DNA of 64,000 nucleotides from Opitutaceae bacterium. GTDB taxonomy: Bacteria; Verrucomicrobiota; Verrucomicrobiia; Opitutales; Opitutaceae. Under the pieces are notes generated by a model. That model saw nothing but the letters and a program-made list of their open reading frames with translations. It did no database searches and had not been told where the DNA came from. The position numbers were made by a program, and so were the translations under genes. The stretch spans positions 62,001 through 126,000 of the forward strand of contig JANQRT010000050.1 in NCBI GenBank assembly GCA_028284385.1, written 5' to 3'. Below, in pieces: positions 1 to 64,000 of this stretch. Numbering within the stretch: position 1 is the first letter of the stretch; each line of letters opens with the position of its first letter.

Positions 1-2
1 CG

Positions 3-1016
3 CCTTCTAGCATTACCTGGTTTAAAAACAATATTCCTATCCCTGGGGAAACGAGCGAAACATTGATTCTGGAGAATGTGGGTAGCGCTAATGGAGGGTC
101 CTATGTGGCTTCTCTGTCCAACGAATCCGGTACGGTGCTTTCCGATGTCGCAACGCTTAGCGTGGTTGAGAACGGAACTTCAACTATGGTGAACATCGCC
201 AATCGAGGATTGGTGGGGACGGGTGACGATATCATGATCGCCGGATTTACGATTGCCGGGACCGGTTCCAAGAGGATCCTTCTTCGAGCTTCGGGGCCTG
301 CTTTACTTAACGCGGATCCTCCAGTGAGTGGATTTTTGGCAGACCCTTCCTTGTTGGTTGTAGGGAATGGCGGATTTGAAGCGCTTTCTAACGACAATTG
401 GGAGGATGCTCAAAACGTCTCTGAAATTTCCTCCGCATTCTCGACCGTGGGTGTCGACCCGTTTGCCGAGGGTAGCAAGGATGCCGCAGTGCTAGCCGAT
501 TTCCCTGCTGGTTCCTATGGGGCGATTTTAAGCGGGGTCAATGAAGCGACCGGAGTCGCCTTGATTGAGGCGTTTGATGCGGATACCGGATTGCCGATCA
601 AGTTGATCAATCTGTCTACGCGTTGTGTGGCTGGCGATGGCGACAATGTGGTTATCCCAGGATTTGTGATACAAGGAGATGTAGCGAAGACTGTTATTAT
701 TCGGGGTGTTGGGCCCAACCTAATCGGTCAGCCTGGAGGTCCGGCGGCGGAAACCATTCTGCAAGATCCCAGTATGACCCTGTTTCAGACCTTTCCTGTT
801 TTCCGGCAATTAAGTTTCAACGACAACTGGGATGAGAGTGGCAATGCGGATACGATCACTACGTTATTCCAGCAAGTAGGAGCCAGCGTTCTTCCAGACG
901 GAGCGAAAGACGCGGCTATTGTGGCGACTCTGCCTCCAGGAGGCTATGGGGTTGTGACGAGGGGAGCGGGAGAGGAAACCGGCATCTGCTTGGTGGAGGT
1001 GTTCGAGGCCGATTAG
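3..1016 (+). CDS. Secreted Ig-like/C-terminal-module protein (5' truncated by window edge)
   Basis: The frame is open from the first base, so only the C-terminal part is visible and the start lies outside the window. The first ~50 residues (ITWFKNN, then GSYVASLSNESG) look like the end of an immunoglobulin-like domain. Two copies of a ~125-residue module follow. Each copy has a GF-hydrophobic strand, a [IL]LRASGP or IIRGVGP strand, a DP-S/M-L stretch, an (F/S)NDNW motif, a GxKDAA motif, and a PxGxYG strand ending in a TG(V/I) strand and E-x-FxAD. The same pair ends the large protein at 2224-5541. The module is frequent at the C-terminus of large exported proteins of Verrucomicrobiota; its function is unknown to me, and surface attachment or secretion is a guess. 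It converges on the oxidoreductase at 1092. Confidence 0.75.
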   Translation, partial: PSSITWFKNNIPIPGETSETLILENVGSANGGSYVASLSNESGTVLSDVATLSVVENGTSTMVNIANRGLVGTGDDIMIAGFTIAGTGSKRILLRASGPALLNADPPVSGFLADPSLLVVGNGGFEALSNDNWEDAQNVSEISSAFSTVGVDPFAEGSKDAAVLADFPAGSYGAILSGVNEATGVALIEAFDADTGLPIKLINLSTRCVAGDGDNVVIPGFVIQGDVAKTVIIRGVGPNLIGQPGGPAAETILQDPSMTLFQTFPVFRQLSFNDNWDESGNADTITTLFQQVGASVLPDGAKDAAIVATLPPGGYGVVTRGAGEETGICLVEVFEAD

Positions 1017-1035
1017 GATCAAAGTAGGCAGGCAT

Positions 1036-1087
1036 CAGTGGTCAATTGGCAGATTGAACTAACGACTGTCTACTGCCGACTAAAAAC
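1036..1087. repeat. CAGT/ACTG-rich spacer with weak dyad
   Basis: This is a convergent spacer between two stop codons. It holds TCAGTGG at 1035-1041 and the inverted arms GGCAG (1048-1052) and CTGCC (1073-1077). The spacer at 15032-15067 has the same word make-up. It may be a weak bidirectional terminator or a degenerate intergenic repeat. Confidence 0.3.
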
Positions 1088-1091
1088 TTTC

Positions 1092-2171
1092 TCAGACACC
1101 CCCGAAAAGATCTTCCAAGCTTCGTTCAGCTTTTATGGATACAGCTCGTTTTTCTTTGGCGGACAAGGCGAGGGCGTCGAGCATCTTCATCAAAGTAAGA
1201 CCCTGTTTGCCTGTGTTTTGCGGCTCCCTCTTCTCCTTGATGGCATCGATAAACTCGCGAGCCTGCCTCTTGAAGGTTTCTTCTTGTTCGACCGCCTCTG
1301 CGTAAGATTCGATATCGATGTCTTCTCTCGGTCTTACGTGTATCTTTTCGCCGGATACCATGTCTATTGAAGCTTTGCTACCAAATACTTGGAGTTGATG
1401 GACGTTGGACGAGTCTCGAAGTGTTCTTGGACCCTCGATGTGCGTCAGGAACGAAGTCTCGTAGGTCAGCGTCGCTCCGTTCTTGAAACGGACCATTCCG
1501 AAAGAGGAATCCTCCGCCGCATCGTCGGGATCGCTCATCTCGTTTTTCATGAGAAGATTGTGGGCGCTAGCAAAAGCTTCCACAGGATCAGGGCATCCAA
1601 TGGCAAACCAGAGCGAATCGATTATATGGATACCAATATCAAGCAAGGCTCCACCACCACGCTCGACGCTGCCGCGCCAGCTGTCCGGCTCGAATGGCCA
1701 CCACCCCCACTGCCACTTCGCGCTTGCATGGTAGACTTCGCCTAGATTGCCCTCTTCGATCATTTTTCGAGCGTTTAGGAGCTCGTTAGAGAATCGTTGC
1801 TGCCTTGCCCACATGTAGGTTTTCCCGACCAGACCGGCTGTTGTTACGATCTGAGACATCTCTCGAGCATTGGTCGCTGGGGGTTTCTCGCTCAGCACAT
1901 GGAGCCCTGCATCGAAAGCCTCGCTCACATGACGTTCGTGCAAGTTGGTTGGCGTCGTGATAACAATAGCGTCAATGTCTCCGGAGTGAACCAATTCCGA
2001 GTGCGATTCGAAACCCTTCTTAAACCCGTACGTATCGATCAGTCTATTACGAATCTCATCATCTAGATCTGCAACCCCGACCAGATCGACCCCCTCAGTT
2101 GTCGCAAAAGCCTCTGCATGTCGCTCCCCAAATCTCCCTCCTGATATTCCGATTCGAATCTTATCGCTCAT
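1092..2171 (-). CDS. Gfo/Idh/MocA family NAD(P)-dependent oxidoreductase
   Basis: This is a 359-residue cytoplasmic dehydrogenase, a normal length for the family. The N-terminal Rossmann fold opens with a beta strand and the turn GISGGRFGERH (8-18), a variant of the usual G-x-G-x-x-G. EKP at 95-97 is the family's nicotinamide-side lysine motif. The second domain contains GGALLDIGIHIID (173-185), whose Asp178 and His182 match the conserved D-x-G-x-H catalytic segment. Such enzymes oxidise or reduce sugars and inositols, but the substrate cannot be read from sequence. The start is ATG at 2171. It lies 52 bases downstream of the large secreted protein on the same strand and may be cotranscribed with it. 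Confidence 0.88.
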   Translation of the reverse strand: MSDKIRIGISGGRFGERHAEAFATTEGVDLVGVADLDDEIRNRLIDTYGFKKGFESHSELVHSGDIDAIVITTPTNLHERHVSEAFDAGLHVLSEKPPATNAREMSQIVTTAGLVGKTYMWARQQRFSNELLNARKMIEEGNLGEVYHASAKWQWGWWPFEPDSWRGSVERGGGALLDIGIHIIDSLWFAIGCPDPVEAFASAHNLLMKNEMSDPDDAAEDSSFGMVRFKNGATLTYETSFLTHIEGPRTLRDSSNVHQLQVFGSKASIDMVSGEKIHVRPREDIDIESYAEAVEQEETFKRQAREFIDAIKEKREPQNTGKQGLTLMKMLDALALSAKEKRAVSIKAERSLEDLFGGV

Positions 2172-2194
2172 AGCACCGATTCAAGTAGAGGTGC

Positions 2195-2220
2195 TGCCAA
2201 TGGCAATGCTCTTGGCATTG
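2195..2220. promoter_or_regulatory. Palindromic spacer upstream of the oxidoreductase gene
   Basis: Two dyads sit side by side between the stop of the large secreted protein and the oxidoreductase start. TGCCA-A-TGGCA is at 2195-2205, and CAATGC-TCTTG-GCATTG (6-bp arms, 5-base loop) is at 2204-2220. No T-run follows on the minus strand, so an operator or mRNA-stability hairpin is as likely as a terminator. Confidence 0.3.
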
Positions 2221-2223
2221 ATT

Positions 2224-5200
2224 CTACTCTAAATCGTAGAGCTCGATTAGGATATCCCTGGGTGGTTCGAAGCTTTGGCCGGCTTGGACGCCGTGCGTGC
2301 CCGGAGGAAGTTGAAGGATTATGGCAGCCGATCCTGAATCCTCTTCGAGGGGAAAGGCTCCTATGCGAGTTGATTGTTCTTTTATGGTGCCACCTATTTC
2401 GTCGTCCCAGTCGTCGTTGCGATCCACGAACTTGAAAACTCCTTCATCGTTCTTGGAATACACGGCTAGCTGAGGATTTTGAATGGGATTAGAAGATCCT
2501 TGTGTTTGCAGCTCTTGTCCAACTGCCCGTATTAACAGGGTCTTCGGATGTTGGCCAGTGATGACGAAACCCAAGGTAAGACCACGAAACTCGCTGTCAG
2601 TGGTACCTCTGACTGAGAGATTACGAAAAATGGCTTGGTTGCCATCATTATTGCGATCGTAAGCTTCAAGCAAAGCTATACCACTTAGACTACTGGGACT
2701 GAAAACTTGAAAGGCGTGGACTCCTGGTCCTAAGCTAGCGGTGGCTGAAGTTTCCTCAGTGTCCAAAAGGAATGGATACGCTCCCAATTCGGTTTCTACT
2801 TCAAGCAATTCGGGCGTGTTATTTTCCGCTGCGTGAGACTTTAGAAACTCGCCGTTTGAAAAAATGTTGATAGCTGGATCGAGGAGAACATCTTCCACTT
2901 CCCGATCGGGCAAACTCGGACCAGACGCCCGGATGAGAAGATTTGCCAGCTCGCCTTGATTGATGACAAAGCCACCCATGGGAGGTATCGCGCTTTCACT
3001 CACTTCGCCCAAGGCCGAAAAGTTCACTAGCTTCGAACCCGATGGGGTGACTACAACCGTAGCTTTGGCGCTTTCGAGCGTGCCTTCATTGGATGTAACT
3101 TGCAGGTGATATTGACCCGAGTCTTGAGAAGAGACGAATGGGAGAATGAAGTTAAAGTTATTTGCTCCTTCGATAGGAAGACCATCTTTATACCACTCGT
3201 ATTCAGCATTTGGATCGTATGCTCCTAGACCTGCTGCGAGGAATATCGAATCTCCTGCAACGAGATTACGATTTTGAGGCTGTATCGTAAATCCTTGTGA
3301 AGGGATTTCCTCGAGACGCAGAAATGCTCCAACGGGAGTAGGGGGGTTGTCAACCGTGATGCACGTTCGATCATTCAGGCTATTGTTTGCAATGTATATT
3401 CTATTTTGAGGATCGACTCCAATGATCCGTCGCATTTCGCTATCACCTATAATGAGTCGATTTCGCATGTTCGGATCCTCTGATCCATCTGGATAGTATA
3501 GCGATAGCGCATCTATTTGGTCTCTGAGTATAACTATCCTTCCATCCCCAAGTTCGGCAGCGCTTAAAATCCTAAACGAAAAATCCCGAGGCAAATGAAA
3601 CTTAGGTCTTAGACTGCCATTGGACTCAAGGAGATGCTCTCGTCTATCGTAAAACAAGGGCTCGTTTGCTTTTACTGGAAAAGGACCAAAAGGATTATAC
3701 GTTTCGTTGTTAAAAGGATGTGTGGAAAGCGCTTTACCGCTTGGGAAAAGAAATTTCCAGTAATGAGCATCTCTTGCTAGAATGGATGCTGGCGAATAAT
3801 CTGTATCCAGAATGCCATTGCTTGTTATTCGCAAAATTTGCGGAGCAAAGTGACCATCGGCTGAACTGAATATCCCAAATACGAGAATGCTCCCATCTTC
3901 TGATGCCTGCACAGCGTAGGCATTATCTTTGAATGCTTGAGACAAGGAGGTGAAGGAAATTTGGCCAAACTCCAAAGAAGAAACGATTTCGGTTAACAAC
4001 TGGGTGTTTGTGTTAAACAGACTGATACTTCCTCCATTACCTCGATTTGCCAAATAGAGAACGATTCTACCGTCTGGCAGAAAATCGAAATCAACTACAG
4101 GGTCACCCTCCTCGTTCTCTGTAAAGACAGTAACCGAATTACCTTCTGTATCGAGTCGATTCAGCGACTCGCAGCCCAAGTAGTAAATTTCTCCGGAGTT
4201 CGATAGCTTTACCGACCTGACGTATGGGTCTTGGAAAGATAATCGCGATTTAAATGATGTATCCACTTCTCCATTTGGGTCTATCCTAGCGAGGTGATCT
4301 GTCGAATGCCCATTGATATAATTAAAATGCCCGGCAATGATTGTATTGCCATTATTGTCGAAATCCATGGACGCAATCGAACCTTGTATGGTCACCTGTA
4401 GATCTGGCTCTCTATCAATAATCGACGGCGAGTTATTCGTCAGCTCCAAGCGATGCAACCCACCCTTGTCGCTAAAAAACAGCATATTTCCCCGCTTCGC
4501 GACAATACTGGCTATGCCTTTCCACCTTAGCTCCAGGCCGATAATTTCGTACTGCTCTGCGACGATGCCATTGTTGTCGACTACCCGAATTACATAGCGG
4601 CTTGGACTATCTCCGACAAACTGTCCAAACGCATAATGATCCCCTTCCCAGGTGAACCTCTTGTGCGTCTGTCGCAAAGTTGTCTCATCGATTTGTGGAA
4701 TCACGAGCTGAACCGTGCGACTATCCGGACCTGCGAATTGAGAGACTTGAAGCCTATTCCAATAGACATTTCCATTTTCGAAGACGTGGACGCTAGATCC
4801 ACCTGTAATATAGCCAAGGTCTCCTTCCAATTGCGAAGCGGTACCATCGCTATTCACTATCCATAGTTGGCGAGTTGTTTGACCATCAATACGGCCACTT
4901 TTCACCACGAATGCCCCATCGGTTACGGTATCAGCGTACGCCTCAACTGGCTCAAGAATATCTCCCATATCGATAATCTGATCGAGGGCTCCATCGGGAG
5001 TTAGTCTCAGCATGCGATTGTTTTCATCGTCCAGATTCTCGATTACATACCAGTAGCCGCTTGGCGTCTTGACTCTTTGGATCAAATGAAGCGTGCGATC
5101 CAAGTTTGGTAGAACGGTTGCATCAATATTGCCATCCGCATCAAAGGTTAGATTGCGATCAATGCCACCTTCCTCATTCAGATATCCGCCAATCGACCAG

Positions 5201-5541
5201 AATTTGCCTGGTTCGACTTCCACGATTAAATCGAGTTTACCGAGAAACGAAAATGATGAGTCGACTTCACCATTAGGCTCTAAACGAATAATACCTGTAT
5301 TCGGCTGATGGTTAATGAAAGTTGAATCTCCACCAATAAAGGTGCCTCCTAAGCTATCCAGTCCTTCAGAATCTCCTCCTAATAGTTGCGATGTAGTCGA
5401 ACTCGTAAGGCTATAAGCAGAAACCATAAGATTGAAGTCTGGATCTATTCGCCAGGTTTGAGAATGGCCATAAGCTTGAAAGACCAAAAATAGGACCAGC
5501 CAACGAACCCTTTCAAAACTTTCTTTCCACACACTCCTCAT
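2224..5541 (-). CDS. Large secreted delta-60 repeat / Ig-like protein with duplicated C-terminal module
   Basis: About 1105 residues from ATG at 5541 (a TTG three codons upstream is possible). A hydrophobic segment (WLVLFLVFQAYGHSQ) near the N-terminus is a plausible signal peptide. Residues ~35-740 hold spaced motifs of the delta-60 type (GEVDSSF, GNIDATV, GEVDTSF, GILDTDY), expected to form a beta-propeller. An Ig-like domain (YEWYKDGLPIEG, then SGQYHLQVTSNEG) follows at about 780-850. The last ~240 residues are two copies of the module seen in the gene at 3-1016 (LLIRASGPSL, DPAINIFSNG, then LLIRAVGQEL, NDDWDD, PPGTHGVQAG). Probably exported and surface-associated; the ligand is unknown. 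The ABC gene at 5676 is divergent. Confidence 0.8.
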   Translation of the reverse strand: MRSVWKESFERVRWLVLFLVFQAYGHSQTWRIDPDFNLMVSAYSLTSSTTSQLLGGDSEGLDSLGGTFIGGDSTFINHQPNTGIIRLEPNGEVDSSFSFLGKLDLIVEVEPGKFWSIGGYLNEEGGIDRNLTFDADGNIDATVLPNLDRTLHLIQRVKTPSGYWYVIENLDDENNRMLRLTPDGALDQIIDMGDILEPVEAYADTVTDGAFVVKSGRIDGQTTRQLWIVNSDGTASQLEGDLGYITGGSSVHVFENGNVYWNRLQVSQFAGPDSRTVQLVIPQIDETTLRQTHKRFTWEGDHYAFGQFVGDSPSRYVIRVVDNNGIVAEQYEIIGLELRWKGIASIVAKRGNMLFFSDKGGLHRLELTNNSPSIIDREPDLQVTIQGSIASMDFDNNGNTIIAGHFNYINGHSTDHLARIDPNGEVDTSFKSRLSFQDPYVRSVKLSNSGEIYYLGCESLNRLDTEGNSVTVFTENEEGDPVVDFDFLPDGRIVLYLANRGNGGSISLFNTNTQLLTEIVSSLEFGQISFTSLSQAFKDNAYAVQASEDGSILVFGIFSSADGHFAPQILRITSNGILDTDYSPASILARDAHYWKFLFPSGKALSTHPFNNETYNPFGPFPVKANEPLFYDRREHLLESNGSLRPKFHLPRDFSFRILSAAELGDGRIVILRDQIDALSLYYPDGSEDPNMRNRLIIGDSEMRRIIGVDPQNRIYIANNSLNDRTCITVDNPPTPVGAFLRLEEIPSQGFTIQPQNRNLVAGDSIFLAAGLGAYDPNAEYEWYKDGLPIEGANNFNFILPFVSSQDSGQYHLQVTSNEGTLESAKATVVVTPSGSKLVNFSALGEVSESAIPPMGGFVINQGELANLLIRASGPSLPDREVEDVLLDPAINIFSNGEFLKSHAAENNTPELLEVETELGAYPFLLDTEETSATASLGPGVHAFQVFSPSSLSGIALLEAYDRNNDGNQAIFRNLSVRGTTDSEFRGLTLGFVITGQHPKTLLIRAVGQELQTQGSSNPIQNPQLAVYSKNDEGVFKFVDRNDDWDDEIGGTIKEQSTRIGAFPLEEDSGSAAIILQLPPGTHGVQAGQSFEPPRDILIELYDLE

Positions 5542-5675
5542 GGATTCCAATAGTCACATTGCTTACGCTGGTCCAGTATGTCCATCAAAACCTCTTTTGG
5601 CCTAGGCTCGCAAAATTTCCTTGTGCAGGATCTGGCATTGTCAACGTCCAATCAGGTTCTCCATATTCAGTAGTA

Positions 5676-6269
5676 GTGAGCCTCCTCATACGAAACCTCT
5701 CTTTTCTCGATTGGCGTGATCTATCGTTGGATCTAGGAGCGGAGGAGATCGTTGCGATTATGGGAGACTCGGGCTCTGGAAAATCCCTTTTCCTTCGAGC
5801 GATTGCGGATTTGATTCTTTCGGAGGGGACGGTTGAGCATTTCGGCAAGAGCCGAGAAGAGTTCGAGCCAATCGACTGGAGGAAGAAAGTCGGGTTTCTT
5901 CCCGCTGAAATCTTTTGGTGGGAGGATAGGGTAGTGGATCATTTCGAAAAGTCGCCGCCGGCCGATTGGATGAAGCGATTATCTTTGGAAGAAGGATCCC
6001 TCGATTGGCAGCCTCAGCGACTCTCCATGGGAGAAAGGCAGAGGCTTGGACTGCTGCGGATGCTTGATCGGCGGCCCAAGGTCCTTCTGCTGGACGAACC
6101 GACCGCCAATCTCAACGAGTCCGCTACGGAGTCTGTCGAGTCCTTAATTCTTGAATACATTACTCGAAACGAAGCATCGGCGCTATGGGTGACTCATAGC
6201 GATCAGCAAGCGTCTCGCGTCGCTTCTAAGCGATACCGAATGCGTAACAAGCAGCTACAGAAATTCTAG
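5676..6269 (+). CDS. fetA: ABC transporter ATP-binding protein, FetA (YbbL) type
   Basis: This is the nucleotide-binding subunit of an FetAB-type transporter, a family linked to iron homeostasis in E. coli. From GTG 5676 it is 197 residues. Walker A is GDSGSGKS (~30-37), the signature is LSMGERQR (~117-124), Walker B is VLLLDEP (~137-143) and the H-loop His is in WVTHSD (~175). The frame is open further upstream to a TTG at 5559, but that part has no family resemblance, so the GTG just before SLLIRNL is preferred, without a clear ribosome site. Oddity: the Q-loop reads VGFLPAEIFWW, with no glutamine where one is expected. fetB follows one base after the stop. Confidence 0.8.
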   Translation: MSLLIRNLSFLDWRDLSLDLGAEEIVAIMGDSGSGKSLFLRAIADLILSEGTVEHFGKSREEFEPIDWRKKVGFLPAEIFWWEDRVVDHFEKSPPADWMKRLSLEEGSLDWQPQRLSMGERQRLGLLRMLDRRPKVLLLDEPTANLNESATESVESLILEYITRNEASALWVTHSDQQASRVASKRYRMRNKQLQKF

Positions 6270-6270
6270 G

Positions 6271-7074
6271 ATGAACACTGAATCGCTTAGCTACCTGGAT
6301 CTTTCCCTGGCTCTCGTTTTGGTGCTGGCTTTGGCCATTCTCCTGCGGGCTTATCGGCTTGGCGTTACCCGTTCACTACTAGTCGCCACTGTTCGGCTCG
6401 TTGTCCAGTTGTCGCTCATTGGCCATGTGTTGAGATTTCTCTTCGCTTCCGGAAACGAACCCTACATCGGAATCATGGCTTTTGTCATGCTTTGCGTCGC
6501 TTCGAGGGAAATCATGGCTCGACAGAAGCGGCGTCTTCGAGGCTGGGGTTCTTTTGGTATTGGAGCGGGCTCGCTCTTCTTCTCCTCTTTCGCCATTGCC
6601 CTTTATAGTATTCTGGTCGTGGTTCGGCCTGAACCTTGGTACACTCCGCAATACGTTATCCCTTTGCTGGGGATGATCATGAGTAATACCATGAATGCTC
6701 TCACTCTCAGCATGGATCGCTTGACTTCGGCGGTCTACGATCACCGGGATGTAATCGAGCAGCGGCTAGCCCTCGGTCAATCCGCTCGCGAAGCTATAAA
6801 AAGCTATTCGAAGGACTGTATCCGCACAGGGATTACGCCGATTATAAATTCCATGGCCACCGCTGGCATTGTCGCCTTGCCGGGAATGATGACCGGTCAA
6901 ATCCTGGCCGGCGCCTCACCTCTCGAAGCGGTTCGCTATCAGATTATGATTTGGATTCTTATCGCCGCTGGAGCTGGCTTTGGGATGGCATTCGCCTTGA
7001 GAATGCTGGAGGCGATACTCTTCGATAATCGCATGCGGTTACGACTGGACCGTCTCGCAGAGCCCAAGCATTGA
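6271..7074 (+). CDS. fetB: ABC transporter permease, FetB (YbbM/UPF0014) family
   Basis: This 267-residue inner-membrane permease partners the ATPase directly upstream. It has about seven hydrophobic segments, from SLALVLVLALAILL at the N-terminus to MIWILIAAGAGFGMAFAL near the C-terminus. Family-typical stretches are MIMSNTMNALTLSMDRL in the middle and ALPGMMTGQILAGASPLEA before the last membrane helix. The best studied member, E. coli FetAB, has been linked to iron export and peroxide resistance, so a metal-export role is plausible but not proven. ATG 6271 is one base after the fetA stop, implying translational coupling. Confidence 0.88.
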   Translation: MNTESLSYLDLSLALVLVLALAILLRAYRLGVTRSLLVATVRLVVQLSLIGHVLRFLFASGNEPYIGIMAFVMLCVASREIMARQKRRLRGWGSFGIGAGSLFFSSFAIALYSILVVVRPEPWYTPQYVIPLLGMIMSNTMNALTLSMDRLTSAVYDHRDVIEQRLALGQSAREAIKSYSKDCIRTGITPIINSMATAGIVALPGMMTGQILAGASPLEAVRYQIMIWILIAAGAGFGMAFALRMLEAILFDNRMRLRLDRLAEPKH

Positions 7075-7269
7075 AATGGTTTTCCAGTGTGATCCATTCC
7101 TGTCTCCCCGTTTTTAACAATTTGGGCTTTGCCGAAGTCGGTTTTCGCTATCTTTTATCGTTCAGCTCCTCGAAAGTCTCTTTTTGAATCCAAGGCGACT
7201 TGCCAAGCGAATCATTTCTTAGCAGGTTAAAAGCGTCTACGCTCTCTACCTCAGCTGATCAAAACTACG

Positions 7270-7812
7270 ATGAAAGCGTTATATCTGATACTGGCTCTGG
7301 CTCTGACGGCCTCTTTTTCCTTTGGAAAGAAGAACAGGCAGATCCCGTATATTTTTCTGAACAACGACCAGACGCTTCATTTCCGGATCATTGATAGCAT
7401 CATACCCGTTTATGAGTATGGAGACGAGGATGATCGTTTTCACTACTTTGAGCAGGTTCTCACGGAGATTCTCGAGGAAATCGATTTTCCGATGCCTTAC
7501 AAAATCGAGCGATTTGGAGCGCGAAAGCCCCACAATCAGCCTCAAGTCGATGTGTTTATCAACAAGTGGGGCCCAAATGGCCTGGGAGAGATTGAAGTTC
7601 AGCTCAACGCGGTTCTTCGTCAGCAGCCTGACAAGAACAAGCTAGGATATTTTAAATATGCGGATGGGGCAGCGACCTTACTGACTTCGAGTCGTCGCAC
7701 CGACAAGTACAATGAGGTTCTGAGAAAAGCTTTGGTGAAGCTGGTTTCTGAGCTTAACAAGCGATTCGAAAACGAATTCGAGGCCGAGCTGGATATTATC
7801 GATTCGAAATAG
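7270..7812 (+). CDS. Exported protein of unknown function
   Basis: I do not recognise this 180-residue protein. It has a clean signal peptide (MKALYLILALALTASFSFG, cleavage near residue 19) followed by a basic KKNRQ stretch and a soluble mixed alpha/beta domain. The C-terminal third is rich in Lys and Glu (LVKLVSELNKRFENEFEAEL) and likely helical. It ends 27 bases before the preferred sigma-factor start and reads the same way, so it may belong to the same transcription unit; a periplasmic component of the sigma/anti-sigma system is a speculative possibility. The 195-base spacer before it shows no clear terminator or promoter. Confidence 0.6.
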   Translation: MKALYLILALALTASFSFGKKNRQIPYIFLNNDQTLHFRIIDSIIPVYEYGDEDDRFHYFEQVLTEILEEIDFPMPYKIERFGARKPHNQPQVDVFINKWGPNGLGEIEVQLNAVLRQQPDKNKLGYFKYADGAATLLTSSRRTDKYNEVLRKALVKLVSELNKRFENEFEAELDIIDSK

Positions 7813-7820
7813 GACCCGCT

Positions 7821-7829
7821 GGAGGTGAT
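7821..7829 (+). promoter_or_regulatory. Strong ribosome binding site deciding the sigma-factor start
   Basis: GGAGGTGAT is a perfect complement of the 16S rRNA 3' end. It lies 10 bases before ATG 7840 and overlaps the alternative GTG at 7825, so ATG 7840 is the likely start. Such a strong site is rare in this window. Confidence 0.6.
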
Positions 7830-7839
7830 CGGAAAATCG

Positions 7840-8406
7840 ATGGATCAAGCGAGTATCGAAGCTGAACTGATAAGACGGATCGCGCTGAAGGAGCGTGACG
7901 CTTTTGATGAGCTTTACTCCCGCTACTCCCGCCCGCTTTTTTCGTACACGTATAATTTTCTGAAAGATCGAATGATGGCCGAGGAAGTGCTCCAGGATGT
8001 GTTTGTGAAGATCTGGCGTACGGCTGGCACTTACAAGCCAGCCCTGTCTCGTCCATTCAGCTGGGCTGTTCTGGTTACCAAGCGACTCTGTATTGACCGG
8101 CTCAGGCGGTTGAAGCCCGAGACTGTTGTCGAGGATCCTAGCATTTATCATCATCCCGAGGACGCCGGTTCCGGCGAACGATCTCCATCGGAAACCGTCG
8201 TAATGAACGACGAGATCGGACGTTTGCGAGCGATGCTGGAAAAGCTGCCTCAAGCTCAGAAGGATAGTCTGTCGCTTGCCATGAGCAAGGGCATGACTCA
8301 GCAGGAAATTTCAGTAGAGCTGAATATTCCGTTAGGCACTGTGAAGACAGCCATGCGACGCGGAATGCAAAGACTTAAACAATTAATGGCTCACAGCTAT
8401 GAATAA
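7840..8406 (+). CDS. ECF-type RNA polymerase sigma factor
   Basis: 188 residues, the usual size of an extracytoplasmic-function sigma-70 factor. Region 2 covers about residues 20-85, with FDELYSRYSRPLFSYTYNFL, the core-binding AEEVLQDVFVKIWR stretch, and AVLVTKRLCIDRLRRLK for the -10 element. Region 4 near the C-terminus (LPQAQKDSLSLAMSKGMTQ, then SVELNIPLGTVKTAMRRG) is the helix-turn-helix for the -35 element. The start is set by the strong GGAGGTGAT site. The anti-sigma gene overlaps its end by 8 bases, so the two are translationally coupled. Confidence 0.9.
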   Translation: MDQASIEAELIRRIALKERDAFDELYSRYSRPLFSYTYNFLKDRMMAEEVLQDVFVKIWRTAGTYKPALSRPFSWAVLVTKRLCIDRLRRLKPETVVEDPSIYHHPEDAGSGERSPSETVVMNDEIGRLRAMLEKLPQAQKDSLSLAMSKGMTQQEISVELNIPLGTVKTAMRRGMQRLKQLMAHSYE

Positions 8407-9241
8407 GGAAAACATCCAGGAAAAAGCCGTACAGTACGCGGTAGGGACACTCGCCGAAGAAGAGATGGAGCAATTCGAAGCTCATCTGCGCGACGACAAA
8501 GAACTTCAGTCTCTCGTTCACGAGTGGCAAAAATTTAACGAGATGGCAGCTACCGACTGTCCTCAGATGGAACCTCCATTCCAGGTCTACTCTGAGATCA
8601 TGCAACGCATCGAAGAGGAAGAAGAGGATGATAGCCGTCATGAAATCGCTACTACAAGCGAAGGAAAGATTGTACCCTTCTGGAGTTGGGGAGGCTGGGC
8701 TGCTGCCGCCTGCGCCGCGGTCGTCTTCGGTTTTCTGGCTTTCCAAAACCGGGAATCCGTTGCGGGCGATGTTGTCTTGACCGAGCTCGGCAAGCCAAGC
8801 GATTCGCGCAACTTCGTCGTGGATCAGGAAGCCCTTACCATGGAGGACCGGATGCTCGAGCTTGCTGGTTTGGCGGAAGCCTACTGGTATTCGCGCATAG
8901 AGGAACAGGATATCGCCCAAGCCCAGCAAACGGAAGCGCCGACCGAGGGCTTCTCCCTGTTCGACCGAAATTACAAGATCGGCTTCATGGCAGTTGAGAA
9001 TCTTCCTGAAGAGCATGGCGGAATGACCTACCACGTCTGGGCCAAGTCCGAGGGGAGCGATAAGTCCGTAAGGGCAGGCACCCTTCCAATCGGGGCGGCT
9101 TCGGATGGGCTTTTCTTTTTCGATCTCTCGGAAAACCAGGAAATCGATTTCACCAACTCGAATATCACGTTCTTCGTTACCGAAGAGGCCGCTAAAAGTC
9201 CTGATTCGCCAAAGGGAAGAGTGGTTTTAGGCGGCATCTAG
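8399..9241 (+). CDS. Membrane-anchored anti-sigma factor (RskA-like C-terminal domain)
   Basis: 280 residues. The N-terminal ~90 residues are a small acidic helical domain (YAVGTLAEEEMEQFEAHL), the usual sigma-binding anti-sigma domain. A glutamate cluster follows (EEEEEDD, ~72-78). One transmembrane helix is at about 97-115 (WSWGGWAAAACAAVVFGFLA). The periplasmic domain has the RskA-like order MAVENLPEEHGG, YHVWAKSEG, AGTLPIG, ITFFVTEE. No His-x3-Cys-x2-Cys zinc motif is visible. It presumably holds the sigma factor at the membrane until an envelope signal triggers release. A hairpin terminator follows at 9270. Confidence 0.82.
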   Translation: MNKENIQEKAVQYAVGTLAEEEMEQFEAHLRDDKELQSLVHEWQKFNEMAATDCPQMEPPFQVYSEIMQRIEEEEEDDSRHEIATTSEGKIVPFWSWGGWAAAACAAVVFGFLAFQNRESVAGDVVLTELGKPSDSRNFVVDQEALTMEDRMLELAGLAEAYWYSRIEEQDIAQAQQTEAPTEGFSLFDRNYKIGFMAVENLPEEHGGMTYHVWAKSEGSDKSVRAGTLPIGAASDGLFFFDLSENQEIDFTNSNITFFVTEEAAKSPDSPKGRVVLGGI

Positions 9242-9269
9242 CCGTCGATTGCCCAATTTTCCCAGCTAT

Positions 9270-9297
9270 GCTTTGACCTACTTAGGCCAAAGCTTTT
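9270..9297 (+). terminator. Rho-independent terminator of the sigma/anti-sigma unit
   Basis: GCTTTGACCT (9270-9279), loop ACTT and AGGCCAAAGC (9284-9293) form a 10-bp stem with one A/C mismatch, followed by TTTT. It lies 29 bases after the anti-sigma stop. Confidence 0.65.
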
Positions 9298-9511
9298 ACA
9301 GCGTGGCGTCTATTGGAGACTTGTTTGTTAGACCGTGCTAGCAATTTTGAAGTTGCGGCCGTTTACAAGTTTTTCATACCTTCTTGCCCCCTGATTCATA
9401 AGGCTTTGCTCCTGAATGGGATCTCTGAGGTTCGTTGACGCAGATTCAGCCGTCTGGGAGGTCATTGAGCGGAGCCACCTCATATCCTCTATTCTGAAAC
9501 TGCAAAAACGT

Positions 9512-10810
9512 ATGAAACGACTCCGTTCATTCTTCCCCATTCTCCTACTCGCGGCTCCAAGCGCCGCTTTTGCCCAAGAAGATGCGACTATAAGTTCTGG
9601 CGACACGGCTTGGATGATTGTCGCTACGGTCCTAGTGCTCTTCATGACTTTGCCTGGCCTGGCTCTGTTCTATGGCGGGCTGGTTCGAGCCAAGAATGTT
9701 CTATCGGTGCTCATGCAATGCTTCTCGATCTGCTGTATCATGAGCGTGCTTTGGGTGATCTATGGATACAGCCTCGCTGCCACTGATGGAAATGGAGGCA
9801 GTTTTATAGGCGGTTTTGAAAAGCTGTTCCTGAAGGGAGTTACGGTTGATGCTATGAGCGGATCCATCCCAGAGAGCGTCTTTGTCACTTTTCAAATGAC
9901 CTTCGCCATTATTACCCCCGCCTTGATTGTAGGCGCGTTCGCTGAGCGTATGAAATTCAGTGCAGCGCTTCTGTTTACAGCCGTGTGGTTCACCTTCAGC
10001 TACCTGCCTATTTGGCACATGGCTTGGAATGAAAATGGTTTGTTCTGGGGCTGGAGCGTTTTGGATTTCGCCGGTGGAACCGTGGTCCACATCAACGCTG
10101 GGATCGCTGGTTTGGTGGCCTGTATCATGGTTGGCAAACGCCGAGGGGCTTTTCAGGAGCCGATTAAGCCACACAGTTTGCCTCTGACCGTCATTGGAGC
10201 TTCTATGCTCTGGGTAGGCTGGTTCGGATTTAATGCAGGAAGCGCGGTGGCAGCTGATGGCGTTGCCGGCATGGCCATGCTTGTAACTCAAATCGCTACC
10301 GCGGCATCGGCTGCGACCTGGATGTTTATCGAGTGGATTCGCCACGGAAAGCCGAGCGTGCTTGGTATTGTGACTGGGGCGGTTGCTGGTCTTGTGGCCA
10401 TCACTCCTGCTTCAGGAAGTTCAGGCCCTATGGGAGCTATTCTGATCGGAGTAGCCTCTGCGATTTGCTGCTACATTGTAGCAGTTGTTATTAAGCACGC
10501 TTTGAAATTCGACGACAGCTTGGACGTTTTCGGAGTCCATGGTATCGGCGGTATCGTTGGGGCGATTCTTACCGGTGTCGTCGCTTCAGAAGCCATGGGC
10601 GGCGGCGGCTTTGGGGATGATATTACGAGCATGGGTTCCCAGATTTGGGCTCAAATCAAGAGTGTGGTTGTCACCATTTTATGGAGCGGCATTGTCTCTG
10701 TAGTAACCTTATTCATCGTTGATAAGATCGTGGGCTTGCGTGTCCAAACAGATGACGAGCTTCGCGGTCTCGATCTGAGCGATCACGACGAGCAGGGCTA
10801 CGAAATTTAA
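9512..10810 (+). CDS. amt: Ammonium transporter, Amt/MEP/Rh family
   Basis: 432 residues. The channel takes up ammonium across the inner membrane. ATG 9512 starts a cleavable signal peptide (MKRLRSFFPILLLAAPSAAFA), as in many bacterial AmtB proteins, followed by about eleven transmembrane helices. The early helix PGLALFYGGLVR, the pore segment GGTVVHINAGIAG (first pore His) and FGVHGIGGIVGAILTG (second pore His) are diagnostic. The frame stays open upstream to 9416, but that stretch has no signal-peptide character. No glnK/PII gene lies next to it, unlike in many bacteria. The 215-base spacer between the preceding terminator and the start is where its promoter must lie; I see no sigma-54 consensus. 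It ends at a strong terminator. Confidence 0.93.
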   Translation: MKRLRSFFPILLLAAPSAAFAQEDATISSGDTAWMIVATVLVLFMTLPGLALFYGGLVRAKNVLSVLMQCFSICCIMSVLWVIYGYSLAATDGNGGSFIGGFEKLFLKGVTVDAMSGSIPESVFVTFQMTFAIITPALIVGAFAERMKFSAALLFTAVWFTFSYLPIWHMAWNENGLFWGWSVLDFAGGTVVHINAGIAGLVACIMVGKRRGAFQEPIKPHSLPLTVIGASMLWVGWFGFNAGSAVAADGVAGMAMLVTQIATAASAATWMFIEWIRHGKPSVLGIVTGAVAGLVAITPASGSSGPMGAILIGVASAICCYIVAVVIKHALKFDDSLDVFGVHGIGGIVGAILTGVVASEAMGGGGFGDDITSMGSQIWAQIKSVVVTILWSGIVSVVTLFIVDKIVGLRVQTDDELRGLDLSDHDEQGYEI

Positions 10811-10841
10811 CTTATCGGTTCCTCTTATTCCTCTAGTAATG

Positions 10842-10873
10842 AAAAGCCCGGATGCCTAGCGCGCCGGGCTTTT
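10842..10873 (+). terminator. Strong Rho-independent terminator after amt
   Basis: A perfect 10-bp stem, AAAAGCCCGG (10842-10851) and CCGGGCTTTT (10864-10873), with a 12-base loop, 32 bases after the amt stop. The A- and T-rich arm ends make it look bidirectional. Confidence 0.85.
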
Positions 10874-10928
10874 CCATTTCCGTAGGAGCTTGCTTGCCAA
10901 GGATTGGAAAATTTGCCGAACTGTCGGG

Positions 10929-11879
10929 ATGGTATCCGCTTCGATTCGACGTTCATGCAGCTCAAGATTCTGTCGCCGAGCGTTGGATGCTTGTATTCTA
11001 ATTTTAATGACGATTCTACTATCGAGTTGTTCGGTCAAGCAGATGGCCATGAATCAGCTTGGGGATGCTTTGGCTGGAGGAGGTACAGTCTTTTCCTCGG
11101 ACGACGACCCGGAATTGATAAAAGACGCCTTGCCCTTCAGTTTGAAGCTGATGGAAAGCGTGTTGGCCGAAACGCCGAGGCATGAAGGTCTGCTGCTTTC
11201 TCTCTGTAGCAGCTTTGCCCAGTACAGCTACGGCTTCGTTCAGCTGGAAGCGGACGAGATCGAGGACGACGATTACGATCGAGCTCTCGAGTTGCGTGAG
11301 CGGTCGATCAATCTCTACTTGCGCGCGAAACGCTACGGATTACGTGGATTGGATGTGAGGCACTCGAATTTTTCAGAAAACCTAAAACTGGATACGGAAT
11401 CGGTTTTGGCGAAACTGGATCCCGACGACGTTCCTTATCTTTATTGGACTGGTCTTTCCTGGATTGCCGCGATTGCCCTTTCCTTGGACAATCCGGAATT
11501 TGTCAGCGATCTGGCTATTGCCGAGGCCATGATGGAGCGAGCCTTGGCCCTAGATCCTGATTGGGACTATGGATCGATCCATTCGTTTTTTGTTACCTAT
11601 GAGATGAGCCGACTGACCGGAGTAGGCGATCCGATAGAGAATGCGACGCGGCACTACCAGAAAGCTATGGAGTTGTCCGGTGGCAATATGGCTTCCGTTT
11701 TGGTGGCTTATGCGGAATCGGTTGCGGTAGAGAAGCAGGATAAAGAACAGTTTACAGCTCTCCTCAATCGAGCGCTGGCCATCGATTTGGATTCCAGACC
11801 GGACTGGCGACTTTCCAATCGTATCTATCAGCGGCGCGCGAAGTGGCTCCTAACTCGGCTCGACTGGCTGTTCTTGTAG
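10929..11879 (+). CDS. TatT-like lipoprotein of a TPR-associated TRAP transporter
   Basis: About 316 residues from ATG 10929 (the frame extends upstream to a TTG at 10890). The N-terminus is basic, then hydrophobic (ACILILMTILL), and ends in the lipobox LSSC, so it is a lipoprotein. The mature part is all helical with TPR-like units (RALELRERSINLYLRAKRYG; AIAEAMMERALALDPDWD; ATRHYQKAMELSGGNMASV). Order and content match the T component of TPATs (TPR-protein associated TRAP transporters) described in Treponema pallidum: TatT, then TatP, then permease. There TatT forms a complex with the binding protein. The next two genes are the matching TatP and fused permease. Confidence 0.82.
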   Translation: MVSASIRRSCSSRFCRRALDACILILMTILLSSCSVKQMAMNQLGDALAGGGTVFSSDDDPELIKDALPFSLKLMESVLAETPRHEGLLLSLCSSFAQYSYGFVQLEADEIEDDDYDRALELRERSINLYLRAKRYGLRGLDVRHSNFSENLKLDTESVLAKLDPDDVPYLYWTGLSWIAAIALSLDNPEFVSDLAIAEAMMERALALDPDWDYGSIHSFFVTYEMSRLTGVGDPIENATRHYQKAMELSGGNMASVLVAYAESVAVEKQDKEQFTALLNRALAIDLDSRPDWRLSNRIYQRRAKWLLTRLDWLFL

Positions 11880-11892
11880 CTTTCCTATCTCT

Positions 11893-11940
11893 GTAAATCG
11901 AAAGCTCCCGGGTAGCTGTTGGAGATTTACTTTATATTTT
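11893..11940 (+). terminator. Nested hairpin between tatT and tatP
   Basis: GTAAATC (11893-11899) pairs with GATTTAC (11924-11930). Inside lies AGCT (11903-11906) with AGCT (11914-11917). TTTATATTTT follows. It looks like a leaky terminator or processing hairpin that could set TatT versus TatP/permease levels. Confidence 0.4.
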
Positions 11941-12027
11941 ATGAAACGATTGAAGCTAAGAGCTGTTCAATACGTCTATTAACTTGTGAGAGCTGCTACG
12001 CATCCGTAGGACCTCGAATCGAATTTT

Positions 12028-13047
12028 ATGAAGTACGCTAATCGTTTTCTCATTTTCTGCCTTTTCGCGTTCTCGTTTTGGATTGTCCTGCCCGAGGCGT
12101 CCTCTCGCCCACAAAGGGTGCGTCTGACTACCTTGGCTCCCAAGGATTCCTCCTTCGACAAGCTGCTCAAAAGGATGGGCGCGGAATGGAAGAAGGAGAC
12201 CAACGGTCAAGTCAGTCTGATTGTCTTTGCCGGAGGCAGCCAAGGGGGAGAATCGGCTATGGTCGATCGCATGCGAGTGAATCAGACCCAGGCTGCCTTA
12301 ATCTCAGGCATCGGACTTTCCGAAGTGGATCCAGCGGTTGCCGGCTTGCAGAAGATACCGCTTCTTTTCCGTTCTTTGGACGAACTTGACTACGTGATGG
12401 GCAAGCTTGCTCCCGATTTGGAAAAGCGGGTTGAGGAAAAGGGTTTTATCATCCTTTCCTGGATGGATTCGGGGTGGGTTAGGCTGTTCAGCAAGGAGTT
12501 GCTGGAAACGCCCGACGACATGCGCAAGTTCAAGCTCTTTACGCAGACGGGCGACCCCGAGCAAACAGAGCTCCTCAAGAAGCTTGGATTCAGACCTATC
12601 CCAATCGAAAGCACCGATATTCTACCCAGCTTGCAGACCGGGTTGATTGATGCGGTCCCCTTGCCACCATTTTTCGCCCTTGCCACGCAATCTTACAAGT
12701 CGGCTCCCTACATGCTGGATCTAAATTACGTCCCTGTTGTCGGAGCCATCGTTCTTACTAAGAAAGTGTGGGATCGAATAGCTCCAGAGCACCAGGTTAT
12801 CGTTAAAGAGATAGCCCAACGTATTGGAAGAGAAATGACAGAATCTGGAAGGAAGGAAAACGAGGAATCCATTCGCGTCATGTCCGAGCAATGGGGATTG
12901 AAAATCAGAGACTTCGATAGCGATCTGCAAAATTCTTGGGATGCCGTTGTTCAAGATGCGTATTCATTTATTCGCGACAGCACGGTCCCGGCTGATATTT
13001 TCGATCGGGTTCTCATGCATACGGAGGAGTATCGATCGGCTAACTAG
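12028..13047 (+). CDS. TRAP transporter solute-binding protein (DctP family, TatP-like)
   Basis: 339 residues with a signal peptide (MKYANRFLIFCLFAFSFWIVLPEASS) and no lipobox. The DctP fold is indicated by RLTTLAPKDSSFDKLLKRMG, VFAGGSQGGE, MVDRMRVNQ, DILPSLQTGLIDAV and YVPVVGAIVLTKKVWDRI. The K-[IL]-R element that normally supplies the carboxylate-binding arginine of TRAP binding proteins reads KFKLFTQ here, so the ligand may not be a simple carboxylate; this is inference. It sits between the TatT lipoprotein and the fused QM permease, and it would capture a solute in the periplasm for Na+-driven uptake. Confidence 0.87.
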   Translation: MKYANRFLIFCLFAFSFWIVLPEASSRPQRVRLTTLAPKDSSFDKLLKRMGAEWKKETNGQVSLIVFAGGSQGGESAMVDRMRVNQTQAALISGIGLSEVDPAVAGLQKIPLLFRSLDELDYVMGKLAPDLEKRVEEKGFIILSWMDSGWVRLFSKELLETPDDMRKFKLFTQTGDPEQTELLKKLGFRPIPIESTDILPSLQTGLIDAVPLPPFFALATQSYKSAPYMLDLNYVPVVGAIVLTKKVWDRIAPEHQVIVKEIAQRIGREMTESGRKENEESIRVMSEQWGLKIRDFDSDLQNSWDAVVQDAYSFIRDSTVPADIFDRVLMHTEEYRSAN

Positions 13048-13112
13048 AACCTATTTAGGCTGGCTTCGATTCCACTTGATTCTCAAGTCACACTGGGCTT
13101 GCATGCAGCGTA

Positions 13113-15017
13113 GTGGCTTCTGGTAGCGAACAAAGCGTTTCCTCGGAAAAGAACGATCGCCCTCTGATCGCCAGACTGCTTGGCTATTGGGCTCGTCTGG
13201 AAAACTGGTCCATTGCATCCGCCTTGCTGGCGATGATGACCTTGCCTATTTTGGAGATCTTTCTCCGCCAGTTTGACACCGGGATTTTTGGATCCGCTGC
13301 GATCCTGCAACACCTTGTGCTGTTCACCGCAATGATTGGAGGCGTTATCGCCGCTCGGGAAAACCGACTGCTGTCGCTCTCGACAATCGTCACTTTCTTG
13401 AAGGGAGGATACGCGACGGCTGCGAAGAGCGTGAGCAGTTCCATTTCCGTATTCGTTTCCTCAGCGCTTTGTATTGGAAGCTGGCTGTACACCTTTAATG
13501 AAAACTCCGATTTCGAGCAGCTCCTATTCGTTGGTTTTCCTCTTTATTGGGCTAAGTTGATAATGCCATTTGGATTCGGTCTTCTAACGCTGCGTTTGAT
13601 TTGGCATTCAGGGCATGCTTGGCCGTTACGCTTGATTCCTATTGCGGCTTCAATAGTCTTGTATTCAATTGGCTTGTACGAATGGGAGAGTGTCGAGGGT
13701 TTTGTATGGCCGTTTTTAGTCCTGCTCCTTTTAGCGACTGCCCTGGGAGCCCCCATTTTCGTTACTCTGAGTGGGGCCGCTTTGATTTTGTTTTGGGGCT
13801 GGGGTGGCTACTATCCCGATGAAGTGGGGCCGATACTCGCTCTCAATCTATACGACCTGGTGAAGAGTCCTATGTTGGTGACGTTACCTTTGTTCACCCT
13901 GGCTGGCTATTTTCTGGCCCAAGGTAATTCGTCTAAGCGACTCATTACATTGATCGAATCCATTTTCGGAAATCTGCGTGGGAGCGCGGCAATCGTTACG
14001 GTTCTGGTTTGCGCGTTTTTCACTACCTTTACGGGAGCTTCAGGAGTTACCATATTAGCTCTGGGGGGACTTCTTTTACCTGTATTGAGTTCTTCAGGAT
14101 ACAGCGAGCGAACCAGTATAGGACTTCTTACTGGATCAGGGGCTCTGGGCGTGCTCTTCCCTCCCTGTCTTCCGCTGATTCTCTATGTAGTGGTGGCTAG
14201 TAATACGAAGCTAGTCAGCATTTCTCTCGACGAAATTTTTCTTGGTGGCGCTTTGCCTGGGCTGCTCTTAGTAATAATGACCATTGGCTGGGGCATCTGG
14301 AAGCAACCAAAAGTAGACATTCAGAAACAGCTGGGAAACGATGTCGGGATCCTGAAAGCTTTATGGTCCGCCTCGGGCGAGTTGCTGCTTCCCGTGGTGG
14401 CCTTAGTGGCTCTGTTTAGCGGTTATGCGACTCCTGTCGAAGCGGCTTCCGTCTCCGCTTTATACGCTTTTCTACTCTATCTTGTCGACGGAATCTGGAT
14501 ACGAAAAGTAAAAATTGCCAAAGAATTTCCTCAAATGATGGCGGAGTGCGGTCTCCTTGTTGGAGGAGTCTTGCTGATTCTCGGGGTTGCCATGGGATTT
14601 ACGAATTACCTGGTCACCGAAATGGTGCCGGATCGTATCGTGGAATGGGCTCAAAAGGGAATCGAATCGCCGCTAGCCTTTCTTTTAGCTCTCAATCTCT
14701 TCCTGATTATCGTCGGCTGCTTGATGGATATTTTTTCGGCTATCATCGTGGTCGTACCGCTCATCGTTCCCCTCGGAGTGGCTTTTGGCATTCATCCCGT
14801 TCACTTGGGAATCGTTTTCCTGGCGAATCTCCAACTTGGATACATCACGCCTCCCATTGGAATGAATCTGTTTCTGGCATCCTATCGCTTCGGGAAGCCC
14901 ATGTCCGAAGTGATCAGGGCAGCCTTACCCATGCTCTTCGTATTCATAATTGGGGTACTTTTAATTACCTACATCCCATTTTTGACCACGTGGTTGCCAT
15001 CGCTTCTAGCGAAATAG
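13113..15017 (+). CDS. Fused TRAP transporter permease (DctQ-DctM)
   Basis: 634 residues, a natural fusion of the small Q (about 1-170, four helices) and large M (about 215-634) membrane subunits. The M part carries GNLRGSAAIVTVLVCAFFTTFTGASGVT, LTGSGALGVLFPPCLPLIL and LANLQLGYITPPIGMNLFLAS, the conserved DctM re-entrant regions. The start is GTG 13113. It completes the T-P-QM set begun at 10929. Fused QM subunits are known, notably in TPAT-type systems. An imperfect hairpin lies just beyond its stop at 15039-15067. Confidence 0.9.
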   Translation: MASGSEQSVSSEKNDRPLIARLLGYWARLENWSIASALLAMMTLPILEIFLRQFDTGIFGSAAILQHLVLFTAMIGGVIAARENRLLSLSTIVTFLKGGYATAAKSVSSSISVFVSSALCIGSWLYTFNENSDFEQLLFVGFPLYWAKLIMPFGFGLLTLRLIWHSGHAWPLRLIPIAASIVLYSIGLYEWESVEGFVWPFLVLLLLATALGAPIFVTLSGAALILFWGWGGYYPDEVGPILALNLYDLVKSPMLVTLPLFTLAGYFLAQGNSSKRLITLIESIFGNLRGSAAIVTVLVCAFFTTFTGASGVTILALGGLLLPVLSSSGYSERTSIGLLTGSGALGVLFPPCLPLILYVVVASNTKLVSISLDEIFLGGALPGLLLVIMTIGWGIWKQPKVDIQKQLGNDVGILKALWSASGELLLPVVALVALFSGYATPVEAASVSALYAFLLYLVDGIWIRKVKIAKEFPQMMAECGLLVGGVLLILGVAMGFTNYLVTEMVPDRIVEWAQKGIESPLAFLLALNLFLIIVGCLMDIFSAIIVVVPLIVPLGVAFGIHPVHLGIVFLANLQLGYITPPIGMNLFLASYRFGKPMSEVIRAALPMLFVFIIGVLLITYIPFLTTWLPSLLAK

Positions 15018-15038
15018 AAGCGGGTCATTTCTCAGTGG

Positions 15039-15067
15039 GCAGTCAGCAGCCGTTAGCTGTCAACTGC
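15039..15067. terminator. Imperfect hairpin in convergent spacer
   Basis: Arms GCAGTCAGCAGC (15039-15050) and GCTGTCAACTGC (15056-15067) pair at 9 of 12 positions around a CGTTA loop. The TRAP permease and the ABC permease converge on it. There is no long T-run. Its word make-up resembles the spacer at 1036-1087. Confidence 0.35.
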
Positions 15068-15080
15068 AGACTGGTTACTG

Positions 15081-15923
15081 TTACTCCTTGCCCCCAGTTG
15101 TAGTGATTCCTTGGATAAACGTCTTCTGCGTGAAAAAGAAGAGAATCACTAGAGGAAGTATCACCAGTGTGGAGGCGGCCATCAAATAGTGCCACTCGGT
15201 CCCGCCTTGTCGGCTTTGGTAGGATTGCAAGCCTAGAGCCAATGTGAAGTTCTTCTGTTCGGTCAGATAGATCAGGGGCCCTAGGAAATCATTCCATGAG
15301 TACATGAAGGTAAACAAAGCGACGACGAGTAGCGATGATCGCGACATAGGTAGAATGACTTGCCAGAATATGCGAAATTCACTGCAGCCATCTATGCGAG
15401 CCGCTTCTGTAATGTCTTTGGGGATACTTAGAAAAAATTGACGAAGCAGGAAGATGCTAAATGCGTTTCCAAGAAAGAAAGGAACCCATAGCGGTTTGAA
15501 AGAGCCGACCCAGCCCAATTCTCGAAAGAGCGTGTATACCGGCACCATGATCACCGGGAATGGTATCATCATTGTGGCGACGCAGAGAAAGAATAGCTGA
15601 TTTCGGCCTTTCCATTCGATTCGCGAGAACCCATAGGCGGCCAGGGCGCTGGAAAAAGTGGCGCCGATGACCGATAGAATACTGATGTAAAACGTGTTCC
15701 AAGCGTAGCGCCAGAACATGCCCATCGTATCGATCGCTTCTTGAAAGTTGCTCCACAGAAACTCCGATGGAATCCAAACGGGTGGCAGCTTCATCGTTTC
15801 GTCTAGCGGCTTTACTGCCGTGGAAAGCATCCAGGCGAATGGAGCGACAAAGCTTAGACCCACCAGGAAAAGCAGAGCGTAGACTATGGTCTTTCCCAGC
15901 AAGCTTAGTTTATGATTATTCAT
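15081..15923 (-). CDS. Carbohydrate ABC transporter permease (MalG/LacG type)
   Basis: 280 residues from ATG 15923, which has AGGAGG just upstream and overlaps the preceding permease gene by 8 bases. Six transmembrane helices are visible, beginning TIVYALLFLVGLSFVAPFAW. TAVKPLDETMKLPPVW is typical of CUT1 MalG-type subunits, and the cytoplasmic EAA loop reads EAARIDGCSEFRIFWQVILP. It pairs with the MalF-type permease upstream and, presumably, the binding protein at 17986. No ATPase gene is nearby, so a shared ATPase elsewhere must drive it. Confidence 0.92.
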   Translation of the reverse strand: MNNHKLSLLGKTIVYALLFLVGLSFVAPFAWMLSTAVKPLDETMKLPPVWIPSEFLWSNFQEAIDTMGMFWRYAWNTFYISILSVIGATFSSALAAYGFSRIEWKGRNQLFFLCVATMMIPFPVIMVPVYTLFRELGWVGSFKPLWVPFFLGNAFSIFLLRQFFLSIPKDITEAARIDGCSEFRIFWQVILPMSRSSLLVVALFTFMYSWNDFLGPLIYLTEQKNFTLALGLQSYQSRQGGTEWHYLMAASTLVILPLVILFFFTQKTFIQGITTTGGKE

Positions 15924-16890
15924 CCTGCCCTCCTGCGTAGTAGACCTTGCTTTCCGCAATTTTCATTACCGACAGGGTTAGTCCGGCCACCACGAGAATG
16001 AAAATCAAAGAGATGGCGCAGGCGTAGCCCATATCCCAGTTGTTGAACGCGTTTTGGAAAATGTAAGTGGCAACGAAAAGGAGCGAACGATCTGGTCCAT
16101 CCATGGGTTCTACCCCGCCGTTCATCAGCACGTAGGGAACGGCGAAAATCTGAAACGAGCCGATCAGACCCATAACTAGATTGAAAAATAGGTAGGGCGA
16201 GATGGCTGGAATCGTCACATGCCAAAGCTTCCCCCAGAAGCCAGCTCCATCGATCTCCGCGGCTTCGTAGAGCTGGGTAGGGGTTTCTTGCATACCTGCC
16301 AGAAAAATGATCATGGCGTGGCCCAGGCACCATACGCTGGCGATGATGAGCCCTAGTTTGGTGAAACTTGGATCTTCCAGCCAACTTGGCGTGACGATTT
16401 CCGAGCCCAGCAGAAGATTAACCGTATCCACAAATGGCTGGATAAACTGGTTAACGAGACCGACTTCTCCGTTCAAAAGCCAACGCCAGATGACCCCCAG
16501 GCAGACCATTGGAACCAGCGAAGGCAGAAAGAAAACCGTGCGAAAGATGCTCTTCCCCGCCACGTTGAAGTTCAGGAGCAGCGCCAAAAAGCAGGCGATT
16601 GCCAAGTTGAGAGGGACGCTTATGGCGGCAAAGCTAAGCGTGTTGAAGAGGGATTTCCAAAACAGATCGTCCCTTACTAGCGTCTGGTAGTTATCGGCTC
16701 CAACGTAGACCGGACTTGCAAGTACCGAATAGTCGGTGAACGAGTACAGGAAAGCCGAAATCAGCGGGTAGAGAGAGAAAGCGAGAAAGCCAAGCAGCCA
16801 GGGGCTGATAAAGAGAAGGCCATTACGAAGATTGCGTCGTTCAAGTTGGCAAAAGGGCATATTCGAACGGCTGAAGCCTGACTTGAGCAT
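15916..16890 (-). CDS. Carbohydrate ABC transporter permease (MalF/LacF type)
   Basis: 324 residues, six or seven membrane helices starting at about residue 25 (LLFISPWLLGFLAFSLYPLI). The EAA loop is YEAAEIDGAGFWGKLWHVTIP, and the family stretch FLPSLVPMVCLGVIWRWLLN is present. ATG 16890 is supported by GAGGTG six bases upstream; a second ATG at 16860 is possible. Downstream it overlaps the MalG-type gene. Upstream is a divergent spacer shared with the DUF2975 gene, so these permeases probably have their own promoter separate from the binding protein. Confidence 0.92.
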   Translation of the reverse strand: MLKSGFSRSNMPFCQLERRNLRNGLLFISPWLLGFLAFSLYPLISAFLYSFTDYSVLASPVYVGADNYQTLVRDDLFWKSLFNTLSFAAISVPLNLAIACFLALLLNFNVAGKSIFRTVFFLPSLVPMVCLGVIWRWLLNGEVGLVNQFIQPFVDTVNLLLGSEIVTPSWLEDPSFTKLGLIIASVWCLGHAMIIFLAGMQETPTQLYEAAEIDGAGFWGKLWHVTIPAISPYLFFNLVMGLIGSFQIFAVPYVLMNGGVEPMDGPDRSLLFVATYIFQNAFNNWDMGYACAISLIFILVVAGLTLSVMKIAESKVYYAGGQDE

Positions 16891-17000
16891 CCCGGCACCT
16901 CAAGACTTCTCAAATCTAAATAGTTTCTGGAGTCGTCCAAACAATGCGCATCCTAAAACTTGAAGATATTCTAATGATTCAGAAAAGTTAAATTGTAAAA

Positions 17001-17050
17001 TTTATTGTTTATCAATAAAATATTTGACGATAAAAAATAATGTTTTATTG
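17001..17050. promoter_or_regulatory. TTTATTG/CAATAAA repeats in the divergent AT-rich spacer
   Basis: A perfect dyad, TTTATTG (17001-17007), loop TTTAT and CAATAAA (17013-17019), plus a third TTTATTG at 17044-17050, nine bases before the DUF2975 start. The region 16920-17060 is much more AT-rich than its surroundings. It is a candidate operator for the HTH protein at 17719 and could also affect the divergent permease genes. Confidence 0.4.
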
Positions 17051-17059
17051 AAAGACAAT

Positions 17060-17704
17060 ATGAAAACAAATCGTGTGACTAGATTTCTCCGAGTCCTCAT
17101 TCATATCTGGTGGTATCTTACCCTTGCTGGAGTTTTGTTCATAGGGGTGATTTTCACGGGGTACCATTTGGGCATATTTGAAGGCGCTAAATCGATCGAG
17201 TTTGGAATTGGGTGGGAATTTGAGGGAATAGAGCCTGATGACGATTTTCTGATCAGCGTAACTGATCGTGCTGGAAATCAATACCCCGTTTATGATCTCA
17301 AGGGAGAGGGTGAATTGAGCTTTGAGGTTGGAGAATTGGGTATGAGGAAGTTGTCAGTCCCCTTTTACGTCATGACCCTCTCCATCTTTGGGATCGGCCT
17401 GTACAGTATCTTCCTTCTCCGAAAGCTCTTCGACAATCTAGCTATGGGTAACTACTTCGACGAGCTAAACGCTTTAAGAATTCGCCATATGGCTTATGCA
17501 TCCTTTGCCTTCGCAGGGTCTTTTTTGATGGCCCAAATTTTGTTCGAATCTATGTTCTCGATTCAAACCGGATCTAACATTCAAATCAGTGGAGTAGAGA
17601 TCGGGTTGAATCCAACCATCATTTTCGGGCTGTTTTTATTAGCTCTATCGGAGGTCTTCCGAGAGGGCGCCCGGCTCAAGGCGGACCAGGATTTAACCAT
17701 CTAA
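17060..17704 (+). CDS. DUF2975 family membrane protein
   Basis: 214 residues from ATG 17060. Four membrane segments are visible: near the N-terminus (IWWYLTLAGVLFIGVIFTGY), in the middle (VMTLSIFGIGLYSIFLL), then SFAFAGSFLMAQILFE and IIFGLFLLALSEVFREGARL. The motif FREG-A-x-L-K-x-[DE] ending in DLTI is typical of DUF2975 proteins, which are usually found, as here, just before a small XRE-type regulator. The role is unknown; paired systems may sense a membrane signal. Only a weak GAAAG ribosome site is present. It reads against the surrounding ABC transporter genes. Confidence 0.8.
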   Translation: MKTNRVTRFLRVLIHIWWYLTLAGVLFIGVIFTGYHLGIFEGAKSIEFGIGWEFEGIEPDDDFLISVTDRAGNQYPVYDLKGEGELSFEVGELGMRKLSVPFYVMTLSIFGIGLYSIFLLRKLFDNLAMGNYFDELNALRIRHMAYASFAFAGSFLMAQILFESMFSIQTGSNIQISGVEIGLNPTIIFGLFLLALSEVFREGARLKADQDLTI

Positions 17705-17718
17705 GCTGCGTAAATTCG

Positions 17719-17952
17719 ATGCCCATTAAAGTGAACCTGGATCGAATAATGCTTGAGCGGCAGATAAAGCTAACCGAATTGGCTGAACGTGTGGGGATCA
17801 CGCTAGCCAATCTCTCGATACTAAAAACCGGCAAAGCCAAAGCCATCCGCTTCTCTACCCTGGAAGCTCTATGTCGTGAACTGCGTTGTCAGCCCAGCGA
17901 TCTACTGGAGTTTGTGGACGACGACGTGTTTCAGGACATTTCTTTGCTGTAG
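17719..17952 (+). CDS. Small XRE/Cro-type helix-turn-helix regulator (YozG-like)
   Basis: 77 residues, essentially a single DNA-binding domain: MPIKVNLDRIMLERQIKLTE, the HTH core LAERVGITLANLSILKTGKA, and TLEALCRELRCQPSDLLEF. It is the usual partner of DUF2975 proteins and starts 15 bases after that gene's stop, so the two are cotranscribed. By analogy it should autoregulate, and the TTTATTG repeats upstream of the pair are candidate sites. It converges with the ABC binding-protein gene, leaving only 33 bases between stops. Confidence 0.85.
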   Translation: MPIKVNLDRIMLERQIKLTELAERVGITLANLSILKTGKAKAIRFSTLEALCRELRCQPSDLLEFVDDDVFQDISLL

Positions 17953-17985
17953 CGCTAGTCATCGATTTATCGAAATAGGAGTATT

Positions 17986-19341
17986 TCAATTCTGCCATTC
18001 TCTCATCCTGGCTTCCTCGACGCGTTTCCATCTGCGTAACTGCTTTTCCAATACGTCTTGTTGACGTTCTTGAGCCGAAGCAAGCGCCTCGTCTATTGAA
18101 GACCGGCGGTAGAGAATTTCGTCAATGGCCACCGTCATGTCCGTCTGATATTGAAGATAATGAGGAATGGCAATGCGATTGAAAGCATAGCGGCTCTTAG
18201 CCATGTCGATAAAGGCCTCGACGAACGGGTGTTCATGGCGTTCCAGAAATGATGAGGATACCCTTTTAAGGGCTGTCATTTTTCGGTGTTTCAGAGACAG
18301 CTCTTCAAGATTATCCTGCCTCAAAAGGAACTTTATGAAAACCATCGCCTCTTCCGGATGTCGCGCTCCATTGGGAATGGTTAGCGTGTCCGACTCTCCG
18401 ATCGTGATGTAAGGAATGCCTGATTTCTTGGAAGCGGGAAATGGAGCGAGTCCGTATTCGAAATCCGGAGGCGCGTATTTTCTAATGAAATTATCCATCC
18501 AAATACCTTGATGCACCATGGCGACTTTTCCGGTAAAGAATGGGTTTTGAGGTGACGCGAATTTACCGAAACCGGACTTTAACTTCACAAGATTGTCGGC
18601 TCCAAAACGCTCTGGGTAGCTATCTAGCCAGGACCCGGTCGCTTTCCAGGCGGGCGTATCGATCATCATTTTGTCACTACCTTCGAAGGACGAGCCTCCA
18701 AACCATCGATTCCAGGAAGTTCGCCAAGAACCAGGCTGTGTAGGAAAATGCCCAATACGTTCGATAGAGCCATCTTGCCTATACCGAGCGATGATGTTGT
18801 TCATCTCTTCCAATTCCTCCAAAGTTCTTGGGGGTTTGTCTGGATCGAGTCCGGCTTCTCGGAAAAGTTTCTTGTTGTAGTGCAGGGCGGTGACCGAACC
18901 CGTGAAAGGGATGGCCCACTGAATGCCGCGATAGGCTCCGCTTTCCCAGAAGATGGGTATAAAATCCTCTTCTTGAATACCCTGTTTTTCACACAGATCA
19001 TCTATCGGAGTGAGGGCGTTGTTTTCCGCATAGGCTGCAATATAATAGTAAGGGAGCTGAGTGATATCGGGAGGCTGGCCGCTTGCGGTGGCGAGCATGA
19101 TTTTCGTCTTTGGATCGGAAATCCCCAGCGTCTTGACGAATAACTTATCTTGCGAGCTGTTGAACTTCTCTGCCATTGCATCCAACGCTTCTTTCTCGAA
19201 TCCGGCCCAGGAAGTCCAATACGTCACGATCGTTCTTCCATCCTCGGTCTTATCGTTTGGCTGGCTAGAGCAACCCGACAGCAAAAGGGCAACAAAAAGG
19301 CTTAGCCCTATGAAAACTAGCCTGAGCGAAGGGCGAGACAT
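17986..19341 (-). CDS. Extracellular sugar-type ABC solute-binding lipoprotein
   Basis: 451 residues. The signal peptide ends in the lipobox LSGC (Cys24). The mature protein follows the family 1 binding-protein pattern: VTYWTSWAGFEKEALDAMAEKFN, then PPDITQLPYYYIAAYAENNALTPIDDL, HYNKKLFREAGLDPDKPP and FFTGKVAMVHQGIWM. Aromatic residues are plentiful, as in carbohydrate binders. It reads leftward like the two permeases at 15081-16890 but is separated from them by the rightward DUF2975/HTH pair. It very likely serves those permeases; the sugar is unknown. Confidence 0.9.
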   Translation of the reverse strand: MSRPSLRLVFIGLSLFVALLLSGCSSQPNDKTEDGRTIVTYWTSWAGFEKEALDAMAEKFNSSQDKLFVKTLGISDPKTKIMLATASGQPPDITQLPYYYIAAYAENNALTPIDDLCEKQGIQEEDFIPIFWESGAYRGIQWAIPFTGSVTALHYNKKLFREAGLDPDKPPRTLEELEEMNNIIARYRQDGSIERIGHFPTQPGSWRTSWNRWFGGSSFEGSDKMMIDTPAWKATGSWLDSYPERFGADNLVKLKSGFGKFASPQNPFFTGKVAMVHQGIWMDNFIRKYAPPDFEYGLAPFPASKKSGIPYITIGESDTLTIPNGARHPEEAMVFIKFLLRQDNLEELSLKHRKMTALKRVSSSFLERHEHPFVEAFIDMAKSRYAFNRIAIPHYLQYQTDMTVAIDEILYRRSSIDEALASAQERQQDVLEKQLRRWKRVEEARMREWQN

Positions 19342-19428
19342 GGGGGCATAAAATCATCACCCTCCAACCAAAACAAGCTCTACATTCGGCCTAAATACTG
19401 TGAGATCGCTAAAACCATTCTCATCGAT

Positions 19429-20145
19429 ATGAATATCATTCTCTTTGAGCCCAAAGAAATCGACTATCCCCTCCCGCTGGCAGACGAGAGGGCGGGGCAT
19501 ATCCTCAACGTTTTGGAGAGGCGAGTAGGAGACAGTTTTGACGCGGGTATTATAAATGGAGCGAAAGGAAAGGGAATGTTGAAAGAGATCCGCGAGAACG
19601 AACTCGTGATTGATTTTCAGTTGAATGAAGAAACGGCGTCTCCTTTTCCGGTCGATCTTGTAGTTGGTCTCTCCCGACCGCAGACTAATCGGAAAATTTT
19701 GCAGGAAGCGACATCGCTTGGGGTTCGAAGCATCCATTTTATAACTACAGAGCGTGGCGAACCTTCCTACGCGAGCTCTCGCCTGTGGACTACTGGCGAA
19801 TGGCGGCGACATCTTATTTCGGGAGCGGCTCAAGCCTTCTCTACCAGGCTGCCCGCGGTTGCTATTGGGCAAAGCCTTCTAGAGACTATTGAAAAATTGG
19901 AAACGGCCTCTCTTCGTATTGCTCTCGATAATTACGAAGCTACCTCTTCTTTGGAAAGCGCTTTGGTGGATACGCAGTCTTTTACTCTCTGCATCGGCTC
20001 CGAGCGCGGATGGACAGGAGGTGAGCGAAAGGTTCTGAAAGATAGTGGATTTGCCATGGCCCATCTCGGCCAGCGTCCTCTGCGTACAGAAACGGCCGTT
20101 GTTAGTGGCGTGTCCATTATTCTTTCTAGAAGTGTATGGAAATAG
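19429..20145 (+). CDS. rsmE: 16S rRNA (uracil1498-N3)-methyltransferase
   Basis: 238 residues, normal for RsmE, a SPOUT-class enzyme that methylates U1498 of 16S rRNA. The N-terminal PUA-like part has ADERAGHILNVLERRVGD. The C-terminal knot carries the diagnostic IGSERGWTGGERKVLKDSGF followed by HLGQRPLRTETA, which forms the SAM site. The start is ATG 19429, 87 bases from the divergent binding-protein gene. Its stop codon directly abuts that of rsmD on the other strand. Confidence 0.93.
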   Translation: MNIILFEPKEIDYPLPLADERAGHILNVLERRVGDSFDAGIINGAKGKGMLKEIRENELVIDFQLNEETASPFPVDLVVGLSRPQTNRKILQEATSLGVRSIHFITTERGEPSYASSRLWTTGEWRRHLISGAAQAFSTRLPAVAIGQSLLETIEKLETASLRIALDNYEATSSLESALVDTQSFTLCIGSERGWTGGERKVLKDSGFAMAHLGQRPLRTETAVVSGVSIILSRSVWK

Positions 20146-20703
20146 CTAGGACGCTTTCTGAAAGCGGCAGCAAGTTGGTTGTCTTGCTCCCTTGCCTAAG
20201 CGTTTCACCATTCGCCATCCTTCTAGTTCCAAGTCCAAATGCCCAGGCATTTCAAAAACGACAGATCCGTCGCTAGCTAGACATTTTTCGAAAAGAGCAA
20301 AGAGCCGACGGTGAACGGATTCTATGATTTCGTAGGGAGGGTCTACGAAGATAAAGTCGAAGAGTTCGCTGCCGCTATCAAATTTTAAGGCGTCTTTGCA
20401 TAGTACAGTGGTCTCCAGCTGATTTTGTCCCAGACTTTTGGCTACCATCTTAGCGTTTTCCTTGATCGACTCGCATAGCTTTCGATGAGTTTCCACGAAG
20501 ATGGCTGAGGCAGCTCCCCGGCTGATTGCCTCCAGTCCATAGCTACCTGTTCCCGCGAAGAGATCCAGGATTCTGGTTTCCTCGATTGAAGAACCGATGC
20601 TTGAGAAAACAGCCTGGCGCAGCTTGTCCATGGCCGGACGATGTACCGAAGATTTTGGTACACGCAAGGAGACGCCTCTCGCTTTACCTCCGGTTATCCG
20701 CAT
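20146..20703 (-). CDS. rsmD: 16S rRNA (guanine966-N2)-methyltransferase
   Basis: 185 residues, the RsmD size. MRITGGKARG opens the protein, RPAMDKLRQAVFSSIG follows, the SAM motif I is LDLFAGTGSYGLEAISRGA and the catalytic motif IV is FVDPPYE. It methylates G966 of 16S rRNA. It is the last gene of a leftward run that starts with the HDOD gene at 26804, and is 13 bases after the preceding methyltransferase gene. Confidence 0.93.
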   Translation of the reverse strand: MRITGGKARGVSLRVPKSSVHRPAMDKLRQAVFSSIGSSIEETRILDLFAGTGSYGLEAISRGAASAIFVETHRKLCESIKENAKMVAKSLGQNQLETTVLCKDALKFDSGSELFDFIFVDPPYEIIESVHRRLFALFEKCLASDGSVVFEMPGHLDLELEGWRMVKRLGKGARQPTCCRFQKAS

Positions 20704-20716
20704 GAAAAAGTAGTGC

Positions 20717-21346
20717 CTATTCTGTAGGCTTTGAGGCGCAAATGAAAAAGCTCATCATCGCATCAGGTCCTGCGTCGCTATCTAGGATCGAATAGCCTCT
20801 TTCTAAAAGCTCCTTTTCCAAAATAGAAAGCTTGGGTATCCATTTATGCCCATCGCCGACAAATGGCGATCCAGGAAGCCACAAGCCGCAGTCTTCATGA
20901 GGCAAATACAAGAAGATGTTTCCCGAGGGTTTCAGTTTCCCAAGCCAGCAGTCGAGAGCCCCTTGCCAATCTTCAACGTGCTCGAGACAATGAGAGCTGA
21001 AAATGAAGTCCAGGGAATTGTCAGGATAGGACTCGATCGAATTTTCTTTGCCTTCACCACGCTCGCTATCGATTGGCGTGGCTCCTGGCAGCGGCCAGAG
21101 CCCGGCCCCGATGTCCACTCCTTCACCACGGCAGTATTTTAGGGCGACACGAAAAATAGCATGCGACGCTCCTCCCACGGTCAGATAATCTGGGTAGGTT
21201 TTCCCCTCGTATTCCCATCCACCCGGTACTCGTGTTACGGCAGGGTGAGAATCCCAATAACGATAGACATGAAACAGGTCAGGAGCGTTGGACATCTCTT
21301 CAAGTAATTTAAGAGGCGAATGGGCCTTTTTTTGATCTGATGGCAT
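20717..21346 (-). CDS. Class I SAM-dependent methyltransferase, substrate unknown
   Basis: 209 residues with a Methyltransf_11-like core. The SAM-binding strand-turn is GVDIGAGLWPLPGAT; DFIFSSHCLEHVEDWQGALD is the post-II/motif IV region; SGNIFLYLPHED is a later core strand. The sequence before the core (FHVYRYWDSHPAVTR) suggests an N-terminal helical cap. The target cannot be read. It sits between exbB and rsmD with 40 and 13 bases of spacing, as part of the same leftward run. Confidence 0.75.
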   Translation of the reverse strand: MPSDQKKAHSPLKLLEEMSNAPDLFHVYRYWDSHPAVTRVPGGWEYEGKTYPDYLTVGGASHAIFRVALKYCRGEGVDIGAGLWPLPGATPIDSERGEGKENSIESYPDNSLDFIFSSHCLEHVEDWQGALDCWLGKLKPSGNIFLYLPHEDCGLWLPGSPFVGDGHKWIPKLSILEKELLERGYSILDSDAGPDAMMSFFICASKPTE

Positions 21347-21386
21347 CGTTTCGCTAACTTAAGTCGTGTTTGAGCTCAGGAGAGGA

Positions 21387-22106
21387 TTAGTCCGATTGTA
21401 CTTTCTGAGCTACCTCGCCAATTTCATTAGCTCGCTGGCTATTCTCGACAAGCTGATTCTCCAGGCGATTCGAAAAATAGGAAAAGGCGACCATGGCGGG
21501 GATGCCAATACAGAGACCTGTGGCTGTCGTGATGAGAGCTTCACCAATATCGCCTGCGAGTAATTCCGGCCGCCCCATCCCTCCTGCCGACATGGTCTGG
21601 AAAGCGCCGATCATCCCGCTTACGGTACCTAATAGTCCGATCATTGGCGCGACTGCGGCGACTACGTTGATGTAATGGATGCGTTGGGAAATGGCCTGCT
21701 CCTCTGTCTCGAATATCTCAGCAATGATCGAATTAAAGCGATCGACATTCTGTCTCCCTGATCGCGATTCTAGCTTGGGCAACGCTTTGGCCAGAGCTCT
21801 TCCCAGTACACTTGGATCTTTGCTGGCCAGATCGATGGCTTCGACAATGTTTCCTTCTTTGCATAGATCTTCAAATTTGTGGGCCAATGCTTCGCTTCCA
21901 AAATCGGTAGCCTTCGTATCACGATAGCTCTGTATCAACAAATAGAGTAAGGTCAATGAACAGACCAGTAATGGAATCATGGCCCAGCCTCCTTGCATGA
22001 TCATGTTGCCGAGCGACAAGCCGTGCTCTTCGCTTTGGGTCTGGCTATAAGCAAGTGGTAGATTTAAGGATACAAAAGCGAAAGTCAGATAAAGAGTGGA
22101 TTTCAT
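21387..22106 (-). CDS. exbB: MotA/TolQ/ExbB proton-channel family protein
   Basis: 239 residues. A signal-like N-terminus (MKSTLYLTFAFVSLNLPLAYS) precedes the ExbB core. The first core helix is GGWAMIPLLVCSLTLLYLLIQS, followed by a cytoplasmic loop with a conserved Arg-rich helix, then VVAAVAPMIGLLGTVSGMIGAF and ALITTATGLCIGIPAMVAF. These last two are hallmarks of proton-driven motor stators. ExbB normally works with ExbD and TonB, but no ExbD gene is present in this run, so the partner must be encoded elsewhere. The two genes before it are TPR-type proteins, a common neighbourhood in Verrucomicrobiota. Confidence 0.88.
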   Translation of the reverse strand: MKSTLYLTFAFVSLNLPLAYSQTQSEEHGLSLGNMIMQGGWAMIPLLVCSLTLLYLLIQSYRDTKATDFGSEALAHKFEDLCKEGNIVEAIDLASKDPSVLGRALAKALPKLESRSGRQNVDRFNSIIAEIFETEEQAISQRIHYINVVAAVAPMIGLLGTVSGMIGAFQTMSAGGMGRPELLAGDIGEALITTATGLCIGIPAMVAFSYFSNRLENQLVENSQRANEIGEVAQKVQSD

Positions 22107-22145
22107 TTAAAGAGCAGGATTGAAGTTTCGGGTTATCTGAAAAGT

Positions 22146-23084
22146 TTATGGATGCCCAACAAGGCGTTTTACCGAATTAAATGACTTGGATTTTACTGCG
22201 CTGGATTCAGTTTGGGAAAACATAGCGCTCCAAGGCCTTGTCGCTTTTCGCTTCTCGCTAGAAACGGTAAAATCGATCTGTTGTTCATTCTCCGGCCATT
22301 GAATATGTCTTTCAAGCATTTCTTCGTACAAGATATTCGAATACGAAATTTGATCTAAAGACTTGGCGCTTTTTATGGCGATTGCGTAGCTTTGTCCCAT
22401 ATCATGCGGGGCGAGCGCATTGGAGAAGGCAATAGGCTGTAGGCTAAGCCAAAGAGCATCTTGGAATTCTTCCTCTCGGAAGGCTTTCTTCGCCAAAGCG
22501 ATCCAAGCGATAGCCGTGTTTTTTGAAGACAGGCCGCTCTCAATCCAGTAATCTGCATAGAGAGCCGCTTCTTCGAGACGACCAAGATTCAGCGCAGAGC
22601 GTATCTTCAGTTCACTTACACTATTTAAATGCGATTCCGAGCGGATCTTTGGTTGCCACAGTTTCGCGTAGTGAAGAATCTGCTCCTCCTTCCGCGCTTT
22701 CAGGCAAGTCCGCATATAAGTTATAAGCCAACGTTCTTGTTCCGCGTCTAAAAGACCTAAGTAAGTGGCCCTTCGAATTGCCAGATCATGTAGCGGGATA
22801 GTCGCTTTCTCGTGTTCCTCTAAATGCAGTAGGCCAATCGCTTCCTCTTGCTGCTGTTCGTCATGGAATTGTAATGAGGCAACTTCCTCCTGTCTAACAC
22901 GGCGTTCAACGGATTCTCCCGTTCTTCCAATACTAATGGAAATGTATCCAGCATTCCATCCCGTCAGTTTTCCTCGTACTTCACTTCCGGTTTTCAAAAC
23001 AATTAAGTCTGCATAGGATGGATACACGAAAGCTAGCAGAGCTCCTGTCGCTATTTTGCTAGCCATACTTTTCATTAGACTCAC
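22146..23084 (-). CDS. Exported protein of unknown function linked to a TPR protein and ExbB
   Basis: 312 residues. GTG 23084 overlaps the preceding TGA stop (GTGA) and has AGGAGG about six bases upstream. The N-terminus is a signal peptide (MASKIATGALLAFVYPSYA). A short beta domain follows: DLIVLKTGSEVRGKLTGW, then ISISIGRTGESVERRVRQEEVASLQF. The rest is helical with repeat-like spacing (LNLGRLEEAALYADYWIESG; EEFQDALWLSLQ), suggesting degenerate TPRs. I do not recognise a named family. Tight coupling to the large TPR gene and to exbB suggests a joint periplasmic function. Confidence 0.7.
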   Translation of the reverse strand: MSLMKSMASKIATGALLAFVYPSYADLIVLKTGSEVRGKLTGWNAGYISISIGRTGESVERRVRQEEVASLQFHDEQQQEEAIGLLHLEEHEKATIPLHDLAIRRATYLGLLDAEQERWLITYMRTCLKARKEEQILHYAKLWQPKIRSESHLNSVSELKIRSALNLGRLEEAALYADYWIESGLSSKNTAIAWIALAKKAFREEEFQDALWLSLQPIAFSNALAPHDMGQSYAIAIKSAKSLDQISYSNILYEEMLERHIQWPENEQQIDFTVSSEKRKATRPWSAMFSQTESSAVKSKSFNSVKRLVGHP

Positions 23085-25924
23085 GAGGCTTCCTCCTTGT
23101 TAACTAGCTGCATTTCGATGCCCTTTCTGACGCTTTCTGCAAAGGTCTTGGCTTGGGAATAGGTTTCCGTTTCGCGATAACGATCCTGTCTTAGCAACTC
23201 TTCTAAAGTGGCTAGCGCTTCAAGGGAGGAGCTAAGTTCGTCCTCGAGAAGTTTCGCGCTCTTAAAGTAGCAGGACGCAGCAATATTCGTATAAGCTGGA
23301 TACAGGGCATAGGATCTTTGGTAATACGCGTTAGCTTGCCTAGGTTTTCCTAGGCGAGCATTTATGTCTCCCATTGCTTCCAATGCTTTGGCCTTGGCCT
23401 CTCCATTAAAATCCCGCTCTTTTAGAATCGATTCGAAAGTCTCCAGGGCTAAATCATTCTTATTCAACGCCGCATAGGTCCTAGCCATCAGAAGCTGGAC
23501 GTCCTGAAGGAAATTCATTTTTGCAGGGGCATCGTCGATCGATAGCAGCAATTCTAAGCAATCGCCGTACCTGCTGTTGCTAAATGCTCTTTTTGCCAAA
23601 TTCAAATAGGCGAGCGAGGCGTACCGATTTTTCGGGTACAAACTGATTAGCTGTTCTAGCATTTCCATTCCCTCTACAGATCCGAACGAAAGCAGCTCGC
23701 TTCCTATATAAGCCAAGCCTTCGGCTGGAAGACCCTGTTTTTCGTACTCGCTAGCCATTTCAATGATGGCCGATCTGGCCTTTTGCGATTCCCCTTCAAT
23801 CAGGTGCTTGGCTAGAGCGAGCCTACAGGCTAGCGTGCTTTTATTTTCGAGAGCGGCCTTCGTTTCGCACCTGTCTAAAACGATTCTTCCTTTGGTCGTG
23901 TTGGCTTCTAGCCTTGCTGCTTGTTGTATGATTTCAAACGCCTTCTGGCTCTTTCTGGCGTTGCCATATTTTTCAATCGCGTTCCAGAGCGTATCCTTCG
24001 CCTCGAGAAATCGGCCTCTATTCACCTCGATGCCAGCCAGCATGGAGGCGATTTCAAAAACGCGATCCGGATCTTTCCACTGTATCATTGACGTATTCAA
24101 AATTCGGCTCGCCTCATCCGATTTTCCCAAAGCTAAATAGCATTCCGCGGATTGGATGGTCGAGGCATGGCGAATCGATTCCACTTGATTCAGGATTTTT
24201 CCAAAAGAAGTAATGGCTTTTTCATAATCGCCAATGGTTTGTTGAATACTTCCTAACAAAAGCCATGCTTCGGCTGTTCTTTCGGATGCCGGGAATCTAT
24301 TCAGAAATGCTTTTGTTGCTGCCAGAGCATCCCCGAATTCCTGAAGCGCGTATAGGCAGGATGCCGATCGATATGCCGCTTCCATTTCAATCGGCGTTCC
24401 TGACGAACTTAACGCCAGCGACTGAAAGATCTGCAGAGCTTTGCGAGGTTCGCCTTCGAAAAACCAACAGAGACCCGTCCACAGTCTTGCCTTTTTTGAT
24501 AGCGTGGCGGCGCTCGCTACTGCTTCTACTTCTGAAAATCTTGCTCGAGCCAGCTTGTAAGATTCCAATTGGGCGTAGCAATAGCCGATTTGATAGTTCG
24601 CCAGGGCTTCTTTTTCGGGATCATTGGATGCTTGCTCAAGACTTTCCAAGACGTAAATCGCCTTTTGATATGCCTGATGATCCAGATAGGAAAGAGCAAT
24701 CAGATACTTGATTTGCCAGATGTCAGGAGAATTAGGATACCGATCAATAAACTCTTCCGCAATCGCTATAGATTCATCTAAAGCTCCACATTTCATAGCT
24801 GTCAAAATCCATTGGTGATGAGCGCTTCTCTTTGTTGAAGGATCGTCCGCTTCAGCCAGGCTTTCGAAAAGTAGCCAAGCCTCTAGTAATCGCTCTTCCT
24901 GAAAGTAGGATTGGGCTTTGCGCAGATTCAGCGGTTCCTCGTAGTCATCCGTCTTTTCTAAAGTGGCAAGTTGACCTCTAGCTCGCGATACGACTCCCTT
25001 ATAGAAATCCAGCCAGAGAGCATCTGAGATGGAAAGCTCGCCTTCCAATTCCTTCATCCTGGACTGTATTTCAAACAACGCGGCTTTTTGTTTTTCTATA
25101 AGAATGCTTCTAGGTATGACATGACGGTAGGCGGAGATGGCCTTGTCATATAATTTCGATGACACTGACCAATCTCCAAGCTGGATTGCCATTCCACTGA
25201 GTTGAGCTAGTTCTGGCATGACATCCATTCTCCAAGGATCGGCTAGGAGAAGGTTAAGAGCATCCTCCTGCTTTTCAGATTCAATTAGATATCGAATCGA
25301 AAGAAGACGCGCTTGGTTTTTTATCCTTTCACTCGAATCGGAATCGAGAACGTTTTTCAATAAAGCGAGGGCTAAGTCTTCATCGTTATTCTTTTTATGA
25401 ATACTAGCTTCATGTATTGAAGCGATACCTACGAGGGAAGGTGGAATCGAGCGAGCTCTCAAGGCTTGAAAATGCTCAATCGCTTCTGTGGCCTTCCCGC
25501 TTCGTTTGAGAGCAGTCGCCTTAGAATAGATTGCAAAGATCTCCTTGTCTCGAGTATCTACGTAGTTTTGCAGGTATTCTTCGAAAAAATCGATCGATTC
25601 CTCGAACATTCCCGCCTGCAGAGAGGCGAATCCCGCCAAGGGTAGAATTTTTTCCGCTAGATGGGCATTTTCCCATACCGGTTCTTCGCTGTAATATTCT
25701 TCCAGAGCGATGAAGGCCTGGGCAGACTCGTTGAATCGGCCCAGCTTGAACGCAGCTATCCCCTTTTCAGCTAATCCAGAAGCTGTATCGAAAATAATGT
25801 TACCAGTACCTTGTAACGAAGTGGTGAGCAGGCAGACGCACGTAGTCAACAGCGTCCACAAATACAGACCGTCGAGACGCCATCGATTCGACAAGAGGGA
25901 TTCCTTTACTTTTCGGGGTAACAA
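23081..25924 (-). CDS. Giant exported TPR-repeat protein
   Basis: About 947 residues. No ATG is near the expected start; TTG 25924, seven bases after the HDOD stop, is used here. A membrane or signal segment is present (LYLWTLLTTCVCLLTTSLQGTG). The rest is a long series of TPR units, for example GIAAFKLGRFNESAQAFIAL, AGMFEESIDFFEEYLQNY, LGSIQQTIGDYEKAITSFGK and AKALEAMGDINARLGKPRQA. TPR arrays act as scaffolds. It is translationally coupled to the 312-residue protein and cotranscribed with ExbB, so a trans-envelope complex energised by the proton-motive force is plausible, though unproven. Confidence 0.82.
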   Translation of the reverse strand: MLPRKVKESLLSNRWRLDGLYLWTLLTTCVCLLTTSLQGTGNIIFDTASGLAEKGIAAFKLGRFNESAQAFIALEEYYSEEPVWENAHLAEKILPLAGFASLQAGMFEESIDFFEEYLQNYVDTRDKEIFAIYSKATALKRSGKATEAIEHFQALRARSIPPSLVGIASIHEASIHKKNNDEDLALALLKNVLDSDSSERIKNQARLLSIRYLIESEKQEDALNLLLADPWRMDVMPELAQLSGMAIQLGDWSVSSKLYDKAISAYRHVIPRSILIEKQKAALFEIQSRMKELEGELSISDALWLDFYKGVVSRARGQLATLEKTDDYEEPLNLRKAQSYFQEERLLEAWLLFESLAEADDPSTKRSAHHQWILTAMKCGALDESIAIAEEFIDRYPNSPDIWQIKYLIALSYLDHQAYQKAIYVLESLEQASNDPEKEALANYQIGYCYAQLESYKLARARFSEVEAVASAATLSKKARLWTGLCWFFEGEPRKALQIFQSLALSSSGTPIEMEAAYRSASCLYALQEFGDALAATKAFLNRFPASERTAEAWLLLGSIQQTIGDYEKAITSFGKILNQVESIRHASTIQSAECYLALGKSDEASRILNTSMIQWKDPDRVFEIASMLAGIEVNRGRFLEAKDTLWNAIEKYGNARKSQKAFEIIQQAARLEANTTKGRIVLDRCETKAALENKSTLACRLALAKHLIEGESQKARSAIIEMASEYEKQGLPAEGLAYIGSELLSFGSVEGMEMLEQLISLYPKNRYASLAYLNLAKRAFSNSRYGDCLELLLSIDDAPAKMNFLQDVQLLMARTYAALNKNDLALETFESILKERDFNGEAKAKALEAMGDINARLGKPRQANAYYQRSYALYPAYTNIAASCYFKSAKLLEDELSSSLEALATLEELLRQDRYRETETYSQAKTFAESVRKGIEMQLVNKEEAS

Positions 25925-25931
25925 AGAGGAG

Positions 25932-26804
25932 CTATATCAGCATGGAAAACAGATTTTGGCGATCATTTACTTCGAAGCGCGTATCGTCAATCAAAGGGGC
26001 TACGTCCAATGCGTCGATTTCCAAATTGCCTAGCGCCCACCGAATGGATTTCGGCATCTCGGCTTCGGAATCGTATCCATTAAGCTGTTGCGAAATCCAG
26101 ATAGCCGTTGTTAGCAGAGCGGTGGAGCGCACAAACGAGGGCGAAGCGGGAGGGGCGTTCTGGTTTTTTATAGGATTCCATATTTCCGGCTCGAATTGCC
26201 AGTGTCGCAGCAATTCATAGCCAGCTCGCCAGCTGGTGATGCCGAAGACTTCCTTCTCCAGGTCCTGCATTGGAAGATCGGTCTCGATCTGCGAGATATC
26301 TACCACTTGGTCCATCTTTTCCAAATACAGGTTTATGGCCAGCTTGCCGATGCAGTGCAATAAGCCTGCCAAATAGGGAGCGTTGGGATCTGAAGCCACT
26401 CGCTTGGCTAGGATCTCCGAAGCTACCGCGACATTGATGCTTTCGTTTGAGAAATCGGTAGCAGCAAGCCCGTAAACGGGTAGGGCTTGGTAGAAGCACT
26501 CGTGGCTCACGACCATGCTCATGACCTTTTGGACTTCCTTAAAACCAATGCGGCTAATGGCAGTTTCTATGTCGTTGATTTTTACCGATCCTCCGTAGTA
26601 GGCGCTGTTGGTGACGCGAAGAATCTGAGCCGCTAATCCGGGATCCATTTTAACGAGCGACGCGACGTAATCGAGGGCGGTATCCTCGTCGTCAACGAGT
26701 TTTGACAGCCTCGCGTAGATGCGCGGCGAAGCCGGCAAACTGGCCGCGATTTCCAGCAACAGTGGAATTGAAATCTTTTCAACTTGGTCCGAAGACATGG
26801 TCAT
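25932..26804 (-). CDS. HDOD domain protein
   Basis: 290 residues with an HDOD domain across about residues 15-215. Visible markers are LPASPRIYARLSKLV, SLVKMDPGLAAQILRVTNSAYYGG, IETAISRIGFKEVQKVMSMVV and PYLAGLLHCIGKLAINLYL. HDOD domains are catalytically dead relatives of HD phosphohydrolases and occur in signalling proteins. No EAL, GGDEF or receiver domain is attached. It is the first gene of the leftward run and would share a promoter in the spacer 26805-27055. Confidence 0.88.
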   Translation of the reverse strand: MTMSSDQVEKISIPLLLEIAASLPASPRIYARLSKLVDDEDTALDYVASLVKMDPGLAAQILRVTNSAYYGGSVKINDIETAISRIGFKEVQKVMSMVVSHECFYQALPVYGLAATDFSNESINVAVASEILAKRVASDPNAPYLAGLLHCIGKLAINLYLEKMDQVVDISQIETDLPMQDLEKEVFGITSWRAGYELLRHWQFEPEIWNPIKNQNAPPASPSFVRSTALLTTAIWISQQLNGYDSEAEMPKSIRWALGNLEIDALDVAPLIDDTRFEVNDRQNLFSMLI

Positions 26805-26925
26805 AGCGTCTGCTCAAAGAGATTAGCACTCTGGGTGCCAATGGTTTAAATGTAAAACGCCTTTTCGCAACAGATTTCAAAATTTCGAATCGACGCTAAG
26901 GAGACTCCTTGAACAGGCTAACCAA

Positions 26926-27021
26926 GCCGGAGTCTTGGAGCTTCGTTTTGATTTGCAAGTAAACCTTCGCCACCTTGCCGACTCCGGCGTGACAATCTTT
27001 CGGCTGAGCTCACGGCCGAAA
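26926..27021. repeat. Two inverted repeats downstream of tRNA-Pro
   Basis: GCCGGAGTC (26926-26934) is inverted as GACTCCGGC (26980-26988). Separately, TTTCGGC (26998-27004) is inverted as GCCGAAA (27015-27021) with a 10-base loop. On the minus strand the second hairpin lies about 35 bases past the tRNA 3' end and could help end its transcript, although no T-run follows. The spacer also upstream-flanks the HDOD gene. Confidence 0.35.
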
Positions 27022-27055
27022 CCTACGACTTTCCGCCTTCGCTCCAAGCGTAGGC

Positions 27056-27132
27056 TGGTCGGGGCGATTGGATTCGAACCAACGACCTCCTGGTCCCAAA
27101 CCAGGCGCTCTACCAGGCTAAGCTACGCCCCG
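27056..27132 (-). tRNA. tRNA-Pro (anticodon UGG)
   Basis: A complete cloverleaf on the minus strand. The 7-bp acceptor stem is CGGGGCG/CGCCCCG (27126-27132 with 27060-27066), with the C1-G72 pair typical of tRNA-Pro. The D arm is GTAGC...GGTAGAGC. The anticodon stem CCTGG/CCAGG encloses the loop TTTGGGA, giving anticodon TGG. The T loop is GTTCGAATC. Discriminator A is at 27059 and the CCA end is genomically encoded at 27056-27058. A Pro(UGG) tRNA is among the expected substrates of CmoA/CmoB, encoded at 58-60 kb. Confidence 0.96.
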
Positions 27133-27145
27133 AAAAAAGAGCGGC

Positions 27146-27175
27146 TAAAAGACGAGTAATTGCTATATCTGTCAA
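27146..27175 (-). promoter_or_regulatory. Candidate tRNA-Pro promoter
   Basis: On the minus strand a perfect -35 box TTGACA (27170-27175) ends 38 bases before the tRNA 5' end. The -10 position (CTTTTA/TCTTTT around 27146-27152) is a poor match to consensus. Confidence 0.35.
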
Positions 27176-27276
27176 GAATATCTTGAAATCCTCATCCTTT
27201 GTCAGAACAACTTAGTAAATCGCGGCTTCGATCGGTTTTTCCGACGACAATTTAAGCGATAAAAACTTTTGGGCTA

Positions 27277-27891
27277 ATGGAAAATCTATCCTCTGCAGAT
27301 TTAGACGCCTCGTCAAAAACGCCACTCTACATCGGCATCTCGGGAGTTATTGTCGCTCTTGTAGCGGTGGTGATCGGCTTTATTGCCTTTTCGAAGGTTA
27401 GCGAACTGGAAAAGCAGTTGGCTGAAATCACTGGGTCTTCTGACGCCATTGCCGCTGCCGACGCTCGTAGCTCGGCTAACGAGGAGAAAATCGACGAGCT
27501 CACTGCCTCGACTTCCAAGTTCAGCAACGACGTTCGGGAAGCTGTCACTGGCGTTACGAAGGATATTAAGGATATTAAGAAGAGTCTGCGCTCGGTGACA
27601 ATCCAGGCCGGGACAGCGTTGAAGAAGGTGGAAGCCTTTGAGAGCAGAGGCGTGCAAGTCGCTGCTCAGCCCAAGCCTAAAACCTCTTCAAGCTCTCAAA
27701 GCGCAGCTAGTGGCAAGCCGGTTGCGACAACAGGCGACGAAACGATCTACACGGTCGTTGGCGGAGACGCGCTTTACAAGATAGCCCCCAAGTTCGGTGT
27801 ATCGGTTGATGATATCATCAACGCTAATCCGGGAATGGATGCTAATCGTCTTCGCATAGGGCAGGAGATTGTAATTCCCTCCAAACAATAA
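27277..27891 (+). CDS. Membrane-anchored LysM-domain protein
   Basis: 204 residues. A transmembrane helix (LYIGISGVIVALVAVVIGFIAF, about 17-38) is followed by a heptad-rich coiled coil (SELEKQLAEI through AVTGVTKDIKDIKKSLRSV, about 40-110), a Ser/Ala/Lys linker, and a C-terminal LysM domain (about 158-202: YTVVGGDALYKIAPKFGVSV, ANPGMDANRLRIGQEIVIP). LysM binds peptidoglycan, so the protein probably tethers the inner membrane to the wall. No enzymatic domain is present. A Nudix gene starts 10 bases after its stop. Confidence 0.85.
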   Translation: MENLSSADLDASSKTPLYIGISGVIVALVAVVIGFIAFSKVSELEKQLAEITGSSDAIAAADARSSANEEKIDELTASTSKFSNDVREAVTGVTKDIKDIKKSLRSVTIQAGTALKKVEAFESRGVQVAAQPKPKTSSSSQSAASGKPVATTGDETIYTVVGGDALYKIAPKFGVSVDDIINANPGMDANRLRIGQEIVIPSKQ

Positions 27892-27901
27892 GCCGACATC
27901 T

Positions 27902-28507
27902 ATGCCGAACTGGTCCCAGCATGATCCGGGAAGGAAGCCGGAGCATTGGGAAACGCTTTCCCAAAAGAATTTCGCTAGTAGTCCGATTTTCGATGTAGTT
28001 ACGCATCGATGTCGTCATCCAAAACTTGGACACGAAGGAGACTTCTATGTCTTGGAAAGTCGTGATTGGGTTAACATTCTCGCTCTGACTCCTGAAAAGC
28101 AAGTTGTACTGGTAAACCAATTTCGTTTCGGCATCGGCGATACTTCATGGGAGATTCCGGGCGGCGTTATGGAGGCAGGAGAGGAGCCCATCGCTGCCGC
28201 GTTGCGCGAATTGAAAGAGGAAACTGGATACACCTCCAATCAAGTGGAGCTGCTTGGCAAAGTCCGCCCCAACCCAGCCATACAAAGCAACACTTGCTAC
28301 CTGGCGCTGGCAAAGGACGCGCAGAAGACTGAAGCTATCGATTGGGATCATCACGAGGAGCTTGAAATCAAGCTGGTAGACATCGATCAGGTTTACGCTA
28401 TGGCCTTTCGAGGCGAGATCTTCCACTCCCTCGTATTGGACGCCTTGATGCTTTATCAGCCTGAATGGGAAAAGTTGAAAGCGCGGCGCCGGAGCCCAAG
28501 CGCATGA
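27902..28507 (+). CDS. Nudix hydrolase, ADP-ribose pyrophosphatase-like
   Basis: 201 residues. The Nudix box is complete: GGVMEAGEEPIAAALRELKE followed by ETGY, with the G-x5-E-x7-RE-x2-EE-x-G spacing of the Mg2+ site. Flanking features WEIPGG before the box and PNPAIQSNTCYLAL after it are typical of ADP-sugar hydrolases of the NudF type. It probably cleaves ADP-ribose or a related nucleotide sugar in the cytoplasm. It sits between the LysM gene and sdhC. Confidence 0.88.
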   Translation: MPNWSQHDPGRKPEHWETLSQKNFASSPIFDVVTHRCRHPKLGHEGDFYVLESRDWVNILALTPEKQVVLVNQFRFGIGDTSWEIPGGVMEAGEEPIAAALRELKEETGYTSNQVELLGKVRPNPAIQSNTCYLALAKDAQKTEAIDWDHHEELEIKLVDIDQVYAMAFRGEIFHSLVLDALMLYQPEWEKLKARRRSPSA

Positions 28508-28626
28508 TCTAAGTTAATGGACTGCAGCGCAGCAGCTTATCTTGTTTATTCTGAAGGCCGGAATGGGGTTTCCTAATTGACCTTCCGAAGCCTTTCGTAC
28601 ATTTCAGGGTTCGTTCTGAGCGGACG

Positions 28627-28642
28627 ATTTGCAATTGCAAAT
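28627..28642. promoter_or_regulatory. Perfect 16-bp palindrome upstream of sdhCAB
   Basis: ATTTGCAATTGCAAAT reads the same on both strands and ends 38 bases before the sdhC ATG, a normal operator position. The half-site TTGCAAAT resembles the repeat CCAATGCAAATA upstream of the GH4 gene. Confidence 0.5.
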
Positions 28643-28680
28643 GTCTCGTTCTATGATGCCTCTCCGACACCAGCGAATTC

Positions 28681-29442
28681 ATGAATATTCTCCAAGTTCT
28701 CTTTAAGACGTCGATCGGCAAGAAGGTTTTAATGGCCGTCACGGGGCTTATTATGGTCGGCTTTATTGTAGGACACCTCATCGGCAATCTTCAGCTGTTC
28801 GCTCCTCCCGAGAAGATAAATGCCTATGCTCATTTTTTGGAAGGGCTTGGACCGGCCTTATGGGCCATCCGCGCTTTCCTCCTGCTTACCCTTGCTCTCC
28901 ATGTTTGGATGGCGATTCAGTTGACTTTGGAAAACAAAGCGGCGCGTCCCAAGGACTATACTTCCCAACAGACGCTGCGAGCAAGCTACGCTTCGCGAAC
29001 CATGCGATTAAGCGGTTTCATTGTATTGGCTTTTCTGATCTACCACCTTCTTCACTTTACGGTTCGTATCGAGGGTTTCGGCACTTACCCGCATACAACT
29101 TTGCTTGATGGCACTCCCGTGCGAGACGTTCATTCCATGATGGTTTTCGGTTTCCAGAATGTTTGGATTTCCTTGTTCTATATCATATCGGTAGGACTTC
29201 TCAGCTGGCATCTTAGCCACGGACTGGTGAGCATGTTTCAAACGATTGGACTCCAAAGCCGGGCTTGGTCCAACTTCCTCTCCAAGCTGGCAGTTCTTTT
29301 CAGCATACTTTATTTTCTAGGAAACGCGGCGATACCGGGAGCGGTTCTAGCTGGAGTCGTTAAGATCGAAAATCCCGAAGTTGCCGGCTACGTTTGCCCT
29401 GCCAAGTGCGCCGTCTGTGAAGCCAAGAAAGCGAAAACCTGA
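28681..29442 (+). CDS. sdhC: Succinate dehydrogenase cytochrome b subunit
   Basis: 253 residues, the single-subunit dihaem cytochrome b type used in menaquinone-linked succinate:quinone oxidoreductases, with five membrane helices. MNILQVLFKTSIGKKVLMAVTG opens the first helix region, and GHLIGNLQLF, LALHVWMAIQL, FLIYHLLHFT and LSWHLSHGL carry the His residues expected to bind the two haems. The C-terminus has a Cys-containing tail (CPAKCAVCEAKKAKT) that I do not recognise from the family. First gene of sdhCAB; the 173-base spacer before it holds a perfect palindrome. Confidence 0.92.
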   Translation: MNILQVLFKTSIGKKVLMAVTGLIMVGFIVGHLIGNLQLFAPPEKINAYAHFLEGLGPALWAIRAFLLLTLALHVWMAIQLTLENKAARPKDYTSQQTLRASYASRTMRLSGFIVLAFLIYHLLHFTVRIEGFGTYPHTTLLDGTPVRDVHSMMVFGFQNVWISLFYIISVGLLSWHLSHGLVSMFQTIGLQSRAWSNFLSKLAVLFSILYFLGNAAIPGAVLAGVVKIENPEVAGYVCPAKCAVCEAKKAKT

Positions 29443-29454
29443 TATTTCCTGCTG

Positions 29455-31371
29455 ATGATACTCGATTCAAAGATCCCTTCAGGTCCCCTCGAAACGAAGT
29501 GGGAAAAGCATATAGCCGATGGCAAGCTGGTCAACCCTGCCAACAAGCGGAAGTACGAGGTCATTATCGTTGGCTCAGGTTTGGCAGGAGCGTCTGCCGC
29601 CGCTACGCTAGGAGAGTTGGGCTACTCGGTTAAATGCTTCACCTTCCATGACAGTCCACGTAGAGCTCACTCGATCGCCGCTCAAGGAGGAATCAATGCC
29701 GCTAAAAACTATCAGAATGACGGTGATAGCGTGTACCGACTTTTCTACGACACAATAAAGGGTGGGGACTTTCGTTCGCGTGAGGCCAATGTTTATCGTC
29801 TCGCTCAGGTGAGTGTTAACATCATCGACCAGTGCGTGGCTCAGGGTGTGCCTTTCGCCCGCGAATATGGCGGTCTGCTGGCTAATCGCTCCTTCGGCGG
29901 CGCCCAGGTCTCCCGCACCTTCTATGCTCGCGGGCAAACGGGGCAGCAGCTTTTGCTAGGGGCCTACTCGACGCTTTCTCGCCAGATTGGCCTGGGAACC
30001 GTCAAGATGTTTCCCAACAGCGAGATGCTGGAGCTAGTTCTAGTAGATGGACACGCCAAAGGAATCGTTACCAGAAATCTGAATACAGGAGCGATTGAAA
30101 GGCATTCAGCTCATGCTGTTGTTTTAGCTACAGGCGGCTATGGCAATGTATTCAATCTTTCGACATACGCTCGCAATTCGAACTGCACTGCCGCTTGGCG
30201 AGCCTATCGCAAAGGAGCTACCTTTGCCAATCCTTGCTATACTCAGATTCATCCAACGTGCATTCCCGTCTCGGGCGACTACCAATCGAAGTTGACGCTA
30301 ATGTCGGAATCCTTGCGCAATGACGGGCGCATTTGGGCTCCGAAGAAAGAGGGAGACCGTCGTCCTCCCAACGAGATTCCAGAAGAGGAGCGCGACTACT
30401 ATCTTGAGCGCAAGTATCCAAGCTTTGGAAACCTTGCTCCTCGCGACATTTCTTCGCGAGCGGCAAAAGAGGCCTGCGACGAAGGGCGTGGGGTCGGGGA
30501 AACAGGACTCGGAGTGTATTTGGATTTTAAGGATGCCATTGAGCGTTTGGGTGAAAGTGTGATTAAGGAACGCTATGGCAATCTCTTCGATATCTATAAG
30601 GAGATCACCAACGAAAACGCCTACGAGGTGCCTATGCGGATCTATCCCGCCGTTCATTATACGATGGGGGGCTTATGGGTAGACTATAATTTGATGAGCA
30701 ATATTCCTGGCCTTTTCGTTACCGGGGAAGCGAATTTCTCCGATCATGGAGCGAATCGCTTGGGGGCCAGCGCTCTGATGCAGGGACTGGCGGACGGCTA
30801 TTTCGTCTTGCCGTATACGATTCCTCACTACTTGGCCGAGATTCCTAGGGATCCTGCTCCGCCAACAAGCCATGAAGCGTTTTCCGAAACCGAAGAAGAA
30901 GTTACTACACGCACCCAACGCCTGCTTACCAACGGAGGAAAGCAGACCGTGAAGAGCTTCCATAAACGCCTTGGCAATTTGATGTGGGACTATTGTGGAA
31001 TGGCTCGCAACAAGGCTGGCTTGGAAACGGCTATTCAGGAAATTCCGAAGCTGAAGGAGGAGTTTTGGGATGATGTAAATGTCCCTGGCGAGGGAAGCGA
31101 ATTGAACCAGTCGCTCGAGCTTGCCGGTCGCGTAGGCGATTTTCTTGAGCTTGGCGAACTCATGTGCCGCGATGCCTTGGCTCGAGAAGAGTCCTGCGGA
31201 GGGCACTTTCGAGAGGAGCACCAGTATGAAGATGGTGAAGCGCTGCGCGACGACGAGAACTTCTCGCATGTGGCCGCTTGGGAATTCAAGGGAGACGGCA
31301 ACGCGCCCGAAAGGCATATCGAAAATTTGGAATACGAGGCTGTGAAGATGGTTACTCGCAGCTATAAATAG
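29455..31371 (+). CDS. sdhA: Succinate dehydrogenase flavoprotein subunit
   Basis: 638 residues, about the length of B-type SdhA. The FAD-binding dinucleotide fold is [15 protein letters not shown] (GSGLAG at 40-45). [12 protein letters not shown] contains His72, the expected covalent FAD attachment site. Substrate-site segments [17 protein letters not shown] and [20 protein letters not shown] are present. It oxidises succinate to fumarate at the membrane face and passes electrons to SdhB. ATG 29455 is 12 bases after the sdhC stop. Confidence 0.95.
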
Positions 31372-31395
31372 TTCACCGGCAATTTCCTTAAGATC

Positions 31396-32169
31396 ATGAA
31401 TGTTACCATACGCGTCTGGAGACAGAAGAACGATCAATCCGAAGGACGATTCGAGGACCACGAGGCAAAGGATCTGAATCCTAACATGTCCTTTCTGGAA
31501 ATGCTGGATGTGGTAAACGAGGACCTCACTAACGCGGGCAAGGATCCTATTGCCTTTGCTCACGATTGCCGTGAAGGCATTTGCGGCACCTGCTCCTGCA
31601 TGATCAACGGCAAGCCACATGGTCCTGAATCGGGGGTCGCGACTTGTCAGACATACATGCGTAGCTTTCAGGATGGCGATGTGATCGTGGTTGAACCTTT
31701 TCGAGCGAAAGCCTTTCCGATCATTAAGGATCTTGTCTGCGATCGCTCGGCTTTCGACTCGATTATGCACAGTGGCGGGTTTATTTCGATCCGCACGGGC
31801 AGCGCTCCTGATGCCAATGCCATTCCCATTGGCAAGGAAGTCGCCGATATGGCGATGGATGCGGCTGCTTGCATTGGGTGTGGAGCTTGTGTCGCGGCCT
31901 GTAAAAACTCCTCAGCGATGCTTTTCGTATCAGCCAAAGCAGGACAGCTCAATTTGTTGCCTCAAGGCAAACCAGAGAAAGACGCCCGTGTGCTTAACAT
32001 GGTAGCGACTATGGATGAAGCTGGGTTCGGCAATTGTACGAACCAGTACGAATGCTCCGCTGCTTGTCCAAAGGAAATAAGCGAGGAGTTCATTTCAAAG
32101 CTGAACCGCGACTATCTTGCCGCCAGCGTAAAGAGCGTTTTTAAAGCAGTCCCGTCGACTATGGGATGA
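31396..32169 (+). CDS. sdhB: Succinate dehydrogenase iron-sulfur subunit
   Basis: 257 residues. The [2Fe-2S] cluster ligands are Cys58, Cys63, Cys66 and Cys84 (CREGICGTC then ATC). The [4Fe-4S] motif is [11 protein letters not shown] (159-169) with a later Cys224 in SAACPK. The [3Fe-4S] cluster uses Cys165/169-region, Cys214 and Cys220 (CTNQYEC). It carries electrons from SdhA flavin to the cytochrome b quinone site. It is the third gene of the operon, 24 bases after sdhA. Confidence 0.95.
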
Positions 32170-32244
32170 TGTAGCCGGTTGGCTAATCGGTTGATCAGCT
32201 TTGCCAGCTCTAAATTACGTAGAGAGGCAGCAAGCTTGGGTCGT

Positions 32245-32508
32245 CTAAAACAATTCCAGAGCCTGGGCGCTTTCGATTACAACCCAAGCAAAGCCCATGA
32301 CGACCACCCATACGAACGCTAGGCCGAAAACCTTTTTAATCCGCTTGGTTTTTTCGTGGCGGTCCAACTGACGTTTGCGGAAGCCGCTTTGCTCAAGAAA
32401 GCTGACAAACTGGGCGTTTGTGACCTTATAATGACTCGAATCCTTGCCCAACAGCGGAGCATTTTTCACCGGTTTACGCCGGAGCAGATTCTTGAGGAGG
32501 CAAAGCAT
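32245..32508 (-). CDS. Small C-terminally anchored membrane protein, unknown
   Basis: 87 residues. A basic N-terminus (LKNLLRRKPVKNAP) and a charged middle (KRQLDRHEKTKRIKK) are followed by one strong hydrophobic helix (VFGLAFVWVVVMGFAWVVI) near the end, a topology unlikely to arise by chance from an antisense frame. No ribosome site is seen before ATG 32508, and I do not recognise a family. It fills an otherwise empty spacer between sdhB and gpsA. Confidence 0.45.
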   Translation of the reverse strand: MLCLLKNLLRRKPVKNAPLLGKDSSHYKVTNAQFVSFLEQSGFRKRQLDRHEKTKRIKKVFGLAFVWVVVMGFAWVVIESAQALELF

Positions 32509-32671
32509 AGGATTTACATAAAGTTTATCGGACGGAATCCCTAAAACTCAAGACTCTTGTAACACAAAAATCGTTCAATCTTTAAGTAGTAGCGCTTAGA
32601 ATTTTGAATACCGTGAGCGCTTCATACTTCCCCCCTTGCCAAATAGCGCTGGTTTGCCTGAACTGGCTTTC

Positions 32672-33682
32672 ATGTCGAATCCGATGAGGATAGCAGTTTG
32701 CGGAGCGGGAGCCTGGGGTACGACCGTAGCTTTGCATTTGGCGAATCAGGGTCACGACGTATTTCTAATGCCGCGCCGCCCGGAACATGCCACGCGGCTG
32801 AGAAGCGACGACGAGAACCGTGACTATCTTCCGGGGTTTCCTTTTCAAAACCGGATCAAAGTGGAAACGCTTTATCGAACGATACTGCCCTCCATCGATG
32901 TTGTCTTCCTGGCTAGTCCCTCTTATGCTTTGCGAGAATGGTGTGGGCGTATCAAAGATTCGGTTGCAAATTCGCTGCCGAATCAGCTCTTCATAAGCCT
33001 GGCTAAGGGATTGGAAATCGAAACGGGCAAAACGCCTTGCGAAATCATCCAGGACTGCTTGCCCGAAGCTGCCACGGGATCGCTTTCCGGACCAACCTTC
33101 GCTGGCGAAGTTGCTTCAAGCATGCCGGCGGCCATGACGCTTGCCGTTGAATCGGTTGGCGCATTGGCCCAGGCCGTTCAAGACAGGGCGAGTGGGCCTA
33201 ACATGCGGATTTATCTGAGCGAGGATTTGCGAGGAGTGGAGCTTGGCGGCTGCATGAAAAACGTCTACGCGGTTGCTGCCGGGGTGTGCCAAGGCCTTGG
33301 ACTCGGCGATAATACTTTAGCTGCTTTGCTCACTCGCGCCTTGGCTGAAATGGTGAGAGTCGGCACTAGCTTCGGAGCAAAACCGGAAACGTTTTATGGA
33401 CTGAGTGGCTTCGGCGATTTGGTTGCCACTTGCCATGGTAAATGGAGTCGGAATCGTACTTTCGGGGAGCTGATTGCGAAAGGCGAGAAAGCGTCTGCAA
33501 TTATAGAGAGACAGAACACGGCTGTTGAAGGCTATCGCACTGCGAAGGCTTTCCATCTACAGTGCGAAGCCAAGGGAATTGAGGCTCCTATTTTGGAGCA
33601 AGTATATCGAATCCTTTACGAGGATAAGTCTCCGAAGGCGGCCTTGCTCGATCTCATGAGCCGGGACCTTAAGCGGGAGTAG
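32672..33682 (+). CDS. gpsA: Glycerol-3-phosphate dehydrogenase [NAD(P)+]
   Basis: 336 residues from ATG 32672, the usual GpsA size; the frame extends to a TTG at 32636. The N-terminal Rossmann motif is CGAGAWGTTVALHLA. Family segments LAKGLEIETG, LSGPTFAGEV, GGCMKNVYAVAAG (catalytic Lys) and YGLSGFGDLVATC are all present. It makes sn-glycerol-3-phosphate from dihydroxyacetone phosphate for membrane lipids. Its end overlaps the convergent OGT-like gene by 14 bases. Three AGCGCT sites lie in the 80 bases before the start. Confidence 0.94.
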   Translation: MSNPMRIAVCGAGAWGTTVALHLANQGHDVFLMPRRPEHATRLRSDDENRDYLPGFPFQNRIKVETLYRTILPSIDVVFLASPSYALREWCGRIKDSVANSLPNQLFISLAKGLEIETGKTPCEIIQDCLPEAATGSLSGPTFAGEVASSMPAAMTLAVESVGALAQAVQDRASGPNMRIYLSEDLRGVELGGCMKNVYAVAAGVCQGLGLGDNTLAALLTRALAEMVRVGTSFGAKPETFYGLSGFGDLVATCHGKWSRNRTFGELIAKGEKASAIIERQNTAVEGYRTAKAFHLQCEAKGIEAPILEQVYRILYEDKSPKAALLDLMSRDLKRE

Positions 33683-35795
33683 CTTGGCTAGCCAGTTGGG
33701 CTACATCGATGGGTTGGGGATCCTCGCCATTTGCGCAGAGCTCAAGCGCTTTCTCGTAAGCAAGCTCCAGGTGCCCGACAAACCGCCTGGTGTTGCGAGC
33801 CGGCATTTTTGGGCCTTCCTGGATGAGCTTCTGGCACATGTTATCCAATCTCTCTCTGTCGTTAGCCAGGTCCACGGCTAGGTCTTCGTATTCCTGATAG
33901 CTTTGGCAAACCAGCTCGGGCAAATCATGGGCCATCAGAAGATCGCTGGAAACGCGTGAAATAAAGGTTTCCCTAGGATAGGCTACGACGGGCAGGCCCA
34001 TCTGCAGAGCGTCATTCGCGGTGGTGTGGCCGCAAACTACATGCGTATCCAAAAAAAGATTCGCCAGACGATGACGAGCTAAATGCTGACCTTTATCTTT
34101 GCGCTTGGCGATGATGATGCGGGAGGCATCGATGTCGGTTTTGGTCACAGCCTTGAGAAGATTTTCGATAGCTAGCTCTGGGCGCTCGAGAAGCCATAAG
34201 ACGCTATCGGGAACGCGACGCAGGATGTTCATCCAGCATTCGAAAACGGGTCGATCTATCTTGTAGTTCGAATTGAATGAGCAAAACACGAAGGTATTCT
34301 CTGGCAGATTTTCGTCTGACCGAGATACTTCAGATTCTTCGGGGACTGCTTCGTCATCAGAAATTTGGTACGTATCGGGCATGTAGATTAATTTTTCCCT
34401 AAAATGCTCTTCCGAGCCTTTTGGGGACAAATAATGATCTGTGATGAAGTAATCGATACAATCTGATCCTATTGTACCAGGGTAGCCGAGGAAATGGATT
34501 TGCACTGGAGCCGGTCTTGCGGCAACCAAGGCGAGTCGATTCATTGTCGTGACTCCATTCATATCGACCAAGATATCCAGCTGGTCGTTTTTCATCTGCT
34601 GAATCGCGTTTTGATTGTTGGTGTCACGAAAGTCGTGAAACCTATCACAGGTTTCTTCGACATGCCTTCGATATTCGCTGCCATCGTCGGGACCAAGCGA
34701 ATACGCGATTGTTTCAAAGCGCTCTTTATCGTGATGCTTGAAGAGATTCTTCGCCAGATGAAAAACTGGATGGTTTCGAAAGTCGCTTGAAAGGTAGCCT
34801 ACTCGGATTTTCGATTTGGATTCGTATTCAGGTTTTGGGCCTCTGTAAGGATAGATCTTATGCTTTCGATTGACGAATTTTTCAGTGATACGTCGCTGTA
34901 AAACGGGCGAGATATCCATTCTTAAAGCCGTAAATGGCTGGATACAATGCGGACTTTCAAGATCGTCCAGAGATTCCTTTGTAATATCCAAGGCTTGTTT
35001 CTCGTATTTCTCCACTAGGTCCCAATCACACGAATGAGCGGCGTAATCAGCCATGTTAACGATCGAGATTTTGTATTCAGGATCCAATGCAAGAGCTTTT
35101 AAATTATATTCGATGCCCTCACGAACATGTTGTATCCCCATGCGAGCGACTGCATGGTTGCAGAAGAGTTCCTTGGATTTCAGACCTCGCTCTTCTGCTA
35201 ACTTGCAGGCATTTATTGCCTCTTCGTATCGTCCAAAACTGGACAAGGCTCCAGCAGCCGCTACATAGGCGATCAGATAGTCTGGATCGATTTCTATGGC
35301 CTTGTGAAAGCAGTTTACTCCCTCAATGACATGACCCGTCTCCACTAGAATCGTACCCATGTACATAGCTGTTTTCGCGGTGCCGTGAATCGAAAAGGAT
35401 TTTTGGAGACAATTCAAAGCCTCCTTTTTCCGATTTTTAGAATTATAAAGATCCCCAAGAATATTGTATCCGGTCGGCGAATTTGGATTAACTTGAATGG
35501 ATCTGCTTGCCGCCGTTATGGCTTCGTCGACTTTCCCAAGCTTACGCCAGGCGACCGCCAAGTTGTTGATATACAGATCGTTGTTTCTATCTAACAGTAT
35601 GGCTTCGCGAAATAGCTCGGCAGCTCGACCGTTGTCGTCCAATCGGAGGGCTATTACGCCTAAAATGTTCATTGCCCGATGACACTTTGCATTGGAGGCA
35701 ATTAGTCTCTGACAAATGTCCGAAGCTTTTGGATACTCGTTTCGCTTAAATAAGGAATCGGCTTGAGCTAGAAGCTTGTCTTCAGATAGTTCCAT
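33669..35795 (-). CDS. TPR-containing O-GlcNAc transferase-like glycosyltransferase (SPINDLY/OGT family)
   Basis: 708 residues. The first ~280 are TPR units (NILGVIALRLDDNGRAAELF; LGKVDEAITAASRSIQVNP; FGRYEEAINACKLAEERG). The catalytic half is GT41-like: IRVGYLSSDFRNHPVFHLA, LDILVDMNGVT, IHFLGYPGTIGSDCIDYFIT, FCSFNSNYKI, LFLDTHVVCGHTTANDALQM and GLPVVAYP. Such enzymes transfer a sugar, usually GlcNAc or fucose, to Ser/Thr of proteins. It is the last gene of the CorA-to-OGT leftward run and converges on gpsA. Confidence 0.88.
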   Translation of the reverse strand: MELSEDKLLAQADSLFKRNEYPKASDICQRLIASNAKCHRAMNILGVIALRLDDNGRAAELFREAILLDRNNDLYINNLAVAWRKLGKVDEAITAASRSIQVNPNSPTGYNILGDLYNSKNRKKEALNCLQKSFSIHGTAKTAMYMGTILVETGHVIEGVNCFHKAIEIDPDYLIAYVAAAGALSSFGRYEEAINACKLAEERGLKSKELFCNHAVARMGIQHVREGIEYNLKALALDPEYKISIVNMADYAAHSCDWDLVEKYEKQALDITKESLDDLESPHCIQPFTALRMDISPVLQRRITEKFVNRKHKIYPYRGPKPEYESKSKIRVGYLSSDFRNHPVFHLAKNLFKHHDKERFETIAYSLGPDDGSEYRRHVEETCDRFHDFRDTNNQNAIQQMKNDQLDILVDMNGVTTMNRLALVAARPAPVQIHFLGYPGTIGSDCIDYFITDHYLSPKGSEEHFREKLIYMPDTYQISDDEAVPEESEVSRSDENLPENTFVFCSFNSNYKIDRPVFECWMNILRRVPDSVLWLLERPELAIENLLKAVTKTDIDASRIIIAKRKDKGQHLARHRLANLFLDTHVVCGHTTANDALQMGLPVVAYPRETFISRVSSDLLMAHDLPELVCQSYQEYEDLAVDLANDRERLDNMCQKLIQEGPKMPARNTRRFVGHLELAYEKALELCANGEDPQPIDVAQLASQATPA

Positions 35796-35805
35796 ACGTG
35801 CTAAA

Positions 35806-36807
35806 TTATTTCGATTGAGCTTCTTCCCTCATGGATCGAAAGCATCCTTCAATGGCCTGCTCCAGGGTGTATTGAGGTTTCCATCCAGTGGCGCCCATCA
35901 GCAGATCGAGCTTCGGACGCCGATCATTTACGGGAGCGAAATCTTCGCCATAGACTTCTTCGTGTGGCTTGAATACGATCTCGCCCTTTCCGCCGATTTC
36001 AACGACTAGCTCAGCCAATTCTCGTATCGAGATGTTTTCTACGCCACCAACGTTAATGGATTTGCCCTGGAGTTCGTCGCTCTGCGGAATGGCAATAAGG
36101 GCGGAAGCTCCGTCGACTACATGAAGAAACGTTCTTCGATCGCTTCCGTCTCCGTGCACAATAATGTCTTCGCCTGCCAAAGCTGCCGAGCAAAATGCCG
36201 AGACCACCAGACCGCTCTTTGGATTTTGGCGAGGCCCCACCACGTTGAAGAACCTGACGGACCAGGCTGGCAGTCCATGCTCTCGTTTCAGTCCGGCGAC
36301 TAAATGTTCAAGAGCCATCTTGGCCGCCCCGTAGCCCCATCTTGGCTGAAGCCCGAATCCTGCAGTATCGCTTTCATCTAAAGGCCTCTCCCCGCCAAGA
36401 CCATATATTTCCGAGCTGGAGGTGTACAAGATTGGTTTTCGATGACGTAGGCATGAATCCACTACATTCAATCCATCCTTTAAAATCTGTTTCGTCGTTT
36501 CGAATCCATTTTTATGAGCCAGCCCGACTCCTATTGGACTAGCCATGTGGTAAACGAAATCCGATTCCGCTATCAGTTTATCCAGTTCCGAATCCTTAAT
36601 GGACTGCTCCTGAGCGCCTATGTCCATTTCCAGAAAACTTAGCGACGGATTGGTTAAATCAAGGTTTTCCAGCCTCCCGCTACACAGATTATCGAGAACC
36701 GTAACCTTCGCATTTCTTTGTACCAAACCATCGACCAAATGCGATCCTATGAATCCAGCTCCACCAATGACTAGAAATTTGCGCTCCTGAAAAAAGGATG
36801 TATCCAT
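35806..36807 (-). CDS. NAD-dependent epimerase/dehydratase (nucleotide-sugar type)
   Basis: 333 residues, extended short-chain dehydrogenase. The NAD site is IGGAGFIGSHLVDGL (about 15-29). Asp after the second strand (VLDNLCSG) selects NAD. YTSSSEIYG and YGAAKMALE give the Ser and the Tyr-x3-Lys catalytic residues. Sequence around RFFNVVGPRQNP resembles UDP-glucuronate decarboxylase and nucleotide-sugar epimerases. It likely supplies an activated sugar, perhaps to the OGT-like transferase 10 bases downstream. A sulfotransferase gene is 12 bases upstream. Confidence 0.88.
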   Translation of the reverse strand: MDTSFFQERKFLVIGGAGFIGSHLVDGLVQRNAKVTVLDNLCSGRLENLDLTNPSLSFLEMDIGAQEQSIKDSELDKLIAESDFVYHMASPIGVGLAHKNGFETTKQILKDGLNVVDSCLRHRKPILYTSSSEIYGLGGERPLDESDTAGFGLQPRWGYGAAKMALEHLVAGLKREHGLPAWSVRFFNVVGPRQNPKSGLVVSAFCSAALAGEDIIVHGDGSDRRTFLHVVDGASALIAIPQSDELQGKSINVGGVENISIRELAELVVEIGGKGEIVFKPHEEVYGEDFAPVNDRRPKLDLLMGATGWKPQYTLEQAIEGCFRSMREEAQSK

Positions 36808-36819
36808 AATTTCTTTGTT

Positions 36820-37647
36820 TTAGTCGTTGCTATCCAAATAATTCAACTCGACTAGGAGATCGCCTATCTCGTTTTTCAATACAGATTGATCTTCCTGACT
36901 CAAGTCCTTCTTCCAACGCCCCACTGAAGATTGATAGAGCGGCTTAATAACCTGGCTGGAGCTCGATTCATCTCCTAGATCATGTTTAGCTTCATGAAAC
37001 GAGAGCGTTTGTGATTCCCATTCCTCGCCTAAAAAGGAAAACAGATTACGTAAGGTCGACTCTGCGGATCCTACAATATCTTCGTATTTAATCTCTAAAT
37101 ACTTGCCTGAGGCCTGCTGAGTCTTGCCGAACTGCCGACCGGATAGTACAGCCTGCTTCCAGTAGCTAGCGGCCTGCTTAACGTCCTGCGTATAGGGGAT
37201 CGGTTTTCCATTCGGCGATTTCCAATCCATCCGCAATAGCGAGGAGACAACGTCACGACCATCTCTAATCATGTTGATGAAACGAGCGTCCGGGAAAATG
37301 CGATTGAGGTGAGGGAAGAAGAAAACGTTGTTCGGCGACTTCTCCGCGATGCGACCCTTGCCCGATTTTTCCAGCAGAGGAAGCAGCAGTCCGGAAAGAA
37401 ATTCCCGGAACAGCTTGTCTATATGAGCGCTATCGACGTGAAAGGCCTTTAGGAAAGGGAGATAAGTTCGCTGATAATCTTCCCATGACTTAGCAACCAC
37501 AGGCGTAACTTTCATTTCAGGCCCGCAGGCGATGTTGGAATGGGAATCCAGGATAACACGCAGCAGTGTTGTACCGGATCGCCCTGCACCACCAATGAAA
37601 ATGGGGCTTTGGATGGTTTGAGGCTTCTTCGAGTGCGACTCAGTCAT
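36820..37647 (-). CDS. Sulfotransferase family protein
   Basis: 275 residues from ATG 37647; a GTG at 37674 would overlap the preceding gene by 14 bases and is also possible. The PAPS 5'-phosphosulfate loop is PIFIGGAGRSGTTLLRVIL, and the 3'-phosphate region is NMIRDGRDVVSSLLRMDW. The length and the RSGTT loop place it with the bacterial Sulfotransfer_3-like group, which moves sulfate from PAPS to sugars or other acceptors. In this operon a glycan acceptor is plausible. Confidence 0.88.
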   Translation of the reverse strand: MTESHSKKPQTIQSPIFIGGAGRSGTTLLRVILDSHSNIACGPEMKVTPVVAKSWEDYQRTYLPFLKAFHVDSAHIDKLFREFLSGLLLPLLEKSGKGRIAEKSPNNVFFFPHLNRIFPDARFINMIRDGRDVVSSLLRMDWKSPNGKPIPYTQDVKQAASYWKQAVLSGRQFGKTQQASGKYLEIKYEDIVGSAESTLRNLFSFLGEEWESQTLSFHEAKHDLGDESSSSQVIKPLYQSSVGRWKKDLSQEDQSVLKNEIGDLLVELNYLDSND

Positions 37648-37660
37648 GAGATCAAAGGTC

Positions 37661-38713
37661 TCATGATCGTTCACAGAATGCTGCGAAATCTATAGCTGAT
37701 TGCCGTATGTCAATTCTGGATATATTCGCATTCTGGACCGTTTCGACCCAATTTTTGGGCCAGCAAGCTTCCCCTGCCAAAGCTCCTAAATAGCTCCCGG
37801 CATTAGTTGTGATACTGTCCGCGTCTCGACCAAATTTAGCGGCCGTCAGAATGGTTTCCTTACCATCGCCTTTCCCGAAAACAAGGAAGGCCAAGGCCAA
37901 TGGCTGTTGCTCCGCGAAGAGCCAACTTGTGTAGGTTTTATCCGTGTAGTCCAGTGGTTCCACGTGGTCAGGCATGGGCCCGTCGATTTCCGTCGAACAC
38001 TCATCGACAAAGCAATGGGCATAAAGCTTTTCATAAAGATCTATGCGCGAGGTTGCTTCTTGGGCTATTGAAACGGCTCGTTCGAAAAGCTTCCTGGCAA
38101 GCGGTCCTGAATTTTCAATGACAGTATTAACAATCGAGTCAATGGAAGCTCCTTCCCTAAAGGCCTCGGCGTGACCAGCTACCACTGATGAAAGAATATC
38201 CTGCTCGAGAGGGGCCTTCCAGATGCAGCATAGATTTCGTGTGGCTTCGCTAGCTTTATCAATGTCCTCCTTGTAAAGAGCTGCTACTGGCTGCCACCAG
38301 CCACCGCCACCACCCTGGGGATGCCTTCGCCCATAGGTTTCCGGATCGCCATCGCCTTTGTTTATCCGCCTCACTGCGTAGAGAGCGACTCGCCACCATC
38401 GCATCAGATCGACGTTATCAGGTATCCATTTCACGAATGCGGCAGCGTTGTATGGAGGTTCGCTTTCCATTAGGAATCTTGCCAGATCCGCTCGGATATA
38501 GGTGTCGTCCGTCACATTGCCTGGCTCGTCGTCCAATACGTAGCCTTGGCCGGGATAGATGACGCCAGGCGGAACTCGAATGGGAACGAAATCATCCAAA
38601 TCCGGATGCAGTTCTTGAATACGTTTGTAATGCAGGCTTTCGATGGGACCGCCCATGGCGTCTCCAATCGCTCCGCCATACCAGCAGCCGATTAGTTTAT
38701 CTTCGAATGTCAT
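37661..38713 (-). CDS. ADP-ribosylglycohydrolase (DraG/ARH) family protein
   Basis: 350 residues. The fold is signalled by GCWYGGAIGDAMGGPIE at the N-terminus, the metal-binding VTDDTYIRADLARFL, and near the C-terminus AKFGRDADSITTNAGSYLGALAG, which supplies the second pair of Mg2+-binding acidic residues. Family members remove ADP-ribose from proteins or hydrolyse small ADP-ribosides, and some have unknown substrates. A run of glycines (PQGGGGGWWQP) lies in a loop. It starts three bases after the corA stop. Confidence 0.88.
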   Translation of the reverse strand: MTFEDKLIGCWYGGAIGDAMGGPIESLHYKRIQELHPDLDDFVPIRVPPGVIYPGQGYVLDDEPGNVTDDTYIRADLARFLMESEPPYNAAAFVKWIPDNVDLMRWWRVALYAVRRINKGDGDPETYGRRHPQGGGGGWWQPVAALYKEDIDKASEATRNLCCIWKAPLEQDILSSVVAGHAEAFREGASIDSIVNTVIENSGPLARKLFERAVSIAQEATSRIDLYEKLYAHCFVDECSTEIDGPMPDHVEPLDYTDKTYTSWLFAEQQPLALAFLVFGKGDGKETILTAAKFGRDADSITTNAGSYLGALAGEACWPKNWVETVQNANISRIDIRQSAIDFAAFCERS

Positions 38714-38716
38714 AAT

Positions 38717-39892
38717 CTATTTCCCTATCCAACCCTTTCGTTTGAAGAACCAAAGAAGCGCTGCAGTACAAGTTGTGCAGGTGATCAGGAAAGTTGGATA
38801 CGCGAATTTCCATCCCAATTCTGGAATGAACTCGAAGTTCATCCCATAGACTCCGGCCAGAAAGGTTATCGGGAGGAAGAGGCTTGCCATGACAGTGAGG
38901 GCTTTCATCACTTCGTTCATGCGATTGGAGACAATGGATATGTAGAAATCCTGAAGCCCATTGGCCATTTCCCGGCAGCTTTCGATCAGATCGATGATTT
39001 GGATGGCGTGATCATTTACGTCGCGCATATAGGTTCTCACTTTTTTTTCCACTGGCGAGGTATCGTCGAAAGCAAGTTTGCTCGATAGCTCCCGCATGGG
39101 CCACATGGAGCGCCTTAGGCCGAAGAGCTCGCGTTTTATTACGTAGATGCTTTGCTGGATGCTTGGATTGGGATTATTCATGGCTTGCTGCTCCAATGCA
39201 TTCAAGGCGTCACCGTAGAATTCGAGAATAGGAAACACGTTATCGACGATCGCGTCGATTAAGGCGTAAACCAGATATGAGGCTCCGTACTTTCTAAATC
39301 GCGAATCCGGTTTTTCAATACGGACGCGAACGGGATCCCAGACGTCTCCCGGCTTTTCCTGAAACGTTATCAGGATATCTTGGAAAAGGATGAAACTGAC
39401 TTGCTCGCTTATTAGAGAGTCATTTTGAATGCGAGCCATATGGGCCATGATGAGGCAATGGTTCTCGTACGGCTCGAATTTTGAGCGTTGCGGCGCATTA
39501 AGGACGTCTTCCGCAGCGAGGGTATGGAAGTCGAATGCCTTTCTCAGCTCGTTGATAATGTAAGGATTCAGTCCTTCGACGTTTATCCATCGAATACTGC
39601 TGTCCTCTGGTCTTTGGTGAGCGAGTAGTTCTTTTACAGTGGCAAACTGCGCTTTCTCGAAATGCTCTTTGCCGTAGTCTATGCATTGGATGGGTATGGA
39701 CCCGACCTCTGGGGCCTGATCGACTCCTTTGGCGTGTTCGATTCCCGGAGAACTGGCAATCCGAGCCGAAACCTTTTCGACTTGAGGAAGAAGCGAGTTA
39801 AACGGACTCGATACCAGTTTTGTGAGCGAGGATAAAGCCACCCCGATTTGCGAGCCGAGAGAAGAGGGTGATTTTTTTTGCTCTGTTGCCAT
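38717..39892 (-). CDS. corA: CorA-type magnesium/cobalt channel
   Basis: 391 residues. A long cytoplasmic domain (RWINVEGLNPYIINELRKAF; ETFQEKPGDVWDPV-like segment; SFILFQDILITFQEK) is followed by two C-terminal helices separated by the signature YGMNFE (VMASLFLPITFLAGVYGMNF, then TFLITCTTCTAALLWFF). It mediates Mg2+ uptake as a pentamer. It is the first gene of a run that continues into the ADP-ribosylglycohydrolase with three bases between them. Confidence 0.92.
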   Translation of the reverse strand: MATEQKKSPSSLGSQIGVALSSLTKLVSSPFNSLLPQVEKVSARIASSPGIEHAKGVDQAPEVGSIPIQCIDYGKEHFEKAQFATVKELLAHQRPEDSSIRWINVEGLNPYIINELRKAFDFHTLAAEDVLNAPQRSKFEPYENHCLIMAHMARIQNDSLISEQVSFILFQDILITFQEKPGDVWDPVRVRIEKPDSRFRKYGASYLVYALIDAIVDNVFPILEFYGDALNALEQQAMNNPNPSIQQSIYVIKRELFGLRRSMWPMRELSSKLAFDDTSPVEKKVRTYMRDVNDHAIQIIDLIESCREMANGLQDFYISIVSNRMNEVMKALTVMASLFLPITFLAGVYGMNFEFIPELGWKFAYPTFLITCTTCTAALLWFFKRKGWIGK

Positions 39893-40058
39893 AGTTAGAT
39901 GGCGAGAATCGCCGAAAATCCGAGAACTGATTTTTATTTCCTCTCACCAGATAACAGCAAGCCCATACTTATTCAGAGGTCGGCTGCCTTTTCAGATCCA
40001 GAATGGTCGGTGGGAGCTGGGCGAAAGCCAACGTCGGGTCGTGAGCTTGAACCTTCTC

Positions 40059-40853
40059 CTAGTTCGGCTCATCGTCATCCGGTCGTATGATAACCCCTTC
40101 GTGTATTGGATTTTCCACTAACTGGTTATCTTTACCCTCGTAATCAATTTTAGATAGAACATATCGAATGGCCTCCATGCGGGCCTTCTCTTTATCATTT
40201 CCTTGTACAATGATCCAAGGGCATTCCTTGGAATGCGTCGCTTTGAACATGGCTTCTTTGTATCGGGTGTACTCGTCCCATTTCATTTGAGCTTGCCTGT
40301 CCACCGTGCTCAACTTCCAGCTGGTGAGTATGCTTTTAGTACGAGCTTCTAGCCGTTTGGCTTGTACTTCTCGATCTATGGAAAACCACAGTTTTATGAT
40401 CCGAATCCCATCTTCGATAAGCATTTTCTCTACTTGTGAAACTTGCTTTAGAAAGAGGCGGTACTGTTCTTGTGTGCAAAATCCTAATACGGGTTCCACC
40501 ATTGCCCTATTGTACCAGCTGCGGTCGAAGAAAACGATTTCGCCAGCATTGGGAAGCTCCTGGATGTAGCGTTGGAAAAACCATTGGCCCATTTGCACAT
40601 CGCTTGGCTTGGGCATGGCTACGACTCGGTAGTGTTTCGGATTCAGATGGCGAATGAAGCGAGCCACTGACCCGCTCTTGCCAGCTGAATCCCGACCTTC
40701 GAACAGTACCGCGAGACGATCGCCAGATTCATGGAGCGAATGCTGCATCTTTACGAGTTCCGCCTGGAGCCGCAAAAGGTCTTTAAAAATGGCAGGGTTG
40801 TCGTAGGCGTCGCTAGCGACTTCTGGGTTGTCTAAGGGTGATGAAGGTTTCAT
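40059..40853 (-). CDS. ppk2: Polyphosphate kinase 2 family protein
   Basis: 264 residues. Walker A is GRDSAGKSG (53-61), a slight variant of the common GRDAAGKGG. Then VVAMPKPSDVQMGQWFFQRY and the lid-side DRSWYNRA (110-117) follow, with WKLSTVDRQAQMKWDEYTRY further on, all family hallmarks. It phosphorylates nucleotides with polyphosphate or the reverse; GDP versus ADP preference cannot be read. It is separated by 166 bases from corA downstream, a spacer with no feature I can name, and by 136 bases from the SLC13 gene upstream. Confidence 0.92.
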   Translation of the reverse strand: MKPSSPLDNPEVASDAYDNPAIFKDLLRLQAELVKMQHSLHESGDRLAVLFEGRDSAGKSGSVARFIRHLNPKHYRVVAMPKPSDVQMGQWFFQRYIQELPNAGEIVFFDRSWYNRAMVEPVLGFCTQEQYRLFLKQVSQVEKMLIEDGIRIIKLWFSIDREVQAKRLEARTKSILTSWKLSTVDRQAQMKWDEYTRYKEAMFKATHSKECPWIIVQGNDKEKARMEAIRYVLSKIDYEGKDNQLVENPIHEGVIIRPDDDEPN

Positions 40854-40989
40854 TTAAAGTTGCCCCAAGCAAAGTTGACTGAAGCCATGGTTGATAGAAA
40901 CTGATGGAAGTTTACAATGGACTGGCTAATCTAGACGAGTGCTAGTCTCGAAATGAATCGAATTGTAAAGCAATGTTTTTTGAGGCCTC

Positions 40990-43353
40990 TCAGCCCTGCA
41001 GCGGCCAGAAAATGGGCAAGGTCAACATAGCGATGACGAAAACGATAAAGGCCAGCGGAGCTCCCACTTTAATGTAATCAGCGAAGCGATAGCTTCCGGG
41101 ACCCATGACAAGAATGTTGGCAGGATGGGAGATAGGGCTGGTGAAGCTGGCGGATGCGGCTAGGGCTACGGCCATCATGGCCGTTTGCGGAGCAATTCCA
41201 AGTTCACTGCAGGACTTGAAAACAATGGGAGACATAAGCACAACGAGGGCCGAAGTAGGAATAATCGTGGTGGCAATGGCAGTTATTATGTATAGGCATC
41301 CTATAACGAACCAAGGACCGTATCCACCAGCGAACGACATGATTCCGTTAGCTAGAAGTTCGGCCGCTCCACTTTTTTCAATTGCGGTACCCATCGGCAG
41401 CATCCCTGCGATCAGGAAGACGGATTTCCACTCTATGGCTCGATAGGCATCTTCCATTTTAAGACAGCCGGAAAGCACCATCAAGGCTGCCCCGGAGATG
41501 GCCGTGATTGAGATGGGATACCAGCCGAAGAAAACCGGTATCAGAACCGCGAGCATTATTCCGCTAGCGAGTAGCGATCCACTTTTGCGATACGTCTTGG
41601 ATGCGACCTTCGAGAGCAGGATGAAATCCGGATCTTCTTCTAGGAGGTCGATTTTTTCTTGTGGACCCATTAGCAAAAAGCTGTCTCCAAACTCCAGCTT
41701 TCTGTTTGCCAAATCTGAGCGATAGTAGCAACCCGTTTGCTGGATTGCTAGCAGCTGCAAGCCGTATCTCTCGCTGAGGTGAATAGTGGAAGGCGTTTGT
41801 CCTACGATCTTGGCTTTCGGCGAAAGTGTGGCTTCAGCCAGGCTGACGTAATCGGATTCGAGAAAGGCTTGATCTTCTTCTTTTGGAAGTTCGATCTCCA
41901 ACTCCTGCAAGCCGCGGACGAACTTCAGATCTTCTCTTTCACCGTGGAGAGTGAGTACGTCGCCCGCTTGGAGAATTTCGTCAGGCTCTGGCAGAACGAT
42001 CTCATTTTCCTGTCGTTGAATTTTCAGGACATGTAGATCGAAGCCCTGACGAAGGTGGCTTTCCTTGATGGCCTTTCCCGCCAGCCAGGAGCCATTGGGT
42101 ATGGAAATTTCGAAAAGCCGGTCTTTAATACTCCCGAAGCGATCGACGTCCTCGGGCGTTGCAAGTGTAATATTTGAAAAACTCGAATCGTTTTCCAATT
42201 CGGTAATAGTGGAGATCTTCCCTTGGACAAGAAGCCGATCGCCTGACTTCAGAACCTGTGAAGCGATATCTCTTTCTTGAATGTCGTTAGCCCTGCGTAT
42301 CAAAAGAATGGTGACTCTAAATTGTTTCCGAAAGTCGACTTGCTCTACCGATTTTCCAATCAGAGGAGATTGGTCGGCAATGGTAACTTCAGCGACCGAA
42401 ATGTCAGGCGTGAGTAGAGACGCTGAGCTGCTAGAAGGAGTTTGCGGCACCAGTTCCTGCCAGCCTTGCAGCTCCCTGAAGCGTTCGGATTGGCCTTGAG
42501 TCATCAAGCGATCGCCTTCTTGCAGCAGCGTGTCAGGACTTGGCGCGAATTCCGTGTTCCCATTTCGTTCTAGGGCGATGACTCGCAAGCCTAAAGCTCT
42601 GCCAAGACGGCTTTCGATCAGACTACGACCGGCTAAGATAGACTTTGGTTTGATGCGAAGAAAAAAGGAACGCTCCCCTAGTTTGTATTGACTATACAAT
42701 GACCGAATATTCGTTCCTTCCGAAACCGAGATAGGTTTTCCTCTGTCGGGCAGGATAAGCCTTGAGGTTAAAGCGACAAAGGCGATTCCGCCTAGCATAA
42801 CCGTTATACCGATAGGCGTGTAGTCGAACAGCCCAAATGCCTCGAAACCGTTCTGTTTAAGCGCATCGCTAATGAGTAGGTTTGGCGGCGTTCCGATGAG
42901 CGTAGTCAGGCCGCCGAGCAACGAGCCATAGGCGAGGGGAATAAGAAGCTTGGATGGACTGGTTTCCGTTTCGCGAGCTATGCTTAAAACTACTGGAAGC
43001 ATTAGAGCGGCTACGCCGATGTTATTCATCACCGCGGACAGTGATGCGGTCGTCAGCATAATTACAAAGATCATGCGCGACTCCGTTTGGCCAGTGAAGC
43101 GGAGTACGTGATGTCCTATGATACTGGCTACACCCGTTTTAGAAAGCCCTTCGCTCAGGATGAACATCGCCCAAACCGTAATCACAGCGGGATTGCTAAA
43201 ACCGGATATCGCCTCACTTGGATCAACGACACCTGTGAGGGCTAGCGTTGCCAGGACCAGGAGGGCCGTCACATCCATGCGCACCTTCTCGGTAACAAAG
43301 AGAATAAGAGCGACAAGGAGCGTTGCGAGAACGATTGCGATATCAAAGGTCAT
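40990..43353 (-). CDS. SLC13-type (DASS) transporter with four RCK_C-like domains
   Basis: 787 residues. Membrane part one (about 1-205) has MNNIGVAALMLPVVL and IGTPPNLLISDAL; part two (about 590-787) has AIEKSGAAELLANGIM, TTIIPTSALVVLMSPI and ASASFTSPISHPANILVMGPG. These are the paired Asn-Thr/Ser-Pro ion sites of the family. The central loop carries four TrkA-C/RCK_C-like units, each starting with a basic helix and ending in a GDxLxxxG strand (EGDRLMTQG, SGDRLLVQG, AGDVLTLHG, FGDSFLLMG). Related proteins usually have two. The substrate may be sulfate or a dicarboxylate. Confidence 0.9.
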   Translation of the reverse strand: MTFDIAIVLATLLVALILFVTEKVRMDVTALLVLATLALTGVVDPSEAISGFSNPAVITVWAMFILSEGLSKTGVASIIGHHVLRFTGQTESRMIFVIMLTTASLSAVMNNIGVAALMLPVVLSIARETETSPSKLLIPLAYGSLLGGLTTLIGTPPNLLISDALKQNGFEAFGLFDYTPIGITVMLGGIAFVALTSRLILPDRGKPISVSEGTNIRSLYSQYKLGERSFFLRIKPKSILAGRSLIESRLGRALGLRVIALERNGNTEFAPSPDTLLQEGDRLMTQGQSERFRELQGWQELVPQTPSSSSASLLTPDISVAEVTIADQSPLIGKSVEQVDFRKQFRVTILLIRRANDIQERDIASQVLKSGDRLLVQGKISTITELENDSSFSNITLATPEDVDRFGSIKDRLFEISIPNGSWLAGKAIKESHLRQGFDLHVLKIQRQENEIVLPEPDEILQAGDVLTLHGEREDLKFVRGLQELEIELPKEEDQAFLESDYVSLAEATLSPKAKIVGQTPSTIHLSERYGLQLLAIQQTGCYYRSDLANRKLEFGDSFLLMGPQEKIDLLEEDPDFILLSKVASKTYRKSGSLLASGIMLAVLIPVFFGWYPISITAISGAALMVLSGCLKMEDAYRAIEWKSVFLIAGMLPMGTAIEKSGAAELLANGIMSFAGGYGPWFVIGCLYIITAIATTIIPTSALVVLMSPIVFKSCSELGIAPQTAMMAVALAASASFTSPISHPANILVMGPGSYRFADYIKVGAPLAFIVFVIAMLTLPIFWPLQG

Positions 43354-43455
43354 GCAAATTAAGGACTAGATCTTAACAAGCAAAAGACCTTTTCAACAGA
43401 ATGCGACGGTTATTCCGCAATATAGTGGCGGATATGTGGTCAAAATGACTTAATT

Positions 43456-44370
43456 CTATTCCTCGGGACCCACCATCTTTACTTCCAAAGGTTTTAGTGT
43501 ATCCAAATGTAGGTCACGTTGTGGGAAGGCGATGGTGATATCCGCTTTGGCGAATAGCTCGTCAACCCGGAATCTCAAATCCGAAGTGATGCGCTCTAGA
43601 TCCATGGGTTGGGCCACATGCGACCAATAGAAAAGATTGAAGTTGAGCGAATTGTCTCCGAACTCCTCGAACAGAACGAAGGATCCCGGCGTATCCAACA
43701 CTTTGGGATGTTCCTCAGCGGTCTGGAGAAGCAGCTCCTTAACCTTTTGCGTAGGCGAACCGTATGCCACGCCCACCACAAGCGAGCCGCGCAAACTGGC
43801 GTCGTTGAGCGTCCAGTTCACTACTTGCTGCTCCAGAAAGTGGCTGTTTGGCACCAGTACATCAACTCCGTCGCCTCTTCGAATACGGGTGCAGCGGTTT
43901 CCGATGTCTGCCACTTTTCCTTGCGAATCGCCTAGATCGACAATGTCGCCAATGCGGATGGGTCGTTCGGCCATGATGATCAGGCCGGAAATCAGATTAT
44001 TGAAGAGGTTTTGAGCTCCGAAGCCCACCCCGATAGCGACGGCCCCTCCCATAACCGTGAAAATCGTAATGGGAATTCCAGCTATAGGCAGCGCGATCAG
44101 CGTGACGACGATCACGAAGAGCAGAGAGATGATTCGCTGCAAAGCGTGCGTCGTGTTCTCGTTCAGGCGAGCTTGTTTGCGTAGGCGCTTGCCAATCGAA
44201 TTGGAAACGCTTTTGCCTACCAGCAATCCGAGGATAATCAGTACGATTGCGATAAAGACCTGGTTAAACGCAATGACGCTGTCGCCGCTATTGTATAGCT
44301 CGAAATTCCAGACCACCTTCAGCCACTCCAAAGCGTCGTTGAGGAATTCATGGAGGTCTTCTTTTTTCAT
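43456..44370 (-). CDS. MscS-family mechanosensitive channel
   Basis: 304 residues. Three or so N-terminal helices (FIAIVLIILGLLVGKSVSNSI; IISLLFVIVVTLIALPIAGIPI) precede the pore helix FTVMGGAVAIGVGFGAQNLF, rich in Gly/Ala as in MscS TM3. The beta domain starts GLIIMAERPIRIGDIVDLGD, includes TRIRRGDGVDVLVPNSHFLEQ, and ends with the alpha/beta FAKADITIAFPQRDLHL. It releases solutes on osmotic downshock. It is monocistronic as far as can be seen. Confidence 0.92.
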   Translation of the reverse strand: MKKEDLHEFLNDALEWLKVVWNFELYNSGDSVIAFNQVFIAIVLIILGLLVGKSVSNSIGKRLRKQARLNENTTHALQRIISLLFVIVVTLIALPIAGIPITIFTVMGGAVAIGVGFGAQNLFNNLISGLIIMAERPIRIGDIVDLGDSQGKVADIGNRCTRIRRGDGVDVLVPNSHFLEQQVVNWTLNDASLRGSLVVGVAYGSPTQKVKELLLQTAEEHPKVLDTPGSFVLFEEFGDNSLNFNLFYWSHVAQPMDLERITSDLRFRVDELFAKADITIAFPQRDLHLDTLKPLEVKMVGPEE

Positions 44371-44400
44371 TTTCGATTAGGATTGGGAGGCGAGCTTTAT

Positions 44401-44523
44401 CCAATGCAAATAGGATTGGCTTTTCAGGCAATGTTTTACCTGGCCGACTTTGTATTCGTGTTAAGCGAATATTATTGGAAGCCGCCCTACTGGGCAAACC
44501 GCACAAATGTGCCAATGCAAATA
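44401..44523. promoter_or_regulatory. 12-bp direct repeats in the GH4 upstream region
   Basis: CCAATGCAAATA occurs at 44401-44412 and again at 44512-44523, 28 bases before the preferred ATG. The first copy is part of CCAAT-N9-ATTGG. The dyad GCACA-AA-TGTGC (44501-44512) abuts the second. This 181-base divergent spacer is otherwise gene-free. Likely operators for a sugar-responsive regulator. Confidence 0.45.
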
Positions 44524-44551
44524 ATATCTAGATAGGTTATTGTCCGATCCT

Positions 44552-46120
44552 ATGTCCCAAAAAGACTTTAAAATCGCTTTTATCGGTGCTGGTAGCGTGG
44601 GGTTCACTCGCAAACTGCTAAGAGATACGCTTACGGTTCCCGAATTTCGCAATATCCGTGTCGCCTTTACCGATATATCCGAACAAAATCTGGATATGGT
44701 GACGCAGTTGGCTCAGCGCGACATCGACTCCAATGGACTGGATATCAAGATCCAGTCGACCACTGATCGAAGAGAAGCGCTCAAAGATGCTAAATACATC
44801 TTTTGTACCGTTCGTGTTGGAGGTCTTGAAGCCTTCAAAACCGATATCGATATTCCGCTCAAGTACGGTATTGACCAATGTGTTGGAGATACTCTCTGCG
44901 CGGGTGGCATCATGTACGGTCAACGAACCATGCATACGGTGTTGGAATTCTGCAAGGACATCCGCGAAGTGGGTCATCCGGATGCCCTTCTGTTGAACTA
45001 CGCCAACCCGATGGCCATGAACACTTGGGCCTGCAATAAGTACGGCGGCGTCAAGACGATCGGGCTCTGTCATGGAGTTCAGAACGGGCACAAGTTGATC
45101 GCCAACGCCTTCGACATTCCGCAGGACGAGTTGGACATCGTTTGTATCGGGATCAACCACCAGACTTGGTACACTTCCATAAAACACAAAGGCGAGGACC
45201 TTACCGGCAAATTGCTCGAAGTCCTGGAAGCGGACGAGAAACTGGCTGAAGAGGAGAAATGCCGTATCGATATGCTCAAGCGCTTCGGCTATTTCAGTAC
45301 CGAGTCTAACGGCCATTTGAGCGAATACATTCCGTGGTATCGCAAACGCTCTTCGGAGATCAAAGACTGGATTAGTTTGGAGCGATGGATACTTGGCGAA
45401 ACGGGTGGCTACCTGCGCGTTTGCACCGAATCTCGCAACTGGTTTGAAACGGATTTCCCCAACTGGCTAAAAGAGCCGCCATTTGAATTTTCCGCCGATG
45501 CGAGAAGCATCGAGCATGGGTCCTGGATTCTGGAAGGCTTGGAAACGGGCCGTCTCTATCGGGGGCACTTCAATACCGTCAACAATGGGGTGATCACAAA
45601 TCTTCCCGACGACGCGATTATCGAAGCTCCCGGCTATGTCGATGCCAATGGAATCAATATGCCAGTTGCCGGCGATCTTTCTCTCGGTTGCGCAGGCGTA
45701 TGCAACAATAGCATAACCGTTCAGCGGATGGCTGTCGAAGCGGCCGTCCATGGAGACGTTATGCTTCTCAAGCAAGCGATGATGCTCGATCCACTGACCG
45801 GCGCTTGCTGCAATCCACCTGAGATCTGGCAGATGACAGACGAGATGCTGATTGCCCAGGAGCAGTGGCTACCTCAATACGCCGATGGAATCGCCGAGAT
45901 TAAGGCTTTCCGCGAAAAGGAAGGTTGGCCGATCGAAACGCTCGAAACCGAAGGGGCCGCTCGCCTCAAGACCAAATCTGTCGAGGAAATGGCTGCCAAT
46001 GCCGAGGAGGCTCGCAAGCTGGCTGCTGAATCCAATCGTGGCGAAGAGCTGGAGAAGGCTAACGATACCGTGAAGCGTATGGTTCGCCAGATGAGTGGTG
46101 TGGAAATTCGCTCAAGCTAA
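44552..46120 (+). CDS. Glycoside hydrolase family 4 enzyme (alpha-galactosidase/uronidase-like)
   Basis: 522 residues from ATG 44552 (a TTG at 44540 is possible), longer than the usual 430-480. GH4 enzymes use NAD+ and a metal to split glycosides. The NAD fold is FIGAGSVGFTRKLLRDTL. Substrate and metal segments are LLNYANPMAMNTWA and LCHGVQ; in GH4 a CHG motif has been associated with uronidases and CHS with alpha-galactosidases, so an alpha-uronosidase is favoured. GINHQTWY carries the conserved metal-binding His. A 100-residue charged C-terminal tail is unusual. It ends at a strong terminator. Confidence 0.85.
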   Translation: MSQKDFKIAFIGAGSVGFTRKLLRDTLTVPEFRNIRVAFTDISEQNLDMVTQLAQRDIDSNGLDIKIQSTTDRREALKDAKYIFCTVRVGGLEAFKTDIDIPLKYGIDQCVGDTLCAGGIMYGQRTMHTVLEFCKDIREVGHPDALLLNYANPMAMNTWACNKYGGVKTIGLCHGVQNGHKLIANAFDIPQDELDIVCIGINHQTWYTSIKHKGEDLTGKLLEVLEADEKLAEEEKCRIDMLKRFGYFSTESNGHLSEYIPWYRKRSSEIKDWISLERWILGETGGYLRVCTESRNWFETDFPNWLKEPPFEFSADARSIEHGSWILEGLETGRLYRGHFNTVNNGVITNLPDDAIIEAPGYVDANGINMPVAGDLSLGCAGVCNNSITVQRMAVEAAVHGDVMLLKQAMMLDPLTGACCNPPEIWQMTDEMLIAQEQWLPQYADGIAEIKAFREKEGWPIETLETEGAARLKTKSVEEMAANAEEARKLAAESNRGEELEKANDTVKRMVRQMSGVEIRSS

Positions 46121-46148
46121 TTGCTCTCCGTATCCATTTTCTACTTTC

Positions 46149-46182
46149 GAAGCGATTCCGTGATCGGGATCGCTTCTTTTTT
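46149..46182 (+). terminator. Strong Rho-independent terminator after the GH4 gene
   Basis: GAAGCGATTCC (46149-46159), loop GTGATC, then GGGATCGCTTC (46166-46176) form an 11-bp stem with one G-T wobble, followed by six T. It is 29 bases after the stop. Confidence 0.88.
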
Positions 46183-46252
46183 GATAATTGGCCTTTCCTG
46201 ATCTCGTTTCTAGATGGTTGCTTTTTGAGACTAAGTTGCTCTTTCTAGATCT

Positions 46253-46567
46253 ATGATCCTTACCAATGTGGAATCGGTGCCTGGCAAGCGTATTGTCGAG
46301 CACTACGGGTTGGTTCATGGAAGTTCGATTCGCGCTAAGCATGTCGGACGAGATATCATGGCCGGCCTGAAAAATATAGTGGGTGGCGAATTGAAAGGAT
46401 ATACTGAATTGCTGGCGGAATCCCGTAGGCAGTCTATTGAGAGACTTGTTGCTCAAGCTGAAGAACTGGGTGCCAATGCCATTATCAATATTCGGCTTTC
46501 AACTTCGTCGGTCGCGCAGGGAGCAGCCGAGATCCTGGCCTACGGGACAGCTGTCAAAGTCGAGTAG
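46253..46567 (+). CDS. YbjQ/UPF0145 family protein
   Basis: 104 residues, the standard length. TNVESVPGKRIVEHYGLVHG, GGELKGYTELLAESRRQSIE, RLVAQAEELGANAIINIRLST and EILAYGTAVKVE are the defining stretches of the YbjQ family, soluble proteins that form pentamers and whose role is unknown, sometimes annotated as heavy-metal-binding. A membrane-anchored paralogue begins six bases after its stop. Confidence 0.9.
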   Translation: MILTNVESVPGKRIVEHYGLVHGSSIRAKHVGRDIMAGLKNIVGGELKGYTELLAESRRQSIERLVAQAEELGANAIINIRLSTSSVAQGAAEILAYGTAVKVE

Positions 46568-46573
46568 TCCTTA

Positions 46574-47056
46574 ATGGAAGAATACGCTCTTCTTCTTGAG
46601 ATTGGAATTCCTCTCCTGCTTTTGCTGTTGGGGTTCGTTGCGGGCAGGGTTGCCGAAGCTAGACGCTACAGCCGGATCGCTCGTTTGGAAATAGCTTTTC
46701 AGCATATGCCGATTTTCACTTCCAAGGATCTTATGGAAATAGGGAGACGTGTAGAGTCTTCGCAGCTGACCGTTGGATCGGTTGTCGTTTCGGTCGACCA
46801 TTTTAAGCGATTTCTTGCCGCCATTCGGATGTTCTTTGGCGGGGAATTAAGAGCCTATGCGTCTCTTATCGATCTGGGAAAGCGAGAAGCCCTACTGCGC
46901 ATGAAACAGTCGTGTTCGGATGCCGATGCCGTTGTAAATGTTCGCATGCAGACCGCCGCTCTATCGCATGGCGAAAGGAAGACTTTGGGGAGTGTCGAGG
47001 TGATCGCTTACGGAACCGCCATCAAGTATCGAAAAGACGATGATGGGTTGATTTGA
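46574..47056 (+). CDS. Membrane-anchored YbjQ-like protein
   Basis: 160 residues. An N-terminal transmembrane helix (LLEIGIPLLLLLLGFVAGRVA) and a short linker precede a diverged YbjQ domain: SSQLTVGSVVVSVDHFKRFLA, FFGGELRAYASLIDLGKREA, DADAVVNVRMQTAAL, VEVIAYGTAIKY. It is a likely cytoplasmic-facing partner for the soluble YbjQ protein immediately upstream; heteromeric rings are an inference. The 266-base spacer after it holds only a short GCGGC-CTTCT-GCCGC hairpin at 47056-47071 and, somewhere, the promoter of the cytochrome operon. Confidence 0.82.
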   Translation: MEEYALLLEIGIPLLLLLLGFVAGRVAEARRYSRIARLEIAFQHMPIFTSKDLMEIGRRVESSQLTVGSVVVSVDHFKRFLAAIRMFFGGELRAYASLIDLGKREALLRMKQSCSDADAVVNVRMQTAALSHGERKTLGSVEVIAYGTAIKYRKDDDGLI

Positions 47057-47322
47057 AGCGGCCTTCTGCCGCCAAAGACCTGAAACAGATTATAAGGTAT
47101 TGCGGGATGCGCAATCGACCCGTCACTAGGGCGAGTAACGAGGTTTGGGTCAACTTTTCGATAACCCACTTTTAGAAGGTCGATAGTCGCTAGTAAGACC
47201 TGGGTTTCTTCGGTTCGAAATTCTATACTTAAAATGGACAAACTCTAAAAGAAGAAATAATGACAAATATTTCTTGAATTAGTGCTCATGATTGTTATGT
47301 TCGCTCTACAACGCCTTAAAAC

Positions 47323-48006
47323 ATGTTGCTAAAACCCTCTCTGGCTCCTGCTTTTCGCGTCTGTTTTCGGTCAGTGCCATTTCTCTTTCTATTAGGATTT
47401 CTGTTGGCGCTTGGCGGGTTTCTATTTGCCCGCGAATCTAAACCTGAAGCGGCGAACTCAGCACAATTGGAAGAAGAGCCAACTATTGCTGGATCGGGAG
47501 GGATTGAAAATCATTTCCAGCCCTATTTCGGCCATGACGAGGACATTCATTTGGATAAAACGCCTCCACGTCTCATCATGGGTTTGGATCTTAACCGAAT
47601 GGGGTGGACCTACAATTGCATGGAGTGCCACACTCACGTAGAAGACATTCGCTACCATCGAGAGCAGAAGTTCGAGCATGAGAATATCAATCTCGAGCAT
47701 GGAAACAATCGCTACTGCTTGAATTGCCATCATCCCGACAATCGGAACGCCTTCGTTGATTACGATGGATCGGAAATTGCCGAGCCTAACGTTACGTTGC
47801 TCTGCGCGAAATGCCATGGACCTAAGTATCGCGATTGGAAGGCGGGGGTTCATGGCAGGAAAAACGGCTATTGGGACCTGTCACAAGGAATCCAATACAA
47901 GCTACATTGTATCCAGTGTCATGACCCCCATTCGCCAGCCTTCAAGCCGATGAAGCCCTTGCCACCGCCTCTCTACCCCTCTAGAGCGCCAGCCCCAAAA
48001 CATTGA
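47323..48006 (+). CDS. Membrane-anchored tetrahaem cytochrome c
   Basis: 227 residues. An uncleaved or signal-like N-terminal helix (VPFLFLLGFLLALGGFLFA) places the rest in the periplasm. Four CxxCH haem sites: CMECH (99-103), CLNCH (132-136), CAKCH (161-165) and CIQCH (196-200), with extra His residues for axial ligation. A Pro-rich tail ends the protein. It is the first gene of a five-gene operon, with a ferredoxin-like gene 9 bases downstream. It probably shuttles electrons between the membrane NrfD/ferredoxin module and the octahaem enzyme. Confidence 0.88.
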   Translation: MLLKPSLAPAFRVCFRSVPFLFLLGFLLALGGFLFARESKPEAANSAQLEEEPTIAGSGGIENHFQPYFGHDEDIHLDKTPPRLIMGLDLNRMGWTYNCMECHTHVEDIRYHREQKFEHENINLEHGNNRYCLNCHHPDNRNAFVDYDGSEIAEPNVTLLCAKCHGPKYRDWKAGVHGRKNGYWDLSQGIQYKLHCIQCHDPHSPAFKPMKPLPPPLYPSRAPAPKH

Positions 48007-48015
48007 TACCCTTTC

Positions 48016-48984
48016 ATGCCATCGCCTGACGACAAACCGGTTAAGACTATCGAAGAAAGGATCCGTCCTGTTTCGCGACGCACCTTTCTGAAAGGTTCGG
48101 CGGCTTCCATTGTCGGGATGTCGGGGCTAGTGGCTGCTTTACAGCCATTGCTGAAACTTGAGAAGGAAGATATTACGCTCGATCAGCTTTTGCAGCGCCA
48201 TTACAAGGAGATGACGCCTGCCCAGTTGGACAAAGTGATGAAGCGGCTTCAGGAAAAGTGCGAGCGGGAGTATGGAGTTTCGGCAAGTATCCAAGATTTA
48301 AAGCCGCAGGATGGCGTTGGCTTTGCCTATGCCTTGAACTTGACGCGCTGCGTGGGTTGCAGGAAGTGCGCTCATGCCTGCCTGGCGGAAAATAATCAGT
48401 CTCGAGAGTACGACGATGATATATCAATGTCCTACATACGAGTACTAGAGCTGCAGAAAGGATCCATTAACCTGGAAACTTCTAATCAGTACTACGACTC
48501 GGAGTCGGTTCCACGCAAAGACAAGTACTACATGCCTGTTCAGTGCCATCAGTGTCGTGAATCTCCCTGTACCAAGGCGTGTCCCGTCAATGCGACGTGG
48601 CAAGAGCCTGATGGCGTGGTGACAGTCGACTATGATTGGTGTATTGGCTGCCGATACTGTATGGCTGCCTGTCCCTACGATGCGCGCCGCTTCAACTGGG
48701 AGAACCCTAAATTGGAAAAGAGGCAGATCAATCTGGATCAAGGTTATTTGAGCAATCGCCTGCGCCCCAAGGGGGTTGTAGAAAAATGCACGTTTTGTCT
48801 GCATCGGACTCGAGCGGGCAAATATCCGGCTTGTATGGAGGTTTGCCCTACAGGAGCGCGCGTGTTTGGCAACATTCTCGATCCTAATAGCGAGATCAAT
48901 TACATTCTGCACAACAAACGCGTCTACATCTTGAAGGAGGAAGTAGGAACGAATCCAAGATTCTACTACTTCTTCGATACCTGA
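48016..48984 (+). CDS. Tat-exported four-cluster iron-sulfur protein (DsrO/HybA/NrfC-like)
   Basis: 322 residues. The twin-arginine signal is SRRTFLKGSAASIVG. Four [4Fe-4S] binding sets follow: CVGCRKCAHAC, CHQCRESPCTKAC, CIGCRYCMAAC and the split CTFC...ACMEVC, the order of the DmsB/HybA/NrfC ferredoxin-like subunits. The spacer between the signal and the first cluster (~80 residues, helical) is longer than in NrfC. It would carry electrons across the periplasmic face between the NrfD-like quinol site and a haem protein. NrfD-like gene starts 10 bases after the stop. Confidence 0.93.
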   Translation: MPSPDDKPVKTIEERIRPVSRRTFLKGSAASIVGMSGLVAALQPLLKLEKEDITLDQLLQRHYKEMTPAQLDKVMKRLQEKCEREYGVSASIQDLKPQDGVGFAYALNLTRCVGCRKCAHACLAENNQSREYDDDISMSYIRVLELQKGSINLETSNQYYDSESVPRKDKYYMPVQCHQCRESPCTKACPVNATWQEPDGVVTVDYDWCIGCRYCMAACPYDARRFNWENPKLEKRQINLDQGYLSNRLRPKGVVEKCTFCLHRTRAGKYPACMEVCPTGARVFGNILDPNSEINYILHNKRVYILKEEVGTNPRFYYFFDT

Positions 48985-48994
48985 TGAAACAGAG

Positions 48995-50209
48995 ATGACC
49001 GAATATCTGACTTTTATTTTGCGAGTCTTTCGCCTCTCTTTTCAAGGAGGCTGGAAGTATTTCGCTTGGATGACTTTCCTGGCCGTTTTATCGTTCATCG
49101 GGCTGAGAGCCTACAATATTCAGCTAGTAGAGGGGCTCAGCGTTACAGGAATGACAGATTACGTCTCCTGGGGAGCGTACATTGCGAATTTCACATTTCT
49201 TGTCGGTGTAGCGGCCGCTGCTGTTATGCTGGTCATACCGGCTTACGTTTACGAAATCAAGTCGATGAAGCAGGTGGTAATACTTGGCGAAATGATGGCG
49301 ATCGCTGTCATTATCATGTGCCTTCTCTTCGTAGTGGTGGATCTAGGACGTCCGGAACGTTTTCTGCACATGATCCCGCCGTTCGGAAAATTCAATTTCC
49401 CCATGTCCATGCTTTCCTGGGACGTGATTGCGCTGAACGGCTACCTACTGCTCAACCTGCATATCTGCGGCTATCTTCTTTATAAGCGTTATCGAGGCGA
49501 AGCTCCGACTGCTAGATTCTACATACCCTTCGTCTTTATCGCCATCGTTTGGGCTATTAGCATTCATACTGTAACTGCCTTCCTTTATGTGGGCTTGGCG
49601 GGCCGTCCCTTCTGGAATCATCCAATTGTCGCCCCACGATTTCTGGCTTCCGCGTTTTCCGCCGGTCCTGCCTTGCTGGTCATCACCTTTCAATTCATCC
49701 GCAAATTCTGCCATCACACCATTAGCGATGAATCCATTTTCCTGTTACGTCGTATCATTACTATCGCTATGCTGATTAATCTATTCCTACTTGGCTGCGA
49801 AGTATTTACCGAATTCTATTCCGGGACCTATCACGTGGCTTCGGCCACCTATCTTTTTCTTGGACTCCACGGTCATAATAGTCTCGTTCCGTGGATTTGG
49901 ACGGCGATAGGCATGAATTGCGTTGCTATGATTCTGCTTCTCACCCCTCTCTCGCGCCGCTTGGAGTGGCTTAACGCCGCTTGTATGCTGCTCTTCGTGG
50001 GCATCTGGATCGAGAAGGGGATGGGGCTGATTATCCCAGGCTTTGTACCCAATCCTTTGGGACAAATAGTCGAGTACCTTCCATCGGTAAATGAAACGCT
50101 GATTTGCATGGGGATCTGGGCCTTCGGAGCCCTGATCTATTCATGGATGCTACGAGTAGCGGTTCCTATTTTAAAAGGAGAGCTCCGGGCGAGAGGAGCT
50201 GAGGCTTAG
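48995..50209 (+). CDS. NrfD/PsrC-type membrane quinol-interacting subunit (DsrP/HybB-like)
   Basis: 404 residues with about ten transmembrane helices, no haem motifs. NrfD-family features: DYVSWGAYIANFTFLVGVAA near the first helices, VVDLGRPERFLHM, FNFPMSMLSWDVIALNGYLL, and SIHTVTAFLYVGLAGRPFWN followed by APRFLASAFSAGPAL. The GRPFW...APRFLASAF block resembles DsrP and related long NrfD proteins. It exchanges electrons between menaquinone and the Tat-exported ferredoxin subunit. 24 bases separate it from the octahaem gene, which has its own strong ribosome site. Confidence 0.93.
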   Translation: MTEYLTFILRVFRLSFQGGWKYFAWMTFLAVLSFIGLRAYNIQLVEGLSVTGMTDYVSWGAYIANFTFLVGVAAAAVMLVIPAYVYEIKSMKQVVILGEMMAIAVIIMCLLFVVVDLGRPERFLHMIPPFGKFNFPMSMLSWDVIALNGYLLLNLHICGYLLYKRYRGEAPTARFYIPFVFIAIVWAISIHTVTAFLYVGLAGRPFWNHPIVAPRFLASAFSAGPALLVITFQFIRKFCHHTISDESIFLLRRIITIAMLINLFLLGCEVFTEFYSGTYHVASATYLFLGLHGHNSLVPWIWTAIGMNCVAMILLLTPLSRRLEWLNAACMLLFVGIWIEKGMGLIIPGFVPNPLGQIVEYLPSVNETLICMGIWAFGALIYSWMLRVAVPILKGELRARGAEA

Positions 50210-50221
50210 AAAATATTTCAC

Positions 50222-50227
50222 AGGAGG
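50222..50227 (+). promoter_or_regulatory. Ribosome binding site of the octahaem cytochrome gene
   Basis: AGGAGG with six bases before ATG 50234, one of the few consensus sites in the window, suggesting high translation of the terminal enzyme relative to its redox partners. Confidence 0.6.
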
Positions 50228-50233
50228 CATAAA

Positions 50234-51673
50234 ATGAAACGTATCCAAAATCTCATAGCACTTGCAATAGCCCTTACGTGTAGCGCCGCGACGGCTTTTG
50301 CGGGTTTCACATTGAAGCAGATGTCGCCGCAGTCCCAAGCGTGCGTAGAGTGTCACAAGAATGAAAGCGTTGGGGTCTACGAGCAGTGGGGTAATAGCCA
50401 CCATTTTAGAGCGAACGTGGGCTGTTTCGAATGTCATGCGGCTGTAAGCGACGATTCCGACGCGTTCGAGCACTATGGCGAAACTATATCGGTCATCGTT
50501 TCGCCTAAGGACTGCGCTCGCTGTCATGAGCACGAAGTGAGCGAGTTCAACAGCTCCCATCATGCCAAGGGCGGGCGTATCTTAGGTTCGTTGGACAATA
50601 TTCTAGCCGAGGTCGTCGAGGGAAATAATGGCTTGGTCACTCCGGGCTTTCCTCACGGAGTGAGCGCGGCTGCGGTCAATGGTTGCTGGCAGTGTCATGG
50701 CTCCGAAGTAAAAGTTCTCACTGATGGGTCGCTGGATCCGGCTACCTGGCCTAATACGGGTATTGGCCGCATCAATCCTGATGGTTCGGAGGGAGCTTGT
50801 ACCGCTTGCCATACGCGCCACGACTTTTCGTCCGCTCAAGCGCGTACGCCAGGGACTTGCGGCAAATGCCACATGGGGCCCGACCACCCGCAACTTGAGA
50901 TTTTCAATGAGTCCAAGCATGGTATTGCCTACTACGCGAATGTCGACAAGATGAATCTCGACAGTCCCAAATGGGTTGTTGGCGAAGATTACGATGCTGC
51001 TCCCACCTGCGCCACCTGCCACATGAGCGCCACCAAAGATCAAGCCGTGACTCACGATGTCGGTCTTCGCATTTCTTGGAATAATCGTCCTCCTATTTCA
51101 GTTCGGCCTGAAGTATCGGACGCTAAACTTGGTTTGCCGGGAAAAGACATACCTTGGCAAGAGCGTCGTGCTAACATGGAGAATGTCTGTATTAGCTGTC
51201 ACAATCAGAATTTCGTCGACTCTTTCTACATCCAATACGACGGGCTCATCGATCTCTATCATGAGAAATTCGCCAAGCCTGGTTTGGCTCTCTATGAGGC
51301 TGCTCAGCCGCTTTTGAATAAGCCCAAATTCTCCAACAAAATCGATTTCGTTTGGTTCGAACTCTGGCATCATGAAGGCCGTCGAGCGCGTCATGGGGCT
51401 TCAATGATGGGGCCAGACTACACGCACTGGCATGGGACTTATGACATCGCCAAGAACTGGTACACTGAATACATTCCCGAATTGCGAGAATTGGCTCATC
51501 ATAACTTGCATTCCGATGACGCGGCTAAAAAAGAGGCTGCTGAAAAGCTGCAAGCCTTGCTTGAGAAAACGTTGAATGACGACAACCATCGTTGGTATTT
51601 GAACAAGATGCCTGCAGAGGAAAAAGCCCGACGCGATGCGGCTAGACAGGAATTCCAAGGCAGGTACCAATAA
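50234..51673 (+). CDS. Octahaem cytochrome c, hydroxylamine oxidoreductase (HAO)-like
   Basis: 479 residues with a signal peptide (cleavage near AFA-GF, 23). Eight CxxCH sites at 37, 64, 94, 151, 189, 209, 259 and 319. The block SKHGIAYY, APTCATCHM, THDVGLRISWNNRPP and the C-terminal NWYTEYIPELRELAHH match the octahaem HAO family. In ammonia oxidisers haem 4 is the catalytic P460, cross-linked to a C-terminal-domain Tyr. A Tyr at 396 (GPDYTHWHG) is a candidate equivalent but needs alignment; family members lacking the cross-link act as reductases of nitrite or hydroxylamine. Context (NrfD/ferredoxin/tetrahaem) suggests a quinol-linked reductase. Confidence 0.88.
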   Translation: MKRIQNLIALAIALTCSAATAFAGFTLKQMSPQSQACVECHKNESVGVYEQWGNSHHFRANVGCFECHAAVSDDSDAFEHYGETISVIVSPKDCARCHEHEVSEFNSSHHAKGGRILGSLDNILAEVVEGNNGLVTPGFPHGVSAAAVNGCWQCHGSEVKVLTDGSLDPATWPNTGIGRINPDGSEGACTACHTRHDFSSAQARTPGTCGKCHMGPDHPQLEIFNESKHGIAYYANVDKMNLDSPKWVVGEDYDAAPTCATCHMSATKDQAVTHDVGLRISWNNRPPISVRPEVSDAKLGLPGKDIPWQERRANMENVCISCHNQNFVDSFYIQYDGLIDLYHEKFAKPGLALYEAAQPLLNKPKFSNKIDFVWFELWHHEGRRARHGASMMGPDYTHWHGTYDIAKNWYTEYIPELRELAHHNLHSDDAAKKEAAEKLQALLEKTLNDDNHRWYLNKMPAEEKARRDAARQEFQGRYQ

Positions 51674-51713
51674 ATTGGAGAGAATATTTTCAAATATCCA
51701 TCAATCCGATACA

Positions 51714-52241
51714 ATGATCTTCGATCCCGTAGCTAAGTTTAGAGCTCTTTCTCCTGAAGCTCAAATAAAGGAAGGCGAGGACAGTCTGCTGGCTCACATT
51801 CTGGAGCGAGCCTCGGTCGCCCATGTCCGATACCCTAATCTAGGTATGGATACAGTCGATACGTTTCTTTCCGATCGCGATTGTCTTCGCTATCCAACTC
51901 GCTATGTTTACGAGTTCGGGGCCGAAATGGCTCCCCATCAGTTTGCTCAACCTGAACCTGATTTCCGTTCCGACGATTCGCAAGCCCTTGTCATTTATCT
52001 GAGACCACCGCTTCGAGAGCGTCCGGAATACGCGTTGCTTGCCATAGCCTATATGATCCCGCTGATTAACTACGGAGAGGTGATACGCGATGAACATTGT
52101 CTGGTCTATGCCGCGGCCTTGCTTGGAATGACTGAGGACAAGTGCTATGAGAGCCTTATGGGCCTGGCTCAGTATTGCGAATGCGAAGTTATGTATCCAG
52201 ATAATAGTGATATGCCTCATGTCTGTTCTTGTCCCGAGTAG
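51714..52241 (+). CDS. Cytoplasmic protein of unknown function with Cys-rich tail
   Basis: 175 residues from ATG 51714 (the frame continues upstream into the octahaem gene tail). No signal peptide. I do not recognise a family. The last 45 residues hold five Cys (KCYESLMGLAQYCECEVM, then HVCSCPE), a plausible metal or Fe-S site, and a His. The middle is helical (ALLAIAYMIPLINYGEVIRD). It lies 40 bases after the octahaem stop on the same strand and is the last gene of the cytochrome operon; a maturation, sensor or redox role is only a guess. Confidence 0.65.
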   Translation: MIFDPVAKFRALSPEAQIKEGEDSLLAHILERASVAHVRYPNLGMDTVDTFLSDRDCLRYPTRYVYEFGAEMAPHQFAQPEPDFRSDDSQALVIYLRPPLRERPEYALLAIAYMIPLINYGEVIRDEHCLVYAAALLGMTEDKCYESLMGLAQYCECEVMYPDNSDMPHVCSCPE

Positions 52242-52323
52242 CTACTAGCTATTCTAGCATGCTTTTAGTTGACCGGCTTATCGCTTGCTAAGCTGGCTTA
52301 ACTCTGTAGTTCTATCGCCAGAT

Positions 52324-53592
52324 ATGGCGGTCTCTTCCAGCAAGCGAATTTTCTCATGGGCATGCTTCGACTTTGCCAACTCCGCTTTTGGCACCCTGGT
52401 GCTGACGTTTATCTACAACACGTATTTTACAAAGGTCGTTGCTCGAGACGAAAACGTTGGGACGCTACAGTGGGGAAATACGGTGGCGATAGCTTCGATC
52501 GTCATAGCCATCTTCTCGCCCATGCTGGGAGCGGCAGCGGACGCGTTTGGCTGGAAAAAGCGGTTCATGGCGACTTCGATCGCCGTTGCTTGCCTGGCTA
52601 CGGCTAGTCTGTATTTTCCAGTCAAGGGAGACGTGTTGTTGGCTCTTTTCCTCTTTGGCCTAGCCCTAGTGGCCACGGAGCTATCGATTGTTTTCAACAA
52701 CGCCTTCCTTCCGGAAATCGCTCCCAAAGAAGCTCATGGAAAAGTTTCCGGCCAGGCTTTCGCCCTGGGTTATGTTGGCGGACTAATCTGTTTGCTGATC
52801 GCTTTGGTCGGCTTTGTTCCAGACCAAGGAGATCCGTGGTTTGGTCTGTCTCGTGAAAATAGTCAGAATGTGCGCGCGACCAATGTGCTGGTAGCGATCT
52901 GGTTTGCTGTATTCAGTATTCCGATTCTATGGCTTGTAAAGGAAGCCAAGCCCCCAAAACAGGGTCAAAGTCCGGCATCGGTTATACGCAGTTCGTTCAA
53001 GCGGTTAAACGATACTTTCCATCATCTGCGTACCTATCGGCAACTTTTCTGGCTCCTAGTCGCGAGACTTTTCTACAATGACGGCCTTGTTGCTATCTTC
53101 TCTTTCGGGGGCATTTACGCGACGGTGGAATTTGGTTTCACCTTTCAAGATCTGATGGTTTTTGGAATCGTCCTGAATGTGTGTTCCGGCGTCGGAGCAA
53201 TGGCCTTTAGTTTTATTGAAGATCGAATAGGCAGTCGTATCACTATTCTCATTACGCTTTACTGTCTTATCGGAGCAAGCGCCACTGCGATTTTTATTGA
53301 AAGCAAAGCCGCGTTTTGGGGGTGCGCGGTAGTGATAGGATTGTTTATTGGTCCTAACCAGTCGGCGAGCCGAGCTTATCTAAGCCGGCTCACCCCGCCT
53401 GAGAAGACAAACGAGTTTTTCGGCTTCTTCGCCTTTTCAGGAAAGGCGACTGCTTTCCTTGGACCGGTACTGTATGGCCAGCTGACAGGCCTGTTCGATT
53501 CCCAACGTGTTGGCATGATGACGGTGCCGGCGCTCTTCCTCATCGGATTGGTTTTTATGATCTGGAAAGTGAGGCCGGGAAAGATCGTATAG
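52324..53592 (+). CDS. MFS transporter, Atg22/UMF1-like
   Basis: 422 residues from ATG 52324. About twelve membrane helices. The opening SKRIFSWACFDFANSAFGTL is the family's signature (S-W-x-x-[FY]-D-x-A-N-S-x-[FY]), and GAAADAFGWKKRFM is the MFS loop 2-3 motif. FNNAFLPEIAPKEAHGKVSG and GPNQSASRAYLSRLTPPEKT are further family stretches. Members export amino acids from fungal vacuoles; bacterial substrates are unknown. An 8-bp hairpin with one wobble (52273-52296) precedes it and may separate it from the cytochrome operon. Confidence 0.85.
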   Translation: MAVSSSKRIFSWACFDFANSAFGTLVLTFIYNTYFTKVVARDENVGTLQWGNTVAIASIVIAIFSPMLGAAADAFGWKKRFMATSIAVACLATASLYFPVKGDVLLALFLFGLALVATELSIVFNNAFLPEIAPKEAHGKVSGQAFALGYVGGLICLLIALVGFVPDQGDPWFGLSRENSQNVRATNVLVAIWFAVFSIPILWLVKEAKPPKQGQSPASVIRSSFKRLNDTFHHLRTYRQLFWLLVARLFYNDGLVAIFSFGGIYATVEFGFTFQDLMVFGIVLNVCSGVGAMAFSFIEDRIGSRITILITLYCLIGASATAIFIESKAAFWGCAVVIGLFIGPNQSASRAYLSRLTPPEKTNEFFGFFAFSGKATAFLGPVLYGQLTGLFDSQRVGMMTVPALFLIGLVFMIWKVRPGKIV

Positions 53593-53609
53593 GATCTCGA
53601 GTTTTTCGG

Positions 53610-54326
53610 CTATGGCCTGCTCCAAAAGGCCATTATACCAAAGATATGTTGTGGATCGCGAAATCTTAAAGCGGATCTGCTGTATCCACTTTCTTCAGCA
53701 ATCGACTTCCAGCCCTCCCATGACTCCGGATGGTCTTTTGTCGATACGTGATCTCGAATGGAAGCTAGCTGATCTCGGTCAAACGCGTCCCAGGATGTCT
53801 CGAAATGCTGAATGGATCGCTCCAGAAAATCCTCGGGCGACTCGCCTTCATCCGTGATCAGATCATACACAATCAGGATTCCATCGGCTCGCAACTGCTT
53901 TCTAACTCTCGAGAATAGTGATATTTTAGCCTTCGTTTCCAAATGGTGAGCCGTGTATCCAAGAACACCTGCATCACTGATCTCAGAATGGAAGGTTCCC
54001 TCCTGAAACATGTCGCCCTCGACGAGCTCTACGTTGGGGATGACGCGTTCGAGATTCTTTTGGGCATACTTGAGAGCTAGTGACGTAATGTCTATTCCCC
54101 GATACCTATCGATTGAAATCGACTTTGCAACTTGGCTTATGGCGAATGAATCGCCGCATCCTAATTCCAGTACCGAAAGACGCTCCCTCGAAAGCGAAGA
54201 AAGTAGAGCGGTCTCATGTTCGATGATCTCGGCGTGGAACATGTAATTCAGACGAATAATGGTCTGATAGAATTTCCAACCTTCAAAGAAGGCTTTCGTC
54301 GCCAGGATATCCTGTTCCTTGCTCAT
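53610..54326 (-). CDS. Class I SAM-dependent methyltransferase, substrate unknown
   Basis: 238 residues. Motif I is VLELGCGDSFAISQVAKS, followed by the acidic end of strand two (YRGIDITSLALKYAQ) and VELVEGDMFQEG. Later core strands are ILIVYDLI and FGIMAFW. N-terminal helices (YQTIIRLNYMFHAEIIEH) form a cap. The target is unknown. It starts 22 bases after the TRAP DctM stop and may be cotranscribed with the transporter; it converges on the MFS gene 17 bases away. Confidence 0.75.
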   Translation of the reverse strand: MSKEQDILATKAFFEGWKFYQTIIRLNYMFHAEIIEHETALLSSLSRERLSVLELGCGDSFAISQVAKSISIDRYRGIDITSLALKYAQKNLERVIPNVELVEGDMFQEGTFHSEISDAGVLGYTAHHLETKAKISLFSRVRKQLRADGILIVYDLITDEGESPEDFLERSIQHFETSWDAFDRDQLASIRDHVSTKDHPESWEGWKSIAEESGYSRSALRFRDPQHIFGIMAFWSRP

Positions 54327-54348
54327 TGGAAGGGCGCGGCGTTAAGCG

Positions 54349-55830
54349 TCAGTAGCTGATTCCTGGAAGCCAAGTAACGAGCTTGGGAAACATTAATACA
54401 GCGACGAGCGCGATGAGCTGTATCACAATAAAGGGGACAACTCCTTTATAAATGTCTTTGAGTGTTATCCCTTTGGGAGTGACTCCTTTGATGTAGAATA
54501 AAGCGAATCCCACGGGTGGTGTCAGGAACGATGTCTGTAGAGCTACAGCGCATAGGATGGCAAACCATATCAACGCTGGTCGCGAAGACTCGTCCATTCC
54601 GCTTTCAGCTAGCCAAGCGAAGTCCATGTCGCCAATCATCGGGCCCACGATCGGCAGCATGATCATGGTGATTTCGATCCATTCTAAAAAGAATCCCAGA
54701 GCGAAGATGATCGCTAAAACGACCAAAATCGTTCCATAATTTCCCGAACCGATATCGACGATAGCGTTGGCTATCATTTCGTCGCCACCTAGACGACGCA
54801 GCACAAGCGAGAAGCAGGTTGCTCCAATGAAGATGGCTGCCAGGAATCCCATGGTCTGCATTGTATCGAAAAGAGACCTACGGAATGCAAAAAAAGTGAA
54901 AGTCGTGGAATCCTTCAGTCTGGTTGCGACACTTTGGTTCAAGAGGTCCTTGTCAGATTTGACGTGAGTGGCCTTGAATTTCCGGATCAGAAAGCGAACC
55001 GAAAATGCCAGTAGAACGGCGCCCATAGCGCCCATGCCGCTAGACTCGGTGGGTGTGGCGATACCAAAGAAAATCGAACCCAGAACCAGCCCGATGAGGA
55101 AGACGGCAGGTACGAAAGTGATGAAGAGGTAGAGCCAATCCCATGCCGTCAGCTTCTCGACATTCCTTGGTCTGGGAGCGCATTCCGGTTTCAGAAACGA
55201 ATAAGCCGTAATGTAAATGATATACATCCCGCCCAGGATCAGTCCGGGAAAAACGGCTCCCATGAATAGGTCTCCAGTGGATACATCAAGTTGGGCGGCC
55301 ATCAAAATCAGCATGATACTGGGCGGAATCAGAATGCCCAATGTCCCGGCGCTGCAAACCGTTCCGGTCGCTAGGGCGGGAGAGTACTTGAGTCGCATCA
55401 TTGCAGGCAGAGTGAGCGTGCCTAGCAGTACGACGGAAGCCCCAATGATGCCAGTCGAGGCTGCAAGCATGATCCCGATAATCGTTACACCCAACGCGAG
55501 CCCGCCTGGCACTCGACCAAGAACTCGTTGTAGCGACTGCATCATGTTTTCCGCGACTCCCGAGTGATCGAGCACGTTGCCCATGAGAATAAACATCGGC
55601 AAGGCGACCAGTACATCGCTTTTCATTATTCCGAAGACTCTATCCACGACGATTGAAAATCGTCGGAAAGATAGTCCTGTATCCATTCCAAACCATACAT
55701 CGATTAGCACGGCGATGGCGGTCACCGCAATGGCGGATCCCCCCAAAGAGAATCCAACCGGAACGCCCAGAAAGAGCATGCCGATGAACAATCCCATCAA
55801 TACGAATATCAATACCGTGCTAGGATCCAT
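54349..55830 (-). CDS. dctM: TRAP transporter large permease subunit
   Basis: 493 residues from ATG 55830, which overlaps the end of dctQ by 11 bases. The DctM fold: MDPSTVLIFVLMGLFIGMLFLGVPVGFSLG, SGVAENMMQSLQRVLGRVPGGL, GILIPPSIMLILMAAQLDVSTGDL, IFFGIATPTESSGMGAMGA and QTSFLTPPVGFALFYIKGV, the re-entrant segments of the family. A long cytoplasmic insert (about 270-320) is present. It forms one system with the DctQ and DctP genes upstream, separate from the TatT-type TRAP at 11-15 kb. Confidence 0.94.
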   Translation of the reverse strand: MDPSTVLIFVLMGLFIGMLFLGVPVGFSLGGSAIAVTAIAVLIDVWFGMDTGLSFRRFSIVVDRVFGIMKSDVLVALPMFILMGNVLDHSGVAENMMQSLQRVLGRVPGGLALGVTIIGIMLAASTGIIGASVVLLGTLTLPAMMRLKYSPALATGTVCSAGTLGILIPPSIMLILMAAQLDVSTGDLFMGAVFPGLILGGMYIIYITAYSFLKPECAPRPRNVEKLTAWDWLYLFITFVPAVFLIGLVLGSIFFGIATPTESSGMGAMGAVLLAFSVRFLIRKFKATHVKSDKDLLNQSVATRLKDSTTFTFFAFRRSLFDTMQTMGFLAAIFIGATCFSLVLRRLGGDEMIANAIVDIGSGNYGTILVVLAIIFALGFFLEWIEITMIMLPIVGPMIGDMDFAWLAESGMDESSRPALIWFAILCAVALQTSFLTPPVGFALFYIKGVTPKGITLKDIYKGVVPFIVIQLIALVAVLMFPKLVTWLPGISY

Positions 55831-56341
55831 GGCGCTTAGAGCCGTCTTTGCGACGTTTGTTTGTAGCAATCAGAATGGCTCTGGCTACCGCTTCAACCAG
55901 AAGGAGCAGGCAACTCAAAGGTAGAAGGCCTTTCACGAGCCAAAGCCAAGGCATGCCGCCTGGGTTTGGGGAGCTTTCTCCTCGCAAGAAGGCCTTGACC
56001 GTAAAATCCCATCCATGCCAAAGAAGAAAAGCGTAAAGCGGGATCAGAAAGAAAACGATGCCCAAAAGATCGACCATTCGCTTCATTTTGTCCGAATACT
56101 TTTGATACACGAAATCGACTCTCACGTGTCCATCGACTGTCATTGTGTAGGAGAGGCCAAGCACCATGGACATGGCGAACAAGTACCATAGCGAATCCTC
56201 CAAAGCCGTATTGGTAATGCCATACGCGTATCGAAGCGTGACCTGCGTTACAATCGCGATCAGCAAGACTGCCATCGACCACGAAGACAGTCTTCCGATG
56301 ATAGTAATCACTCGCTCGATACTTTCAGCAATGGATCTCAT
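55820..56341 (-). CDS. dctQ: TRAP transporter small permease subunit
   Basis: 173 residues with four membrane helices, beginning ERVITIIGRLSSWSMAVLLIAIVTQVTLRY. The motif around ALEDSLWYLFAMSMVLGLSYT and DGHVRVDFVY is conserved in DctQ proteins. A loop bearing GESSPNPGGMPWLWLVKGLLP precedes the last helix, a feature seen in the mannitol/chloroaromatic-type branch. It works with the DctM subunit overlapping its end and the DctP lipoprotein just upstream. Confidence 0.93.
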   Translation of the reverse strand: MRSIAESIERVITIIGRLSSWSMAVLLIAIVTQVTLRYAYGITNTALEDSLWYLFAMSMVLGLSYTMTVDGHVRVDFVYQKYSDKMKRMVDLLGIVFFLIPLYAFLLWHGWDFTVKAFLRGESSPNPGGMPWLWLVKGLLPLSCLLLLVEAVARAILIATNKRRKDGSKRHGS

Positions 56342-56378
56342 AGCGAGTGCAAGTGGCTTGCCGATTTTCGGAGCGCAA

Positions 56379-57461
56379 CTATTTCAAATAGCCAATCTCT
56401 CCCCAAGTCGCGTATTCAGCGCGGAAGGACGATAGGTCGTCCCACACTTTTTTGAAAAACGCGTCCTTAGCCGCTTGTTCGGCAACCACTTCTTCCCAAG
56501 TCTTCCTAAAAAGCTCTAGCATTTCCGGGCTCCAGTCTTTGACAATTACTCCGTGATTTTCCACGTTTTCCTTGATTGCCCTCGCTTGGATGGCGTCGCT
56601 GTAGGCAAGATGGTCGATAATGCCTGCGCGACTGACCGTCTCTATCTGGGCTTGCTGTGTTTCGGAAAGGTCATTCCAGACCTCTTTGTTGATGAGTATT
56701 TCGAACAAGGTCGCCTGCTGGTGCCAGCCTGGAAAGTAGTTGTATTTCACCACCTTATGAAATCCTTGATTAGCGTCAACTGAAGGGAGCGCGTATTCCG
56801 TTGCGTCGATCACGCCTTTTTCAAGGGCCGGAAAGATTTCCGCTCCAGGTAGGACGGAAACGGATACGCCCAGTTTTCCCATTACAAGACCGCCCAGTCC
56901 GAAGAAACGCATCTTCAGGTTCTTCAGATCGTCCGGACCTTTTATCTCCTTAGCGAACCAACCGCTCGTTTCCGGAGGGATCATGCCGCAGACCAGCACT
57001 TTCACATTGAAGCCAGCCTGGTCATACATTTCCTGATACAATGTCATGCCGTTTCCATGATAGAGCCATGCCACGAATTCGTTGGGGCTCGGTCCGAAAG
57101 GAACTGCGGAAAAGATGGGAGCTGAGGGGATTTTGCCCATCCAGAAGCCGGATGTGCCGTAGCCTGCGTCAACTTTTCCGTCCGATACGGCGTCTAGGAT
57201 TTCCAGCGGTCCAACCAGCGCGCCGGCGTCGAAAACTTCTAGATCGATATTCCCTCCGCTGACTTTTTCCAGTTTCTCGGAAAGATGAACGATGTGCTCG
57301 CCTACAATGTGCGTATTGGAAGGCAGATAAGACGCTAGTTCTATTTTAACTTTTCTTGCCGTCGGACCGGAAGCGCCATCGCTTCCGTGGTCGGATGGAG
57401 ATGAGCAGCTAGCAATTAGAAAGCCGGCCGACGCTAGTATTAAAGTGAGGGAGTAACGCAT
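56379..57461 (-). CDS. dctP: TRAP transporter solute-binding lipoprotein
   Basis: 360 residues. The lipobox is LIASC (Cys19). The mature protein matches the DctP branch that includes TakP: GNIDLEVFDAGALVGPLEILDAVSDGKVDAG, GWFAKEIKGPDDLKNLKMRFFGLGG, VLPGAEIFPALEKGVIDATEY and FPGWHQQATLFEILINKEVW. The Arg in KMRFFG is the carboxylate-binding residue, and ligands in this branch are often 2-oxoacids or other organic acids. First gene of dctPQM. Confidence 0.93.
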   Translation of the reverse strand: MRYSLTLILASAGFLIASCSSPSDHGSDGASGPTARKVKIELASYLPSNTHIVGEHIVHLSEKLEKVSGGNIDLEVFDAGALVGPLEILDAVSDGKVDAGYGTSGFWMGKIPSAPIFSAVPFGPSPNEFVAWLYHGNGMTLYQEMYDQAGFNVKVLVCGMIPPETSGWFAKEIKGPDDLKNLKMRFFGLGGLVMGKLGVSVSVLPGAEIFPALEKGVIDATEYALPSVDANQGFHKVVKYNYFPGWHQQATLFEILINKEVWNDLSETQQAQIETVSRAGIIDHLAYSDAIQARAIKENVENHGVIVKDWSPEMLELFRKTWEEVVAEQAAKDAFFKKVWDDLSSFRAEYATWGEIGYLK

Positions 57462-57694
57462 GAGAAACTTATTAGTGGTAGCATATGGGCGCCAGATCTC
57501 TGCTTAGCATCTTGCCGCTACATATGGAACTGGTAAGGTCATCAAAGCGAAACGCCTTGCGCAATCCCTTTTTCCCTGTTGCGGCTTTCGAAATTCGAAG
57601 CCTGGCGAGGGTTCTCGCCCATTCGATTCGCAAGGCAACTCCCTTTCCTTTGTGAAAGCCGACGAGTCCGGGCAATCTGAGCGAGAAGGCGGAT
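57462..57694. other. Gene-free spacer upstream of dctPQM
   Basis: I find no credible gene in these ~230 bases. The clearest structure is GGCGAG-GGTT-CTCGCC (57604-57619), a perfect 6-bp stem without a T-run, followed on the + strand by coding-like but low-complexity sequence. The dctP promoter is expected here. Confidence 0.4.
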
Positions 57695-58060
57695 TTACAA
57701 ATCGTTCTGCTCTTTGACTCTCGAATCGACGAGCTCGATAAGCTCGTCCAAGTTGGCGCACACGTTTATCTCCTCGCCGGTTATTAATGCGGATATGCGA
57801 TCATCCTCGTTCTTGAAAACCGCCGGCAGAGCTGTGCTCTCCTCCGGATAGCTTTTCCTGAATTCGTTTCGGTGCAGGAATTCCTTTTCTACCGGAAGCG
57901 ACTGAATAAATCGCCTCCATTTGTTAAGCATTCCCGTCATGCCATAGGTGAATTGGCACAGACGACATTCATAGGTTCGAGGCGATATCACCTTGTGAAT
58001 CGTGTCGGTGACCGCGTTGAAGATCCCGTCATCCGCATTGTATACAAGAATCAATTTCAT
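57695..58060 (-). CDS. Small cytoplasmic protein of unknown function (GIY-like N-terminus, CRLC motif)
   Basis: 121 residues. It opens MKLILVYNADDGIFNAVTDTIHKVISP followed by CRLCQFTYGMTG, a Cys-x2-Cys pair with conserved surroundings, then WRRFIQSL and EFRKSYP. I have seen this pattern in conserved bacterial proteins of unknown function; the Cys pair could bind metal. No signal peptide. It reads leftward between cmoB and dctP with about 100 bases on its upstream side. Confidence 0.7.
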   Translation of the reverse strand: MKLILVYNADDGIFNAVTDTIHKVISPRTYECRLCQFTYGMTGMLNKWRRFIQSLPVEKEFLHRNEFRKSYPEESTALPAVFKNEDDRISALITGEEINVCANLDELIELVDSRVKEQNDL

Positions 58061-58161
58061 GGCTGCTTAGGTCTAAACGATCTAAGCTTCTTTTTGAATT
58101 TAGCAAACGCGGGAGGTTAACTTCTTCCCTGTTTTTAGAAGAGTGCCACCAACTGAGGTTC

Positions 58162-59148
58162 TTAAAGGCTAGCTATAAAAATGGCCCTTTGAGGAGCGGG
58201 ATGGCCTTCGATCGTTTTCAGGGAGTCATCGGGATCGAGAAAATCTGATAGCGATTCGAATCGCATCCATTCGGTGCTACGCTGCTCTTCGGTATGGGTT
58301 TTCGAGATACTTGCCATTCTTATGTTTTGATAGCCTGCGCGCCTGAGCCATTTTTCCATTGCGAGGGGGGAGGGGATGAACCAGACGTTTCGCATTTTCG
58401 CGTACCGGCCTTTGGGAGTCAGAACATGATCTTCGGAGCCTTCCGTTACTAAGGTCTCCAAGACCAGTTCTCCTCCTGGGCGTATAAATGACGCCACGTC
58501 AAAGAGATGATCGATGGGCGAGCGCCGGTGATAAAGCACGCCCATTGAGAAGACCGTATCGAACATCGGTAAAGGCTTCGGCAGACTATCGATTCCTAAA
58601 GGTAGGATATAGCATCGATCTGAATTCCTGGCATAGGTTCGAGCGACGAAATTCTGAAATACATACAGTAGGAAGGGATCAGTCCCGACCACCAGCTTTG
58701 CTCCTTCGCCCAGCATTCGCCATCCATAGTAGCCATTCCCGCTTCCAATATCCAAGACGAGTCGGTCCTTTAGAGGCGCTATAGCGTTCTTTAATCGATC
58801 CCATTTCAGATTCGATCGCCATTCGGTATCGATATGGATGTCGAAGAAATCGAACGGACCTTTCCGCCATGGATGGAAAGATTGGAGGGTCTCCCGAAGC
58901 GAGGTTTGCATTCCTGGAGCGAGATCCGCTTTTTCGCCGAAACGAACGGTCGCACTGCCATAGTCTACCGACGATGGAGTGGCTGCTGGAAGTTTTTCCA
59001 AGGCCTTTTGCCAATTGGGAAGATGGCCATTCTTTGTCTCATCAAACTCCTGTTCGCACAATGCCGGTAGCGTTTCCAGCCAATGCTTCAGTGGAGTGGA
59101 CTCGAGAAAGCTGAAGAACGATTGATAGTATTCTTTAATCACCTTCAC
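58162..59148 (-). CDS. cmoB: tRNA U34 carboxymethyltransferase
   Basis: 328 residues from GTG 59148, close to the 323 of E. coli CmoB; the frame continues 32 codons further inside cmoA, but that part has no family match. HWLETLP, HPWRKGPFDFFDIHIDTEWRSN, VLDIGSGNGYYGWRMLGEGA, FDTVFSMGVLYHRRSPIDHL and STEWMRFESLSDFLDPDDS align by eye with CmoB. It transfers a carboxymethyl group from carboxy-SAM to 5-hydroxyuridine 34 of family-box tRNAs. cmoA, which makes carboxy-SAM, lies immediately upstream. Confidence 0.93.
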   Translation of the reverse strand: MKVIKEYYQSFFSFLESTPLKHWLETLPALCEQEFDETKNGHLPNWQKALEKLPAATPSSVDYGSATVRFGEKADLAPGMQTSLRETLQSFHPWRKGPFDFFDIHIDTEWRSNLKWDRLKNAIAPLKDRLVLDIGSGNGYYGWRMLGEGAKLVVGTDPFLLYVFQNFVARTYARNSDRCYILPLGIDSLPKPLPMFDTVFSMGVLYHRRSPIDHLFDVASFIRPGGELVLETLVTEGSEDHVLTPKGRYAKMRNVWFIPSPLAMEKWLRRAGYQNIRMASISKTHTEEQRSTEWMRFESLSDFLDPDDSLKTIEGHPAPQRAIFIASL

Positions 59149-59164
59149 CGCTTCGCTAAGTTGA

Positions 59165-59899
59165 TCAGTCCTTGAATGCGACCATCGAAACGAAATTGAA
59201 GCACTGCAGCCACGTTTCGCTGACTGTGAAACCAGCTTCATCAAGACGCTGTTTATGAGCTGAAATGGATTCGGGGATTAGGACGTTTTCCAATGCGTTT
59301 CTCTTCTGACTAATCTCCAACTGGCTATATCCCTGGCTTCTCTTGAAATCATGATGAAGCTTTGTCATCCGTTCCTGGATACTCGCCTCTTCAAATTCTA
59401 TCTTTTCCGACAGAAGCAGGATGCCTCCCGGCAAAAGGCCTTCTTGAATCCTGCTTAAGAGCGGCAGCCTCTTTTCTTTCGGAATAAATTGTAGAGTGAA
59501 GTTTAGGACGACGATTGACGCGTTTTCAATCGACGTATCCAGAATATCCTGATGAAGCAAAGTATACTGGCTGTTCTCCATCGATTGAGCGAGGTTCCGC
59601 TGACACCGTTCCAGCATAGGTTTCGAGTTGTCTACGCCGACGAAACTCACACTGCTATCCAGACCTGCGTTCATCGCCATCATTCCGGCACCCAGGGAGC
59701 ATCCCAGGTCGTATACGCGTGAATCTGCTTGAGCGTATCTTTGCGCGATCAGCGGCAACAAGGAAAGCGTCATCCCATAGCCTGGCACTGAACGTTTTAT
59801 CATATCCTCGAAAACGCCGGCCACCTTATCGTCGAATTCAAATTCGCCGGTCTCTATGATTTCTTTAGCAAACAGCACGTCTCTAGAGGATTCGCCCAT
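59165..59899 (-). CDS. cmoA: Carboxy-SAM synthase
   Basis: 244 residues, as in E. coli CmoA (247). Segments DDKVAGVFEDMIKRSVPGYG, VYDLGCSLGAGMMAMNAG, IVVLNFTLQFIPKEKR, HHDFKRSQGYSQLEISQKR and QCFNFVSMVAFKD are characteristic. It converts SAM and prephenate to carboxy-S-adenosylmethionine for CmoB. Its stop is 17 bases before the preferred cmoB start. The 168-base divergent spacer to miaB holds both promoters; nothing else is evident in it. Confidence 0.94.
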   Translation of the reverse strand: MGESSRDVLFAKEIIETGEFEFDDKVAGVFEDMIKRSVPGYGMTLSLLPLIAQRYAQADSRVYDLGCSLGAGMMAMNAGLDSSVSFVGVDNSKPMLERCQRNLAQSMENSQYTLLHQDILDTSIENASIVVLNFTLQFIPKEKRLPLLSRIQEGLLPGGILLLSEKIEFEEASIQERMTKLHHDFKRSQGYSQLEISQKRNALENVLIPESISAHKQRLDEAGFTVSETWLQCFNFVSMVAFKD

Positions 59900-60067
59900 A
59901 GAGAGCTAGCTTGGCGGATGGCCTTTACGGAGCGATGAAAAATGTTCCTCGACCCGTATTCAGAAGGGAAAATGCTAAAAGATGGGCCTCGGTTCGCCTT
60001 TTTCACGGGTTGCGCTTCGAGTTTGACCTAGGCTCGGATCGAGCTATGCCCATTGGGTTCTCGATTT

Positions 60068-61435
60068 ATGAACCGGGTCTATATCAAAACGTACGGATGC
60101 CAGATGAACGAGCGCGACAGCGAACAAGTCGCGTCTTCGCTTCGCGATCGTGGCTACAGCGTCGTAGACAACGAGTTTGATGCGGATGTGGTTCTATTAA
60201 ATACCTGCAGCGTCCGCGACCAGGCAGAGCAAAAGGCGATTGGCAAGGCCGGCTACCTTTCGAAACGGAAACGCGAGAATCCGAACTTCATTCTAGGGGT
60301 TATGGGCTGCATGGCCCAGAATCGAGGCGAGGAGCTGTTTGACCGCCTTCCCGACCTTGATCTCGTCGTAGGGACGCAGAAGTTTCATCGTGTACCCGAC
60401 CACCTCGACCATCTCATCCAGACCTCCAATGGCCAGGGTCCACGACCTTCGACGCTAATGGATCTTGGCGAGGAGGAAGGTTCGCAGAACACGATTAAGG
60501 ATCACGTTTCCAAGACGAACGAGGTCAGCGCTTTCGTTTCCATTATGCAGGGCTGCAACATGAATTGCGCGTTTTGCATTGTGCCAAAAACTAGGGGCTC
60601 GGAGCGGTCTCGTCCGATTGAGCAAATCGTTGAAGAGGTCCAGGAACTGGCGGTAAATGGGGTCAAGGAAGTCACTTTTCTCGGCCAGATTGTAACCAGT
60701 TATGGTCGAAGGGAGTTTCCGGTGATCGATGGAAAATCGCCTTTTGTGCAGCTCTTGGAACGAACCAATGAAGTGCCAGGTATCGAAAGGATACGCTTTA
60801 CCTCGCCTCACCCTCGAGGTTTCAAGCAGGATCTGGTGGAAGCCTACCGTGATCTTCCCAAGCTTTGCGAATACATTCATCTACCGCTCCAAGCCGGCTG
60901 CGACAAGACGCTTCGGGCGATGAATCGCCCGTATACGAAATCTCGATACCGTCAAATTGTCGATTCGCTCAGAGCGGTTGTTCCCCACATGTACTTTTCA
61001 ACTGATATCATTGTCGGCTTTCCTGGAGAAACGGAGGAGGATTTCAATGAATCCGCCGCTTTCTTCGAAGATATCGGCTTCGACATGGCATACATTTTCA
61101 AATACAGCATTCGCACGGGAACCCCTGCCGAGGCGATGCCTGATCAGATTCCGCAGGAAGAAAAAGAGCGTCGCAACCAAGTGTTGCTGGATATTCTCTC
61201 GAAGAGCTCGCTTCAGCGCAACGAGACGCTGATAGGAACGACTCAGGAAGTGCTAGTGGAGGGGCCTGCCAAAAGGGGGGACGCCTACATGGGGAAAACG
61301 CGCGGGCATCGTAATGCGATCTTCGAGGCTGACGAACGATTGATCGGCCATTTGGTGGACCTTAACATTAAACGCGTCACCGCCAGTTCTCTCTATGGAG
61401 ATCTTGTACTGGCTGGCGTGGATACAACGAACTAG
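60068..61435 (+). CDS. miaB: tRNA-2-methylthio-N6-dimethylallyladenosine synthase
   Basis: 455 residues from ATG 60068. MiaB adds the methylthio group to i6A37 of tRNAs reading UNN codons. The N-terminal domain starts VYIKTYGCQMNERDSE and has the other two cluster Cys in LLNTCSVRDQAE and VMGCMAQNRG. The radical SAM motif is CNMNCAFC, followed by VPKTRGSERSRP. A C-terminal TRAM domain is at about 385-455 (EVLVEGPAKRGDAYMGKTRG). A membrane protein gene follows with four bases between them. Confidence 0.95.
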   Translation: MNRVYIKTYGCQMNERDSEQVASSLRDRGYSVVDNEFDADVVLLNTCSVRDQAEQKAIGKAGYLSKRKRENPNFILGVMGCMAQNRGEELFDRLPDLDLVVGTQKFHRVPDHLDHLIQTSNGQGPRPSTLMDLGEEEGSQNTIKDHVSKTNEVSAFVSIMQGCNMNCAFCIVPKTRGSERSRPIEQIVEEVQELAVNGVKEVTFLGQIVTSYGRREFPVIDGKSPFVQLLERTNEVPGIERIRFTSPHPRGFKQDLVEAYRDLPKLCEYIHLPLQAGCDKTLRAMNRPYTKSRYRQIVDSLRAVVPHMYFSTDIIVGFPGETEEDFNESAAFFEDIGFDMAYIFKYSIRTGTPAEAMPDQIPQEEKERRNQVLLDILSKSSLQRNETLIGTTQEVLVEGPAKRGDAYMGKTRGHRNAIFEADERLIGHLVDLNIKRVTASSLYGDLVLAGVDTTN

Positions 61436-61439
61436 GCTT

Positions 61440-61979
61440 ATGGATCTTTCCCTCTCTCAAGCGACCCTGTTAGCCGGCCTTGGATTTCTCCTTCTTGGCG
61501 TTGCCTTCTTTCTCCCTCCTAGCGCTTCCATCTTGAAGGCATTTCCCAGGTCTCGGCGAGCCGCTTACGTTACCATGACTATTGCCGGGATATGGACCCT
61601 GTCCAAGGTTTTGCAATTGGGGGAAGCCGACTATGGAAACTACAAGCAGTATATCTTTATCGGTTTCAGTCTCCTGGCTCTGCTCGCCTTTAAATACGCG
61701 CCCGATTTTCTGTCCGTAAGGGGGGCCTGCATTGTTTACTTGCTGCTAGCCAATGTTCTTCTCACCGCCGCCTTTGGTCATTACGAAGAACCCTTGCGGT
61801 TGTTTATGGTGGGTCCGCTCTACCTGGGAATCGCTCTGTCGCTTTACCTTGCTCATTCTCCCTTTCGGTTGCGCGATTTCTTTAGCTGGCTCTTTGCTGT
61901 TTCGCCCAGGGCTCGTATTTTCGGACTGATTTTGATGCTCTACGGCGGCATGCTTGGCGGCATCGCCTTTGCCTACTAG
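61440..61979 (+). CDS. Integral membrane protein of unknown function
   Basis: 179 residues, five or six hydrophobic segments (ATLLAGLGFLLLGVAFFLPP; YIFIGFSLLALLAFKYAP; IVYLLLANVLLTAAFGH; LFMVGPLYLGIALSLYLA; IFGLILMLYGGMLGGIAFAY). Small charged loops (RSRRAAYV, SPFRLRDF) suggest the usual inside-positive orientation. I do not recognise a family. It starts four bases after miaB and is followed by gmk after 41 bases, so the three are probably cotranscribed. Confidence 0.75.
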   Translation: MDLSLSQATLLAGLGFLLLGVAFFLPPSASILKAFPRSRRAAYVTMTIAGIWTLSKVLQLGEADYGNYKQYIFIGFSLLALLAFKYAPDFLSVRGACIVYLLLANVLLTAAFGHYEEPLRLFMVGPLYLGIALSLYLAHSPFRLRDFFSWLFAVSPRARIFGLILMLYGGMLGGIAFAY

Positions 61980-62020
61980 GCAAAGAGCTTGGCGTTTCCA
62001 ATCCATTTGCTGGTAGTTAA

Positions 62021-62620
62021 ATGTTGAATTCGACTGAAGACTCTTCCGTTCTGATGATTATCGCCGGTCCGGCGGGCAGTGGAAAATCTACTTTGTGCGA
62101 GCGTCTCATTGCGGAGAATAATAGTATCGAAAGAGTGGTTACCTGCACGACTCGCCGACCTAGGGAAAACGAAGTCGATGGAGTGGACTATTTTTTTTTG
62201 AGCGACGAGGAGTTCGATAGGCGAATCGAGCAAGACGGTTTTCTTGAGTGGGCGAAGGTGCATGCCAATCGCTACGGTACGCCCAAACAGCAAGTTATTG
62301 AAAAGCTTAAGGCGAACGTCGATCTCGTCATGAACATCGATGTCCAAGGAGTCGCTCAGTTCCGAAAAGCGGCTCTCCAAGAGCCCCTTATCGCCGAAAA
62401 ACTAGTGACGGTTTTCATCGACCCGAAGAATTTCGACGAGCTGATCAAACGATTGCGGGAGCGAGGTCAGGACGACGAGGAGGAAATCGCTCGGCGGATC
62501 GAATCCGCTCGAAAGGAAATTCAGGCCAAGGGCGAATTCGATCATGTTATCGAAACGGGGACTAAGGAAGAGGATTTCGCCGCAATCCTTAAGATCTGGC
62601 AGGCTGAAAAGACCCGTTAA
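62021..62620 (+). CDS. gmk: Guanylate kinase
   Basis: 199 residues, standard. Phosphate loop GPAGSGKSTL, then the GMP-binding block TCTTRRPRENEVDGVDYFFL, HANRYGTPKQQV and VMNIDVQGVAQFRK. FIDPKNFDELIKRLRERGQD is the lid region. It phosphorylates GMP to GDP, an essential step. After it the spacer 62621-62774 has no clear terminator; the promoter for the next sigma gene must be here. Confidence 0.95.
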   Translation: MLNSTEDSSVLMIIAGPAGSGKSTLCERLIAENNSIERVVTCTTRRPRENEVDGVDYFFLSDEEFDRRIEQDGFLEWAKVHANRYGTPKQQVIEKLKANVDLVMNIDVQGVAQFRKAALQEPLIAEKLVTVFIDPKNFDELIKRLRERGQDDEEEIARRIESARKEIQAKGEFDHVIETGTKEEDFAAILKIWQAEKTR

Positions 62621-62774
62621 GCTGAGCTAAAAAAGTTATTCCAGGTCTCGGCAATCAGCTAGCAGTAAGGTCCGTTAGTCCTTGTGCTACACCTCACTTT
62701 CAGTGTCCGACTCGTCTGATTGAATCGCGCTGAATCAATATTTGTAAGTTTTTAAGCGAAAAAGGGATTTGAAA

Positions 62775-63308
62775 ATGGAAGCCGTTGCAATTTCGATGGT
62801 CGAAGATCTGCCAAGATCCAAAACCATGAGCGACCAAACGCAAAAGCCTCAGCTAAGCGATACCGAGCTAGTGCAAGCCGGTTACCGGTATGCTCTATCT
62901 ATTGTGCGGCACCATCAGGACGCGGAGGATCTAGTGCAACAGGCTTGGATGAAATTGCAACGAGCCTATGGCGGGGTAGACGGGACTCCCGTCTTGTTCC
63001 GGACGATTCGAAATCTGTTCTACGATCAAAAGCGTCGCAGCAAGATCGTTCAGTTCGAACCATTGGATTCCACCCCCGAGCGCGGTAAATCCGAGGCGAC
63101 AGGCGTTTCTATGGATATGGAACTGTTGATGGAAAAGCTGCGGCCTGAGGAACGCGAAGCGCTTTACCTCAATGTGGTCGAAGGCTACACTGCCAGCGAA
63201 ATTGCGAATCAAACAGGATCTCCTCGAGGCACCATCCTCAGTCATATTCACAGGGCGCGACAGAAATTAGCTAAAGCGCTTGGCTCTGAATTTCGAGATA
63301 CAAACTAG
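62775..63308 (+). CDS. ECF-type RNA polymerase sigma factor
   Basis: 177 residues from ATG 62775, with AAGGG eight bases upstream (a later ATG at 62826 is possible). Region 2: LVQAGYRYALSIVRHHQDAED, LVQQAWMKLQRAYGG, PVLFRTIRNLFYDQKRRSK. Region 4: LRPEEREALYLNVVEGYTAS, EIANQTGSPRGTILSHIHRA. It is quite different from the sigma factor at 7840. Its partner, a membrane protein, starts 19 bases after its stop. Confidence 0.88.
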   Translation: MEAVAISMVEDLPRSKTMSDQTQKPQLSDTELVQAGYRYALSIVRHHQDAEDLVQQAWMKLQRAYGGVDGTPVLFRTIRNLFYDQKRRSKIVQFEPLDSTPERGKSEATGVSMDMELLMEKLRPEEREALYLNVVEGYTASEIANQTGSPRGTILSHIHRARQKLAKALGSEFRDTN

Positions 63309-63327
63309 ATGGAAGGAAATCGCTGCA

Positions 63328-63903
63328 ATGAATGATCAAGAATTAGATCAGAAAATTAAAGAACACTTTCTCAGCCAAAGACTGGCTGACGAAAAGGTGC
63401 GAAGGATCCTGGAACAGGGTCAAATTCAGAAGACGCGTTCCTGGTGGAAGCATTGGGTGCCTGTCGCCGCTGCGGCTGCCATTGTCATGGCTTTGTCTTT
63501 CCAGCTGACTCGGACTTATGAGACTGATGAATTAAACCTGGAAGTGGCCGGTAAAATTGCCCTGCGGCACAACACCTACACTAATCTGGATGTAGAGGCG
63601 GCTGATTATTCCTCTGTTCAAGATGGTTTGAAGGATCTCGCGTTTTCGGTAACGCCGCTCGTTAAGAACCAGCTGCTGTCTGCCTATCAGGTCATTGGCG
63701 CCCGATATTGCCAGCTCGAAGGTCAGCAAGCAGCCCACATGCAAGTGAGACATCGTAAGACAGGGACTCTCTGCACGTTGTATGTTGCGTCGCTCAAAGG
63801 ACCGCTCTCCTCGTTCGACCCTGTCGATGAAGAGATACGCCTGGAGGCGAACAACGTTCAGATGTGGCAAGACACGGGACGGCTCTTCGCCTTGGTTAAT
63901 TAA
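63328..63903 (+). CDS. Membrane-anchored protein, probable anti-sigma factor
   Basis: 191 residues from ATG 63328, preceded by GGAAGG. The cytoplasmic N-terminus (MNDQELDQKIKEHFLSQRLA) is short and helical, one membrane helix follows (HWVPVAAAAAIVMALSFQL, about 39-58), then a ~130-residue periplasmic domain with two separated Cys (RYCQLE, TLCTLYV). Position after an ECF sigma gene and topology make it a likely anti-sigma factor, though the family is not recognised and it lacks the RskA features of the protein at 8399. Confidence 0.7.
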   Translation: MNDQELDQKIKEHFLSQRLADEKVRRILEQGQIQKTRSWWKHWVPVAAAAAIVMALSFQLTRTYETDELNLEVAGKIALRHNTYTNLDVEAADYSSVQDGLKDLAFSVTPLVKNQLLSAYQVIGARYCQLEGQQAAHMQVRHRKTGTLCTLYVASLKGPLSSFDPVDEEIRLEANNVQMWQDTGRLFALVN

Positions 63904-63947
63904 GGGCCAAAACCTTCAGGGCGGTTTCTAGTTTCGGAGCCGGCCAA

Positions 63948-63967
63948 GCCTCTCTGAGGCGAGTTTT
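63948..63967 (+). terminator. Possible weak terminator
   Basis: GCCTC-TCT-GAGGC (63948-63960), a perfect 5-bp stem, then GAGTTTT, 45 bases after the last gene. The remaining bases to the window end show no gene. Confidence 0.3.
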
Positions 63968-64000
63968 ACCAACTCGGTCTTTACAACGATTGTCGGACTC

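Follow-up and report, generated by a model that had tools for sequence, protein, structure and literature searches.

A cluster of five genes at positions 47323-52241 of the window, the whole stretch of 64,000 nucleotides from an Opitutaceae bacterium that was analysed, raises the question of which reaction is carried out when an HAO-like octahaem cytochrome is encoded together with a quinol-side module of the NrfC/NrfD type. Genes A to E all lie on the + strand and are separated by gaps of 9 (A/B), 10 (B/C), 24 (C/D) and 40 bases (D/E), in agreement with the closely spaced same-strand genes reported in a preliminary description of the locus. The cluster is a real, conserved respiratory operon, and its predicted function makes it a variant of known nitrite-reducing systems.

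Three genes make up the electron-input side. Gene A (47323..48006, + strand, 227 aa) encodes a tetrahaem c-type cytochrome with CxxCH motifs at residues 99, 132, 161 and 196, predicted from the hydropathy of its N-terminus to be exported or membrane-anchored. The four haem motifs are kept in 64 of the 66 homologues, and the matches to Cytochrome_C7 (under the cut-off) and NrfB (PRK11659, far under the cut-off) are weak. Gene B (48016..48984, + strand, 322 aa) encodes a putatively Tat-exported protein of the DsrO/NrfC type with four [4Fe-4S] motifs. Its twin-arginine pair R21-R22 is conserved in at least 97% of homologues, as are the 16 cluster cysteines with the exception of C115 (85-97%); it matches Fer4 families, including Fer4_11 (Pfam), and scores 180 bits against DsrO, slightly below the cut-off of 200. 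Gene C (48995..50209, + strand, 404 aa) encodes an integral membrane quinol protein of the NrfD family with about 10 predicted transmembrane helices. It matches Pfam NrfD at 3.9e-41 and is DsrP-like, reaching 425 bits against the NCBIfam DsrP model (cut-off 350), far better than its NCBIfam NrfD score, and its residues S138 and D143 align to the quinone-site residues S164 and D169 of ActC. The motif and family matches thus agree with the tetrahaem, Tat-exported four-cluster, DsrP/NrfD-type and HAO-like assignments made earlier for A to D.

Gene D (50234..51673, + strand, 479 aa) encodes an HAO-like octahaem cytochrome c, the proposed nitrite reductase of the operon. It carries eight CxxCH motifs, all of them plain, and matches the Pfam family Multi-haem_cyto at 1.1e-25. 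Among PDB sequences the top match is 4QO5, the Ignicoccus OCC (8.6e-53), followed by HAO (about 1e-20 to 1e-23), the Kuenenia HAO-like enzyme 6H5L, HOX and HDH. The haem motifs and the HAO-type sequence match bear out the earlier description of D as an HAO-like octahaem protein. Fold matches of the AlphaFold2 model repeat the sequence order with ONR far behind, and they serve as backing for the sequence result rather than as a stand-alone argument, given the moderate pLDDT of 65. A grouping of D with tetrathionate reductases, which the preliminary description had named as the contrary case, appeared in neither the profile nor the PDB sequence nor the fold searches.

The active site permits a finer distinction. 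D217-H218 align with the active-site pair Asp267-His268 of HAO, whose equivalents are retained in 109/109 and 104/109 enzymes of the wider group, respectively. H398 occupies the column of the HAO cross-linking tyrosine, Y467 in N. europaea; with W399 adjacent, the column could be shifted by one place, and Tyr stands at neither position. Across the 109 aligned enzymes this column holds H (84), Q (17), W (3), T (3), S (1) or A (1) and in no case Tyr. The absence of this residue serves in the literature as a marker of reductive HAO-like members (PMC5317091, PMC3701875). D agrees with an oxidative HAO in part: eight haems, an HAO-type sequence and the Asp-His pair are present, but the cross-link Tyr is missing.

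The last gene, E (51714..52241, + strand, 175 aa), was first listed from 51636; comparison with homologues places its start at the Met at 51714, and therefore E does not overlap D. In 35 loci it is no more than 400 bases away from D, and in others it follows inserted nap genes. Searches of Pfam, NCBIfam and PDB sequences gave no match for E, no export signal was seen, and from its sequence it is probably cytoplasmic. Its AlphaFold2 model has a pLDDT of 94 and gave no significant fold match in PDB or BFVD, which leaves E as a predicted accessory protein with no assigned family or fold. Weak IrrE/SprT-like hints fell below significance. The cysteine-rich tail that had been singled out as a feature of E is missing in several homologues and is not a family trait.

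Conservation of the arrangement was followed in the best 80 relatives of D in genome contigs, 60 of which have more than 3.5 kb upstream and were testable. Genes A-B-C-D occur in the same order and on one strand in 44/60 testable relatives, which argues that the five-gene arrangement is not due to chance. Two loci have the order D-A-B-C, three (L012, L039, L070) contain A, B and C and failed the order test, and one (L005) contains B and C. In 11/60 testable relatives no C is found in the stretch and D stands without A-C nearby, showing that D can exist outside this operon. The loci derive from MAGs labelled Verrucomicrobiota, Planctomycetota, Hydrogenedentota, Myxococcota and Deltaproteobacteria, and C and D also occur in one Omnitrophota locus, where the contig ends. 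Synteny across Verrucomicrobiota and Planctomycetota, proposed earlier as a check, is thus conserved and extends to further phyla; together with the family matches it backs the initial view of the cluster as a respiratory operon that links an HAO-like octahaem enzyme to quinol. Across 62 loci, pairwise distances for A, B and C rise with those for D (r 0.60, 0.63 and 0.74; 0/999 permutations as high), a correlation that common descent alone could produce.

The neighbourhoods of the relatives also point to a substrate. In 25/80 loci NapA is located no more than 8 kb from D, several of these having it inside the operon, and family models identified NapB and NapD near D as well. For example, one locus (L002) reads NapA-NapB-A-B-C-D-E and two others (L024, L069) read A-B-C-D-NapA-NapB-E. 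Among 50 whole genomes with D, the NapA query found a match at E <= 1e-60 in 27, part of which are other molybdenum enzymes at 31-39% identity, so that true NapA is less frequent. NapA is consequently absent from many D-holding genomes, as even this loose match reaches only 27/50.

The genome of the window, which is 97% complete, is one in which NapA, NarG, NrfA and Hcp were not detected, nor was a second copy of D. Two NapA candidates were rejected: the best match (33%) is a NasC/Fdh-like enzyme beside a DmsB-like protein, and the other is a YdeP/FdhF-like enzyme. The NarG search gave 20 bits at most, and the sole PF02335 match, considered as NrfA, is a TPR multihaem protein. The Nap argument therefore rests on the relatives, and with no NapA, NarG or NrfA detected, nitrite must come from elsewhere in this organism. 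Within the window, two FNR-like boxes were found, as expected by chance and none near the operon, and promoter and terminator scans performed no better than on shuffled sequence.

A tree of D-type enzymes (115 rows, quick method, long branches to HAO, HOX and 6H5L, midpoint root) relates the enzymes to their electron-input modules. The NrfCD-linked enzymes fall on one side of a branch with SH-aLRT 97, the five NrfH-linked enzymes on one side of another branch (SH-aLRT 99), and the twelve Rieske/cytochrome b-linked enzymes are near-contiguous. The three module states need two changes on the tree, which is the minimum; the midpoint root leaves the order of module gain and loss unsettled. D itself lies far from HAO and HOX. 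The new observation is that the NrfCD-linked enzymes form one clade, with relatives served by NrfH-type or Rieske/cytochrome b modules. No description of an NrfCD-linked clade across these phyla was found in the literature searched, which included few subscription journals.

The operon probably encodes, with a likelihood of roughly 70%, a periplasm-facing quinol:nitrite oxidoreductase. Menaquinol would be oxidised by C, as suggested by the match of S138 and D143 to the ActC quinone site, and electrons would travel by way of the [4Fe-4S] protein B and next the tetrahaem cytochrome A to the octahaem D. The latter would reduce nitrite, most likely to ammonium and possibly to NO or hydroxylamine, and E may act as an accessory or maturation factor. 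The order of electron transfer is proposed by analogy, with a layout like that of NrfABCD in which A would take the role of NrfB and D that of NrfA. We infer the direction, substrate and product of D as well as the role of E. Three features suggest a reductive direction: the lack of the Tyr, the quinol module and the Nap genes that accompany relatives. Ammonium is our best guess for the product. The preliminary description had left open whether a nitrite or hydroxylamine reductase or the reverse reaction was at hand; nitrite reduction is now favoured over hydroxylamine oxidation because Nap lies in or beside the operons of relatives and the cross-link Tyr is missing.

The retained Asp-His pair would also suit an operon that runs oxidatively, in which D takes electrons from a reduced nitrogen compound such as hydroxylamine and delivers them to the quinone pool, and NrfD-type modules do run in either direction in other complexes (PMC8076601). 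Such a role is very unlikely in view of the residues found at the Y467 column, the position of D in the tree and the nitrate reductase genes accompanying relatives' operons. Hydroxylamine-driven menaquinone reduction is energetically unfavourable, which counts against it as well. If the direction is reductive, D might still remove NO or hydroxylamine, or stop at one of them from nitrite, and thus contribute to detoxification or to partial denitrification instead of a respiration that forms ammonium. A Tyr-less anammox HAO-like enzyme is reported to convert nitrite to NO (cited in PMC12758564 and PMC11266412), and the lack of detectable Nap and Nar in the window's genome points the same way. 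We consider this rather unlikely, as the enzyme and a quinol module of its own are conserved together, which suits respiration better; moreover, no Hcp to handle hydroxylamine was detected in this genome, which disfavours free hydroxylamine as an end product in the window's organism.

The resemblance of B and C to DsrO and DsrP, and the joining of an octahaem enzyme to an NrfCD-type module in MccACD, raise the prospect that D reduces a sulfur compound, either sulfite (as MccACD) or tetrathionate (as OTR). This is hardly credible for an enzyme in which all haem motifs are plain and the long MccA-type motif CX(11-17)CH does not occur. An identity of D as OTR, ONR or MccA was rejected on the basis of NCBIfam profiles and PDB sequences, neither of which gave a match; among the fold matches listed, ONR is weak (E 0.29 or worse) and OTR and MccA are absent. 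In addition, the relatives adjoin Nap, not sulfur genes.

If nitrite reduction is the true function, many uncultured, NrfA-less Planctomycetota, Verrucomicrobiota and their neighbours can nevertheless convert nitrite to ammonium or to some other product, and the role of these genes is mistaken in metagenome surveys where they are called just hao or Onr. It is possible, albeit tentative, that NrfCD, a tetrahaem carrier and an HAO-like octahaem enzyme constitute a distinct and widespread type of nitrite-ammonifying complex, in which energy might be conserved during quinol oxidation thanks to a DsrP/NrfD-type membrane subunit with potential ion channels, in contrast to NrfH-type feeding. One enzyme clade with three quinol modules is a clean natural test case for how the electron-input side can be exchanged and for whether energy conservation changes with it.

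Of the preliminary interpretation, the quinol-linked HAO-like operon and its wide synteny stand; its doubt about the NrfC/NrfD module, like the cysteine tail, does not. That module is no unusual partner of multihaem enzymes, as NrfABCD, the octahaem MccACD (PMC8076601) and a Thermosulfurimonas dismutans cluster (PMC5276818) demonstrate. NrfABCD, the formate-dependent nitrite reductase, shares the NrfD-NrfC quinol module, a soluble multihaem carrier and a multihaem nitrite reductase (PMC8076601, PMC12285233); it differs in its pentahaem NrfA, usually with CxxCK, against the octahaem D, and in a carrier of five haems against four in A. MccACD/SirA likewise has an octahaem enzyme served by an NrfCD-type module, but MccA bears the long haem motif lacking in D, and MccD is described with 8 transmembrane helices compared to about 10 in C (PMC8076601). 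DsrMKJOP has counterparts of B (DsrO) and C (DsrP); the operon adds an octahaem enzyme, contains no equivalents of DsrM, DsrK or DsrJ and has a carrier with four haems instead of the three of the triheme DsrJ.

Ignicoccus hospitalis OCC (4QO5) is the nearest solved structure to D by sequence and fold, but has Val at the position of the active-site His218 and belongs to another group in the tree. An Onr-like octahaem protein has been noted in Phycisphaerae genomes (PMC11266412). Hao-like enzymes lie beside Nap in Caldithrix (PMC5317091) and Deferribacter (PMC6896113), and a NapC-fed form, of the reverse-HURM type, is described for Nautilia (PMC3701875). By description, the epsilonproteobacterial-type Hao is similarly a Tyr-less, Nap-associated HAO-like octahaem protein and proposed nitrite reductase, a Nap association which the operon shares through its relatives only and not in the window's genome; it is fed by NapC/NrfH-type or Rieske/cytochrome b modules instead of an NrfCD-type one. 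Judged by their published description, the clusters TDIS_0606-0609 of T. dismutans and, of the same kind, DBT_2326-2329 of Dissulfuribacter thermophilus resemble the operon in combining a Hao-like multihaem protein, NrfD, a 4Fe-4S protein and a cytochrome c next to Nap, and differ in belonging to other phyla and in cytochromes described as transmembrane. Nitrite reduction was proposed for the T. dismutans cluster too, with sulfur compounds kept as an alternative substrate (PMC5276818).

The fold of the 175-aa accessory protein E (window 51714-52241) was predicted confidently (pLDDT 94) and had no significant match among PDB or viral structures, and the E family matched no Pfam family. Across the aligned family, E is retained adjoining the HAO-like octahaem cytochrome gene D or else 3' of NapAB. 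Immediately upstream of operon A-E sits a pair of directly neighbouring YbjQ-family genes (window 46253-46567 and 46574-47056), both putatively heavy-metal-binding.

NapB-like subunits encoded beside operons like A-E in other genomes carry four CxxCH motifs instead of the usual two, for example at L002:5477-6106 and L024:13098-13718. The NasC/Fdh-like molybdenum enzyme of the window's genome (G000:C51, L082:5-3576) has as its neighbour a DmsB-like protein whose C-terminal part is hydrophobic.

Two D homologues are irregular, one interrupted by a stop codon within the matched region (L037:549-1982) and the other predicted with only six CxxCH motifs (L119); gene damage or faulty assembly may account for them. 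The HAO proteins at L092:3197-5344 and L093:1980-4136, assigned to the Methylacidiphilum type from similarity and position in the phylum, possess an additional N-terminal cytochrome c domain resembling cytochrome c-552.

Genes A-C are absent near the D homologue at loci L036, L040, L044, L048, L054, L058, L060, L063, L065, L072 and L074. In Planctomycetota (L121-L125, L128-L134, L160), octahaem enzymes related to D are adjoined by Rieske and cytochrome b genes rather than NrfCD, in some cases with NapA also present. Beside the NrfCD and NrfH-type modules, Rieske/cytochrome b is a third quinol module for octahaem enzymes related to D.
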